From: Populus alba
Lineage: Eukaryota > Streptophyta > Magnoliopsida > Malpighiales > Salicaceae
NCBI RefSeq assembly: GCF_005239225.2
Contig: NC_133293.1
Span: 21,933,040-21,997,039, forward strand
DNA length: 64,000 nucleotides
Direction: 5' to 3'
The notes below the pieces were generated by a model. That model searched no databases. It was not told the DNA's origin and was given only the letters and a program-made list of their open reading frames with translations. This document shows positions 1 through 64,000 of this stretch, one piece after another (the stretch's first letter is position 1; each line of letters begins with the position of its first letter). Both the position numbers and the translations under genes were made by a program.

Positions 1-886
1 TAAACCTCCCTCTTGTGTTGACACTTTATGATAACCGGCAACGCCACGACCATCTCTCTATTGAAAGAAACCTGGCCCAAAGACAAATCGCACCTATAAA
101 TCTCTCTAGCATGGGTCTAACTATTAAGATACCGTTTGACATTGCGTTCCAAATGATATTTTGCCCAAATTCAAATTTTTTTTTTTTATTAAAATTAAAT
201 TTGATTTATACTTTTTGGATCGTTTTGATATGCTGATGTCAAAAATAATTTTTAAAAAATAAAAAAACATCATTGACATGTATTTCAACACGAAAAGCTA
301 TTTGAAAAGCAACCGCTACCACACTACCAAACACGCTCTAACCCAATAATGTTTATTCTCTAGAAATTCGTAGCACCTTCTTTTAAGGTCCACAAAAAGA
401 TTGTATTATTATATTATAATATTAGTTATTTTTTAAAATAATTTTTGTTTAAGAATACATTAAAATACTTTTTTTATTATTTTTTAAATTTTATTTTTGA
501 CTGAGCTTTTAATCTGAAAATACAAAAAAATTTATTATTAAAGTAAAAAAAAAAAAATTATTTTTTTTCAAAAGCAGAAAACACGAGAGAAAATTCCGTT
601 TCCAGTTCTGAACAAAATCTCTCGTAATCCATGTTTCCCTCACACCAAACTCTCACTCCATCAGCAGTGCTGAGCGCTTTTTGTCAGGAAAAAAAAAAGG
701 GAAGAAGAAGAAGAGAGGGTCCCAAACAGCAGCATCAGTGAAAAAACAATGAGTATGAGACTATTAGCAGCTAAGAATGCAGGGTAACACTAGTGCAAGA
801 AGTCTTATGGATCTAAGAACTAACACAAAAAGTTCTGTCTGAGATATTACAGTGTGATAAGCAGGTTAACTTCAGTTGGTCATGTT
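1..886. other. Gene-free AT-rich stretch downstream of SPT4
   Basis: I see no convincing coding sequence here. It contains two AT-rich MITE-like repeat stretches (listed separately) and purine-rich low-complexity DNA around 690-720. The part nearest 886 is probably the 3' untranslated region of the minus-strand SPT4 gene. Confidence 0.5.
126..340. repeat. AT-rich MITE-like dispersed repeat
   Basis: The stretch begins near ACCGTTTGACATTGCGTTCC, runs through AT-rich DNA with a GATCGTTTTGATATGCTGATG-like core, and ends in CTACCACACTACCAAACACG. The same layout recurs near 31195-31410, 33870-34080 and 44170-44405. Imperfect inverted ends and no coding capacity fit a non-autonomous DNA transposon remnant. 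I associate this repeat type with Salicaceae, but that is memory. A more decayed relative lies at about 390-585. Confidence 0.5.
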
Positions 887-3308
887 CTATACACGTTTTG
901 GTGGAATGTAGGGCACACGCTCATCTTCACATAAATTCTGCAAGGAGGCCAGCATAAGGGTTAGTCCAGATGGAGCGGAATATAAAAATCAGATATAAAC
1001 AAATCATTGGGTGCAGCAGACACCCACTAGCACAGGTAACGATTTTGCAGTGGTGCTACACGTTATGCAAGAAGAGCCATAGCATTCCAGCTAAAAAGAG
1101 GAAAAGAATTCAAAGATAGAAGTTTCTGTGGTAAATTCTCTTCTTCAGCTATAAAGTATCGGCGGCCCTAAAGGTGAATCTTTGACCTATATCTCAGCGT
1201 AACTCACAAAAATCCTATGACCGATCCAATGGATATAGTGAAAAGTTTATTTTTTCTTTCATAATCCCAGTTGGGGGAATGAATGCATCATCAGCTTTTA
1301 ACTTCAGGTAGCACGAGAAACAAAAATACTGCCAGATACAACTTTCAACTAAGAAGATGAGGAGGAAAGAATGAAAGTTCAGCTGCTCATTGTCTGGGAA
1401 AATACAATTAAACATGCACCAGATGGCATATGACTAGTAAAATATAGGATTAAAAGGTGCAAGCAGCATGCTTTCAAATTGGCACAAAGCTTAGCCATGA
1501 TAGAGCATACAGTGAACCCTTTTACAAATTTCAACTTCCAAACATATATGCAACATGAACTCCCAAACATGTATACAATGTGAGAGGTCTCAATGAAGTT
1601 TTGCACACTCCAGCAACTAAGAGTGGCGAGTGGTAATATTTCACACTGACATAAAACACTTTTTATATCTAACATAGTATCAACACAGAAATTTTCCACA
1701 AACAGCCAATGTGGGTGGATAAATTGAGCATGTCATTAGCATGCAAATGTAGCACAAAGTTTATAGTACTTTATCTTAACTGGAAACAGTTACTGTTGGT
1801 TAACTAAGATGCAAAATTGTTGTATATATTTATTAAGCTTAAACAAAGCATCTATAATGTGCTTGGTATGATGAATTATACCTGTAAGTCCTCTGGAAGT
1901 GCCTCTGAAACAGCAAGTGTATAACAACCAGGTACAAATCTTCCTGAAACAGGTTTAAAAGAATCAAGCAAAAAGAACCAATTTTCTAATAACATATTCA
2001 TATTGAGGTACTAAAGTATCAATGACAACTTTGCATGTCAAACCATCCCTTGGAAAGAACAAGAATTGTGTGCATCGGCATGCTTCTACATCTGGATACC
2101 TGATCAATCTAATCCTAGTAATGGAATGCCCCCAAAATGTCCATGGTGATGAGGGAAGATCAATTAGGAGAATTTTCAAAGCAGAAAAGGAAATGAATTG
2201 GACTATAGTAGTATCAACTGAACAATGTTCAGAATAACAAAATTCCCAAAATCCTTCACTTGTATGAATATGCAGAACCTGTTGCACCACTAAAGACACT
2301 TCAACTAATAGTTTATCTGTGCTGCACCTTGACACAAGTGGTGTTTGATAAGGAGCCTTAACCATCCGAACAACTCTCAAACCACACCAACAGAATTGCC
2401 CTTCATTAAATAAAAAAAGCTTCACCCCACACTCAATATGTGTTGGAATCAACGTGTGAATACCATAGGAAAGGAGCATCATGACAACTTACGCCTAAAG
2501 AAAAGATTTCTTGTGATAATTATTCAAATGAGTTAGTGAATCAGATTGTGACTAAAGAGATAATCACCCTCGAATCTCCTTGCATGGTTTTAACTTTCTA
2601 CCATCTAAGCAACTAACTTTATAACATCTACGCAAGTCTGGAAGAATACTACTTGGCCTCAATCCTATAACTATTCAGAATTATGTCCTTGGAAGGTTGG
2701 AAACAGCTCCGAAAATTCACATAAGCTAACACAACAAACAAGTAAAAAAAGAAAAGAAAGAAAAAAATGGGGATCGGAAAGTATCTGAAAGCAGAAAAAA
2801 AATGGAGGAAGAGGGTCGGAGATTTTGTTTAACATACCAATTCTCAACCAGCGAGCAGCCCAGCTTCTACTCGGATCCATAACAGAAATTATCCTGCAAC
2901 AAGTAAGGCATGAAATAGGATGAGAAGAGAAGAAATTACAAAAATAGAGAAAAATAATTATTGGAAGGAGTTGTTGTTGAGATAATAGAAAAGGAAGAGA
3001 AAGGAGGATGATTAGCCAACCCGGTAAAGTTAGGAGTTGTGCAATCAACGACACGCTCATGATCTTCGTCCATCTTAAAAAAGGGACAGTTCTCGCATCC
3101 CGACTCTCTGAACTGCACATTTTTATTTTTAATATTTTACCGATAAATAATAAGTCCAGAACCCTAATGAGCAACAATCTGTACAAAGAAGGAGAAGAGC
3201 GAAAAACAAGAAGAGAACCTGGTCGTAAGTTTTGACAAGGCGGCATCGAAGACAAGCTCTGAGCTCATGTCCAAAGCTCGTCGGGATTTGGGCTGCTGCA
3301 CTTCCCAT
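887..3308 (-). CDS. SPT4: Transcription elongation factor SPT4 homolog
   Basis: This is the small zinc-finger subunit of the SPT4/SPT5 (DSIF) complex, which keeps RNA polymerase II processive in the nucleus. Five exons join in frame: 3219-3308, 3021-3112, 2838-2893, 1882-1943 and 887-937. All introns are GT-AG. The product is 116 residues, the usual length for plant SPT4. The start follows the family N-terminus MGSAAAQIPTSFGHELRACL. Cysteines C19, C22, C36 and C39 form the C-X2-C-X13-C-X2-C zinc site. The PSRSWAARWLRIG block of the family lies in exon 3, and the protein ends PPKRV. Exon 1 encodes exactly the first 30 codons. The gene points away from the alpha-galactosidase gene across about 5 kb of repeats. 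No damaging change is seen. The assignment rests on near-complete agreement with the Arabidopsis protein as remembered. Confidence 0.95.
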
Positions 3309-4890
3309 TCTATTCTTCTCTGCTTCTCTGATGTGAGTTGTGACTAGAGAGGGGAGAAAGAAAGAAAAAGAAAAGAAAAGAACTAAAAAAAACAGTTGCG
3401 GGGATAAGAAGACGAAACATGTCGTCGATCCAAACGCAAAAGACACGTCGTCCATCTTCTAAAGCCCGCGTCGCACCTATGAATTACTGCTCTTTAATTC
3501 ATTTTTGGCTCTGCAATTCAATTGGCCTCGATTCGAAAGCCCGCTTCAGCACTTGACTGGTGCCAACCCACAGACCACATAGGATCCACTGATAATCAAA
3601 GTGTGCGAGTCCTTTGGTGGTGATGCAAAAGTAAGGGTTCTTTTGCAAGGAAATAAAGATGACAGTGGATTTTTGCAAATAAGAAAATAAGGATGATTAT
3701 GGATATTCACACGTAGATTTTTATTTTATTAATAGTCATACTCTATCTATCAAGTTTTATCTGATTCAATATTCATTATCTATTAAATAATATTTATCAT
3801 TTGAAATGAATTAAAATTATAATGCATATTTGAAGTATATATACAAATATGAAATTGCTGGATTATAAATAATATACAATCATGCATTCTATGTCAATAT
3901 TAGAGCATGTGTAAATTACATTAAGTTCTAAGAAATATAAATATTCTACGTGTGTGTATCTCAAGATGAATTTGGAATGAAAAATTACTACCTGGTCCTG
4001 AATAAAAAAATCTTATACTTTTTTTATTAGGAGTAACCTTGCAAGTAAAACAAAAAAACTACTCTCTGATAGGGTTTTTTTATTATTATTTCTATCACTA
4101 CAGATTAGTGCTCTGGGTGTTATTATAATTATTATATATTAAATATTATTTAAAAAATTATTGACGCGTGCATTATACATATAGCATGTAGGTGGCTTTC
4201 AAGCCGTTAAAACAACATTTATGGAGCTATCTAGCCACCAAATGTTGCCTTATGTAAATGCAGTGTCATCAAGCAATCTCCGTCTAATTTATATAGTCAT
4301 TAAATAATGCATAAGACTAGTTTTTTGAATAAAACACAATTAAAAGTAAAAATATTTTTTATTATTTTGTTGAGTCGGACCCGGTTTAATGTATTTTTAG
4401 CTTTAAACCGAACCGGTCTAGTGAGAACAATGAAGCATGTTCATTGAAGAAAATGGATGAACAGTGGAGCTATGCTCCACTAGTCATCAATTTTCTCATC
4501 ACAAGAAGCAACAAAGAGCTGCTTCTTGTAACTTGTGGTTATGCCATAGTTAATGGTGGGATCCACCACTAAAAAAATATGATAGGAGGATTACCAAACA
4601 TTAAAAATTATGGCTGCGAGTGAATCTCACCGCAGCCACAATATCAAACAGTCACTTAATCTATAAAAAACAAGGCTACAAGTAGGGGGATGTCATCCAT
4701 CCATCCATTCATATCTGGTGCATTTAAGGTATCTCAAGTGGAAGTGTTACATGGAAAGCTACGAGTCAAAATTTATGGGGAAAAGCTACATTAACGAGTT
4801 AAAATAGCATTTTATAGCTAGGTTGTCTGTGTTATGCTGTAAGTTAATTTTTTTTATATAAATAATATTGAGAAAAGCAAAGATTTAAGA
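3309..4890. other. Intergenic AT-rich DNA (SPT4 promoter side)
   Basis: The first few hundred bases form the upstream region of the minus-strand SPT4 gene and include a purine-rich run near 3350-3385. The rest is AT-rich with no supported gene. Around 4380-4560 a GC-richer patch contains CCGGTTTAA and TTAAACCG-like complementary words and may be a decayed transposon end. I cannot assign it. Confidence 0.4.
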
Positions 4891-4899
4891 ATCTTAGAT

Positions 4900-7430
4900 A
4901 TGACTGTAATGCCTAACCTAGGAGCCTGGATTTGAGTTTAGCTGTAACACCTGTATCCAAGAGTTTTAGGTCAGTCAACAAGGCCAGACCCAGGAGTAGT
5001 GGGCTGACTGTACCACCAGACCCTAGAGTCTTGTCTTGGGTTTGGCGGGGCTACAAGACCAAAGTGGCTTGGATTCGGTGCCCCTTTCAACCCTAGTTTG
5101 CTTGGGTCGAATAGGGGATGTCATATCCAAGATAATAATGAAAATAATAGTAGTTACAATAATAATTTATTTTACCTTTTAAATCAAATATATGTTTTTT
5201 TTTACAATAGTAATAATTTTTAAAAAATAATATTAATGAATATAATAATATTTATAATATTAATGATAATATTAAACTTATCAGACCAAAGTTTTTATAG
5301 TTTTTAATCCCTTCAAATAAAATTGATGGTTTTTCTCTGACAATGATAAAAAAAATTTCAAGTTTATTAATGATAATGACAACAACAACAACAATAATAA
5401 ACTTACATGACCTAAGCTCTTATAGTTTTTAATCTCTTCAAATTAAATTTATAGCTTTTCTTCAATATTAATAATATTATATTTCAAATTTATTAATGAT
5501 CATAATAATTTTTAATTTTATCCTTTAAATCATATTCATGGTTTTTTTCAATATTAATAATATTTTTTTCAAATTTATTAATTATATTTATAGTGCAAGA
5601 GATAATATTTTTAATATCAATAATAATAATATTAAACTTGTTTGACCCGAGTTTAAATGGGTATGGTTGCAATGTTGAGTACAGGAGCATTGGGTCCCTT
5701 TTGAACGTTAAACTCTCGAACTCTGGTTCTGGCTACAACAATAGACCCAAGATCCATGGGTTTGGACACCGAACCCTGGAGCCTTGGATCCTGACATCAG
5801 ATCCAAGAGCCCTAGGCCTAGCAGGGCCACGAGACTCAAGTGACTTGGGTCTGATGCCCTTGTTAGGCCCAAGCAACTTGAGTCGAGCACCTCTTTCCAA
5901 CTACTTGATACTTGAGTTTGGAAGGGGATGACAGACTCAACTTAACAACAACAACAATAATTTATTTTACCCTTCAAATCAAATTAATGTTTTTTTTTTC
6001 GATGGTAAAATATTTTTTTTCAAATTTAATACTATTAATAAATATAATAATATTTATAATAATATTGAGCTTGTCTTACTCAAGTTTTTATAGTTTTTAA
6101 TCTCTATAAATAAAATTTATGGTTTTTCTTTGTTAGTAATAATTTTTTTTTTTCAAATCTATTAATGAGGATGATAACAACAAGAACAATAATAATATTA
6201 ACAATGATAAAAAAATTTTCAAGTTTATTAATGATAATGACAACAACAACAACAACAATAATAAACTTACATGACCTAAGCTCTTATAGTTTTTAATCTC
6301 TTCAAATTAAATTTATAGTTTTTCTTCAATATTAATAATATTATATTTCAAATTTATTAATGATCATAATAATTTTTAATTTTATCCTTTAAATCATATT
6401 CATGGTTTTTTTCAATATTAATAATATTTTTTTCAAATTTATTAATTATATTTATAGTGCAAGAGATAATATTTTTAATATCAATAATAATAATATTAAA
6501 CTTGTTTGACCCGAGTTTAAATGGGTATGGTTGCAATGTTGAGTACAGGAGCATTGGGTCCCTTTTGAACGTTAAACTCTCGAACTCTGGTTCTGGCTAC
6601 AACAATAGACCCAAGATCCATGGGTTTGGACACCGAACCCTGGAGCCTTGGATCCTGACATCAGATCCAAGAGCCCTAGGCCTAGCAGGGCCACGAGACT
6701 CAAGTGACTTGGGTCTGATGCCCTTGTTAGGCCCAAGCAACTTGAGTCGAGCACCTCTTTCCAACTACTTGATACTTGAGTTTGGAAGGGGATGACAGAC
6801 TCAACTTAACAACAACAACAATAATTTATTTTACCCTTCAAATCAAATTAATGTTTTTTTTTTCGATGGTAAAATATTTTTTTCAAATTTAATACTATTA
6901 ATAAATATAATAATATTTATAATAATATTGAGCTTGTCTTACTCAAGTTTTTATAGTTTTTAATCTCTATAAATAAAATTTATGGTTTTTCTTTGTTAGT
7001 AATAATTTTTTTTTTCAAATCTATTAATGAGGATGATAACAACAAGAACAATAATAATATTAACTAGTTTGACTTAAGTTCTTGTAGTTTTTAATCAATT
7101 CAAATAAATTTTATGGTTTTTCTTTAATAGTAATAATATTTTTTTCCAAATTTATTAATGATAATAATAATAATAATAATAATTTTTAATTTGACCATTC
7201 AAATCAAATATATGGTTTTTTTTAATATTAGTAATATTTTTTTCAAATTTATCAATTCTCATATTAATAATATTAATTATAATACAAATAATATTATTTA
7301 TAATATAAATAATAATATTTTTAATATTAATATTATCAATACCCACATGTGCCGGGCCTGACCGGGGCGCTAGGCCCAGGCAACCTGGGTCTCGCTTGGG
7401 GTCAGACCCAACAAATCTCAAACGCAAAAA
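4900..7430. repeat. AT-rich tandem array with ~860-bp unit
   Basis: Two nearly identical units are adjacent: 5341-6201 and 6202-7063. They differ by a CAA length change and a few bases. Diverged partial units flank them: 4900-5340 shares the GGGGATG/ACAATAATTTATTTTACC block, and 7064-7430 shares the TTTTTAATC..TTTATGGTTTTTC block. Each unit alternates long AT-rich DNA (AAT/CAA trinucleotide runs) with a GC-richer block of about 290 bp built from short words such as TTGGGTCTG and AGACCCAAG. The 112-residue and 65-residue open frames present in both units are identical only because of the duplication and look non-coding. Confidence 0.85.
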
Positions 7431-8110
7431 TTTTTATATATCCCTTGAATACAATAAAATCTAAAAGAAATAATTAAAATAAACAATTCAGCATCACTTG
7501 TACCAACCCAACATAGTGAAAGAATAACTATACTTGCACAGAATGAAGAGAAACACCAATGAAACCACTCCTATCCCATGGAAAATCAACCAAAATCAAA
7601 AGTTATCTTGCAACCAGGTACATCACAATAAGCCCTGAATCTAATTACAGACCCTCCTCATTGAATAAATCAAGATTACAACATGTCATCAAAAACTCAC
7701 TCACAGTAAACAATCCAACAATCCACAACACCTCATGCACATAATAAAAAATAACAAAAAGCATACCATTTATAATTTATCGAGAGAACCAACCAACTTC
7801 TCTTTCTTAAACATTGCTCAAATTTTTAGTAAAAAGACTTACAATTCATAGTAAAATACTGGTGTCTTTTATTTTTTGTTATTAAATGCTAAAGAATTAT
7901 TTTTATGTGCTTGTCAAAAATATTAAAAAAGTTTGTTTAATATATTTTTATGAATAGAAAATTGATTAAAATTGCATTAATTAATTATAATTAATAAATA
8001 ATTTTATTAATATAAAATATAATTAACTCTTTAAAATACATATAAAAAAAAAAAAATTTACTCTATTAAAAAAATCATAATACCAATTTGGTTCTCGCAT
8101 CTACCCCCGG
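7431..8110. other. AT-rich spacer upstream of AGAL1
   Basis: No gene is supported. The composition is strongly AT-rich, especially 7850-8080. It separates the 860-bp tandem array from the short promoter repeats of the alpha-galactosidase gene. Confidence 0.4.
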
Positions 8111-8271
8111 AGATGCTCTTACCCATTACGCTTTAGTCTATCCTGTTGTAGATGATCTTACCCCTTACGCTTTAGTCTATCCTGTCGTAGATGCTCTTAC
8201 CCATTACGCTTTAGTCTTACCCATTACGCACGCTTTGGTCTTACCCATTACGCTGTAGTCTATCCTATCAC
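8111..8271 (+). repeat. 39-bp tandem repeats upstream of the alpha-galactosidase gene
   Basis: Two full 39-bp units start at 8111 and 8150 (AGATGCTCTTACCCATTACG..., continuing CTTTAGTCTATCCTGT). A third is interrupted after 8216 and followed by shortened copies at 8217-8240 and 8241-8271. TTACSCMTTACGC-type words occur five times. The array ends about 125 bp before the ATG at 8396, so it lies in the promoter or 5' leader. Confidence 0.85.
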
Positions 8272-8395
8272 TGGCGACAGACAGACTATTGGTAGACTAT
8301 CGATCAACTGCTTGGCTTGCTACTCTCTCTTCCGCCCGTGCCCACGTTCCTTGCCTAGAGCAGTTAAGCAGCTCATATATACAATACCAGTGAAG

Positions 8396-11300
8396 ATGAT
8401 GGAGAGCTGTGCTAATGGTAGGAGTAACTGTATACTAGCATTGTGTCTCCTGTTACTCATCTCCTCCTCTTCATCATCATCCATCAGGGGTATGCCCGGC
8501 GTAACCATTGTTGATTCGGTTTCAAGAGTACAAAAAGACAGACTTCCGTCAAACTGGGATAGTAGTAGAAGAAATCTGCTTGCAAATGGTCTTGCCGACA
8601 CTCCTCCCATGGGGTACGCACCTAATTCCTACTACTTCACTCCTCTATGTATACCTGTTTACATGTGTCCTGAGCAGCCTCCCTCTCTCCCTCCCTCTCT
8701 CTTTTATTTTGTAATCTTTCAGTAATTGATTGGGCTTCTGAGGTTGACAGCGCATTTGAACAGTATCAGGATATAAACATAGATATCTCTATTCATGTAT
8801 AATTGAATTGATTACCCCCAATCTGTTAGTCTTCGATTATTTCGGCACTTACTTTATCCTTCAAATCGTTGGCTGAACACTAGTCTCATCATCATGCATC
8901 ACTTTCACTCCATCAAACAACTACTCGTACCATGATCAGGCCCCTACCGAAAGGAAAAAAAAAACACTACTGCCTAATAATTGGTAACCGATTTGGATTT
9001 TCTTGTCAAAGCACGTTTCTTTTTTGTTTTTTACAAGTTTTCTTTTTGTCGCTGAATTATAGTTATAGGCCCCTCTGTGCGTGCTTGATAATGCTGTTCG
9101 AGTTGCAATTAAATCGAAGAATATGAAATCAATGCTTTTCGCATTTCTAACAGCACTTGGCCACCATACCAAGTTGCCAATTCCACTAATTGACAATTAG
9201 CTGTGCTGATATGGTAGTAGTTACTGGTTACCATATAGTTGGTATTTTAATTTTAATTTGAATTTGTTGTCCTTATTGGTTCTCGTCTTGATGTAGATGG
9301 AATAGTTGGAATCACTTCAATTGCAAAATTGATGAGAAAATTATCAAAGCGACTGGTGAGGGTGACTTCTTTTGTTCTCCATCTAAATCTAACTGTGCAA
9401 TATGTTTTTACTTGGTCTAAAAAAGTGATTTTGTCCAAATTATCATAAGCTTATACTACTATATAATGCACTGTGCAATTCCTAAAGTCTCAGGAGTCGC
9501 TTCCGTGATAACTATATATACTATCTTGCTTATTTTGTTGACGTTACAGCTGATTTCCTGGTTTCCACCGGCCTGTCTAAACTTGGCTACACATATGTTA
9601 ACATTGGTATGTGTGTGTTTCAATCACTCTCTTTCTTTCCGTGATCTTTGTCTTTCATGCCTTGCTTGATGTAAAAAACCAGCTAACGAGATGATGCATT
9701 TATGTTAGACGATTGTTGGGCTGAAATGGCTCGTGATGGCAAGGTATATAAGCATTTGTTTCATCTCTTCTTTTATTTTCATTTTTCTTCAATATAAAAG
9801 CTTTTTGCTTGTGAAATATTATAATTACAAGCATTTATTTTCAACTTGTTAAAGAGTTGTACTGGCTCTAAACTGTACTGAGTGTTGAGTTTCAGGGTAA
9901 TCTAGTGCCTAAGAAATCAACATTTCCTTCTGGTATTAAAGCCCTGGCAGACTATGTTCACAGCAAAGGTCTTAAATTAGGAATCTACTCAGATGCAGGG
10001 TAATGCCTTTCTACCCTGTCCGCTCTAAACAAAAATATATCACATACTTAGAAATAGTATCTTGGTAGATGAATTAGTCTACCACATATCTTGCAGGTAT
10101 TTTACTTGCAGCAAAACCATGCCTGGCTCACTTGGTCATGAGGAACAAGATGCCAAGAGTTTTGCTTCATGGGTAAAAAACTAGAGAACCCTTTTCTTTT
10201 CTTTATGTTTAGGAAATCCAACTAAATCTTACACATGTGAAAGACGATCCTATTTGAATCAATTCACTTTGTTTGCAGGGTATTGACTATTTGAAATACG
10301 ATAACTGTAACAATGATGGTACAAAGCCAACCGTTAGGTGATCCGATCATGTCTTTAGTTATATTATATGGTTAAATGTATTGTTCTTCTGTTGTTTGCT
10401 GTTAAATTAACACTTCAGGCTTCCAAGTGAAAAAAATCTTAATTTCATCTTTGTAGGTACCCTGTAATGACCCGCGCTTTGATGAAAACTGGCCACCCTA
10501 TATTTTTCTCACTTTGTGAATGGTAACCTGATATATCATGACTATGGATTTCATAGCTCATTGTGCAATTTTCACATGTCTTGGTTTGACGTCTTTTTTT
10601 CCTTGTTTGTCAGGGGAGACATGCATCCTGCAACGTGGGGTGCTAAGGTAGGAAATAGCTGGAGGACAACTAATGATATTTCGGATACATGGGACAGGTA
10701 AATCGTACTTGAATTAAGTTTGTCTTTGGTTTGTAAGGTCCTGGTGTTTAAATACTAAACAAAAACTCTTTGCTCATTGGCAGTATGGTTTCAAGAGCAG
10801 ACATGAATGAGGTCTATGCAGAGCTTGCAAGGCCTGGTGGTTGGAATGGTTTGTATTTTCTGCTAGTGAGAAAATGTTTTACAAGCTGAGACATGTTTTA
10901 GCAAATTTTGCTTATCTTTGTTTGAGGTCTGTTTTCTCTTTTTTAACACAGATCCTGACATGCTTGAGGTGGGGAATGGAGGGATGACAAAAGATGAGTA
11001 CATAGTGCACTTCAGTATTTGGGCCATTTCAAAGGTATTCTAGGCAACGTCTTCCTTTCAATGTCCTGCTTTACGTGAGCCAATATTCTGGGAGAACTGT
11101 TTCAGTGAATTTTAGTTGTATACAGGCTCCCCTTCTTCTTGGTTGTGATGTGAGGAACATGACGAAAGAGACAATGGATATCATTGCCAATAAGGAGGTT
11201 ATTGCTGTTAATCAAGGTAATCATATTGTCCTCTGCATTTACATGTTCATCTTACACGTCCATGTCTGCATGAATGAAATCCTTAGTTCACTAAATGGCG

Positions 11301-11849
11301 GTTCCTCTTGACCATTTATGATAAAGATCCACTTGGGGTACAAGCTAAGAAGGTTAGGATGGAAGGTGATCTTGAGGTAAACTTATTGGTCCATATTAGT
11401 TATACCATGTTTTACTTAGTGTAGAATCGTTGAGCATAATCTTAGTTACTCCATTTTTTTTGTCTCATCAGATCTGGGCAGGGCCTCTCGCAGGCTATAG
11501 GGTAGCTGTTCTACTAGTCAACCGAGGCCCCTGGCGTAATTCTATTTCCGCCCAGTGGGATGACATTGGAATTCCTCTCAACAGTATCGTCGAAGCAAGA
11601 GATCTCTGGGAGGTATTTATATAGTAATTTTAACTGTATGTTTTGTCTTGTTAATGCCCTGGTTCTGTTGGGTACGAGTGTTTTGTGTTGGGTTAATGGA
11701 ACTCGTTGAACATTTTGTCTTTCATGATCTCTAATATTTGGGTATCTTTTATGCAGCACAAGACCTTGAAAACTCATTTTGTAGGGAACCTGACAGCCAC
11801 CGTGGATTCTCATGCATGCAAGATGTACATCTTGAAGCCCATTTCATAG
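8396..11849 (+). CDS. AGAL1: Alpha-galactosidase, GH27 family (AGAL1-like)
   Basis: The enzyme hydrolyses terminal alpha-1,6-galactosyl groups from oligosaccharides, galactolipids or wall polymers, probably in the apoplast or vacuole. Fifteen exons join in frame: 8396-8613, 9297-9355, 9550-9606, 9709-9743, 9896-9999, 10097-10172, 10279-10337, 10457-10522, 10614-10697, 10784-10848, 10952-11034, 11126-11216, 11327-11376, 11472-11612, 11757-11849. The product is 426 residues. The first ATG pair is followed by a hydrophobic signal segment ([10 protein letters not shown]). TPPMGWNSWNHF opens the mature barrel. The nucleophile is Asp191 in YLKYDNC and the acid/base is Asp246 in SWRTTNDI, 55 residues apart as in rice alpha-galactosidase. 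The C-terminal beta domain ends [10 protein letters not shown]. The sequence is closest to Arabidopsis AGAL1 as remembered. No break is seen. Confidence 0.95.
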
Positions 11850-12621
11850 AGTGCAGCTTAGCAGCATCTTTGGCACTGGAATTTCTATGGTGCAATCGGT
11901 TTAATTCCATTTTTTTGGTGCACAACAGGGGACTAACCCTCATTTTCAAAAACTATGTTTGCTTCTCCTAATCAAATAGACATGTTTGGTTTTTCAATGA
12001 AATAATCATCTTTTGTCAATTGTAAGTTATACTGCATTGATGATCTCTAGATTATTAATTTTGTTCAACCTTTGATGCGTACTCCTATCTGAGAAGCTCA
12101 TAGCCATCAGAGCACATTGCAGCTGGCCTTCTCTAAGAGCAGAGCATCTTTCCCATGTCATTTTGAAAAGTATAGAAAGCTTAGGCCTGTACCTGTGCAG
12201 GAATTGAGGATATCGATACGTTTCTCAATCATTGTGCATCAGCAGGCCTCGAAGGATCAATTAATCAAAGCCAAGTGTCCAAAAAGATCCCTTCTACTGT
12301 AGTTTTGTTTCTCAAAAAATGTTGAAATATGCACAACTGTTGGGAAATTCCATCCTAGACATATCGGAGCGCTTGAAGTTACCATTTTTTATTTGAACGA
12401 ATAAATATGTTAATTTCAAATCATCATTCTTAAATCCTAAGTCTCTCTTGACAATGACTAGTGGAAGAGTGCCCCCTCCTATTTGTAATGGGCTATTAAT
12501 AATTGGGTCCAATAGAAAACTAGGCTGGGTCCATTATAATGGGAGGAAAGAAAAGAAGCACCAACATTACCGATAAAGATAAAGAAGGAGAACAGCGGTG
12601 GAGTACGAGGAAGTGAGAGAA
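11850..12621. other. AGAL1 3' region and DUF3531 upstream region
   Basis: This 770-bp gap between two same-strand genes holds the AGAL1 3' untranslated region, including an AATCAAATAGAC/AATGAAATAATC area near 11970-12005, and then the upstream region of the DUF3531 gene. No separate gene is supported. Confidence 0.5.
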
Positions 12622-14358
12622 ATGCCCGTGTCTTTGTTGCAGATGCCGGGTATGGGTTTGGGTCTGGGATTGGGTTTGAGGGGGGGATGGGGATCGCGCC
12701 CACATAACATTAACAACAATTACGAGACAACTACCACTTTAAAGAAGAAGAAGCTACTGGTTGTCGCTTCTTCGGATGATGGAATTGGAGAAAAGAAGAC
12801 AAAAAGAGATGATAACGGCGGCTCTTTGGTGGTCTCCGGAACCACAGCGAGAGGACGAAGATTGCTCAAAGTTCGTGAAGATAAAAGGAAACGCGAATAC
12901 GATCGCCTTCACAACTATCCTGCATGGGCCAAGTAATTAAGTCTCTTCTCTCTCTCTCTCCCCCCCTCTCAATTAAATTATTATATTACTGATCCATCGT
13001 TGGCTACAACATTGCAGAGTTCTTGAAGATGCTTGCAAAAGTGACGAGGAACTCCGTGCCCTTCTTGGTGACAGCATAGGCAACCCAGAACTGATGAGGC
13101 AAAGAGTGGAAGACAGAGTGAGGAAGAAAGGCCGCAGTAACTTCCACAAGTCTAAAACGGGTTCTGTAGTTTCCTTCAAAGTCAGCTTCCGAGACTTCAA
13201 CCCTATTGATTCCTACATTTGGTTTGAGTTTTACGGCTCTCCTTCTGATCAGGATGTTGATATTATTGGCACAGTCAGTACTTATTGCTAACCTTCTAAT
13301 TCTAATCTATAATTTATTTACGTTTAATGAAATATGATCAATTTACTTGCGTCCTTGCAGGTCATTCAATCTTGGTATCTAATGGGACGTTTGGGTGCTT
13401 TCAATTCTTCCAACTTGCAGGTATACTATTTGCTGCTCAACGATTAATACATCTTCCATGGATCTATTTTTGTTTCATTTCATCTCATCTCATGTGTGTC
13501 CTTGTTATCAAACTTTGTGTTTCTCTTATAGTAATATAACCTTGTCCTTCCTGTTTTCTTGTCTTGGCATCTACTTGTTGCTTTTTCATGTTTTTAACTC
13601 TGCTTGAACTGCTATATCCTTAAGTTATGTCATTTTATTCATGCTTAATGAGCACATTGCAAGATTTTTCACCTATCGATTATTGATTATTGGTCGCAGA
13701 AGTGATACTGTGATTGGATTAACTGTTGTTTTGAGATGCAATTTCTACTTCCCTACTCCCACTTTATCAGATGGATGCAATTAGATAAATGGATAGATTT
13801 CTTCTCTGGTTTCTTTCCCGGCCTTAATGAAATTCAAATATGTTACTATCCACATTGTTGGCAGTTGGCAAATTCATCAATGGAGTATGATCCACTCTAT
13901 GATGCAGATAAGGGCTTCAAAGCGATGCCATCATCATTTCATGATATCAGTGATGTTGAGTTTCAGGATAACTGGGGCCGTGTTTGGTACGACTTCTTTG
14001 CCTTTTTCTGACAGCGATCATACCATATCTCTTACGTAACTGTTACATGTAGAAGATATCTGAAATCTCAAATGTGTTGTAACAGGGTAGATCTTGGTAC
14101 GTCAGATTTTTTTGCCATCGACGTGCTCCTCAACTGCTTAACTGTATTGAGTTCAGAGTAAGACCGAACATGATGTCTAGTTTACTCGAAATCACCTTGT
14201 TCACCAATTCAAACTTCTAACTGGCTTGCTCCTTTTTGTCTTTCCTTCATGGCAGATATTTAGGTATTCAACAAGTAGTTTTTGGGGGTCGCCGAATAGG
14301 CGATTGGGAAGAAGGGATGACAAACCCAGAATATGGATACAAGTACTTCAAAGTCTAA
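12622..14358 (+). CDS. DUF3531 family protein, function unknown
   Basis: Six exons join in frame: 12622-12932, 13018-13273, 13361-13420, 13865-13986, 14086-14157 and 14256-14358, giving 307 residues. The start ATG precedes MPVSLLQMPG and a Gly-Leu run. The N-terminal ~85 residues are low-complexity and basic and could be an organelle transit peptide, which is inference. A basic segment (REDKRKREYDRLHNYPAWA) opens the conserved part. The family blocks follow: FNPIDSYIWFEFYG, GRLGAFNSSNLQ, MEYDPLYDADKGF, DNWGRVWVDLGTSD and a C-terminal FGGRRIGDWEEGM. These match plant and cyanobacterial-type DUF3531 proteins, for which I know no established biochemical role. It lies between AGAL1 and KTN80, as DUF3531 does in Arabidopsis (remembered as At5g08400). 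No frameshift or missing block is seen. Confidence 0.9.
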
Positions 14359-15690
14359 AAGCAAACCTTGTTCAAGTCTATCCCGTGCACACGCAGTTTT
14401 CTTTCTCTTACTGGAAAGTCGTCATCTAGCGTGGCATGAGAGATTATAAGATGAATATAAAGTATGATGGTGGAACTCAAGTTCAAGTTGCAGTTGAAAG
14501 ATCTCTTAGAAACTCTGAACGATTTTTCTTTTTCTAGATAGTGATTTTGGCGTGTCGGTGTCGTTGCCGTTTCCATGCTCCAAGACCACATCACCTTTAG
14601 AAGATCTTTCCAGTTTCCATGGGGAACTGGTAAGGGAACCTTTGATTTGATAGCCCGAAAAATGTGATGGGATGGATCTCTTTAACATTTTAGTTTCACT
14701 TGGTGCTGCGCATAGAGAGACATGAAAGCACATGTTTCAAATTGAATTGTGAATTATGTCTCGTTGTTTTTTAAAATAGTTTAAATGAGAAGAATGACTA
14801 ACTTCCATCCTACAAGGTAGAAAATTATATGATCAAACATGCTAACTATTCAAGTAACTTGGCATTATGGGTATTTGGGACTTGCTTACTATTTAGATAT
14901 GTTAGCGTTGTGTTTTTTTTGTTTGTTTGTTATTATTATTGTGATTAAATATTGTTTCTGTAAGTTCCTTAAAACCCAACATGTACATATTTTCTCATTT
15001 TACCTTCTAAAATTTGACATCAATGAAAACAGACGTGAGAAAGTGAATTTACTGCGTGGTTTGAAAGCATTTGTCAGAGAGGAGCATTTTGCCCTTTTTT
15101 CCCCTCGCTTTTAGACAATTTGCTATAATGCAAAATCTAAAATAGCTTACGAACAGAGCTTTCGTGGATGGATAATTATTTAATTAATTAGTTTTAATAA
15201 TTTCATTCATTTTGCCTGACTAAGATGTTTGATAAGATGTAATCGGTAGCTTGTGATTAGAACATGTAAAATGTTTTTTTTTTATGGAGCTAGAAATTTA
15301 AGGTAGCATGTGACTAGTACTTGTAAAAGATCTTTGATGGAGGTAGAGATTTTTTAATGCTTAAATAAGTATATTTTTTAGAGAGAGAAAATGCAAGAAT
15401 ATTTTAGAGAGAGTTATTCTAAATATATATGTGTGCGTGCGCGCGGGCAATAAAGAATAAATTATGAACACTCGATTTTAAGGTTTCATGGTGTATTTAT
15501 AGCCTATGAATCTTGTTTTTTTGTGAAGATGAAAGCTTGAAATATAATTTTACCCTGATAACATTTAATGAGGTGTAAATATTATGTACATCCATATTAA
15601 TGTTTGATAGAAATATGATGGATCCCTAGAGAAATTTTATCTACACCTAAAAATGTGTAAAGAAAACTAGGGTCTAAAACGTCAGATATA
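14359..15690. other. Intergenic DNA after DUF3531
   Basis: The first part is the 3' untranslated region of the DUF3531 gene. The rest is AT-rich, with short repeated phrases such as AGCTTGTGATTAG/AGCATGTGACTAG near 15250-15320 and a TATATGTGTGCGTGCGCGCG run near 15425. No gene is supported. Confidence 0.4.
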
Positions 15691-16790
15691 ACTGAGCTCA
15701 TGAAAATTGAGTTTTTCTCTTAGGCTAGATTTAAGAGAGAAAGATCATTCTCTTGGGCGTGCCCTAGGTAGGATTGTCATCCTCTTGGGCATGCCAACAA
15801 AGGATGATCATCCTTTTAGGTGTGCTAACGAAGGATAATTGTTACCTTCTATTTTTAGAACTGTCAAGTCCAGATGTTTTGGATCTAACATGTTTGCTAG
15901 ACTTATGTTACCTTGAACTTGGTACATGACCAAGTCCAAGTACTGCTAGACCCACATTACCTTATTCTCTTAGGTGTGCCATGCGATGATGGTCATTCTC
16001 TTAGGTGTGCCAAGAGAGGATGTAGTTATTTTCTTAGGCATGCTAAGTCATGATGGTCATTTCCACCAGTTAGACTTGCTAAGAGAGGATGATTACTACT
16101 TTTGACTTGGCTAACTGTCAAGTCCAAATACCTTGAACTTGCTGGATTATCAAGTCCAAATGTCTTGGACCTGACATGTTTGCTAGATCCATGTTACCTT
16201 GAACTTGACGGATGACTAAATTCAAATATTTTTGATCTCGCATGTTTGTCATATCCATGTTATCTTGAACTTGGTTGACTGTAAAGTCCAATTGTAATGG
16301 ACTTGGTTGATTATTACGTTCAAGTGTCTTGGGTCTGACAATTAAACTCATGTTTCCTTGGACTTGGCTAAATGCCAAGTCTAAAACATGTTGGGTTTGA
16401 CATTTTATTAGTTTCATATTATCTTATTTCTTTGGGTGTTTCAAGGAAGGATTGTCATTCTTTTAGGCGTGTCTAAGGGAAGATGCACATTCCCTTGGGA
16501 ATGTCTAGGGTTTGACACACTGCCAAGTTTGATCGTGTTTAGGTTTGACCAGTGTCAAACCTGGCATTTCTAGGGCTTGACACATTGCCAAACTCAGTCA
16601 CTTCTAGGTCTGGCTAGAGTCAGCATCTTTTTTTGGCACACCCAAGGGAATTACCATATCCTCTATTGGGCACGCTGAAGGGGATGACTATCCTCTCTTG
16701 GGTTCCAGCCTAGGGGAAAAGTTCAGTCTTCATGGGCTCGGCTGCATCTGACATCTTGGATCCTAATCTCCCTATACTTTTTAGATGTAT
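15690..16790. repeat. Degenerate minisatellite-like block
   Basis: Two word families alternate. One is GATGATCATCCT-CTTGGGCGTGCCAA-like, seen repeatedly at 15745-16075 and 16440-16700. The other is TCAAGTCCAAATGTCTTGGA-like with CATGTTACCTTGAACTTG, seen repeatedly at 15865-16400. Read on the minus strand (16118-16417), an open frame repeats a 22-residue unit with the motif QVQGNMDLANM, which means a 66-bp repeat that has kept frame by chance or by history. The units are much diverged. A long-decayed retroelement internal region is possible. Confidence 0.65.
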
Positions 16791-19413
16791 AAAATTTCTC
16801 TAAGGATTTTTTGAATGTACTAGTCATAAGCTACCTTTGCCTATTAAGCATTAGGTATATACTATCAAACATCTTGGCTAAGAAAAAATGAATGAGATTA
16901 CTAGGACAAATTGATTAACTGATTATCCAACCCGTAAACCCTATTATTAAATTACTTGGATTTTTTAGGACTTCATAAAAAAAAAAGGATTCTTATTCCA
17001 ATAGTTAACTTTATATGAGGTATACGAGGTACGAGATGGGTTCTACTTCTACAAACAATGTGAAATGTTATATGATACTAGATGGATTGAGGGGTGAGTT
17101 AAGAGTTAATGTGTGTATATGTATCGATTTAAAGCACAAGTAGATCGTAGTCAAGTGCTTTAAGTTGCCGTGAACCTTGCCATCTATTCAACCCCTGATG
17201 CATCATGTAATGTGTATGTGTAGCGAGTTGGAATCATAGATGACCTAAGGATCCTGTGGAAGTGCTACTTTAAGAATGCGTTTTCATAGTTGAATTTATT
17301 TTTTAAAATGTTTTTTTTTACTTTACAAAATATTAAATTGAAATTTTATTAAATGTTTATTGGTATTTATCTATGATTTGGATGTATTGTGCAAAAAACA
17401 AACAAACAAATTTCAATAAAACATTCATTTTATAAATTTTCAATTCAAAAACACTTTTGTAAAGTAACTACACAGTTTGTATTTAACACGCACTTTATAC
17501 TCTTTGACCATAGGCTTGATTTTGATTATAAATTTATTAGTATCATGCCTAAGTTGTTATGGATATTTTTAATATATATTTATTATTTAATATTATGATA
17601 ATTAAAAATATAAATTATAATGGTTAAAAATATATTTTTTAGCTTTTTTTTTGTTCTCGTTCATGTAATTTTTTTTTACAATGACATTTTTTTTTATTAG
17701 CAACATAGTTTATTGAATAAAAGGTAATGATGATTAAAGTTTTCATAAAATTACATGACTTGAATTAAAGAGGAAAAAATATATCAATTAAATAAAAAAA
17801 ATTACCTTTTGTATTCACATGTTTTGTTTATTTTTCAAAAAATATATTTTTTAAGAAAAATAAATAAAAATATATTATGATGATTAAAACAAATGTTAAT
17901 AAAAAGATCATGAATGCATTATTTTCAAGCACTTGTATCAACATATTATAAGAACAAAGAATTTATATTCTCCAATCTACTTCTTTATAACATATTTAAA
18001 GAATAAAATTATATTTATTGAACTTCTATTCAAAACAAATATACTGACACCAAACTTAATTTGTTTTTGTAATTAAAAGGTGGCTGAAGAGATCATTCTC
18101 TTTTGTCTATCTTTTTTGATAATTGCTCTACTTTTATCAGAGGCGATGGAAATAAAGTTTGAAAATTGAAATAAATAGACTTAAAACTATAATGAGCAAA
18201 TAAAAAAACTGAAAACATTAGAGGCAAAACTGTAAAACACGCTGTTCTAGTATTCTTTATAATCATAATTAGAATATACATGGGCCAATTGACTTTTAAA
18301 AGAAAAATTAAAAAAAGTGAGAAAGGTACGAGAAGGTTAAGTGGAGGCGGGGCATGCTTTGGGCCTTTTGATTTTGATTTGAATTCAGGCAAGGAGGGAG
18401 ACCTGAATAGTAAAGTTGGAGATGGACCCTGGCCCACCACAGGTTGAGCTCGGTGAGGCCTTGTAGCCAGGTGGGTTTACTTGTTCATTTTTTTTGGGGT
18501 CCCAGCTCCTTTGAGACGACGGGTAATTTTCACACACCTTTTTTTTCCTCTCCCTGTGGTTTGATATTTCGTCATAGAGTCTATTTCCCACCCTTTGAGA
18601 TTAATTTGAATTAGCACGCTTAGAAAGTAATTCACTCTACTTCCAGTCTTTGGTATTTGTTAAAAAAATATCAGAGTATTTTTTTATTTTTATTATCTTG
18701 CACAGAGAGAGCGAGAGAGGTGCACATCTCTCCTGTGAATGTGAAAGCGCCTCTTCTCCTTTCTCTATTTCTTGCCTCTGGTTGCTACTCTAGGCTGAGT
18801 CCCACCCTCTCCTGTTACATTCCATCTCTGTGCGTGGCTTGTGTTTATCATTTTCTTCCCCGGTAACTGCTAAATCTGCAGCATCAGAAATAAACACTAT
18901 TCCTTAATTAGTCTCATTTCACCACCGGTGTTAGTCTTCTACTTAACTACCCATACTACTAGTGTGTGGTGGACATTCTGTAACTTTCTCCTCCGCCATA
19001 ACTCGGTACTCAGTTGATTAGTACGTGATTTTTAATTTTTAATTTTAAGTGCGGAGAAAGAAGCATAGACAAAGACAGGCAGACAAAAAATAAAGAAGGC
19101 GAGGCGAGGCGAGGCGGTAGCTTTCAACGACTCCAACACAATGTATGTGCTTTTCTCTTCGTCGATCCGACCACTGCTTTGATTTTTTAGCTAACATACG
19201 TATGGCAAATGCTTGCAATTTTTTATTGTTTGTATTTTCCTAAACGAGATCTGTTTTTTTTTTCTCCCCCCCCCTTTCTGTTAGGTTGAAGACGATGATG
19301 ATGATTTAAACAACTTGCTGAACGTGTAAAGAGAAACAAGTGCTGTGGCATTTGCTCGATTATTAGGGTTTTCTATCCACCCTTCCATTTTTCTCTTCTT
19401 AATTCTCAATGCA
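16791..19413. other. AT-rich intergenic DNA and KTN80 upstream region
   Basis: No gene is supported between 16790 and about 18900. The interval 17290-18060 is very AT-rich. The last several hundred bases probably contain the KTN80 promoter and 5' leader, with a triple GAGGC-GAGGC-GAGGC run at 19101-19116 and pyrimidine-rich stretches near 19260. A leader intron is plausible but not proved. Confidence 0.4.
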
Positions 19414-19417
19414 ATGA
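19409..19417 (+). promoter_or_regulatory. Minimal upstream ORF overlapping the KTN80 start
   Basis: The bases ATGCAATGA encode Met-Gln-stop. The stop (19415-19417) overlaps the main start ATG (19414-19416) in another frame. Such start-stop overlaps can lower translation or work by reinitiation. The effect here is inference. Confidence 0.35.
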
Positions 19418-22400
19418 CTACTAAACGCGCCTACAAACTCCGTATCCTCCTCAATTTTGTTTTTGTTTTTACGGCTTCATCTGCTCATTACAATGCTCTC
19501 GCTACTCTTTTTTTTTTTCTTTTTTCTTTTGCTTGATCTGCATTTTGCCTTATTCATTTCAGATCTGTCTTTTAAAAAATAAAATAAATAAATAAATAAA
19601 CTCCGTTGAATAAACTGTTGCTTAACTGATAATAGTAGTGATTGCTGCTGCTGTTGTTGGCCTTGACCACAATTTCTTTTAAAATTGCTTGAAAAGAGGA
19701 ATTTGTGGCTCATTCTTCGAGTGTCAATTGCCTCAAGATTGGCAGGAAATCATCCAGGGTTCTTGTGACTGGAGGAGAAGATCACAAGGTTAATCTCTGG
19801 GCTATTGGTAAGCCCAATGCTATACTGGTCAGTTCTCGATTCTGTTCGTGATTTTTTTTGTACCATTTTCTTTCTGGTCGGGTGTCTGATGATTTTCATT
19901 CCGTCTAATCCAATATTTTCATGCAGAGTTTGTCCGGACATACAAGCGGGATTGATTCAGTAAGCTTTGATTCTTCAGAAGTGCTAGTAGCTGCTGGAGC
20001 TGCAAGTGGTACGGTCAAGCTTTGGGATTTAGAGGAGGGAAAAAGTATGCTTGTGATGTGTCCTCTAAACTCTTACTATACTAGAATTTACTTGTATATT
20101 CCTATTGTTTATTACTAATTATCTTTTCTGTCTGTTAAATTCAACACTTGCCATGTGTTCTGTCTGTAGTTGTTCGCACACTCACTGGTCACAGATCCAA
20201 TTGCATATCTGTTGACTTTCACCCTTTTGGAGAGTTCTTTGCATCTGGTTCCCTGGACACAAATCTTAAGATATGGGATATTAGAAAGAAGGGCTGTATT
20301 CACACATACAAGGGCCACACTCGAGGAGTCAATGCAATAAGATTTACCCCAGATGGTCGCTGGGTTGTATCCGGTGGAGAGGACAATACTGTAAAGGTTA
20401 TAACTGTTTTCTTTCTCTTGGTGTACATCATGTCTACACTCAGCCACTCACACACACCATGCCAGAAAATACCAAAGGTCCCGTGTCCAGTCCGCATCAC
20501 AAGGACCTCACATTAACAGACCTTAAATTTCACACATGGTTTTATGCACTTGTGCTGCCCAGTTTCTTTTCTTTATGTCTTCATATTCAGTGAATAGATG
20601 CTTATCAACCTGGTGACTTGAATTTAAGAGTTGAGTCAGCCAAAAATATTTTGGCCCTGCACACTGTGCCTGGTGCCAAGGGTCTGAGACCAGGTTCGGA
20701 CCCAATTCTCTCTCAAGTCAATGCAACTGATGAATGCATTAGGGTCATATTTAGTGTGTCTACCACTTGTAAGTTCCTTTCACTTAAGATAACCGCACAT
20801 ACAGGTTTCTTTTGTTTGATTCTTGATTCTTTTTTTAACTTACTCTGCAATGTCCACGATTTCAACAGCTGTGGGATTTGACTGCTGGAAAGCTATTGCA
20901 CGATTTCAAGTGCCATGAGGGTCAGATTCAGTGCATAGATTTTCATCCCCATGAGTTTCTTCTTGCAACAGGTCAGTTTTATGATTCCATGGAAAGCCAC
21001 CTGTCTACTGTAATGTTATTTTATTTTTAATCCACGGTTCAACACATGCTGTATTCTTCATTGCATGTTTTTCCAAGGTGTCGATTTGTGATATATCTTG
21101 GTAATTCTTCCCGCGACAGCATGCGTTTTGACACTTACCTTAACATTTTGCTTCTAACAAGTCAAATAATTTTTTAGTCTTGAATTGATGATTCTATCTT
21201 TTATTCCATAACCAATAAAGAATGATTCAACAAAATAGTAAGAAAAACATAAAGTTAAACCTTTTCTATATCTTCAACTTTAGCATTACCACCAGCAGTA
21301 TTCATTAATTCTGTGTCAATCCGAAACTGAAATTTTGCAAGAAATGAATTAGGTGTATGCATAGGTAAGTGCACCTATTTTTACATAAAATTATAGGCGG
21401 GTGATTATGTTTGTTGGAACCGCATTACTAGGAATCTGTATCTGTGAATAGAAAGTTGCATTTTCCTGGAAAATTCACATCTTTGTGTACCTTAATTTGT
21501 TGCCTTTTTGTAGGTTCTGCTGACAGGACAGTAAAATTTTGGGACCTTGAAACCTTTGAGCTAATAGGTTCTGCTGGGCCAGAGGTAATTTTATGCCTTA
21601 AGAGATACCTTTTCTTGTCAACTTGGGAACATAAATCTTTTCTAGTGCCTTTTCTTATGAGAGAATGCTTTTTGTGGAACCTGTCTCCCTTTAGACAACT
21701 GGAGTGCGTTGTTTGACCTTTAATTCTGATGGGAGGACTCTACTCTGTGGATTGCATGAAAGTTTAAAAGTAAGCTCTCTCTCTCAGTGTATATATATAT
21801 ATATAGTTCTCCAGGTCTACTGGTTTTACTAAATTTGCAACCAACTTTTTAGGTTTTCTCCTGGGAACCAATAGGATGCCCTGATTCTGTGGATGTCGGA
21901 TGGTCCAAGTTGTCAGATCTCAATGTTCATGAAGGAAAGCTTCTTGGCTGCTCATACAATCAGAGTTGTGTGGGAGTGTGGGTTGTAGATTTAGTAAAGG
22001 AAACAAAATCTCTTGAAAGGTTGTCAGATTTTCAAAATTCAGATCATGGGAAGGAGTTTTCTAAAGAATCAAAGGTTTTGCCAAGTAAGCTTTTTTTTGA
22101 ATCTTTCAATTCTTGGTTCACTGTTGGTTTTGGCTTTTGTATTTTTCTCTTTACTTTATTCTTTAAAAAAATTGGTTTAAAATAATTCTTTAAGCTGGAT
22201 TGTGACATATGTTCTTCATTCCTGGTTCAACATTCTAATTGAAGCGACAGGAAGTGCACCTGGTACTCCTCAAAGAGCGAGCTTAAACACTGGTTTGAAG
22301 GCAACCATTACCGGTCCAATAACAGTTCCTAGCACAGCAGCCCCAAAGAGGAGTTCTATGAAGGTCCATTCAGCTGTTAATGTTCCAGTCTTGAACAAGG

Positions 22401-25400
22401 CAGATGTGATTCCTGTAATTGTCCCCAGAACCAACTCAAGATCAGAGCAAGTAGCTGGCTCCAGAAAAGAAATTGATATTGCCGCAAGGACAATGCCATT
22501 TTCTTTGCATTTGAAGACAACTGATTTCCGGAAATTTTCAAATAGCAGAGAGGACATGGACCAGCCAACTACCTCTATCCAGCCTGCTGAGACCACAGGT
22601 TGCAAGGCAACAGAACTGATCAGTGTCACTGATAGGAATATTTCTCCTGCAGTTAAAGGTTCGATTCATGGACTAACAACTGCTGAACAACCTTTTGGAT
22701 CTGGAAACTATAAATCAGATTCAACATTGGAGCCACCCACTAGTTATCAGAAAGAATACTGTAAGTGTTGCTAATTAAGAAAAAATTATTTGCTGCTGAT
22801 TGTCAGTGTCTGTGTATATATGTATGATGCTGTTGTTTTGTGGCTGCTTCATAGTTGCCATTCCATCATTTAGTTTGTTATCTGTATAGAAATAACTTTT
22901 AATACTCAGATAGATCGGAACTCAAGATTTTTCTTGTAAAATTTGAAGTAAGATTGTTGCATTTCAATTCTTAAACCTTTCTTTCATATATTTGATCATT
23001 ATAAATGCACACTATATGTTTTTAGTCTTTTAGTCCAACATTATCAACTAGCCTCTCCTCTATATAACACAGAGATGATGACATTTTAATCAGAGTATTG
23101 AAGGGGATGGTTGATTGCTTCTTTAGATGTTACAGGGTTTCAAAAGACAAAAATTAAGGTTTCAAGGCAGGATTCTTGTTTAGATAAGGAATCTTGTCTG
23201 ATTTGAGCTCCTAAAGTTGCCGATGGCTGTCTTTACTCAGCTGTTTACCTGTTACACATGTTTCACAATTTGTTAGGCTGTTGCATTGAGAATTTAGGGT
23301 TTCTGCATTCTTTGGGAATGCTTTCGAAACCTTCCTTTTGGCTTAGAAATCTATCAAATCAAAGTGTACTTATGTGGTGAATAGTTGGTTTACAATGGAC
23401 TTGGAATTGGCTCCCATTATGAACTTGATGGGTAAGGGTATTAAAAAGTACTTAAGCCTTCTGGTTTGCTTTCTGTAGGATGGCAGCGACACATTTATTT
23501 ATAGCTTTAAGTGACTTGCTTTATCATGGACTGATTTATAAACAACTGCAACTATAAGGTTTACAGATAATATTTTGACAAGGTACAGTTGAAAATGGTA
23601 TAGAAGAGGCTTCATTTTGATAGTATCTAGGTTGCTAGAACTGAGAAACTTGTTCCATGAATTTCTGCCGTTGCTTAATTTAGCTTATTTTCAAAGAGAT
23701 TAAATATGCTTAGATCCATACCCCATATTTCAGATCTATATTCAAGTAACTATGATCAATCATTTTTATGGAAGATGCTTAGAATGACAGTGAATCTGAC
23801 TTTTTATTAAGATGCTTGGAACAACAATGCCGGTAATTCCTTAGTTTTATGAAAAAGGCACCAAGGTTGGTTTAGCTGATCAAAACAGCTCTTGCAACTT
23901 TTATATGGCAGCCTAAGCTAGTTAAAATTCATCACCTTTCTCAAAATGGCTGATAATCATGCTAATACATTGCCCTTAGTGATTATGTCAACACTGATAT
24001 CTGATTCAAGAAGAAACATGGCTTATATAGCTTGAAACAACATTAATAAGAATCCAGTAAAGTATCCACCTTTTTGGCTGGTGGAAGGGTGGTTTCATGA
24101 AATGGACAGGGATGATGCTGAAAATGAAGAGTGAAATATGGATGTTCGTGCAGTGTTGGTGGAAGAAATCATAGGGCAGTTTGCCCATTCAATAGATCAT
24201 GATTCCCATCTTATTCTCTATGTTTCATTGACTCCACGAGTTGTACTTTGATTTGCTTGGTACATTTGTGGCTTTGGATTGGCATACTTTTCACACTTTT
24301 GTCAGTTGAAATGGAATGCACGGCTCCAATGTTGAAAATATTAATGTTTCTTCCAGGTGAGACTCGAGGACATAAAATAAACAGAGATGTACCCTCCATT
24401 GAAAGCCAGAAAGGAGGTATTGCTGTTCCTGATTGCAATACGAGGTTTGTCAATAATGCAAATATGCCTAATCTTTTCACATTAAATATGTAGGAAGAAT
24501 GCGTTCACTTATGATAAACTGGGAGAAAAGGGGAAGCTCTCCTAGCTATGAGGGACCTACTCCTGGCATTTCTGCTGGGACATCATCTGTGGTGAATGTG
24601 CTCCCTTTTAATATGGTAGGATTTGATTTCAACTTTTGTACTTGTTCCATTCTCTTTCATAACTTTCTGATCACCTGAAGACACGTGCTAGTATTTTGGG
24701 TTTCAGGACTGTATTACATGTTTTCAAAGTGTTATGCAGAACATATCATGTCCAAAAAACATAAAAACGAAAAGGACCTGTTAATTGATTATGTTTGATT
24801 CCAGGTCTTTATCTTCCGTACAAAAATGATCTATCATTTTATCTTTGCTTGTATGAATGAAACAATTATTAATTGAAAATTTTCACATCCCTCACCTTGT
24901 TCTGTTATGGATGATATCAAATATGTGCTGTTTACGATTCATATTTTTTTTTTTCCATCAGTACTGCGATCAGAACATTGATTTTACATTTTATGGTGCC
25001 AATTCTGATATCTCTATGCACTCAATTTCCTCAAAAAGATGACATTTTAGTTCAGTGGCACTGCCTATGATCTAACTAGAAATTTTTCTGGTTCGAAAAT
25101 GGAGGATAAACTGTTCACGTGGAGGGGTACAAATTTATTCCAGTTGAGGATACACCTAGTTTACAAACTTTGTAGAGGTATATATGTTTTTTTTGTGTTG
25201 CATTTGTCACAGTGATGGTTGCACTAAATTGTAGTGGTCTCTCTGGAGGAAGCTTCTCACATGGCATAGAAGGCAGAAAAGCATCTAGAACAATGGAGTC
25301 CTGACAATCCTGTTCCAGATCTTAATTTTACCTCATCCACCCACACACCACCACCACTATCACCACACCCGCCACACACACACACACACACGGGGTGTAA

Positions 25401-27234
25401 TTTCTACTCCAGCTCATGTTTTCCAATATATTTTTTATGTGCTTGTTTAAGTCTTCTCATTTCATTCACTTTAAAGATGCTGATTTATACACCTTTTTCA
25501 TCTGTTAATATGTTGAAGTTTAAACAGAGAGGACATGCCCCATCCATCGAAAAGGAAATGGTTTCTGCTAGTGACGAGGATGCTATTGCAGACTTAATGG
25601 AACAGCATGATCAATTTGTCAGCTCTATGCAGTCTCGTTCTGCCAAGTTACAGGTGACTTAGCTGGATGAGTGAGTGTACGTGCGTGACAAGTGTAGACA
25701 TAAACGTAATATTTTGCCCATTCAAGGGCAGGGGAGAGCTGGTGACAGAAAACATCAGTGTCTTTGTTTTGGCATTTCTTGACATAATTCCACATGAGAG
25801 ATGGAGATATATTCATTACCAATAAAGTAACTATGCATGTTTATGAATGCAAGTACCTCAAATTGCAACTGTAATTTGTTTCTGTCCCTAACTGATAAAT
25901 TGCCTTTTAGCATCTCCATAATTTTTTTTATTCTTATCATAATGATGGATTCAATCAGAGCACCCTCCCAAATTGCTGGTTATAAGGTCCTATCTGTACT
26001 TGCTTTATCCCTTCCACCTGCAAGTTAGTTGTCACAATCTAGTTATTACTTTCTCATTGATATGGTAGCAACGAACAGATGCAACGGTGTAACCTGTTTT
26101 CTGCAAGAAATACACAGCATTGGCCCAGAAGATTCTTTGGTTTTGGGGCCATCTCTATCTTTTGTAACATATGAGAACTTAGAAACTGCATGCTACATTT
26201 ATTCTCCATTTAGCCATCACGTGCCTCCCCTTTTTTGTTTTTTCTCCCTTTTGTACTTCTGTTAATATGTTTGCATCCAGCTAGCTGCTGTTGAAAGGTT
26301 GGTGAAACTTTTGTATGATTTCCTGTAGGTTGTGTATAGATACTGGGAGAGAAATGATGTAAAGGGGGCCATTGGTGCAATGGAGAAGATGGCTGACCAT
26401 GCTGTGAGTTCCGTTTTCCCTCCTCTTTTCTCACTGTATTTAATAAGCATACTTGGATACTACAGTTTCTTTTAACATTCATTCTTAACCTTTAGTTTCT
26501 TTCCATATGCTGTGACTCGCAGGTCATTGCTGATGTAATCAGTATTGTGGCAGATAAAATTGACAATGTCACATTGGATATATGCACATGTCTCCTGCCT
26601 CTTCTTACTAACCTGCTTGAAAGTGACATGGATAGGTAGGTTGTGCTTTGTAATACCTGTCGGTTAATCAACTTACAGCTGTTGGTCTGTGTTTTCCATC
26701 ATAAGAAAATGTAGTTTCCAGCGGGCAGCACCAAGTGTTGGTAATTTTCAAAAGAAAGTGCCAATAGCGAGGATTCATTGCTAAACTATCTTGTATTTAG
26801 GCACTCAAGCATTTCACTGGACATGCTGCTGAAGCTGGTCAGGACATTTGGTTCGATGATCTATTCGGCTCTATCAGCATCAACATCTGTTGGTGTGGAC
26901 ATTGAAGCAGAGCAAAGGTGTGCACCTTTTGTAATGTTTGCAATTGCTTTTTCTACGCGCACAACAAAAATTGCTTTGAGACGCTGCTTATGTGGTTCAC
27001 AGGTTGGAACGTTGCAATATCTGCTTTGTAGAGCTTGAGAAAGTCAAGCGTTGCCTGCTTACCCTTACAAGGTAGCTTCAATTTTCTTAGCTGGCTTGAC
27101 AACTGCTGCTTTGGTATCCCAGTGTACTGTGTCTGGATTCTTTTATTCTACTCTCTGTTTTGTTCAATAGGAAAGGTGGTTCGGTTGCGAAGTACGCCCA
27201 GGAGCTAAATCTAGCTCTTCAAGAAGTATCCTGA
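19414..27234 (+). CDS. KTN80: Katanin p80 WD40 subunit (KTN80)
   Basis: This regulatory subunit targets the katanin p60 ATPase to microtubule nucleation and crossover sites in the cell cortex, where microtubules are severed. Seventeen exons join in frame: 19414-19441, 19697-19827, 19927-20044, 20170-20396, 20869-20971, 21514-21584, 21695-21769, 21853-22084, 22245-22760, 24357-24416, 24494-24615, 25528-25653, 26329-26403, 26523-26635, 26801-26917, 27003-27071, 27171-27234. This gives 748 residues. WD repeat ends are visible: [36 protein letters not shown] and [10 protein letters not shown], within residues 1-300. A long variable linker follows in exon 9. The C-terminal con80 domain (from about residue 562, [11 protein letters not shown]) binds p60. 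The 60-bp exon 10 is the least certain, chosen because it alone keeps the frame. The 1.6-kb intron before it could hide an alternative exon. Confidence 0.92.
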
Positions 27235-28515
27235 CCAAACACCGTTTCTTCTGAGGGGCGACTGTGAATGTTGTTTTTAGCCTACATGGATTGGATTATG
27301 ATTTCTTTATGGGAGGAGCAGAGTGTGCATTTGTAGGAGTTTTCCGCCTTGGTTGGCCCCAGACATCCATGTACCGCTGATTCTATCTTATTTACTACTG
27401 AAACTTGAAAGCTAACATAGGTGCATCTCCATCTGCCATCGGTTGCTGCAGCCCTGACAGTCTTCAATGTGGAAAAGGATTTACCCACTCAACATGTAGG
27501 AAACAGATTGTAACCTTGGCACTATATCAATTCATTCTTTTTTGAATACCTATCGAAAGAGGAAATAGAGCAAACTGGTTTTAAGTGTGTACGAATCGCC
27601 GCCTCCGTTACCACCGCTTTTGTTCTCCTTTTCTTTTCAAACTGAACAGCATGTTCTGTTTCGGCCTTTTGTGTACGCGGCTGTTTTGGACTTTATCTAC
27701 AGCTGGCCTAGCCAGTTGCACGAGTAAAGGCCCTGCCAGGGGCCCAGAAGCTCCCATATGGGTGCTGGACCAACATGCCCTGTTACGAAAGCCTAACTTC
27801 AGAGGCCTGCTGGCTAACAAAACCAGCAATTAAACAGCGTAAGCTTCAAAGAATCACGCAGCGAGATCAGTAACCGATGCATACAAATTAAAATAAATTA
27901 GAATTAGAATTATTAAGACAAAAAAAAAACTAAAAGAGGTCAGATATGTACTGTGTATTATGAGGTATTTTACCGTGGACTTTAACAGTGTACTTGTGAT
28001 TTTTCCCTTGCTCTGGAAAGCTTGATTGTTTTGGAAGGTTATCATTTGTTATTCTTTTTTTTTTTTGGTACCTTTTTTACGTTCCTACCGCGTATTATAT
28101 TCCTCTTTTTTCGTTTGACTTATTGCACCAGAAACACAGCTTTCACTCCAGACCTCAGAGGGCCTGGATTTGGTCAAGAAAAACAAATAACCAAGAACCC
28201 TTGATTAGCTTTTGTGGCAAAATAACCAAGAGAGGTTGAGTTGGAGAAGGAACAAAAGCACAGCTTTTACTCCAAGGGCTTCAATCTAGTCAAGAAAAAA
28301 AAACCCAGAACCCTTTATTAGCTTTTATAGCAAAATAATTGAGAGAGGCTGAGTTGAAGGAGAGTAAGATGCAGAGACAAGCAGATCCTTAGGTTTGGGT
28401 TTGATCAGTAGAGACTCAAGAGGGCTTGAATCTTTCTTCCTCTTCTACTGCAACCAGGTGCTATGAGTTAAAAAAAAATATATTTTTCATTATGCATCTT
28501 CATCTCCTTCGACCA
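27235..28515. other. Intergenic DNA after KTN80
   Basis: The first part is probably the KTN80 3' untranslated region. The interval 28130-28420 holds an imperfect duplication: the phrase CACAGCTTT(C/T)ACTCCA, then CAAGAA, then AACCCTT(G/T)ATTAGCTTTT, occurs at about 28135-28215 and again at 28259-28330. No gene is supported. Confidence 0.45.
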
Positions 28516-28520
28516 GGTTC

Positions 28521-28956
28521 TGTGAAGCCAGCTAGCTTGCTAGCTAGCAAGCACCAATTGGTGTCACTTGCCCACTTGCTATTTCCACTTGTGCATTGTC
28601 TTTTGCATGGATGCTTGCCTATAAATAAGCAATGCATCCAAGCTTATTAAATGCACCCCAATAAAAAAATAAGAGAGAGCAAGAGGAGAATGAGAGAGGG
28701 AAAGTGATCCTATAATTTTATGAGATATTTGTGAGAGAGTAAGTGAGGTGTTTTCTTCTAATAATAGAGAGATTTCAGTTGTTCTTCTATTATTATAGAG
28801 AGGTTGTAATTCCCACATTATTTAGTAAAATCCTTCTATATTTGCTTGTGGACGTAGCTCAATTGGGTGAACCACGTAAATTCTTGTGTGTCATTTCTCA
28901 TTTTATCCTATCCTTTACATTTTATCTTGTCGGGTTTGCATGCCAGTACCCTAACA
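28521..28956 (+). mobile_element. Solo LTR, Ty1-copia type
   Basis: The 436-bp segment starts TGTGAAG and ends CTAACA, so it has the TG...CA ends of an LTR. It is bounded by an exact 5-bp target duplication GGTTC at 28516-28520 and 28957-28961. Inside are a TATA-like CTATAAATAAGC (28619-28630) and the U5 phrase GTGGACGTAGCTCAATTGGG, which I know from copia-type LTRs. There is no internal domain or second LTR nearby, so it is a solo LTR left by recombination between two LTRs. The strand is set by the TATA and U5 order. Confidence 0.9.
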
Positions 28957-28961
28957 GGTTC

Positions 28962-29533
28962 AACTAAAGAGGCTTGAATAAAAGATCAAAAGCCAAGTTG
29001 TTTCTTCAGATTTCCATCTTGAAGTAATTTGATTTTTTTTATGTTGTTGATTTTAAGATTTCACCAAGGGTTTCTTTCTTTTTAGGTTTTGAAAATTTAC
29101 AGCCTTTTTTTTTTGTCTGTTGTAATCATTATTATTATTATTATCTGATTGGTTGATTGATTTGGTTAGGTTCTGTTGTGATTTTGTGTCTTTCGTCCCA
29201 TGTTGATCTATTTTGCTTGGGCCCTTGGGCTTGATAATCCATTTTGAGAGCTGGTCCAGTTTGGAAACAGTTATCCTGTATTGAGAATTAGAGCTTGATT
29301 CATATGTTCCCCCAGATGCAATATGAGTTTCATGCTTTTTTTTTTTTTTTAAAAAAATAAATTCATGAATTTTCTTTGGATTTTTACAAGTCTGTTGTCT
29401 CTATGTTCTTCTAACTGTGGCTTTTCTTAATAATAAAAAATAAAAAATCAAAGGCATAAGAAGCATCATTGCTTGATTTAGTGGCTTAGTCAACCAGGAC
29501 AAATCATATGCTTGACATTCATAATCAATCTCA
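28962..29533. other. Intergenic DNA between solo LTR and MITE
   Basis: The stretch is AT-rich with poly(T) and poly(A) runs (29101-29117, 29337-29360) and a (TTA)n run near 29130. No gene is supported. Confidence 0.4.
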
Positions 29534-30507
29534 GGCTCCGTTTGTTTGCAGGAAAGTGAATTCCGGAGAAAGTGAATTCCTGGAAAGTAAATTCCGGGAA
29601 AGTATTTTTCGATGTTTGGTAGTGTTATGGAAAATGAACTGGAAAATACTTTCCAGTGTTTGGTTATGTCATGGAAAATGAGCTGGAAAATAACTTATTA
29701 ATATTTTATTTTTCTCAAGTTTATTAAAATAATGAGGAACAAATCTTACAAATTAAAAAGTTGAATGAGAATGAAATTGAAAAAAAAAAAATATAATTTC
29801 ATAAATTATCTCAAATAAAACAAATAATAATCAAAATAATAGGGATCAAATCTAAAAAATTAAAAAAAAATGAAAAATGAAGAAATTAAAATAATAATAA
29901 TCAACATTTCATAAATTATTTCAAATAAAATAAGTAACAATCACAAGAATGAGGATCAAATTTGATAAATAAAAAATTTCAATAAAAAAATGATAAGAAA
30001 AAAGCAAATAACAATTATAAAAACAAGGACCAAAGTTAATATAAAAATAAAATTTTAAGAGATGAAATTGAAAAATAAATATTCAAAACAAAATATATAT
30101 AGCAATCAAAAGTTTGAGGATCAAATTTGATATAATCAGCAAATAATGACATTTCTAAATTTTTCACAACTTTCGGAAAATGTTTTCCCCTCAAATTTTT
30201 CAGGAAAACACTTTCCTGAAAACCAAGCTAAATTTTCCTTTTACTGGAAAGTGTTTTCCATTGACCAACTTTCCTACTGGCAAACAAACACAAGAAAGTT
30301 TGGAAAGTGCTTTCCCGGAAACCATTTTCCGGAAAACACTTTCCTGAAAACCAAGTCAATTTTTTTTTTTGACTAAAATTGACCGGAAAGTGTTTTCCGC
30401 TGACCGAAAATTGTTTTCCGTTGACCAACTTTCCTAATGACAAACAAACACAGGAAAGTTTGGAAAATGGTTTCCCGGAAACTACTTTCCGGGAAACAAA
30501 CAAGGCC
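29534..30507. mobile_element. Harbinger-like MITE / non-autonomous DNA transposon
   Basis: The left end GGCTCCGTTTGTTTG is matched, with a few mismatches, by the complement of the right end, GGCCTTGTTTGTTTC. A 3-bp direct repeat TCA flanks it (29531-29533 and 30508-30510), fitting the PIF/Harbinger TNA target rule. The last 350 bp carry many copies of GGAAAGTGTTTTCC-type palindromic words that would fold strongly. The AT-rich middle (GGATCAAATTTGATA...) resembles 42830-43215 and 45225-45800. No transposase is encoded. Confidence 0.75.
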
Positions 30508-31194
30508 TCAGTTGCATGGCATTTAGCTGGCAAATTGGACAACCACCTCCGCGGGGTGACTGTGACCCAACTTTACTTCTTAACCGGGATCAAAGCTATC
30601 TATGAACTACGTTCTAATATCATGTTAAAGATTTGCTACATGTCACAATATAAAGTAACCAATCGAGATTAGCCTTCAAAACAATATAGCGGACGGATTG
30701 CATGGCCTCAATAAGTTCCTCGTCTTAAAAGTTATAATGCCAGTAAAATGCAAGAAATTTCACATCACCACAAAAGTTGGAGTAATATTACTGGTAAACA
30801 GTAACAAACAGGCAACTGGCCTCTGAAACATATCTGGTGCTTCGACACCAAATCCAAAACATATGAACAGCCTCCATAAGAATGCTAAGAGAATAAGTCC
30901 ACAGCTCATTCCATTGAGAAAACTATGTTTCAGCGGATCTTCAATTCAAAGAAAAATGCAAAACATGAAGATGAAAGAAATGGCAGGGCAGAGGTCTACG
31001 AAAGATCCAAAAGCCACAGTACAAATATTTAATAGATCTTCAGTTCAATCAGAGCCATACTAGTGATCGTTAATTCTATCAGAGCTGTACAATAGCAAAC
31101 AGCTTTTAATTGAAAATTGTCACAAGCTAGATAAAGCAAATCATCAAATTTGATTACATGCAATAGAAGAATCAAAACAGCGTATGGCAAGTTT

Positions 31195-31410
31195 GGTGTA
31201 ACTTTAGTGTTAGAAAGTGTGATAAAGATTATTTTTTAAAATACTTTTTATTTCAAAACATATTAAAATAATATTTTTTTATTTTTAAAAAATTATTTTT
31301 AACATTAATACATTAAAATAATCTGAAAATATCAAAAACATATTAATTTAAAGTAAAATAAAAAATAAAAAAATTTCAAAAAAATTTTCCGACCACACTA
31401 CCAAGCAAAT
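31195..31410. repeat. AT-rich MITE-like dispersed repeat
   Basis: The stretch begins TTGGTGTAACTTTAGTGTTAG, has the AT-rich core with ATTAATACATTAAAATAATCTG, and ends CCGACCACACTACCAAGCAAA. It has the same layout and end motif as the copies at 126-340 and 44170-44405. Confidence 0.5.
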
Positions 31411-32273
31411 GCTCTGCATTGCATATGTATTATTGCATGGGTATAATATATGACTGCCTCCTTATTATACCAGATGAAGCAAAAACACACATCCTAGTCA
31501 GTGTTCCATGATTTCCTGGACTTTCCTTTCTACTCTATGGTCCTAAAAAATTGGGAACACCCTTCACCATTTCCTATATTCTATCAATTCCCTGCTGTCA
31601 TCTTCCAAAGATAACCAACCAACATTGAGCATTGAGATCCCACTAGAGGGCGAGATACAATAAGGAGCAACCTCAAGATAAACTAACTAGAGGAACAAGT
31701 GCCCAAAGAGAAGTCAGAAACGAAGTGGATTGAAACCCTAGCACATCTGCCAACGTATTGAAATGCATCTCCAAAAATGAGCGCTTTGTCAGGAAGAGCA
31801 ACCCTATGGGTCTGTGCAGGAAGGACTGGCTGGGGGAGGATGAATAGGGTAAAATGAAAGGATGGATGTTAACCCATCCATCTAATTGTTTGACTAACTA
31901 TGGAGGGAAGGATAAAAGGCAATCCTTTGGAAAGAATAGAGGGATCCTTCCAAACCTTGGGTCCTAGCCCTTCTTTCCAAACAAAAGGAACACCCCATCC
32001 TTCACTTCTCATCCCTCTCTCCTTATCCACCCCTCCCTCAATGCCCTCCAGCCAATCACACCCTATAAGTTGGGAATATAAGAGCTCCACCATTTCAAGC
32101 GCTAGCTTAGAATTGATCCTAACTACAATCACAGAAGCCTGTATATATAGGCAAAATAGATCAGATGTAGCACTGCAGTTGCGAATTTTAAAGAAGAAAC
32201 GCCCCCTCAAAATAGCATGTAAACAAGCAAAGAAAGGAAATTCCAGATAATAAGATTGTTAAATTGAAAGAAA

Positions 32274-32365
32274 GAGGAATGGCGATGACGATGACGATTG
32301 TGAAGTGATAAACAAGTAAGAGGAATGGCGATGACGATGACGATTGTGAAGTGATAAACAAGTAA
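32274..32365. repeat. 46-bp perfect tandem duplication
   Basis: A 46-bp unit beginning GAGGAATGGCGATGACGATG is present twice head to tail, at 32274-32319 and 32320-32365. It lies 175 bp downstream of the FTRA stop codon and may be transcribed as part of its 3' untranslated region. Confidence 0.9.
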
Positions 32366-32539
32366 AACTGATTGGATTGAAGAACATATGTATATACACA
32401 CCATTCATATTATAACAACAACATACATATTTTATTATGAAAATAAAAGGAAGAGCAAAGAGAGGTATTTGCCTGCCTGCCTGCCTACATTGGATGATGA
32501 TTGAGATATAAGAAGGCAGGGAAATGAGGATAGGATAGT

Positions 32540-33094
32540 TCAATCAAGGAATTCCAACTCATCCTCTCTGAGATGAGCAAAGAACTTGACTCCTCCTGAA
32601 TGGACAAACTGAATCTTGTAAGGAAGATTAGCTGAAACTCGCCTCCCCTTCCACAGGTTCACGTACTGCTTCACCTCACCTTCCAATCCACACAGATCCA
32701 ATTCCTCCGCCACTCGAGGCACGTGGTAAACCTTCACCGGAACCTTCACCCTAACCTTCGCTCCAATCTTCTTCTTCGCTTCCTCTTCCTCATCTTCTGT
32801 CACCATGGTTGCGTAATTGGTGGACCGTAAAGCCACCGAGCATGAAACTAGTGTTTTTCTTCTTCCTTTGCTACTGGTACTACTTGCTGCTGCTGTAGAG
32901 GAAGATGAAGATGTAGATGCTACTGTGGCAGTGCAAGTAGGAGTAATAATTGAGTAGTAGCAGCAGTTACGCCTTGGATTTGGTGAAAATAAGGCATTGG
33001 ATTTGAATTTGAATTTGGTGATATCTGTGCAAGGGAAAGCCGAACAGGCTGCGGCTGCGGCGGCCCCCGACGATAACGCTCCACTCGTGCCCAT
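32540..33094 (-). CDS. FTRA: Ferredoxin-thioredoxin reductase, variable chain (FTR-A)
   Basis: This is the small non-catalytic subunit of the plastid ferredoxin-thioredoxin reductase. It clamps the catalytic Fe-S subunit so that electrons pass from ferredoxin to thioredoxins in the light. The gene is a single exon of 184 codons, as is usual for plant FTRA. The first ~100 residues are Ala/Ser/Thr-rich (a run of Ser at about 62-66) and poor in acidic residues, typical of a chloroplast transit peptide. The mature barrel starts near residue 110 (GAKVRVKVPVKVYHVP) and includes LEGEVKQYVNLWKGRRVSAN, then PYKIQFV, ending HLREDELEFLD. A run of acidic residues (EDEEEEA) precedes it. It lies between KTN80 and LCBK1, the order remembered for Arabidopsis At5g23430-23450. 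Confidence 0.95.
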   Translation of the reverse strand: MGTSGALSSGAAAAAACSAFPCTDITKFKFKSNALFSPNPRRNCCYYSIITPTCTATVASTSSSSSTAAASSTSSKGRRKTLVSCSVALRSTNYATMVTEDEEEEAKKKIGAKVRVKVPVKVYHVPRVAEELDLCGLEGEVKQYVNLWKGRRVSANLPYKIQFVHSGGVKFFAHLREDELEFLD

Positions 33095-34769
33095 CGCGCT
33101 CCGTCTAGTCTAAATGGGTAAATCTAGTTCCCTCTCTTGTTTCTATTCTATTTCAATTTTGGAGCACTACCACACATCCAGTCCAGTCGGATATTGTTTG
33201 ATTTATATATTTTTCGTCCTCAATCCCTACCTATCGATCTATGCCTAATTTCTATCTCCTCTCTTTTACCTCTCGGATTTTTACTACTACTATTTAACGT
33301 TTTTTTAATTACTGTTACTTATTCTCTCTCTCTGATAATACCCTAATTTATTATAATAATAACAAAAAGCGAATGCAGTAAGTAAGGGGACTCTTCGATT
33401 CTTCACTACTCCTCCTTCCTCAGTTTCATTATTTTCAAAAAACTAAAGTATTCTATTAATTCACCTAAAGCCGAGAGAGTTTGACATTTTCCTTTTTACT
33501 ATTAATTTTGTTAATAAACACAGTGAGTAAACTCTTTTAATTATAAGGATAAAATAATAATTAATAAATAAATTGTCGGCCTGTAAAGATAGAAAATGAT
33601 TCAAACGAAGTATCCACGAAAACGTGGCATGACATCAGTGGGAGCGGAGGGATCAAGAACCAGAGGTGGACTGCCCTCCTCCAATATTTTATGGATAGCA
33701 AGCAGCACGTACGTTGTTGTTATCTCCAAACTACGCTTTCATGTTTTGATATTATTTCTTATCATAACATTCAAAAATCTATCGTAACGGATAATCAGTA
33801 TGAGAATGATAGGTTTTAAATCCAAATATAAATAGTAAACTCTCAATTATTTAAACATGATGAGCAGTATTTAGATGGTGTTTGGAAGTGCTTTACAAAA
33901 GCGTTCCGAAAAAATTTAAAATTTTTTTATTTTTTGTTTTAAATTAACATGTTTTTAATGTTTTTAAATATTTTGATGTGTTAATCTTAAAAATAATTTT
34001 TTAAAAATAAAAAAACATTATTAACATGCTTTTCTAAGTGAAAAATACTTTGAAAATCAACAGCAACTACAGTTAAAATTAAAAAATACATGATGCATGA
34101 AAGCAATCTTCATGGCTTCATCCACTTGTTTTTTCAAACTTGGATTCACTTGAATACATGGTTCTTTCCTTTCGCTTTGCTGAAAGTAACACACTCACAC
34201 ACATCTATCAGTCTTTCTCTTAACCCAGATCAGCTTAGTCACCAAGCCAGTCCGGTTTAATAACTATAATTTAAATTTACCTTTTTTCAACCGTCCCAAA
34301 AAACAAAGCACACCCTCCTATCCGGATGTGAACACGGAGAGGCACTGCGCACAGAAAGCAATCTGACAAATGGGAGTGGAAAGAGAACCAAATGCTTTAC
34401 AATACACAATGACATGAACAATTTCGGTTATAATCACAGAAGAAAGGGAATGGTGTTTTCCAATACAAGAAGCACCTCATGCCAACAAAAGAAAGGGGGC
34501 AGGGTATATGGGCAAACTAAAAGGACATAATAAAATAAACAAGCAGCAACTAATACACATAACCGCACAAAAAATTTACAGGGATCTCAAATGACTCAAT
34601 GGTGATGGGGCTTCAAATGAAAAAAAAAATAATTAAAAAAAGATGAAAAAAGGGCCACAATTTTTTCTTCTCTGGTTCCAGGATCTATGCATATATCAAA
34701 ACCACAACTCGCAAAGAGAGTGAAGTCCCCTTTTCTTTCAAAGAAATGTAGAGCGAGGCCTCATGATTG
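33095..34769. other. Intergenic DNA between FTRA and LCBK1
   Basis: The left part is the FTRA promoter side, pyrimidine-rich on the plus strand. An AT-rich MITE-like copy lies at about 33870-34080. The right part, 34350-34769, is probably the LCBK1 3' untranslated region. No other gene is supported. Confidence 0.45.
33870..34080. repeat. AT-rich MITE-like dispersed repeat
   Basis: The stretch begins AGATGGTGTTTGGAAGTGCT, carries GCGTTCCGAAAAAATTTAAA and the ATTTTGATGTGTTAATC core, and ends CTTTGAAAATCAACAGCAAC. It belongs with the copies at 126-340 and 44170-44405, in either orientation. Confidence 0.5.
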
Positions 34770-37700
34770 TTACACGGGATGGTTTGGGGACCGGCCAATG
34801 AGTCTGCACTGCTCTGGCAGCAAAGAAGATATTACCTGCCCATTAAGTTGAAAGAGCTCACCATCAATTCCACAACCATTGTGTGCATGCTTCCCCGCTT
34901 TTATCTTCACAGATTTTACCTGCAGAAGTTTAAACTAGATGGTGTCAAGACAACTTAATTCATTTATGATGACCCTTGCTGCCTACTAAAACATGCAGCA
35001 CCCAATGTGGTGCATTTCTTGTATATGCACATGAATGCTTGAAAACACCCGCTACCCCTCTGCATCTCTGAGCAGGATTGCCTACATAGTCAGGTCAAAT
35101 ATTGGCAAGCAGCCTTTTGATAAAACTCACATGTTGGTTAAAAAAAACAAAATTCAGCCGAGCCCAGTATGTATGATATAGCTCCAAAAACACTAATCAA
35201 CTTGATGATTGGTGTTTCAGACACTGCTCTTAAAAGAACAACTTGAATAACAGATCCTATAAAAACTCCAAAATAACAACAATGTGAACAAACTGGCAGG
35301 GCAGTGTAACACGCAGTTCTGATCTCAAATAAGAGCATTGGATGAACCCAGCAACAAAGAACAGCAATGGACAAGCATAGCCAACATAAAAAACCAAGAT
35401 TCAAACTAGAAATTTTTTCAGTCATCTAAAGTCCCCAGGAAATTCAATTAAGATGCCAAAATTCATACTAACATCATTAACAACCATAATGCAATTACCT
35501 AGACTCAATTTGCTGCTTCATTTCATGAATGCAAAAGAATCATTAGGGGTACCCGCTCATACCTTAATATATTCAACATATGGGAGAGAAAGATGTTGAC
35601 CCATCTGCAATAGCAAGAAAAATCTCAGTAGCCTCAGTCGCCCACTACCATGAACTAAGAGCATATCCATGGTGTTGTCATCATGCTCGGCCCTCGGTGC
35701 TACCACCTGAGAACTCTGAACAGTTCTGCAAGCATGATTGCAAACCATGATACCAAGAAATTGTCCCTTTCTAATTTCCCATTTATCCTCAAACCTAGGA
35801 ATGGCTTCCTTTTTCATTCCTGCTTCTATATCATCTGATGGCCCTGGCAATTCAATAGGATTTTCAACATCCCAATTAGGTTCAGTATCCCACTTTGGTT
35901 CAGCATCCCAAATTGGACCAGGATCAGATAATGTTGAAGATATATCCTCTCTATCATTTGGTGCGGCATTTCCCCAGGAACATCGAGAAGGATCATGTGT
36001 AGCAGTCAATCCTGTCCATCCTTTATCGGCCCTCGACTTTGATCTAGTCCTTGGCCAGTTTGGAGTTGTTGACAGTGGTAATTGTGGATGAATAACTTCT
36101 GGCTCTGCCATAACATTTGTCCTCCCTGATGACAGGCGTTTTGCTTTTGGATCTAAGCCACGCACATACTCAGATGGTTCAGTGCTAGCACGAGTGCTAC
36201 AGCAGGTTGTATCCAAGTCCCCTCCAGACATTCGACTTGGAGTCATTATTGAGTCGATACTTGATAAACTAGAGGCTCTGGGTATGCCATCTTTGTTAGA
36301 TCTCCTCATCACATCAGTGTACAAGTCTGACATGTCAACTATGTCTCTCTCAGCTGACTGTTTTCCATCCCTGTCCTCTCTTGATGCAGGAAGATATTCC
36401 ACTTCATAGCTGTACTTTGGCAAGCATAAGAACTTGAGAAATCCAGCAACAAAATATCGCAAGGGACCAAAGCGTTTCTGATATTTCTCAGAAAGTTCCA
36501 AAACTACACATGAAATAAGTACAAGTGAATGATAAAAATTTCTATCATGCATATTAAAATTCAAAAAGTATCTCAAGCATCATGTGTCCATTACAGAAAC
36601 TTTTTGTCCAGTCTGTAAAGGTCAAAATATTAAATAATACAACAGCTGGCAAAAGAAACAAAGATCAGCCAATGGCTCATGCTACTCACTAAATTTAACA
36701 GATAACTGGAAAAGTGCAATCCGATCTAGCCTCTAAGTTATAGGATGGGATCACTTATCCTAGACCTTTTAAAATGTATCCTTTCTTTCCATAGCAATTT
36801 CTTATCTCTTTGATAGACTCTCACAATAACAAATCAAAATGTTTACTACCTCTTGGATATTATGAGTCCAGAGCACGTACCAAATATGTCTCAAACATCA
36901 AAGCACGCACCCAGTATTGTTATTACTACAGACATTAAAACAAAGCTTGTGGACATTTGAACAAAAATAGATGTACAAGTGTTGTAACACCAGGACTAAT
37001 AATATCTAATTTTGTTTGCGAGTATAAAGCTCATAAGATTATTTGGTTGCGGCATCAGTAATGATATAAAAAGAACGAAAGGAAAAAATACTTATAAACA
37101 CCACCAAGAATTTTTTAAAACCCAAGGAGGTAGCATTTTGTAGATTTTATAAAGTAATCATGAATATATGATCTGTTGCATCAAATCTCATTGAACTGAA
37201 TTCAATTATATGGTTCCAAAGGCAATAAGCTAAACCTATAAATTTTCAGTTGTTTGAGGATTAATTGCAACATTGTGAACTCACCATCACTGACAAAGCC
37301 ATAATATGAGACAGTCATTCCAAAGTGTATAACACCAGACTGTATCCACTCGACAGCAAAAACATCTGTAGCAGTGAGACCCCCCTGAAACCAACAAAAA
37401 GTACGTCTATGGTGAGCTCACTAGGCATGCCATGAAGTGGAATTTTCACAAATATAGAAATTCATAAGAAAGAACTTCCTTAGACATCACAATTTCAGAC
37501 TTAATGCACCCATGCAGACACTCACGTGCATGTGTGCAGAAAACAGCAGCCTTTCAGTCAATAAGTTTGAAGGTGACACAATTTCTTAACTTGTTTTCTG
37601 AAGCGCAAGGTTTCACAAAAGAGCTTTTAAAGAGAAAGGTAGAGCTTGCTTCACTGACAAAACAAGCAATGATCTTGCAACGTGAAAACTCCAGTTTGAC

Positions 37701-38525
37701 TAAGATAATATCAATTCCACTAATCACAAGTTGCGGAGAAACAATGCATAGGCTTCTGGTTAAAATAATTGGATGAATTCACCATAGAATCAATTACAAA
37801 AGTCCAAACAACCTTCCAGTAGTAAATGCAAATTCTCAATAAATCATCTCAAGCACCATTGAGTTGAAAGGAATTTGACTTCCCCTCATTTTTCCTATAG
37901 CACATCAGGAACTAATGTGGATCACATGCCATCTGAATCCCAATGTCTTGCCCTGGATGGCATGCTACAGAATGTTCCTGGCCCTGTGTGAATAATCCAG
38001 TTCAACTCTCCAGTTTCATGGCTGGGCACAGGAGCCTCAAGAGATGGAAAGAGTATGTTTCTTCATCTTGGATATGCTAATATAGGAAGCATGGGCTCAA
38101 AAAATACAGTAGAAAGCAACCAAAATTCAGGACAGTTTTGAGCATTCATTTCTGCTCCCATTTTTCTTTTCTATTTTCTATTTTTCTTCTAAATTTAACC
38201 TACACCACCAAAGCAGTGTCCAAGAAAACACCACCACAATCTTGTGTATAGAATTGTGCTCCCTCAGAAGCCTAGTGCTGCTGTACCCAAAATGTCAAAC
38301 CTATGCAAGACACTTCACCTACTACTTCCACGCATCCCCACCCTCCCTTGAACATTCTTTCTGATCCAACCAGTCAAGCATTAGGATAATGATAATTATT
38401 AGACTGTTAAATAAACAGTTACAACTTATTAACTGAAAAGAGAATCAGACACTATCCTATCCAGAACTGAAGCAAGTAAACAGAAACAGCTAGTGCGATG
38501 CCCCCCACCCCCACCCCCACCCCAA

Positions 38526-38559
<34 letters not shown>

Positions 38560-41500
38560 GGTAGGCCCACCCCCGAGGGATCAGTGACTTTCATACTGAA
38601 AAATCATACATGTTAAACAGTCTCAATTTTGACTAAGGATTTACAGAAACAGCATTCATCTATGATAGACTAATCAAAACATTTCCAAACATGATTCTCT
38701 ACACATTTTTATGAAAAAATTTACCTTCACAATAGATATGGCAGCTGAAATTGGATCTCTAACCCCTAGAACAGTCCAAATAAGTGAATTATCTGAACCA
38801 GCAGGTATAATTCCAATTGGTATCGAAATTCCTTCTTTCTGGTTATCCCTAATAAGCAGACCATTTAGAACCTGCATGATTACAAAGATCAAATAACTTG
38901 TTCAACATGCAGAAACAGACCACCATCAAGAGTATTATGATTCAGTGTGAATACACAGTAAATATACAAAGACGCGTGCATGCAAGCCATCACATATTGT
39001 CATTATGCTCTCATAGAACACCACCCAGATACTCCTTATAAGAGCGATCAAATTTTTGCAACAAGTAATTCTGAAGATGTGGTAAAGCATTTGCTAGCAA
39101 AATCAATCTTAGCATTTAAGTTGGGCTTTCAGAGAGGGAAGGGGGCATTATTTGTGGGTTTTGATCGCTTGCAAAAGTGCATGCATCTGTGAATGCATGA
39201 CAGAGATGGAGGCAGGGGCCAAGGAGGGAGACCTGATCTCCATGGATGTGTATCCTCCAATCAATGAAAAGGTAAATTAGTGTCAGAAATTTGGTGCAAC
39301 CTGGCAGGGCTGCATAAACAGCAAAAGTCAAGCTAGTAAAGGACTGATTAGTACAGTATAGAATTTCAAATAAATGAAACCATCCTCGTCATGCAAAATT
39401 TTCCTCTCCTTTATACCCAAAAAATCTTACAATTTCTGTGTAATTGTGTTTTCTAAGTTCCCTTCACTTCAACAGTGTTTGTATTGCTCACCAATATTTA
39501 ACAATATTTCTCTGCTCTTCAACTATAGGCATTTTTATCAGCATGCTTGGATGGCGATTGATATATAACAGTGAGCAGTCCCATTCTCCAACAAAATAAC
39601 TAATCTAGACCAGACCTGTCTCTTTAACACGATAAAACATTTTCACATCTACATAGTTATATACAACAAGCTGTCACAGCATTTGTTATTATGCATTGCC
39701 CTCAATTCTTAAATGCAGCTGATTTTGATGAAAAAAACAAAACCTATAACCAACCTGGAAACTTGAAAACTTCAACAATATAAACTAAGGCCCAAACTAT
39801 CATTGGAAAAGGTCTGCCTCTTGATGTACAGCACACATGATACAGTTGTTCCCATAAGTATTAGACATGTTTTGATGCAGGACAGCTTTTCCATGAATGA
39901 TGTAAATCTTTCTCTGTTAACAAGTATTGAATGCAAACTTGACTGTATTCAATAATGCATTCCTATCACAAAGATCCAAACCTATTTACTCTTCCTCTCA
40001 AACAAATCTAGTTCCTTTTATCAAATTCTTCACGACACGCTATTAAATCGAGGAAAGTAACTGTAAAGGTCAATAAATCAAATCCAAGCCAAGAGCATGG
40101 CATGATTCAATGACATCTGTGCAGGAGAGCATAGTACTCTATAGCGTGACATTAAACTATATGCATATCTGAACATTCAGCAACAAGAAATTAAAATTGG
40201 TTATTCCCCTGAAGTGGTAAAAGACTTACCTCATTAATTATTCCATCACCACCAACGCATATAATTCCTAGAAGAATATGTAGTTGTCAGGATAAAGATG
40301 AGAGAGATCATAAAAAAGGGTAAGCAAACCATAAATGCAAAATGTTATCAAGCGATGCATTGAGTGATAATACCATCAGGACAAGTGCTGATATCAACAG
40401 TTGAAGCAAGCTTTTTAGCATGGCCAGCAGATGTTGTTTTGACTACCTCCAATTTGAACCCCGCTAGCTGTCATTAAATTATTGACATCAATATATATCA
40501 GAGCAAAGCATGCATTCATTCTCAGCATGCTGATGTAATGCAAGGAGCGGAAAAAGATCATATCTTAGCAGAAAAGAAACATGAAATAAGTTGGACAAGA
40601 AAATTAAGGAATATCCAGTACACATGTTGTATCAAATTGAGATATGGTGAGGTGAGGTTGAGTTTTTTTTAAAGGTACAATCCTCTAGAAACACAAACCA
40701 CACCTCACTAAAAGCTAAAAATACATGTTTTTTGTTCCTTTTTTTGTGGGTCCCACCAAACAAACCCAACCATGCCCCAATCCCAAACACACCCGAGTCG
40801 AGATTCATGCTTTCATTGGCATGTTGAGATGGATGAAATCGAGCTTTGTGCATCATTGCATTGGCAATTACATGAAAATCGACAGCAAAAATCAAGAAAA
40901 GACCTTAAATATTGGTTCCACAATTCCATGGAAAACTTTAGTTGAACGACCGCGCCCCGAGCGTGGATTTAATATGACCAGCATTTTGGGAGGGCTCTTG
41001 CACTTGAAGAGCAGTTCAGGCGGGGGGTCAGTGGGAAGTAACTCAGAAGAAGCTTGCTTCTTCGATGAAGCCAAGGGATGGGGCAAACAATTAATATAGC
41101 ATTGCTGATCAGCAAATCCACCAACCCATTGAAGGGCCTCTTCCACGCTAGAAGCCAAGAAACGGTAGTCCCTGCGAGTTCTTTTAGGCTTCATAAAGCA
41201 AGACAGCCCATAAGAGCTCTTTTTTATGGGATAAGAATGCACTGTAAAATGTCTGAGACCAACATTGTATGATACCTGTCAAAGCCATGTATGGGGATCA
41301 TTGCTCAAGTTCTCGATGGTAAATTCTTGAGTACAGTTTAAAAAAAAATTGGGGAATGAAATTTGAATATTACCGAGATGACATGCTCAAGATGGAGCAT
41401 ATGAGAACCCCAAACTAAGGCTTTGCTTGTAAGCTTAGCATCAACTGCTTGTTGGTTTGTGACGTCAACTTGATCTTTCGTAGTACTGGTATGATAGGAG

Positions 41501-41886
41501 GAAGAGGAAGAGGTGTTTCTTTTATCCAAAATGAGTTTCCCAGATAAGACAGCATAGCCTAACAAATCAGAGTTTTCATCTCCTCCTGCAGCTCCTCCTC
41601 CGCCTATGTCTATTCTGTGCTCATCAATCTTGGGTTGGTTGAACGGAAACGGGTCATCAGCAACGGCCTCAGTACTACTCCTGGAATTGGAAGAGGCAGC
41701 CTTGAGCTTCTTGCTGCGTTTCTGTTTCTCAGGGAAAACAATTGGGGAAGAGTGCGTGGCTATTTGAGAGCACAAGCTCAATCTCCTCTGAGATTTATTA
41801 GTGTTGTTAGCAGGAGCAGTAGCAGCGTTGGAATTAATACCCGGATTATTCCTGGACACAAAACTCCCACTCTTACCCTGGTGCAT
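34770..41886 (-). CDS. LCBK1: Sphingoid long-chain-base kinase (LCBK1-like)
   Basis: The enzyme phosphorylates sphingosine, phytosphingosine and related bases to signalling lipids, at membranes. Eight exons join in frame: 41374-41886, 40904-41275, 40374-40467, 40230-40267, 38725-38871, 37285-37384, 35563-36503 and 34770-34919, giving 784 residues. MHQGKSGSF is the first ATG that matches the family N-terminus, and the in-frame extension upstream lacks ATG. The DAG-kinase-type catalytic core has KMLVILNPRSGRG (about residue 268), VGGDGIINEVLNG (331-343) and IGIIPAGSDNSL. A long acidic insert in exon 7 carries WDxEP repeats. The C-terminus has DNTMDMLLVHGSGRLRLLRF and GIDGELF. Introns contain a (CA)n microsatellite. 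A 5' leader exon probably lies near 42290-42370. No break is seen. Confidence 0.94.
38501..38558. repeat. C-rich and (CA)n microsatellite in an LCBK1 intron
   Basis: A CCCCCACCCCCA-type tract (38501-38524) is followed by about fifteen CA dinucleotides (38529-38558). It sits in the 1.3-kb intron between 37384 and 38725. A shorter (CA)n lies in a KTN80 intron near 25373-25391. Confidence 0.9.
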
Positions 41887-43400
41887 GTCTCTGTGTTGTG
41901 TAATAAAAAAAGACACACAGCAAGACAGGGGATTGATGACACCTCTGTAAACCTCAAAGAAATTTTGATTCAATTTTAATTAATTGATAAAAAATCAAAG
42001 CAAGGAAAATGACATCCCACACTCTCTCACATGAGCTGGAAGCGATACGGTGGTGGTAACAATCCAATTTTGACAACAGTAAACGGCATCAATCAAAAGC
42101 ACTATCAAGACGGGAAATGACCAGATCAGCCTGCAAAAGTTCAATTCAATTCAATTCCTTGGGCTGTTATTCCTTTTTATTACCTTTTGAGATTAGATTC
42201 GAATAGGAAAGAACTTGTCTATGACAAATAAATAAACAAATAATGGGCGACAAAACGGAAGGAGAAGCGGAGGAGGAGGAAGGAAAATATTACCGTGGAA
42301 TGATGATAGATGTCGGTGAGATCGTCCTACTCGTCTAGGCTCTAGCTGATGCGCTCTCGTCTCGTCTCAGATGAAAATGAAGCAATTTGCAGCTGGTGAG
42401 GATGAGGTGGACGAGGAAGATTCATTCGTTGGTCCGTTCATTCAAAGTTAGAAAGAGGGGTTTGGGCCCTCATGTCTCGGCCTCATCTAATATCACTCTT
42501 TTCTTTCTACAGTACTTCTGTGCCAGTGATATGGCATTGCAGTTATTTTTTTTTTTTCACCATCTTTCATTTCATTTCTTGTAATTTTTACAGGGGCTTA
42601 ATCTTGCAATGTTCATATAATCTCCTGATGATGGTTTTTTTTTTTTTTTTTTTTTAATATTGAATCTTATTTCAAGGGTTTAATCTTAAATTTGAATAAT
42701 GATTATGAGACTAAAAAAATATAAATTTTTTTTATAAAAAAAATCAAGCAAACTTAAACGAATTTTTTAAATTTTGATTAATCTTCTAAATTTACAATCC
42801 ATAAATTCTAGACCCGAGCTCCATCGAGAAGTTTAATTCTCAATAAATCTAATGTTAAAAGATGAAATTGAATTTTTTTTTTTATCAATTTATAAATTTT
42901 TTCAAAAAAGTAACAATAAAAAAAAAAATTAAGATCAAATATGATGGGGAAAAAATCTAAAAGATGATAAAATCATGAAAAATAAATATTTTAAAAATTA
43001 TCTCAAATAAGACAAGTAACAATTAAAATAATAGGGACTATACTTTACACGTGAAAAAATTAAAAGAGAATGAAATTAAAAAATATATAATTTTATAAAT
43101 TATTTTTAAAAAAACAAATAATAATCAAAAGGTCATAAACAAAACCTGAAAGGAAAAACAAATTAAAGGGTTGTTTTGAAAAATTGAAGGTTCATGAGCA
43201 AAAATTGTTATGAAAGAATGGAAAAAAAATTTATCAGCATCAAATTAAAACACTATTTGCCACTTGTCTGCTCAAGATGAAAGAATTATTAAGACAGTTC
43301 AAATATTGTTATGAAAGTCATCATTATAAAAGCCATCATTTAATCATTGAACATCGTCATATATGTTATTTAAGTAGCACAACCACGACCCATGTTTTGA
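41887..43400. other. LCBK1 upstream region and AT-rich repeats
   Basis: Up to about 42370 the sequence is the LCBK1 promoter and leader region. The purine-rich GGAGAAGCGGAGGAGGAGGA at 42260-42279 lies in it. The interval 42830-43215 is AT-rich with phrases such as GGATCAAATTTGAT-like and TTTTATAAATTATTT shared with the MITE at 29534-30507. No gene is supported. Confidence 0.45.
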
Positions 43401-43416
43401 AGTATGCAATGCATAA

Positions 43417-43614
43417 AGCACTTGAGGTCTTGACCCAGCGGTTGAAGGGACTTGTTCCTTTCCTCTGCATTCTGGGTTCAAACCTCACCGTGCACGCCTG
43501 TCACCCCTGCAGTGCCTTACATGCTCATTGAGTTTGCAGGATGTTCAGTGAGCCGTGAGATTAGTCGTGGTGCACGCAAGCTGGCCCGGACATCCACGTA
43601 AATAATAAAAAAAA
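43417..43614 (+). mobile_element. tRNA-derived SINE with 16-bp target duplication
   Basis: The 198-bp body starts AGCACTTGAGGTCTTGACCC, has a box-A-like TGACCCAGCGGTTGAA and a box B GGGTTCAAACC (43470-43480), and ends in a short A-rich tail after CACGTAAATAAT. An exact 16-bp repeat, AGTATGCAATGCATAA, flanks it at 43401-43416 and 43615-43630. The internal phrase GCAAGCTGGCCCGGACA is one I associate with Salicaceae SINEs. It has no coding capacity; open frames across it are spurious. Confidence 0.93.
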
Positions 43615-43630
43615 AGTATGCAATGCATAA

Positions 43631-46189
43631 GTTATTATTCCTTTTAAAAAATAATATTTATTTTTATTAAATCACCAAATTATCTTTTAATAAACTTGAT
43701 TATAACTAAGAAATCAAGATAAAAATACAAAAACACCCTTAGACATAAGTTCAATTTTTTTCTTGTTTCAGGGTGATTAAATCACTTTACTGTGCTTTAA
43801 TAATGTTTAAAAATCAATTTATCTACAATTAATAAATAATAAACCATTGCACAAAAATCTTATTTCTTTTAATAGCTAGTTTATTGATTTTTGTTTTGAA
43901 AAAAACAAATTGGTCATTTCATTGTTTTCAATTTTCAATGAAAGGTATCGTGGTCTTGAGCGAAAATCTACAATGAAAGAGGAGCCCTGCTAGTTTTTTA
44001 ATGGTTTTTAGTTTTTTGGTTATCAAAGGAGGAAAACAAAAATAACCCATCATCATGGCAAAAAAATAAAATAAAATCGTGTGGTGTGGTTGCTCTACTT
44101 ATGATGAAATGCTATTTCAGGGTAAATTCCAATATTTGATATATAAGAGGCCTCAAAAAACACCTTCATCTTGAAATACTGAGGCTATTTATTTTTATAT
44201 TTTAAAAATATTTTTGAAAAAAATTAAATTTTTATTTATTTATTTATTTATTTCAAATTAATATGTTTTTAGTGTTTTCAAATCATTTTGATATACTAAT
44301 ATCAAAAATAATTTTTTAAAACATAAAAAAAATATCATTAAAATATATATTAGTATAAAAAATTATTTAAAAATAATTATAACTACATTACCAAACAAGT
44401 TCTAAAACTCACCTTTATATCACTTATCTTGTCAAGTTAAATGCTTGATATTTTTATAGATAACTTATGGAGAGGTGGTCTGGATAAAGCCGTACAGGAG
44501 GTCTGATTTTATGATAAAACTAGCTTTATATATAATATTGCACTAGGTGGATTCATATGTTGCCACCCTTAAAACCTTACCCAAGTCAATGTCGAACGAA
44601 TATGTTCATTAAAAAAATAAATTAGTATTACTATAATTATCATTAATGTTATTTATTTAATTTTACTAGCTATTTAAATTGCGTTCCATTGCAGTTCAAA
44701 TAATTTTATTTTTTAGCAAAAAAAAAAAAAATACAAGCTTTCCCAGCGTGTTTTTTTTTTTTCATAAAAAAGTTCAATAAAAAACTAAAAAAGCTTATAT
44801 ACGCATCTAATTAAACAAATAAAAAATTATTTGTACCTATAAATGTAAAATAGAAAGGCGTTAATGATAATAAAAGACTAAAATGAAAAAGATTAAGAGA
44901 AAGATGTTTATCAAAATATTTGATTTTGTAACACAAGGCATATACCAAGTCGTGTTTAATAAATTTGTTTATTTGAATAATCTTTTTATTTTGTAAAATG
45001 ATTATTTGTGCCAATAAATGCCTACACAATAATTTTTATTTTTATTTTTCTTTTCAAGATATTATGAAGTGATAATCTCATGCTTATATCTAATCAATTA
45101 ATTTAATCTAATTAAAAAACTAAATTTTACAAAGAATGACAAATAAAAAGATAAAAAATAACCTAAGTGACTTTTAAAATCAGTGAAAAATTATATGGAA
45201 AGCAAGTAAAAAAAGAGTTAACGGAGCCCGATCTTCAATGAAATAAATATTGAAAGATGAAATTGAAAAAAAAGCTTAAAAAGAAAAAAAAGAAAATCAA
45301 GCAAACTTGGACGAGTCTTTTAAACCTGAGTTAACCTCTTAAACTTGCAACCCGGGAAATCCTATACTTGAGCTTAATTGATAAGCTAAATTGCCAACCA
45401 ATTTAATGTTATATGATGAAATTAGAAAATACATATCAATTGAAATATTTTTTCAAAGTAAATAAAAATAAAAATAAAATATTAAGGATCAAATTTGATT
45501 GGGAAAAAAAATAAAAAAGGATGAAATCGTAAAAAAATCAAATCATAAAAATTAATTCAAACAAAACAAATAGCAATGAAAAAAAATAAGGATCAAATTT
45601 GACACCTAAAAAAATTAAAGAAGCAAGAAATTAAAAAAAAATCATTTCAATTTTATAAACTATTTCAAATAAAACAAATAGTAATTAAACAAATATGAAT
45701 TAGATTCAAAGGAAAAAAATTAAATTGAAGGGCTACTTTAAAATTTTAAAAGGTCAGGTGCAAAAATCAAGAAAAAAAAGAAAAAAGAAAAACAATAAAA
45801 GAAAATTTCACCAACACCAAACTAGAGTCTTGTTCACCACACACACTACCCGAGAATAAATGAGCCACAAGATAATTTAAACATCGAATTGAAAGCCACA
45901 ATTTAGTCGTCTTAAGCCATTAATTGGTTTAACAAGGTCTCTATGATGTTTTCTAAGTGTTTTGGGTTAAAAATAGGTTGAAATGAGATATTTAGGTGAA
46001 AAAACAACGAACCTTGTTTTTCCAACCACCACAATGATCGAATTCTAGGTTGAAGCAAACGACATGTTTTTTTGAAATATTTAGGGCAGACGACATGCCA
46101 TCCTTCCCTTTAAATTTTTTTAAAAAAGGCCCATGCAAGGGTCTGGCGTTGCAAGCCCGAGCGTGGGTCGTTGCTTCATTAGGCCTGAG
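43631..46189. other. Gene-free AT-rich repeats left of the telomere-like array
   Basis: No gene is supported. A MITE-like copy lies at 44170-44405. The interval 45225-45800 repeats phrases found at 42830-43215 and in the MITE at 29534-30507 (for example AAGGATCAAATTTGA and TTTCAAATAAAACAAATA). The sequence becomes GC-richer just before the first TTTAGGG at 46190. Confidence 0.45.
44170..44405. repeat. AT-rich MITE-like dispersed repeat
   Basis: It shares the core ATTTTGATATACTAATATC and the end AACTACATTACCAAACAAGT with the copies at 126-340 and 31195-31410. It includes a (TTTA)n run at about 44236-44258. Confidence 0.5.
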
Positions 46190-46555
46190 TTTAGGGTTTA
46201 GGGTTTCGGTTTGGGTTTTTGGGTTTCGGGTTTGGGGTTGGGGTTTAGGGTTTAGGGTTTAGGGTTTCAGGGTTTAGGGTTTAGGGGTTCAGGGTTCAGG
46301 GTTTAGGGTTTAGGGTTTTAGGGTTTAGGGTTTGGGTTTAGGTTTAGGGTTTGGGTTTAGGGTTTATGGTTTAGGGTTTTAGGGTTTTAGGGTTTAGGGT
46401 TTCGGGTCTAGGGTTTCGGGTCTAGGGTTTAGGGTTTAGGGTCTAGGGTTTAGGGTTTGGGGTTTGGAGTTTGGGGTTTGGGGTTGGGGTTTGGGGTTTG
46501 GAGTTTCGGGTTTAGGGTTTAGGGTTTAGGGTTTTTTAGGGTTTAGGGTTTAGGG
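46190..46555 (+). repeat. Telomere-like tract 1, (TTTAGGG)n with variants
   Basis: About 365 bp consist of TTTAGGG mixed with TTTCGGG, TTTGGGG, TTTTAGGG and TTCAGGG variants. The G-rich strand reads left to right. The degeneracy shows an old interstitial or subtelomeric tract rather than fresh telomerase product. It forms the left border of the LINE/telomere-repeat region, and LINE A begins at once at its right end. Confidence 0.95.
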
Positions 46556-46797
46556 AGGGTTCAGGGAGGAGGAAAAAGAAAAATATGAGACGAGAGCAAC
46601 CACCCCTGGCGACTGTGAAGACGACACACTGCTGGCCTTATTCTAGTCACCGGTGACCACTTTTTTCCCTCTCCCACAGGTAATTGTCACTCCCATCATA
46701 CTCCCCTACATTACTACCGATCCACTTTTTTGTTCCCACCCCTACAACCTCTGTTTCACCGATATCTAGCATAACTTTTTTTTTTTTTTTTACCACA

Positions 46798-48141
46798 ATG
46801 AGTTCCCATAATCCCAAAACCAAGCCTGCCACCGCCACAACCAAATCAACCTCATAGGCAGATCAGGTTAGAGTCTCTGACTCTAGTACAAGATTCACCT
46901 TGGAGCCTTTATCTCGTCAACCAATAGGTCTAAGCCTTAAGATCACTGAAGAAATGCTTCTGGAAAATTCTGCACAATGGAATCGTTGCATGATTGGTTT
47001 TTTTCCTGGGTTTCGTATGCCTTTCCATGCAGTAAACTCAATTGCATCCAGGGCATGGCGTTCTTATGGTTTAGAGAATGTTATGACAACTTCTAATGGA
47101 TTCATCATCTTTCGGTTCACTACAGAGGATGAGATGCAAATAGTTTTAGAGAAAGGGCCATGAATGTTTGGAGGGAAGAATATCATCTTACAGCAATGGC
47201 ATCCAAGATTCCAGTTTGACAAGAACAAAATCTCAACACTACCAGTATGGATCCGCTTGCATGGTTTACCATTTCCCTTGTGGTCTAAACAAGGACTCAG
47301 CCTGGCAGCAAGTATGGTTGGGCGTCCACTTTCGTGTGATGAGCTCACATATGGATGTACTCGGCTGGAGTATGCACGATTATGTGTTGAAGTGGATGCT
47401 GCAATGCCTTTTGTCCACAGTTTTGATATAGACAGCCCCCTCTCCACTACACCAATTACTGTCACTGTTGAGTATGAGTGGAAGCCCCCACGGTGTGAAA
47501 AATGCAAAGTCTTTGGACATTCATGTGTAATCCAAGCTAAAACAACAGTTAAAGATGTTGCTGATCCAGCCACTACTGCCCCACAGACAGAGCCATTACA
47601 ACACACCCCTGCAATTGCAAACATTGTCCCTATCCTTCCCGCTACCAATACACCACATGAGCCAATCATTACCCATGCAAAAGTCTCCACAAAACCATCT
47701 ACTAGCCTCAAAACTACCCAACAGCCAGAGCTTAACCCATAAAAAATCATTACGGATCCTTACCTTTCAACCAGTGGAAAAAATGCAGCCACACCTACTG
47801 CTCAAGTTACCTCATCCAAAATGCATTTATCCATACCCCACTCCATGCCAGCAATCCCTGCAGATATTGATGACTGTGACTCTAGCCAGGATTCAGGTAA
47901 TGAACTTGGCCTTCAAACTCATCATTTTAATGATCTACATGCTACTCATTGTTTTGAAAGTAAGATGGACTCTCTCCATACTTCAAGAGCCACTTCCTCA
48001 ACTGCTCAGGAGTCTTCAGCTGAGGAATCTACATCCTCTATCCACCCAATTATCAACCATCTTCATTCCCCACCACCCACTCCAACTACTGTTAAGAAAA
48101 AGAAAGGGGGTAAGAAAAAAAAGGAGGCCCGGGGCCTTTAG
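46798..48141 (+). pseudogene. LINE A ORF1 (DUF4283-type nucleic-acid-binding protein), broken
   Basis: In the parent element this protein would bind the LINE RNA to form the RNP. One reading frame of 448 codons runs from the ATG to the stop at 48139, but is interrupted by TAG (46855-46857), TGA (47161-47163) and TAA (47740-47742). The first two stand where LINE C has Trp (SWAERV and GPWMFGG), so they are TGG-to-stop G-to-A changes. The DUF4283-like part has GRPLSCDE and WIRLHGLPFPLW. It ends in a zinc-knuckle-like RCEKCKVFGHSC, which lacks the normal spacing to the last Cys. A Lys-rich tail (KKKKGGKKKKEARGL) closes it. The two short open pieces between stops are not separate genes. Confidence 0.85.
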
Positions 48142-48174
48142 CTGTCAATTTCTTGTTCATTATATCATAAATAA

Positions 48175-51100
48175 ATGTTCATTATTGGTAGTTGGAACAT
48201 ATGGGGTCTAAATGGACTCCAAAAACAAAAAACCGTCCATGCATGGACACAAAAAAACAGTCTTGATATCTTTGGCATCCTTGAAACCAAAGTAAATGCT
48301 GCTCATTTAGCAGCTGTTCAAACCAATCTTGCACCCGCCTACTGGAACTACTACTCAAATACAGCCTCCAACTCAACTTGTCGAATCCTTGTTGGTTGGA
48401 ATACCCAAAAACTCAACCTTACTTGCCTCCACCAAGCACCTCAGTGGCTAACCTGTGAAGCCAACCATATTAGCCTCCCTCACCCCATTAAAATCACTTT
48501 CATATATGGTCATAACACACCAGCTGAAAGACACGACCTCTGGAATTATATAAAACAGGAGAGTTCCTTCAATTCCTGTGTTCCTTGGATTATTATAGGC
48601 GACTTCAATGCCATCATGCAAACAGGAGACAGAATTGGGGGGGATGCACACTGGCCAAGGCACCAAGATGATTTTGCAACATGTATCAGTCAATCCGAAC
48701 TCATGCAAGCTCCATCTACAGGTATTAAATACACATGGCACAATGGTCAACATGGTTGCAATACCATTCAAAAAAAATTAGACTGGGTATTTGGCAATTC
48801 CAGTATGTTCAATGCTTGGCCGGCCACACATGCAACATTTGAGCCTCGCAATATTTCTGATCACAGTGCCATTGTAGTTCGTCTTCACAACCTCAACAAG
48901 CAGCAACATTCTTCTTTCAAATTCTTGAACATATGGGCTGAACGTAGTGACTTCCTTGCTACTGTTGCTTCCTCTTGGCAAGAACCTGTATTTGGAAATC
49001 CTATGTTCCAATTCACTACTAAGCTGCGCCGGTTGAAGACTGTATTGAGGCAGCTTCACCTACATCACACAAGCAGCATCACACACAGAGTTACTAAGGC
49101 CAAAACAAATTGGGAAGCAGCACAATTTTATCTTGATCAACATCCAACATCATCTACTGCACAATCAACTGAACGAGAAATGGTTGCTCAATATATGCAA
49201 CTTTGTAAAGATGAGGAATCCTATTTCAAGCAAAAATCAAGGGTGCAATGGCTTCAGCTAGGAGATAGGAATACCTCATTTTTTTCACAAATCTTTGCTC
49301 CACGCCAGGTAAGGAAGAAAAAATACATAGCTTGCAGGATGAAAATGGAACTTTGGTCCACGATCCACATGACATAGGGAAGCTGGCATCAACATATTTT
49401 GAAAACATCCTCACAGCCACTCATCCAACATTGAATGCAGAGATTAAGGACATTTTTCCTAACACCATTTCAGAAGCATCCAAATCTGCAGCTCTTACAC
49501 CCATCACCGATGATGATATAAAGGAAGCTTTATTCTCTATTCCCGACTCTAAAGCTCCAGGGCCAGACGGTTATAAATGCACTCTTTTATAAAACAAGCT
49601 GGGACATCATCAGACTTGATTTTCTTGCTGCCATCAGATTCTTCTTCTCTAATAACTGTCTCCCTCGTTGTGTTAATGCTACAAGAGTAGCCCTTGTGCC
49701 AAAAACAGAACATCCAGCTAGTATGAATGATTATAGACCCATTTCTTGTTGCAATGTAATATACAAATGCATCTCAAAGTTGCTTGTTGTTCGACTAAAA
49801 CCAGCTCTAGTGGATGTGATTGGCCCCTCACAGTCTGCATTCCTTCCTGGCCGCAATATATCTGATGCTATTCTTCTTGCACAAGAGCTAATGCACAATT
49901 ATCATCACAACAAAGGGCCAGCCCGATGTGCTCTCAAAGTCGATTTGAAGAAAGCTTTTGACACTGTTAGCTTGGATTTCATCATTGAAGGACTGCATGC
50001 TATTAGCCTCCCAACAGACATGATAAGATGGATAACAACATGCATTACAACAGTCCATTATACAATCAATATCAATGGTGAGATGCACGGTTTTTTTCAA
50101 GCTACAAGAGGCATTAGACAGGGTGATCCACTATCACCTTACCTCTTTGTTTTGGCAATGGAAGGCTTGCGAGGAATCATCAATCAATCTGTCCAAAGCA
50201 GTGCATTCAAATACCATTGGCGGTGCAAGCCAACCAAACTAACTCATATTTGTTTTGCAGATGATTTAATGCTTTTCAGTCATGCTGATCCCGGTTCCAT
50301 CATGGTACTCAAGTCCAGCCTAGACAGGTTCTCCACACTCTCAGGGCTCTCCATTAATCTTGCCAAAAGTTCTCTCTATTTGTCAGGTATTATCAGCGGT
50401 TTGCGCAACACAATAATAGAGCAACTAGGCATACAGGAAACAACTCTTCCTGTGAAGTATCTAGGCGTCCCTCTCTTATCTTCACGGCTCACCCACAGAG
50501 ATTGTCTCCCATTGCTGGAAAGAATTATAGCGAGAATAAAGTTGTGGACATCCTCCTCCCTCACTTATGCTGGCCGATTACAATTGATCAAGTCGGTTCT
50601 CTTCTCAATTCAAGTATATTGGTCCACCATCTTCATACTCCCATGTGCAACAATTAAAAGGATAGAAAGCACCTTGGCTGCCTTCTTATGGAAAGGCTCA
50701 TCTCTCACTCCCACGGGAGCAAAGGTGGCCTGGAATGCTATTTGTTACCCACTGACTGAAGGAGGATTGAGAATCAAAAAACTAAAAACATGGAATCAGG
50801 CAGCAACTCTAAAGCATATATGGCATCTCTTCACAGATAAAGAATCCATGTGGTCAACATGGATACAAGCAAACCTCTTACGTGGCAAATCTTTTTGGCA
50901 AGTCACAATGCCATCGAATCCATCTTGGTCATGGAGAAAAATACTGCAAAGCCGAGACTGGTGCAGAGGCTGGTTCATCAACAGAATAGGGAATGGCAAC
51001 TCCACTTCACTCTGGTTTGATTACTGGCTTCCTGGGGGATTAAGGCTTATCGACAACTATTCACTACGAACTCTCACAGCTACAGGTCTAATGTGGAATG

Positions 51101-51840
51101 CAAGGGTATCAAATATCATCAATGCAGGGCAATAGGACTTTCCAATGGACGTAACTGCACTGCATGGCTGTTGGGAATCAATTAATTTTCATCCCAAACC
51201 ATATTCAGAAGACTACTGTGACTGGAAGGGCAATCCATCAGGGCTCTTCAACATAAAATCAGCATGGGAATTACTTCGGGAAAAACGACCATCAAACAAC
51301 ATGCATCAACTACTATGGTTCAAAGGCCACATCCCACGGCAATCCTTCATCCTCTGGCTAGCAAGTCTCGAAAGGTTGAGAACCATGGACCGTCTTTATT
51401 CAGCTGGCATCATTCAGAATACTGCATGTAGCTTTTGTGGAACCCATATCGAAACACATGACCATCTGTTCTTTGAATGCCATACCTCTCAAACAGTATG
51501 GCAAACAATTAATGCAAGGGCAAACGTCTAGTGGCCATGCACTTCTTGGCAGAATCTGCTACAATGGGCATCTGCAACTTATGGCAATAAGATAGATGTT
51601 AAACATCTTATAGCTTGCCTCTTACTTTCAGCAACTGTCTACCAGCTATGGTATGAACGAAACAATCGAATCTTCAGCAACCAGTTCCAAGTAGCCACAA
51701 CAATTGCAGAGACAGTGTTTCAACAGGTTCGCATGCACATAACATCTATGGAGTTTCGTACCATAATCCTAACCAGTATATGTGCTGTATGGGGTATTCG
51801 GCAACCTCACCAAAACCTAGTCCCAGTTGCAGACAGTTGA
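48175..51840 (+). pseudogene. LINE A ORF2 (endonuclease, reverse transcriptase, zf-RVT), broken
   Basis: ORF2 nicks target DNA and copies the LINE RNA at the nick. The APE-type endonuclease is complete: GSWNIWGLNG, GILETK, IYGHNTPAE, IIIGDFNAIM, KLDWVFGN and ISDHSAI. The reverse transcriptase has APGPDGY, NDYRPISCCN, CALKVDLKKAFD, RQGDPLSPYLF and the catalytic FADD (HICFADDLMLF, near 50250). A zf-RVT-like zinc region follows (GHIPRQSFILWLA ... CSFCG ... HDHLFFEC). Breaks are one-base frameshifts near 49285-49315 and 49575, TAG at 51133 (Trp in LINE B) and TAG at 51529 (Tyr in LINE B). The duplicated copy at 53020-56179 lacks the first two frameshifts. Confidence 0.92.
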
Positions 51841-52099
51841 AGAAACATATAACACTGTTCATCGCAAATTAATTCCATCACTACTGTTCACGTAGCGGCT
51901 GGCAACCATGAGATCAATTGTTTTTACATGGCTACTGTTCACGTAGCGGCCATGCATCAGTTCTTCGTTATTTTCATTCTTTTCGCTATTTCTTTGCTGT
52001 TTAATGGTCACTATTAATTTATTTTCTTGGGGGATGCCCCTCGTATTTCTGTAAGCAACATTTCTTCTTTATATATACATCTTAACTTTCCAAAAAAAA

Positions 52100-52378
52100 G
52101 TTTAGGGTTTAGGGTTTAGGGTTTCGGGTTTAAGGTTTTAGGGTTTCGGGTTTAGGGTTTTGGGTTTAGGGTTTGGGTTTTAGGGTTTGGGGTTTAGGGT
52201 TTGGGTTTTAGGGTTTTAGGGTTTGGGGTTTAGGGTTTTAGGGTTTAGGGTTTAGGGTTTCGGGTTTAGGGTTTAGGGTTTCGGGTTTAGGGTTTAGGGT
52301 TTCGGGTTTAGGGTTTAGGTTTTAGGGTTTTAGGGTTTAGGGTTTTAGGGGTTTAAGGTTTAGGGTTTAGGGTTTAGG
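52100..52378 (+). repeat. Telomere-like tract 2
   Basis: TTTAGGG repeats with TTTCGGG, TTTGGGG and TTTTAGGG variants start directly after the LINE A poly(A) tail (AAAAAAAAG-TTTAGGG) and end at TTTAGG where a 5'-truncated LINE B begins (CCTCACAGG). The tract is nearly the same as tract 3 because of the tandem duplication. Confidence 0.95.
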
Positions 52379-53018
52379 CCTCACAGGTCTGCATTCTTCT
52401 TCTCAATGGTTGACTTGTGAGGTCACACAAACAAACTCCTCTCTCCCTATCAGACTCACCTTCATTTATGGCCACAACACTCCAGCTGAACGACAGATTC
52501 TATGGAATTATATTGTTCATGAAAGCTCGCTTAATTCTGGACTCCCATGGCTCGTTTTGGGTGACTTTAATGCAATAATGTCTGCGGGGGATAGAGTTGG
52601 AGGAGATGTTCATTGGCCTAGTTACCAGAATGACTTTAGCTCTTGTATAAATCACTTTGAATTGTTGCAAGTTCCATTCACGGGTCTCCAGTATTCTTGG
52701 CATAATGGCCAGATTGGTAGCAATACCATTCAAAAGAAGCTAGATTGGGTTTTTGGTAATTCATGTTTGTTTTCTACTTGGCCTGCCACCAATGCCATAT
52801 TCCAACCACGTAGCATTTCGGATCACAGTGCCATAATACTCAGTCCTCAACGGCCAAACCAGCATAGGCATAATTCATTCAAATTTTTGAACATCTGGGC
52901 TGATCGTGGTGACTTCCTAGACATTGTTGCTTCCTCCTGGCAGCTTCCTAGTACTGGCAATCCTATGTACCAACTTACAACAAAGCTGAGTAGGTTAAAG
53001 GCAGAATTAAGGAAGCTT
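52379..53018 (+). mobile_element. LINE B fragment (5' truncated, joined to LINE A)
   Basis: This is the endonuclease part of a LINE B ORF2, starting at LTGLHSSSQWLTCE. It lacks ORF1 and about the first 80 codons of ORF2. It is almost identical to 56473-57112. Motifs GDFNAIM, KLDWVFGN and ISDHSAI are kept. At 53018/53020 the sequence jumps from LINE B to LINE A, giving a chimeric open frame of nearly 600 codons that runs to 54191. Confidence 0.9.
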
Positions 53019-53019
53019 A

Positions 53020-56000
53020 GTAGTGACTTCCTTGCTACTGTTGCTTCCTCTTGGCAAGAACCTGTATTTGGAAATCCTATGTTCCAATTCACTACTAAGC
53101 TGCGCCGGTTGAAGACTGTATTGAGGCAGCTTCACCTACATCACACAAGCAGCATCACACACAGAGTTGCTAAGGCCAAAACAAATTGGGAAGCAGCACA
53201 ATTTTATCTTGATCAACATCCAACATCATCTACTGCACAATCAACTGAACGAGAAATGGTTGCTCAATATATGCAACTTTGTAAAGATGAGGAATCCTAT
53301 TTCAAGCAAAAATCAAGGGTGCAATGGCTTCAGCTAGGAGATAGGAATACCTCATTTTTTCACAAATCTTTGCTCCACCGCCAGGTAAGGAACAAAATAC
53401 ATAGCTTGCAGGATGAAAATGGAACTTTGGTCCACGATCCACATGACATAGGGAAGCTGGCATCAACATATTTTGAAAACATCCTCACAGCCACTCATCC
53501 AACATTGAATGCAGAGATTAAGGACATTTTTCCTAACACCATTTCAGAAGCATCCAAATCTGCAGCTCTTACACCCATCACCGATGATGATATAAAGGAA
53601 GCTTTATTCTCTATTCCCGACTCTAAAGCTCCAGGGCCAGACGGTTATAATGCACTCTTTTATAAAACAAGCTGGGACATCATCAGACTTGATTTTCTTG
53701 CTGCCATCAGATTCTTCTTCTCTAATAACTGTCTCCCTCGTTGTGTTAATGCTACAAGAGTAGCCCTTGTGCCAAAAACAGAACATCCAGCTAGTATGAA
53801 TGATTATAGACCCATTTCTTGTTGCAATGTAATATACAAATGCATCTCAAAGTTGCTTGTTGTTCGACTAAAACCAGCTCTAGTGGATGTGATTGGCCCC
53901 TCACAGTCTGCATTCCTTCCTGGCCGCAATATATCTGATGCTATTCTTCTTGCACAAGAGCTAATGCACAATTATCATCACAACAAAGGGCCAGCCCGAT
54001 GTGCTCTCAAAGTCGATTTGAAGAAAGCTTTTGACACTGTTAGCTTGGATTTCATCATTGAAGGACTGCATGCTATTAGCCTCCCAACAGACATGATAAG
54101 ATGGATAACAACATGCATTACAACAGTCCATTATACAATCAATATCAATGGTGAGATGCACGGTTTTTTTCAAAGCTACAAGAGGCATTAGACAGGGTGA
54201 TCCACTATCACCTTACCTCTTTGTTTTGGCAATGGAAGGCTTGCGAGGAATCATCAATCAATCTGTCCAAAGCAGTGCATTCAAATACCATTGGCGGTGC
54301 AAGCCAACCAAACTAACTCATATTTGTTTTGCAGATGATTTAATGCTTTTCAGTCATGCTGATCCCGGTTCCATCATGGTACTCAAGTCCAGCCTAGACA
54401 GGTTCTCCACACTCTCAGGGCTCTCCATTAATCTTGCCAAAAGTTCTCTCTATTTGTCAGGTATTATCAGCGGTTTGCGCAACACAATAATAGAGCAACT
54501 AGGCATACAGGAAACAACTCTTCCTGTGAAGTATCTAGGCGTCCCTCTCTTATCTTCACGGCTCACCCACAGAGATTGTCTCCCCATTGCTGGAAAGAAT
54601 TATAGCGAGAATAAAGTTGTGGACATCCTCCTCCCTCACTTATGCTGGCCGATTACAATTGATCAAGTCGGTTCTCTTCTCAATTCAAGTATATTGGTCC
54701 ACCATCTTCATACTCCCATGTGCAACAATTAAAAGGATAGAAAGCACCTTGGCTGCCTTCTTATGGAAAGGCTCATCTCTCACTCCCACGGGAGCAAAGG
54801 TGGCCTGGAATGCTATTTGTTACCCACTGACTGAAGGAGGATTGAGAATCAAAAAACTAAAAACATGGAATCAGGCAGCAACTCTAAAGCATATATGGCA
54901 TCTCTTCACAGATAAAGAATCCATGTGGTCAACATGGATACAAGCAAACCTCTTACGTGGCAAATCTTTTTGGCAAGTCACAATGCCATCGAATCCATCT
55001 TGGTCATGGAGAAAAATACTGCAAAGCCGAGACTGGTGCAGAGGCTGGTTCATCAACAGAATAGGGAATGGCAACTCCACTTCACTCTGGTTTGATTACT
55101 GGCTTCCTGGGGGATTAAGGCTTATCGACAACTATTCACTACGAACTCTCACAGCTACAGGTCTAATGTGGAATGCAAGGGTATCAGATATCATCAATGC
55201 AGGGCAATAGGACTTTCCAATGGACGTAACTGCACTGCATGGCTGTTGGGAATCAATTAATTTTCATCCCAAAACCATATTCAGAAGAGACTACTGTGAC
55301 TGGAAGGGCAATCCATCAGGGGCTCTTCAACATAAAATCAGCATGGGAATTACTTCGGGAAAAACGACCATCAAACAACATGCATCAACTACTATGGTTC
55401 AAAGGCCACATCCCACGGCAATCCTTCATCCTCTGGCTAGCAAGTCTCGAAAGGTTGAGAACCATGGACCGTCTTTATTCAGCTGGCATCATTCAGAATA
55501 CTGCATGTAGCTTTTGTGGAACCCATATCGAAACACATGACCATCTGTTTCTTTGAATGCCATACCTCTCAAACAGTATGGCAAACAATTAATGCAAGGG
55601 CAAACGTCTAGTGGCCATGCACTTCTTGGCAGAATCTGCTACAATGGGCATCTGCAACTTATGGCAATAAGATAGATGTTAAACATCTTATAGCTTGCCT
55701 CTTACTTTCAGCAACTGTCTACCAGCTATGGTATGAACGAAACAATCGAATCTTCAGCAACCAGTTCCAAGTAGCCACAACAATTGCAGAGACAGTGTTT
55801 CAACAGGTTCGCATGCACATAACATCTATGGAGTTTCGTACCATAATCCTAACCAGTATATGTGCTGTATGGGGTATTCGGCAACCTCACCAAAACCTAG
55901 TCCCAGTTGCAGACAGTTGAAGAAACATATAACACTGTTCATCGCAAATTAATTCCATCACTACTGTTCACGTAGCGGCTGGCAACCATGAGATCAATTG

Positions 56001-56179
56001 TTTTTACATGGCTACTGTTCACGTAGCGGCCATGCATCAGTTCTTCGTTATTTTCATTCTTTTCGCTATTTCTTTGCTGTTTAATGGTCACTATTAATTT
56101 ATTTTCTTGGGGGATGCCCCTCGTATTTCTGTAAGCAACATTTCTTCTTTATATATACATCTTAACTTTCCAAAAAAAA
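53020..56179 (+). mobile_element. LINE A 3' copy (second unit of the tandem duplication)
   Basis: This stretch repeats 48944-52099 almost base for base and carries the same two TAG stops (near 55208 and 55604). It is intact where copy 1 is frameshifted (53360-53395, 53650) but has its own one-base insertions near 54173, 54583, 55272, 55321 and 55549, plus a 2-base one near 55288. It encodes the same reverse transcriptase (FADD near 54334) and zinc region. It ends in the same poly(A) tail and passes into tract 3. Neither copy has an open ORF2. Confidence 0.92.
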
Positions 56180-56472
56180 GTTTAGGGTTTAGGGTTTAGG
56201 GTTTCGGGTTTAAGGTTTTAGGGTTTCGGGTTTAGGGTTTTGGGTTTAGGGTTTGGGTTTTAGGGTTTGGGGTTTAGGGTTTGGGTTTTAGGGTTTTAGG
56301 GTTTGGGGTTTAGGGTTTTAGGGTTTAGGGTTTAGGGTTTCGGGTTTAGGGTTTAGGGTTTCGGGTTTAGGGTTTCGGGTTTAGGGTTTAGGGTTTCGGG
56401 TTTAGGGTTTAGGTTTTAGGGTTTTAGGGTTTAGGGTTTTAGAGGTTTAAGGTTTAGGGTTTAGGGTTTAGG
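56180..56472 (+). repeat. Telomere-like tract 3
   Basis: This is the duplicate of tract 2, about 14 bp longer through one extra TTTAGGG/TTTCGGG pair, with a few base changes. It runs from the LINE A copy's poly(A) tail to the 5'-truncated start of LINE B. Confidence 0.95.
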
Positions 56473-59400
56473 CCTCACAGGTCTGCATTCTTCTTCTCAA
56501 TGGTTGACTTGTGAGGTCACACAAACAAACTCCTCTCTCCCTATCAGACTCACCTTCATTTATGGCCACAACACTCCAGCTGAACGACAGATTCTATGGA
56601 ATTATATTGTTCATGAAAGCTCGCTTAATTCTGGACTCCCATGGCTCGTTTTGGGTGACTTTAATGCAATAATGTCTGCGGGGGATAGAGTTGGAGGAGA
56701 TGTTCATTGGCCTAGTTACCAGAATGACTTTAGCTCTTGTATAAATCACTTTGAATTGTTGCAAGTTCCATTCACGGGTCTCCAGTATTCTTGGCATAAT
56801 GGCCAGATTGGTAGCAATACCATTCAAAAGAAGCTAGATTGGGTTTTTGGTAATTCATGTTTGTTTTCTACTTGGCCTGCCACCAATGCCATATTCCAAC
56901 CACGTAGCATTTCGGATCACAGTGCCATAATACTCAGTCCTCAACGGCCAAACCAGCATAGGCATAATTCATTCAAATTTTTGAACATCTGGGCTGATCG
57001 TGGTGACTTCCTAAACATTGTTGCTTCCTCCTGGCAGCTTCCTAGTACTGGCAATCCTATGTACCAACTTACAACAAAGCTGAGTAGGTTAAAGGCAGAA
57101 TTAAGGAAGCTTCATTACAGGGTTACAAGTAATCTTACAGACTGTGTTGGCCAAGCTAAGTCAGCATGGGATGCAGCGCAGCTCTACCTTGATGAGCATC
57201 CATCATCAGATGAAGCAAAAAATACAGAGAGAACTCTTGCCACTGAATACCATCACCTCTGCAAAGCTGAAGAATCATATTTTAAGCAAAAGTCTAGGAT
57301 TCAATGGTTGCATCTCGGTGATCGAAATACTGCATTCTTCCACAAATCCTTACTGCATCGTCAAGTAAGGAATAGGATACACAGTTTACAAGATGAAGCA
57401 GGCAACATTGTTCATGATCCGCAGGAGTTAGGGAAGATTGCATCTGATTATTTTGAACACTTACTCTCTGCTCCCCAACCAATGTTGACAGAGAGTTGAC
57501 AACATTTTTTTGAACACAATATCAGACTCCTCCAAAGCTTCAGCTGTCGCTCCCATTACCAATGAAGATATTAAGGCAGCCTTATTTTCTATACCTGATA
57601 ATAAATCCCCCGGCCCTGATGGTTATAACGCATTATTTTTCAAGAAAAGCTGGGAGATCATCAAGGATGATTTCACTGCAGCAATCAGGTACTTTTTCAA
57701 CAAAAATTCTCTGCCCCGATGTGTCAATGCTACAAGAGTTGCTCTTGTACCAAAAAAGGAACACCCACAATGCTTAAATGACTACAGACCGATTTCATGC
57801 TGCACTGTACTCTATAAATGCATAGCTAAGCTGATTGTTGTTCGATTAAAGACAGCCCTCACTGATGTGGTTGGCCCTTCACAGACAGCCTTTATTCCTG
57901 GCCGAAACATATCAGATGCAATTTTGCTAACACAGGAGCTCATGCATAATTACCATCAGAATAAAGGGCCACCAAGATGTGCTCTCAAAATCGACTTGAA
58001 GAAGGCCTTTGACACGGTCCGGTGGGAATATATCATTGCTGGACTTCATGCGATTTCTCTTCCCCAAGAACTCATTGGCTGGATTACTACATGCATCTCT
58101 ACTGTTCATTACACAATTAATATTAATGGGGAGATGCATGGATTCTTTAAAGCTACAAGAGGAATCCGACAGGGTGATCCTCTATCACCTTACCTCTTTG
58201 TATTGGCAATGGAAGGACTGAGTGGTATCCTGAGCAATTCAATCCAGGAGAGCTCATTTCACTATCATTGGCGATGTCAGCCAAACAAACTAACTCACCT
58301 CTGTTTTGCAGATGATCTCATGCTTTTTTGCCGAGCTGACATTGATTCCATTCAGGTCTTGAAGCGCAGCCTAGACAATTTTTCCCAGCTCTCGGGTCTA
58401 CACATTAACCTGGACAAAAGCTCACTATATTTGTCAGGTATTGATGCAAACCGGAGAAGCACAATAGTTGGCATGCTAGGCATACAGAAAGCTACCCTCC
58501 CAGTGCGGTATCTTGGAGTTCCACTGATATCAACTCGTCTCACTCACACAGACTGCATTCCTTTAATGGAGCGTATTATAGCTAGAATCAAGCTGTGGAC
58601 GTCTACATCACTCACCTATGCTGGTCGGCTGCAATTGATCAAATCAGTCCTTTTTTCTATCCAAGTATACTGGTCTTCTATATTCATTCTTCCTAGTGCT
58701 ACAATTAAAAAAATTGAACGCACACTGACAGCCTTCTTGTGGAGAGGCACATCACTATCTCATGCAGGTGCAAAGGTGGCATGGCATGCAATCTGTTACC
58801 CGTTGAATGAAGGAGGCTTGGGCATCAAAAAACTCAAACACTGGAACCAGGCTGCAACTATTAAACATATATGGCATCTTCTCGCAGATAGAAACTCAAT
58901 ATGGGCTGCTTGGATACACACCATTCTACTGCGTGGGAGATCTTTCTGGCAAGTCAAAATGCCATCCAACCCTACTTGGTCTTGGAGAAAAATTCTGCAG
59001 AGCCGAGAGTGGTGTAGAGGCTGGTTCATTCCCATCATAGGCAATGGTTCTTCAACGTTTTTATGGTATGATTACTGGTTACCGATGGGGCGTCGGCTCA
59101 TTGATGCTTATACTCTTAGATCATTGACTGCCACAAGCCTTCCTTGGAATGCTACAGTTTCAGATATCATTGTAGAGGGGCAGTGGAATTTTCCCACGGA
59201 CACACCTATATTGCAGAACAACTGGAACTCAATTGTGTTCAACCCAAAGCCGTGGTTAGAAGATACTTATATGTGGAAGGGCCACTCTTCAGGGAAGTTC
59301 AGCATTGCCTCAGCTTGGGAACTTCTTCGTGATAAAAGGCCACTCAATAACCTGCATAAACTACTATGGTTTAGTGGTCATATCCCTAGACAATCCTTCA

Positions 59401-59873
59401 TTCTTTGGCTTGCAGGAATTGGACGTCTGCGAACAATGGATCGTCTCCAAACAGTCGGGATAATAAGGAATGCAACATGCATATTATGTAGCTGTCATAT
59501 AGAGACACATGATCATTTATTTTTTGCTTGTCCAATTACAAAAACAGTTTGGGAAACAGTCAATGAAAGAGCCAATATATACTGGCCTTGCACCTCCTGG
59601 CAGAATCTTCTACAATGGGCTTCAGCAACTTACACGAAGAAGAACGACATTCAGCACACAATAGCAAGATTAATGCTATCAGCTACAGTTTACTTACTTT
59701 GGCAGAAACGCAACAAAAGAGTCTTTAACAACCACTTTCAATCAACCACAACAATGGTAGAAGAAGTTTTTCAACTAGTTCGAACAACCATATCGACCAT
59801 GAAGTTTAAGGACATCATTCCTATAACTATATGCCATATATGGGGTATCATGGATTTACATCATAGAGCTTAA
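56473..59873 (+). pseudogene. LINE B ORF2, truncated, with one frameshift
   Basis: The reading frame holds the rest of the endonuclease (GDFNAIM, KLDWVFGN, ISDHSAI) up to PMLTES, where a frameshift near 57480-57510 moves it to another frame. From about 57510 it stays open for 787 codons to the stop at 59871. That long frame has the full reverse transcriptase: SPGPDGY, NDYRPISCCT, CALKIDLKKAFD, RQGDPLSPYLF, LCFADDLMLF and LGVPLIS. The zf-RVT region follows (GHIPRQSFILWLA, CILCSCHIETHDHLFFAC). No stop lies inside the transcriptase. The missing N-terminus and ORF1 make it non-autonomous. Confidence 0.92.
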
Positions 59874-59959
59874 TTACAAGCCACTGTTCCTGTAGAAGCC
59901 ATGCAAGTTATGTTGGTTTGCTCAGCCGTCTGAAATGGAGCCGCCTTGGCCTTTTCACT

Positions 59960-60095
59960 TTTGTTTTCATTTTATTTATGCTACTCTGTCTATTATTTTT
60001 TTAATCTCTCTTGGGGTATACCCCTCGTAATTCTGTAGAGAATTCTTTTTTTTTTTTTTATATATATATCTTACATTCTTCCAAAAAAAAAAAAA
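59960..60095 (+). other. LINE B 3' end with palindrome-like element and poly(A)
   Basis: CTTGGGGTATACCCCTCGTA (60011-60030) contains the perfect palindrome GGGGTATACCCC. LINE A has the matching CTTGGGGGATGCCCCTCGTA (52027-52046, and in copy 2 at 56107-56126), with the stem kept although bases differ. About 50 bp later both elements end in TTCC/TTTCC plus poly(A). This looks like a 3' structure read by the element's own reverse transcriptase, which is inference. Confidence 0.55.
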
Positions 60096-60237
60096 GTTTA
60101 GGGTTTAGGGTTTTAGGGGTTTAGGGTTTAGGGTTTAGGGTTTCGGGTTTCGGGTTTAGGGTTTAGGGTTTAGGGTTTAGGGTTTAGGGTTTAGGGGTTA
60201 GGGGTTAGGGTTTAGGGTTTAGGGTTTAGGGTTTAGG
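60096..60237 (+). repeat. Telomere-like tract 4
   Basis: About 140 bp, the most regular of the four tracts: mostly perfect TTTAGGG with a few TTTCGGG and TTAGGGG variants. It starts directly after LINE B poly(A) and ends at TTTAGG where the LINE C leader begins. Confidence 0.95.
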
Positions 60238-60490
60238 TTAGTGAGAGAAGCTCTGAAACTGGAGACTAGAGAGTGGTTGTGCTGCCGGAGCAATACCCAC
60301 TCCGGCCACCGTTGGATCCTCTCCATTTTCTGATATGTTGTGTGACTGAACCATTGCTACAAACGGACTATTTGGATCTTTGAAATATTTCACCATTCGA
60401 GATTTCTATTTGTTCAAAGTTCTGTTTGTTCTTTTCCTTTTTCCTTCGTCGCCGCTACCCCTGTTCTTCTTGTTCTTATTTTGATTATCC

Positions 60491-61675
60491 ATGGCCTCCA
60501 TTGGTCGTCCTCCACCTTCAAGACTATCAAACCATCAACCATGTCCCCCCCAGCCACCCACACCTCAACAAAAATCAAACAACCCCCCCTTTTCAAATAC
60601 CAACACGCACTACAAAACCCCTCCCCCCCATTTTGGCTCCTGGGCAGAGAGAGTCAGAGTTACTGACACTTCCACTAGGTTCTCCTTGGACCCCATCCCT
60701 AGGCAGGAGGTTGGAGCTCGCCTCAGGATCCCTGCAGAGCTATTATCCGAATCTGCTGACAAATGGAATAGGTGCATGGTTGGCTTCTCCCCGGGCTTCA
60801 AAATGAATTACCATACGATCAACACTATAGCAATCAGAGCTTGGAAGCATTATGGGCTAGAGGATGTGATGACCACAGCTGATGGATTTATGATATTCAG
60901 ATTCAATACCGTGGAGGACATGCTTGGAGTGCTGGAGAAAGGGCCCTGGATGTTTGGGGGCAAAGCCATAATCCTGCAACAATGGCACCCTCATCTTGTT
61001 CTTGATAAAAATAAGATCAATAAGCTTCCGGTATGGATATGCTTGCATGGTCTGCCTTTCCCTCTCTGGTCCAAGTCTGGATTAAGCCTATCTGCTAGCA
61101 TGGTTGGTCGACCATTATCGTGTGATGAGCAAACTTTCAACAACACCCGGCTAGACTTTGCAAGGGTGTGCGTGGAGATTGATGCTGCACTCCCCCTTAT
61201 CCATCAGTTCGAAATCGAAACCCCATTATCGACAGAACCTATCCTGATAAAAGTGGAATATGAGTGGAAGCCCTCTCGGTGCAACAAATGCTGCTTGTTT
61301 GGCCATGTCTGCCCCGAACCTATCATGACAGAGCCAGCGATTCCAGAGACCATACCAACTGAAACCTTACCCCTCAATCTACCAGCTGATGCTGGGAACG
61401 ACGGTTGCACTGTTGCAATGGGGACACATACATCTCCACAAGAGAATACCATATCAGTTGAAGATGGCAACATCACCGAAGAGGTCCAATATACTATTGC
61501 AGCTGGGAAAAACAAGGCAAGAGCATCCGGCCTCAATGGCCCCCTACACACGCAACCTCCCAAGCAAACTGATAGCAGAAAGGGCATACCCAAGAAACCA
61601 ATGGAAGAGATGCACATCGTGCCATTTAGTAGCAAGCACGACATTGTTGAAAGCAATTTGGATAGTGAGAGATGA
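60491..61675 (+). CDS. LINE C ORF1, DUF4283-type RNA-binding protein
   Basis: This protein would coat the LINE RNA. The ATG opens a Pro-rich N-terminus, then WAERVRVTDTSTRFSLDPI and the DUF4283-like part with FMIFRFNTVEDM, GPWMFGGKAI, WICLHGLPFPLW and MVGRPLSCDE. A zinc-knuckle-like RCNKCCLFGHVC lies near residue 265. The frame stops at 61673. Just after, in another frame (to 61859), sequence like the LINE A ORF1 tail continues (FDRCVESKM, then a basic RKKKRGRS end). So the 394-codon frame has probably lost its C-terminal ~60 residues through a frameshift near 61650-61680. The Trp codons that are stops in LINE A are intact here. Confidence 0.88.
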   Translation: MASIGRPPPSRLSNHQPCPPQPPTPQQKSNNPPFSNTNTHYKTPPPHFGSWAERVRVTDTSTRFSLDPIPRQEVGARLRIPAELLSESADKWNRCMVGFSPGFKMNYHTINTIAIRAWKHYGLEDVMTTADGFMIFRFNTVEDMLGVLEKGPWMFGGKAIILQQWHPHLVLDKNKINKLPVWICLHGLPFPLWSKSGLSLSASMVGRPLSCDEQTFNNTRLDFARVCVEIDAALPLIHQFEIETPLSTEPILIKVEYEWKPSRCNKCCLFGHVCPEPIMTEPAIPETIPTETLPLNLPADAGNDGCTVAMGTHTSPQENTISVEDGNITEEVQYTIAAGKNKARASGLNGPLHTQPPKQTDSRKGIPKKPMEEMHIVPFSSKHDIVESNLDSER

Positions 61676-61930
61676 GGGGGAGACAAACAATGATCCAGTT
61701 CATGACTACCAATTGATTGAGGACAACCAGTTACTCATAACTGGTTTTGACCGATGTGTAGAGAGCAAAATGGCAACCCTGATAAGCACTAGTGAAGCCT
61801 CATCTTCAGCTGATGCTCCTTCCCTCGTGACAAGGAAAAAAAAAAGGGGAAGAAGCTGAAAAAGGCTAAAGGCCTTTAATGCTTCTGCTATGCTAGGTTA
61901 GTTTCTGTTTTTCCGCATTAAATAAAATTT

Positions 61931-64000
61931 ATGTTTAAGGTAGGCTGCTGGAATATATGGGGTCTGAATAACCCTAAAAAACACAGAATTATCTCTGATT
62001 GGGCTCACAATTCCAAGCTAGGAATAATGGGTCTGCTTGAAACAAAAATTGCCCCTTCTAATTTTGATTCGGTTATTGCTGGCCTTAATTTGCATTCTTG
62101 GAGTTTTGTTTCAAATGCAAATGCTTCTCCTACCTGTCGTATTTTGGTAGGGTGGGATACAAAGATGGTGACAATTTCTTGCTTGCACTACTCTGACCAG
62201 TGGGTCACTTGTGAAGCTACATCCCTTGCCACGAACGAAACCTCTAGATTCACCTTTGTATATGGCCATAATACACCGGCAGGGAGAGGCTTAATATGGG
62301 AGTATATAGTGCAGCATGCTCCGCAATTCTCTTCATCCCCATGGGCACTCATGGGTGATTTCAATGCCACTATTCAGCCTTCGGATAGGTCAGGTGGAAA
62401 TCTGCATTGGAATGGGCATCATGAAGACTTTGGCCGTTGCATTCATGAAGCTGAACTTATTCATGTTCCATATTCAGGGCTGAAATTCTCCTGGCATAAC
62501 GGTCAGGCAGGAAGATACACTATAATGAGGAAGCTAGATTGGATATTCTGCAACCCGGCTTTCCTTAACACTTGGCCAGCAGTGCACTCTAGGTTCCTCC
62601 CTAGAGATGCATCAGATCATAGTGCAATGATCCTTGACTTCAGCCATCACAGACCTCAGGGTCCATCCCCGTTTAAATTCCTTAACTTGTGGGCAGACAG
62701 AGATGATTTTATGGATTTAGTGAGAGCAGTTTGACAGCCCCCCATCAGTGGCAACCCCATGTACCGCCTCACAGCTAAGCTTCGGCTTATAAAGCATGCC
62801 TGCAAGTCCCTCCACAGACAGCATACGAGTCATATCTCCCGTAGGGTTGCTGAAGCCAAATCTTGTTGGATCTCTGCTCAGGTTGCTCTGGATGAAACCC
62901 CAGGTTCTGTTGAGCTTATGTCCGCAGAAAGAAATCATGCCCGAATATACTCTCAGTTATGTAAGGAAGAAGAGGCTTTCTACAAGCAGCGGTCTAGAAT
63001 CCAGTGGTTGAGTCTTGGGGATAGAAATACCAAGTTCTTTCATAGATCCCTAGTCCATAGGCAGTCCAGGAATAGGGTTCATGGGTTGACTGACGAAGTA
63101 GGGAACCAAGTGACTACTAACAAGGAGATGGGGCAACTAGCAGTGGCATACTACCAGAACATCCTAGCAGCCCCCCCTCATGAATATCACGAGGATGTAT
63201 CACGGCTTTATACATCCAAGATCCCTCCCACATCGGTTTCTAGCCTTATCCAGCCAGTCACCTTAGAAGAAATCAAAAGGGCCCTGTTTTCAATCCCAGA
63301 TGATAAGGCCCCGGGGCCAGATGGATTTACCTCCTATTTCTTTAAAAAATGCTGGGGGATTGTTGGAGCAGATTTCATTAATGCAATTAGGTCGTTCTTT
63401 GATCGCAGCACCCTCCCAAGAGGTATCAATGCAACTACAATAGCCTTGGTGCCGAAGGTTGAGAACCCTGCAAACATGGATGATTATCGGCCAATATCTT
63501 GCTGCATGTAATCTATAAATGCATATCCAAGATCATGGCTGCCAGATTGAAGACCATCCTTGCTGATATTGTTAACCCTGCCCAATCTGCTTTTGTCCCA
63601 GGGAGGCAGATTTCGGATAACATTTTGTTGACTCAGGAGCTGATGCACAATTATCATTTGGATAGAGGACCTGCTAGATGTGCCCTGAAAGTGGATTTGA
63701 GAAAGGCGTTTGACACAATCAGTTGGGATTTCATAATTAAGGGGTTGAAAGCTATAGGGATCCCAGACTGCATGGTTGGATGGATTAAGGCTTGTATATC
63801 CTCGGCTACTTTCTCTATTAGCCTTAATGGAGAGCTTCATGGGTTTTTCCCTTCCAGCAGGGGGCTGCGTCAAGGTGATCCCCTCTCCCCTTATCTATTT
63901 GTTCTTGGTATGGAAGGATTAGGGGGTCTTCTTAAGATAGCTTCAATGGACTCACGGTTCAGATTCCATTGGCGGTGCAAACAGAATGCTATCACTCATC
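61931..64000 (+). pseudogene. LINE C ORF2, with one stop and one frameshift, partial
   Basis: The ATG precedes GCWNIWGLNNPKK, the start of the endonuclease, which is complete: GLLETK, VYGHNTPAG, LMGDFNATI, KLDWIFCN and ASDHSAM. TGA at 62732 replaces the Trp of the SSWQ motif in LINEs A and B. The frame continues to PISCCM, where one A is missing (near 63507) relative to LINE A. Past it the other frame carries QSAFVPGRQISDN, CALKVDLRKAFDT and RQGDPLSPYLF up to the window end, just before FADD would be expected. Confidence 0.9.

Follow-up and report, generated by a model that had tools for sequence, protein, structure and literature searches.

The window, a stretch of 64,000 nucleotides from Populus alba, is the terminal 64 kb of contig C10 (21,997,039 bases) in a genome assembly of 416 Mb and 96 contigs. 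In the final 18 kb of the window, LINE retrotransposons alternate with tracts of the TTTAGGG type, in the order T1, LINE A, T2, B/A chimera, T3, LINE B, T4, and LINE C (Table 1). All LINE sequences lie on the plus strand, and throughout positions 46190-64000 the element ends directly adjoin the tracts with zero intervening DNA; the 5′ truncated LINE B still directly adjoins a tract on its 5′ side. LINE C is cut off by the end of the contig. The tracts are degenerate, with exact TTTAGGG units accounting for 21 of 52, 17 of 39, 18 of 40, and 13 of 20 units in T1, T2, T3, and T4, respectively. Since (TTTAGGG)2 and (CCCTAAA)2 are both absent from positions 1-46100 of the window, the adjacency of LINEs and tracts is not attributable to chance, which is also rejected by the genome-wide counts of flanks and junctions given below.

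Pfam matches in the window LINEs comprise DUF4283 (ORF1), Exo_endo_phos, RVT_1, and zf-RVT. The Exo_endo_phos domain is found in LINEs A and C and, weakly, in the truncated LINE B. With a DUF4283-containing ORF1, an AP-type endonuclease and a reverse transcriptase (RT) in ORF2, and a poly(A) tail, the window LINEs are plant L1-type elements. The ORF2 of LINE B is 100% identical to a Populus alba protein across 83% of its length.

Table 1. Features at the end of the window (upper rows) and related copies located far from chromosome ends (lower rows)
Feature	Position	Strand	Remarks
Tract T1	46190..46555	+	degenerate TTTAGGG array at the inner side of LINE A; Tandem Repeats Finder
LINE A	46556..52099	+	full length, frames broken; 5′ boundary uncertain by a few bases
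LINE A ORF1 piece	47164-47742	+	DUF4283
LINE A endonuclease	48175-49377	+	Pfam
LINE A RT	49522-51135	+	followed by 3′ UTR and poly(A)
LINE A 3′ junction	52099/52100	+	A8|GTTTAGGG
Tract T2	52100..52378	+	between LINE A and the duplicated unit; Tandem Repeats Finder
B/A chimera	52379..56179	+	B 5′ part (52379-53018) fused to A 3′ part (about 53020-56179)
Tract T3	56180..56472	+	duplicate of T2
LINE B	56473..60095	+	5′ end cut inside the endonuclease; RT and zf-RVT in frame, 57489-59873
LINE B 3′ junction	60095/60096	+	A13|GTTTAGGG
Tract T4	60096..60237	+	between LINE B and LINE C; Tandem Repeats Finder
LINE C	60238..64000	+	complete 5′ end (AGTGAGAGAAGC...); runs off the contig end
LINE C ORF1	60485-61675	+	DUF4283
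LINE C endonuclease	61922-62734	+	Pfam
LINE C RT pieces	62735-63511, 63484-63999	+	Pfam
Distant copies (5)	C9, 0.46-0.49 Mb		ORF2 search
Distant copies (2)	C11, 0.81 Mb from its end		ORF2 search
Distant copy (1)	C19, 1.11 Mb		ORF2 search
Distant copy (1)	C8, 1.81 Mb from its end		ORF2 search
Distant copies (3)	C15, 4.9 Mb		ORF2 search
Distant copy (1)	C11, 4.98 Mb		ORF2 search
Distant copy (1)	C4, 14.5 Mb		ORF2 search; 12 stops

The B/A chimera repeats its neighbors almost letter for letter. The 3′ part of LINE A and its copy in the chimera are identical in 3149 of 3164 aligned columns, the 5′ part of LINE B and its copy in 639 of 640, and T2 and T3 in 278 of 293. Judged by these identities, the chimera with its tract appears to have arisen by recent tandem duplication of some 4.08 kb, or else to be a duplication made by the assembly. 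Four independent insertions are rejected, as the chimera arose by duplication, and the window therefore holds three (A, B, and C). The initial annotation, which had described three plus-strand LINE lineages separated only by TTTAGGG tracts, is thereby confirmed in its main point and corrected for the unit between A and B, which is a product of tandem duplication.

A genome search with the ORF2 of LINE B scored 57 copies among 2656 first-look candidates, a number that is a lower bound; the list leaves out the chimera and a C-type copy at 37-41 kb of C1. At least 32 copies are 54-100% identical to LINE B, and at least 25 copies with an identity of 42-44% form a second group. The ORF2 of the second group resembles that of Celine, an L1-type LINE of the same genus, in length (open frames of up to 1254 codons versus 3,765 bp), and its position on chromosome 11 is also Celine-like, as far as Celine is described in the accessible text of PMC11288735; the second group may be Celine. 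The two groups differ in location. The median distance to the chromosome end is 129 kb for the 32 listed copies of the first group and 7.45 Mb for the 25 listed control copies of the second (Mann–Whitney p 1.3e-9, listed copies). Eighteen of the 32 lie less than 200 kb from an end, and in all 18 the 3′ end points outward; over the whole list, the 3′ end faces the nearer chromosome end in 22 of 32. The remaining 14 listed copies are more than 200 kb and up to 8.8 Mb away from an end (Table 1). The 3′ flanks of six of these were sampled, and all five that are readable show poly(A) followed by a TTTAGGG tract, the sixth being a run of N. For the clusters distant from the ends, either misjoined scaffolds or genuine interstitial arrays may be the explanation. 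In the first group, several ORF2 frames are free of stop codons, and the clade may therefore be active now or may have been so recently.

The 19 large contigs, C1 to C19, measure 13 to 55 Mb each; the small contigs inspected (C20, C21, C22, and C96) measure 35 to 45 kb. The left end of C1 carries three LINEs and the beginning of a fourth, whose 5′ start is followed by an N stretch, on the minus strand and set in CCCTAAA tracts, while its right end has TTTAGGG tracts that contain, all on the plus strand, two LINEs and two SINE-like elements. One of the LINEs at the right end is 1.55 kb long and has a match to ORF1 but none to ORF2. Duplication aside, the resident LINEs are about 63-75% identical in aligned stretches longer than 150 bases, with one closer pair (83%) formed by LINE C and an element at the left end of C1, and the order of the lineages differs among the three chromosome ends that were read letter by letter. 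To judge from these alignments, the residents of the three ends belong to different lineages and are not copies of a single event. The left end of C2 contains a 2.5-kb array of the TTTAGGG type at 53-55 kb, flanked by N stretches, and, at 7.5-8.3 kb, a LINE-like piece with unreadable flanks; one LINE piece at the left end of C3 lies beside N stretches, and its flanks are likewise unreadable. Indel noise and N stretches near the ends make all copy counts from this assembly lower bounds. Tract quality varies widely, from 44 of 51 canonical units on C15 and 34 of 41 on C8 to 11 of 52 at the right end of C1 and, in the final 137 bases of that contig, 0 of 18. This range from mostly canonical to decayed is as expected for insertions of different ages.

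The tabulation of flanks proposed in the initial annotation was carried out genome-wide for 3′ ends and, for 5′ ends, at the right end of C10 and both ends of C1, with one further 5′ start seen. The 3′ motif of the family, CCCCTCGTA...ATCTTA...A6, has 48 matches at 24 distinct genomic 3′ ends, and the reversed motif has three matches. At 23 of the 24 ends (22 of 23 without the duplicate), TTTAGGG occurs within 25 bases past the A run. The TTTAGGG-flank pattern alone holds chance matches (62 forward versus 22 reversed), and only its overlap with the 3′ motif was used. The single exception, C15:1739040, has no listed ORF2 match nearby and may be a chance match, given the three matches of the reversed motif. 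The control was a 3′ end string of the second, Celine-like group, read from one copy with an ordinary-DNA flank. Counting both strands, the genome contains 613 occurrences of this string, and the 100 places listed form clusters at 20.8-21.7 Mb of C1 and 6.7-8.3 Mb of C3. None of the 613 Celine-like 3′ ends genome-wide has TTTAGGG within 25 bases (22 of 23 versus 0 of 613, Fisher p 8e-40). In this one genome, nearly all 3′ ends with the family motif (23 of 24) are flanked by telomeric repeats, as befits a telomere-repeat-specific LINE. The earlier suggestion that these L1-type LINEs target telomeric repeats is supported by this contrast, and a majority of copies in unrelated DNA, the outcome named beforehand as speaking against it, was not found.

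The junctions further reveal a preferred phase. A phase-free junction pattern has 40 matches at 26 distinct junctions, including one at a SINE-like element and ten not tied to a LINE body; the reversed pattern has no match. The form A(n)|GTTTAGGG is present at 23 of these 26. Further junctions were read by eye, namely those at 36.4 kb of C1, of the ORF1-only element, of the second SINE-like element (SINE2), of C19, at 485 kb of C9, and two on C8. Counting independent junctions, with the duplicate dropped, A(n)|GTTTAGGG occurs at 25 of 32 (p 9e-16 versus 1/7). The seven out-of-phase junctions are those at 30.35 kb of C1, two on C6, SINE2, C19, 485 kb of C9, and the first on C8. One cut point within the repeat is thus preferred, and the sequence evidence strongly suggests that it is fixed. 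Strand sense is equally uniform, with 15 junctions of one sense and none of the other in the retrieved sequence. Poly(A) running into CCCTAAA gives three matches (C7 2.09 Mb, C13 6.6 kb, and C19 21.6 Mb), of which the one on C13 could be a misread telomere repeat. Target-site duplications were looked for and are not distinguishable within repeat arrays.

The two SINE-like elements at the right end of C1 are alike in 193 of 243 aligned columns. In both, the 3′ end is poly(A) followed by telomeric repeat, one being exactly in phase and the other, SINE2, not. Their 3′ string has three genomic occurrences, two of which are the C1 elements themselves, and the reversed string has one. They are taken to be SINEs on the basis of length, poly(A), and box-like stretches of the kind seen in such elements; a tRNA scan of the C1 sequence holding both elements returned no gene. 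The two copies may use the LINE machinery.

Taken together, it is very probable that these plant L1-type LINEs insert specifically in telomeric (TTTAGGG)n, with the endonuclease nicking the C-rich strand at CTAAAC^CC. As the poly(A) is joined to GTTTAGGG, reverse transcription should have started on the C-rich strand after CTAAAC. In the proposed mechanism, the AP-type endonuclease of the element would nick the C-rich strand at this single point of the repeat, and the 3′ end of the C-strand freed in this way would prime reverse transcription of the LINE RNA, beginning at its poly(A). The second strand would then be cut and the 5′ end of the LINE joined within the same array, so that the product reads A(n)|GTTTAGGG and the LINE points its 3′ end toward the chromosome terminus. 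Internal target-primed reverse transcription into a repeat array fits this orientation, whereas addition at the chromosome 3′ terminus would give the opposite one. Repeated insertion, together with renewal of the telomere beyond, could build the LINE-tract-LINE arrays at the ends, where older tracts would decay and local duplication would reshuffle the arrays. What the sequence shows is the location, the 3′ flanks, the phase, the orientation, and the multitude of lineages; cleavage by the endonuclease as the cause, the order of the steps, and recent activity are inferred.

Alternatively, the TTTAGGG units might belong to the LINE end itself, either as a tail at the 3′ end or as a promoter array at the 5′ end. 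The MoTeR1 element of the blast fungus, which ends with TTCGGG(TTTGGG)n according to the accessible part of PMC7367193, provides a precedent, and copies far from chromosome ends (C19 at 1.1 Mb, C8, C15, C11, and C9) also pass from poly(A) into TTTAGGG. However, the repeats lie beyond the poly(A) tail, and LINE B is truncated within the endonuclease yet has a tract on its 5′ side. Tracts differ in length and variant make-up, most copies reside at chromosome ends and run in the same strand sense as the telomere, and the same flank is found at two SINE-like elements. That the LINEs carry the repeats along, as had been considered at the outset, is accordingly disfavored and held to be improbable.

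Insertion anywhere in the genome, with survival only near the ends where selection or recombination removes the least, would fit the end-proximal position taken alone. It does not predict a telomeric start after the poly(A) in 23 of 24 cases or a single phase in 25 of 32, and a Celine-like LINE in the same genome scores 0 of 613; this explanation is highly improbable. Hardly any credence can be given to one or a few chance insertions in telomeric repeats that were spread by recombination between chromosome ends. The window does hold a tandem duplication of LINE plus tract, and breakage at interstitial telomeres is described as reshuffling MoTeR arrays in the accessible part of PMC7367193, but the resident LINEs represent different lineages with an identity of about 63-75%, their order differs at three ends, and the tract variants differ. 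The related proposal of insertion into one tract followed by amplification holds for the A/B duplication and leaves the other copies unexplained. An assembly artefact, in which telomeric and LINE reads were collapsed or misjoined, could draw on the indel noise, masked stretches, and internal telomere-like arrays of the assembly, but its probability is practically negligible, with the same junction recurring on many contigs beside diverged elements and a single phase that misjoining would not select.

In Drosophila, the telomere itself is composed of HeT-A, TART, and TAHRE, which attach by an inward-facing 3′ end. These elements share head-to-tail LINE arrays at chromosome ends with poplar; unlike in HeT-A and TART, the poplar 3′ ends point outward (18 of 18 listed copies less than 200 kb from an end) and the telomeric repeats persist. 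SART and TRAS belong to the R1 clade, and the poplar ORF1 differs from theirs in its DUF4283 domain of the plant L1 type. SART1 is an AP-type endonuclease LINE that inserts at one point of the telomeric repeat and whose poly(A) is followed by the repeat in its G-rich sense, as outlined in the accessible text of PMC7265360. SART1 and TRAS1 of the silkworm resemble the poplar LINEs in endonuclease type and in insertion at one repeat point, and SART1 also in the sense of the junction; the SART/TRAS target is TTAGG, cut between TT and AGG, whereas the poplar junction is A(n)|GTTTAGGG (PMC7265360). A 2023 survey, in its accessible part, lists SART/TRAS, GilM/GilT, Zepp1, MoTeR1, Tx1-1_ACar, and Athena as telomere-associated retroelements and names Zepp of Chlorella as the sole case in Viridiplantae (PMC10088271). 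By its description there, Zepp is, like the poplar elements, a LINE of telomeric regions, albeit in a green alga, and Tx1-1_ACar of the anole lizard is similarly inserted in telomeric repeats (PMC10088271). MoTeR1 of the rice blast fungus likewise forms locally rearranged arrays split by telomeric tracts, but it has a putative restriction-like endonuclease and a telomere-like end run of its own, in contrast to the Exo_endo_phos domain of the poplar LINEs (PMC7367193, accessible part). Celine is similar in being a plant L1-type LINE with a strong position preference; it is centromeric (PMC11288735, accessible text), in contrast to the 32 listed copies of the telomeric group with their median of 129 kb from an end, and its presumed counterpart here is 42-44% identical to LINE B in ORF2, with 0 of 613 3′ ends adjoining TTTAGGG.

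In an RT tree of 114 rows (SH-aLRT support only, short search, built from sequences other than SART, TRAS, and the Celine-like controls), the four telomeric copies with enough domain coverage fall into a 64-row clade with a support of 100. The other members of this clade are all 16 Populus-labelled rows, a single protein of Salix viminalis, and 43 rows lacking an organism label. Within it, the four copies are split over two well separated branches, and telomere targeting may therefore date to their common ancestor, as the tree topology suggests.

Telomere-specific LINEs are already known outside land plants, in silkworm, fungus, and alga. A search of the open-licence literature, subscription papers and preprints aside, found no land-plant LINE targeting telomeres, and none is mentioned in the accessible parts of the P. 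ussuriensis T2T paper, the Celine paper (PMC11288735), three reviews, and two other plant genome papers. If the present reading is true, the poplar elements would be the first case, within the literature covered, of a land-plant LINE clade with telomeric repeats as its demonstrated target. Telomere targeting would then have arisen inside the L1-type elements of plants, and the genus concerned also bears the centromere-preferring Celine. A wider reading for Salicaceae (poplar and willow) is offered tentatively and is considered rather unlikely: an old and diversified clade of telomere-specialised LINEs, with a SINE at the same site, would make the chromosome ends a composite of telomerase repeats and LINE arrays, the LINEs adding to or buffering end length in long-lived trees. 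The findings raise the question of whether telomerase alone builds the telomeres of such trees, and telomere-targeting LINEs may account for interstitial telomere tracts near poplar chromosome ends. They also offer a system in which the gain of a repeat target by an AP-type endonuclease can be tested. A part of the LINE A endonuclease, compared by sequence with solved structures, gave three weak matches (best E 0.57).

The right end of C1 carries, besides another telomeric LINE, shorter elements that reside in the same kind of surroundings. The 1.55-kb LINE derivative is flanked by telomeric tracts like the other residents; ORF1 is matched, and an ORF2 match is absent from this element. The two SINE-like elements, which are alike at 193 of 243 aligned columns in a pairwise alignment, both lie within TTTAGGG tracts, with their poly(A) adjoining the repeat.

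Short elements in the telomeric tracts at the right end of C1 (fetched stretch L037)
Element	Coordinates
LINE derivative, 1.55 kb	C1:54844660-54846212
SINE-like element 1	C1:54838083-54838330
SINE-like element 2	C1:54838337-54838573

At the left end of C1, the innermost LINE read adjoins, within its ORF1, unrelated repeat-like sequence (L035, about 47.6-49.5 kb), possibly a later insertion. On C8 (C8:18488564-18489163, L071), a LINE end gives way to a short tract, and this to a second, minimal end made up of TTTAC plus seven A, after which TTTAGGG resumes; the second end reads as if an insertion had been truncated almost entirely.

Telomeric arrays are also placed inside scaffolds. At 4.91-4.96 Mb of C15, telomeric LINE arrays on the plus and minus strands face one another, the arrangement to be expected if two telomeres had fused or two contig ends had been wrongly joined. 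In the stretch C19:1110850-1111449 (L066), the tract 3′ of the LINE spans at least 458 bases and is mostly canonical TTTAGGG with indel noise; it looks like a terminal telomere set 1.1 Mb within the scaffold.

3′ ends of a Celine-like LINE are densely packed, on both strands, at 20.8-21.7 Mb of C1 and 6.7-8.3 Mb of C3, clusters that probably mark centromeres.
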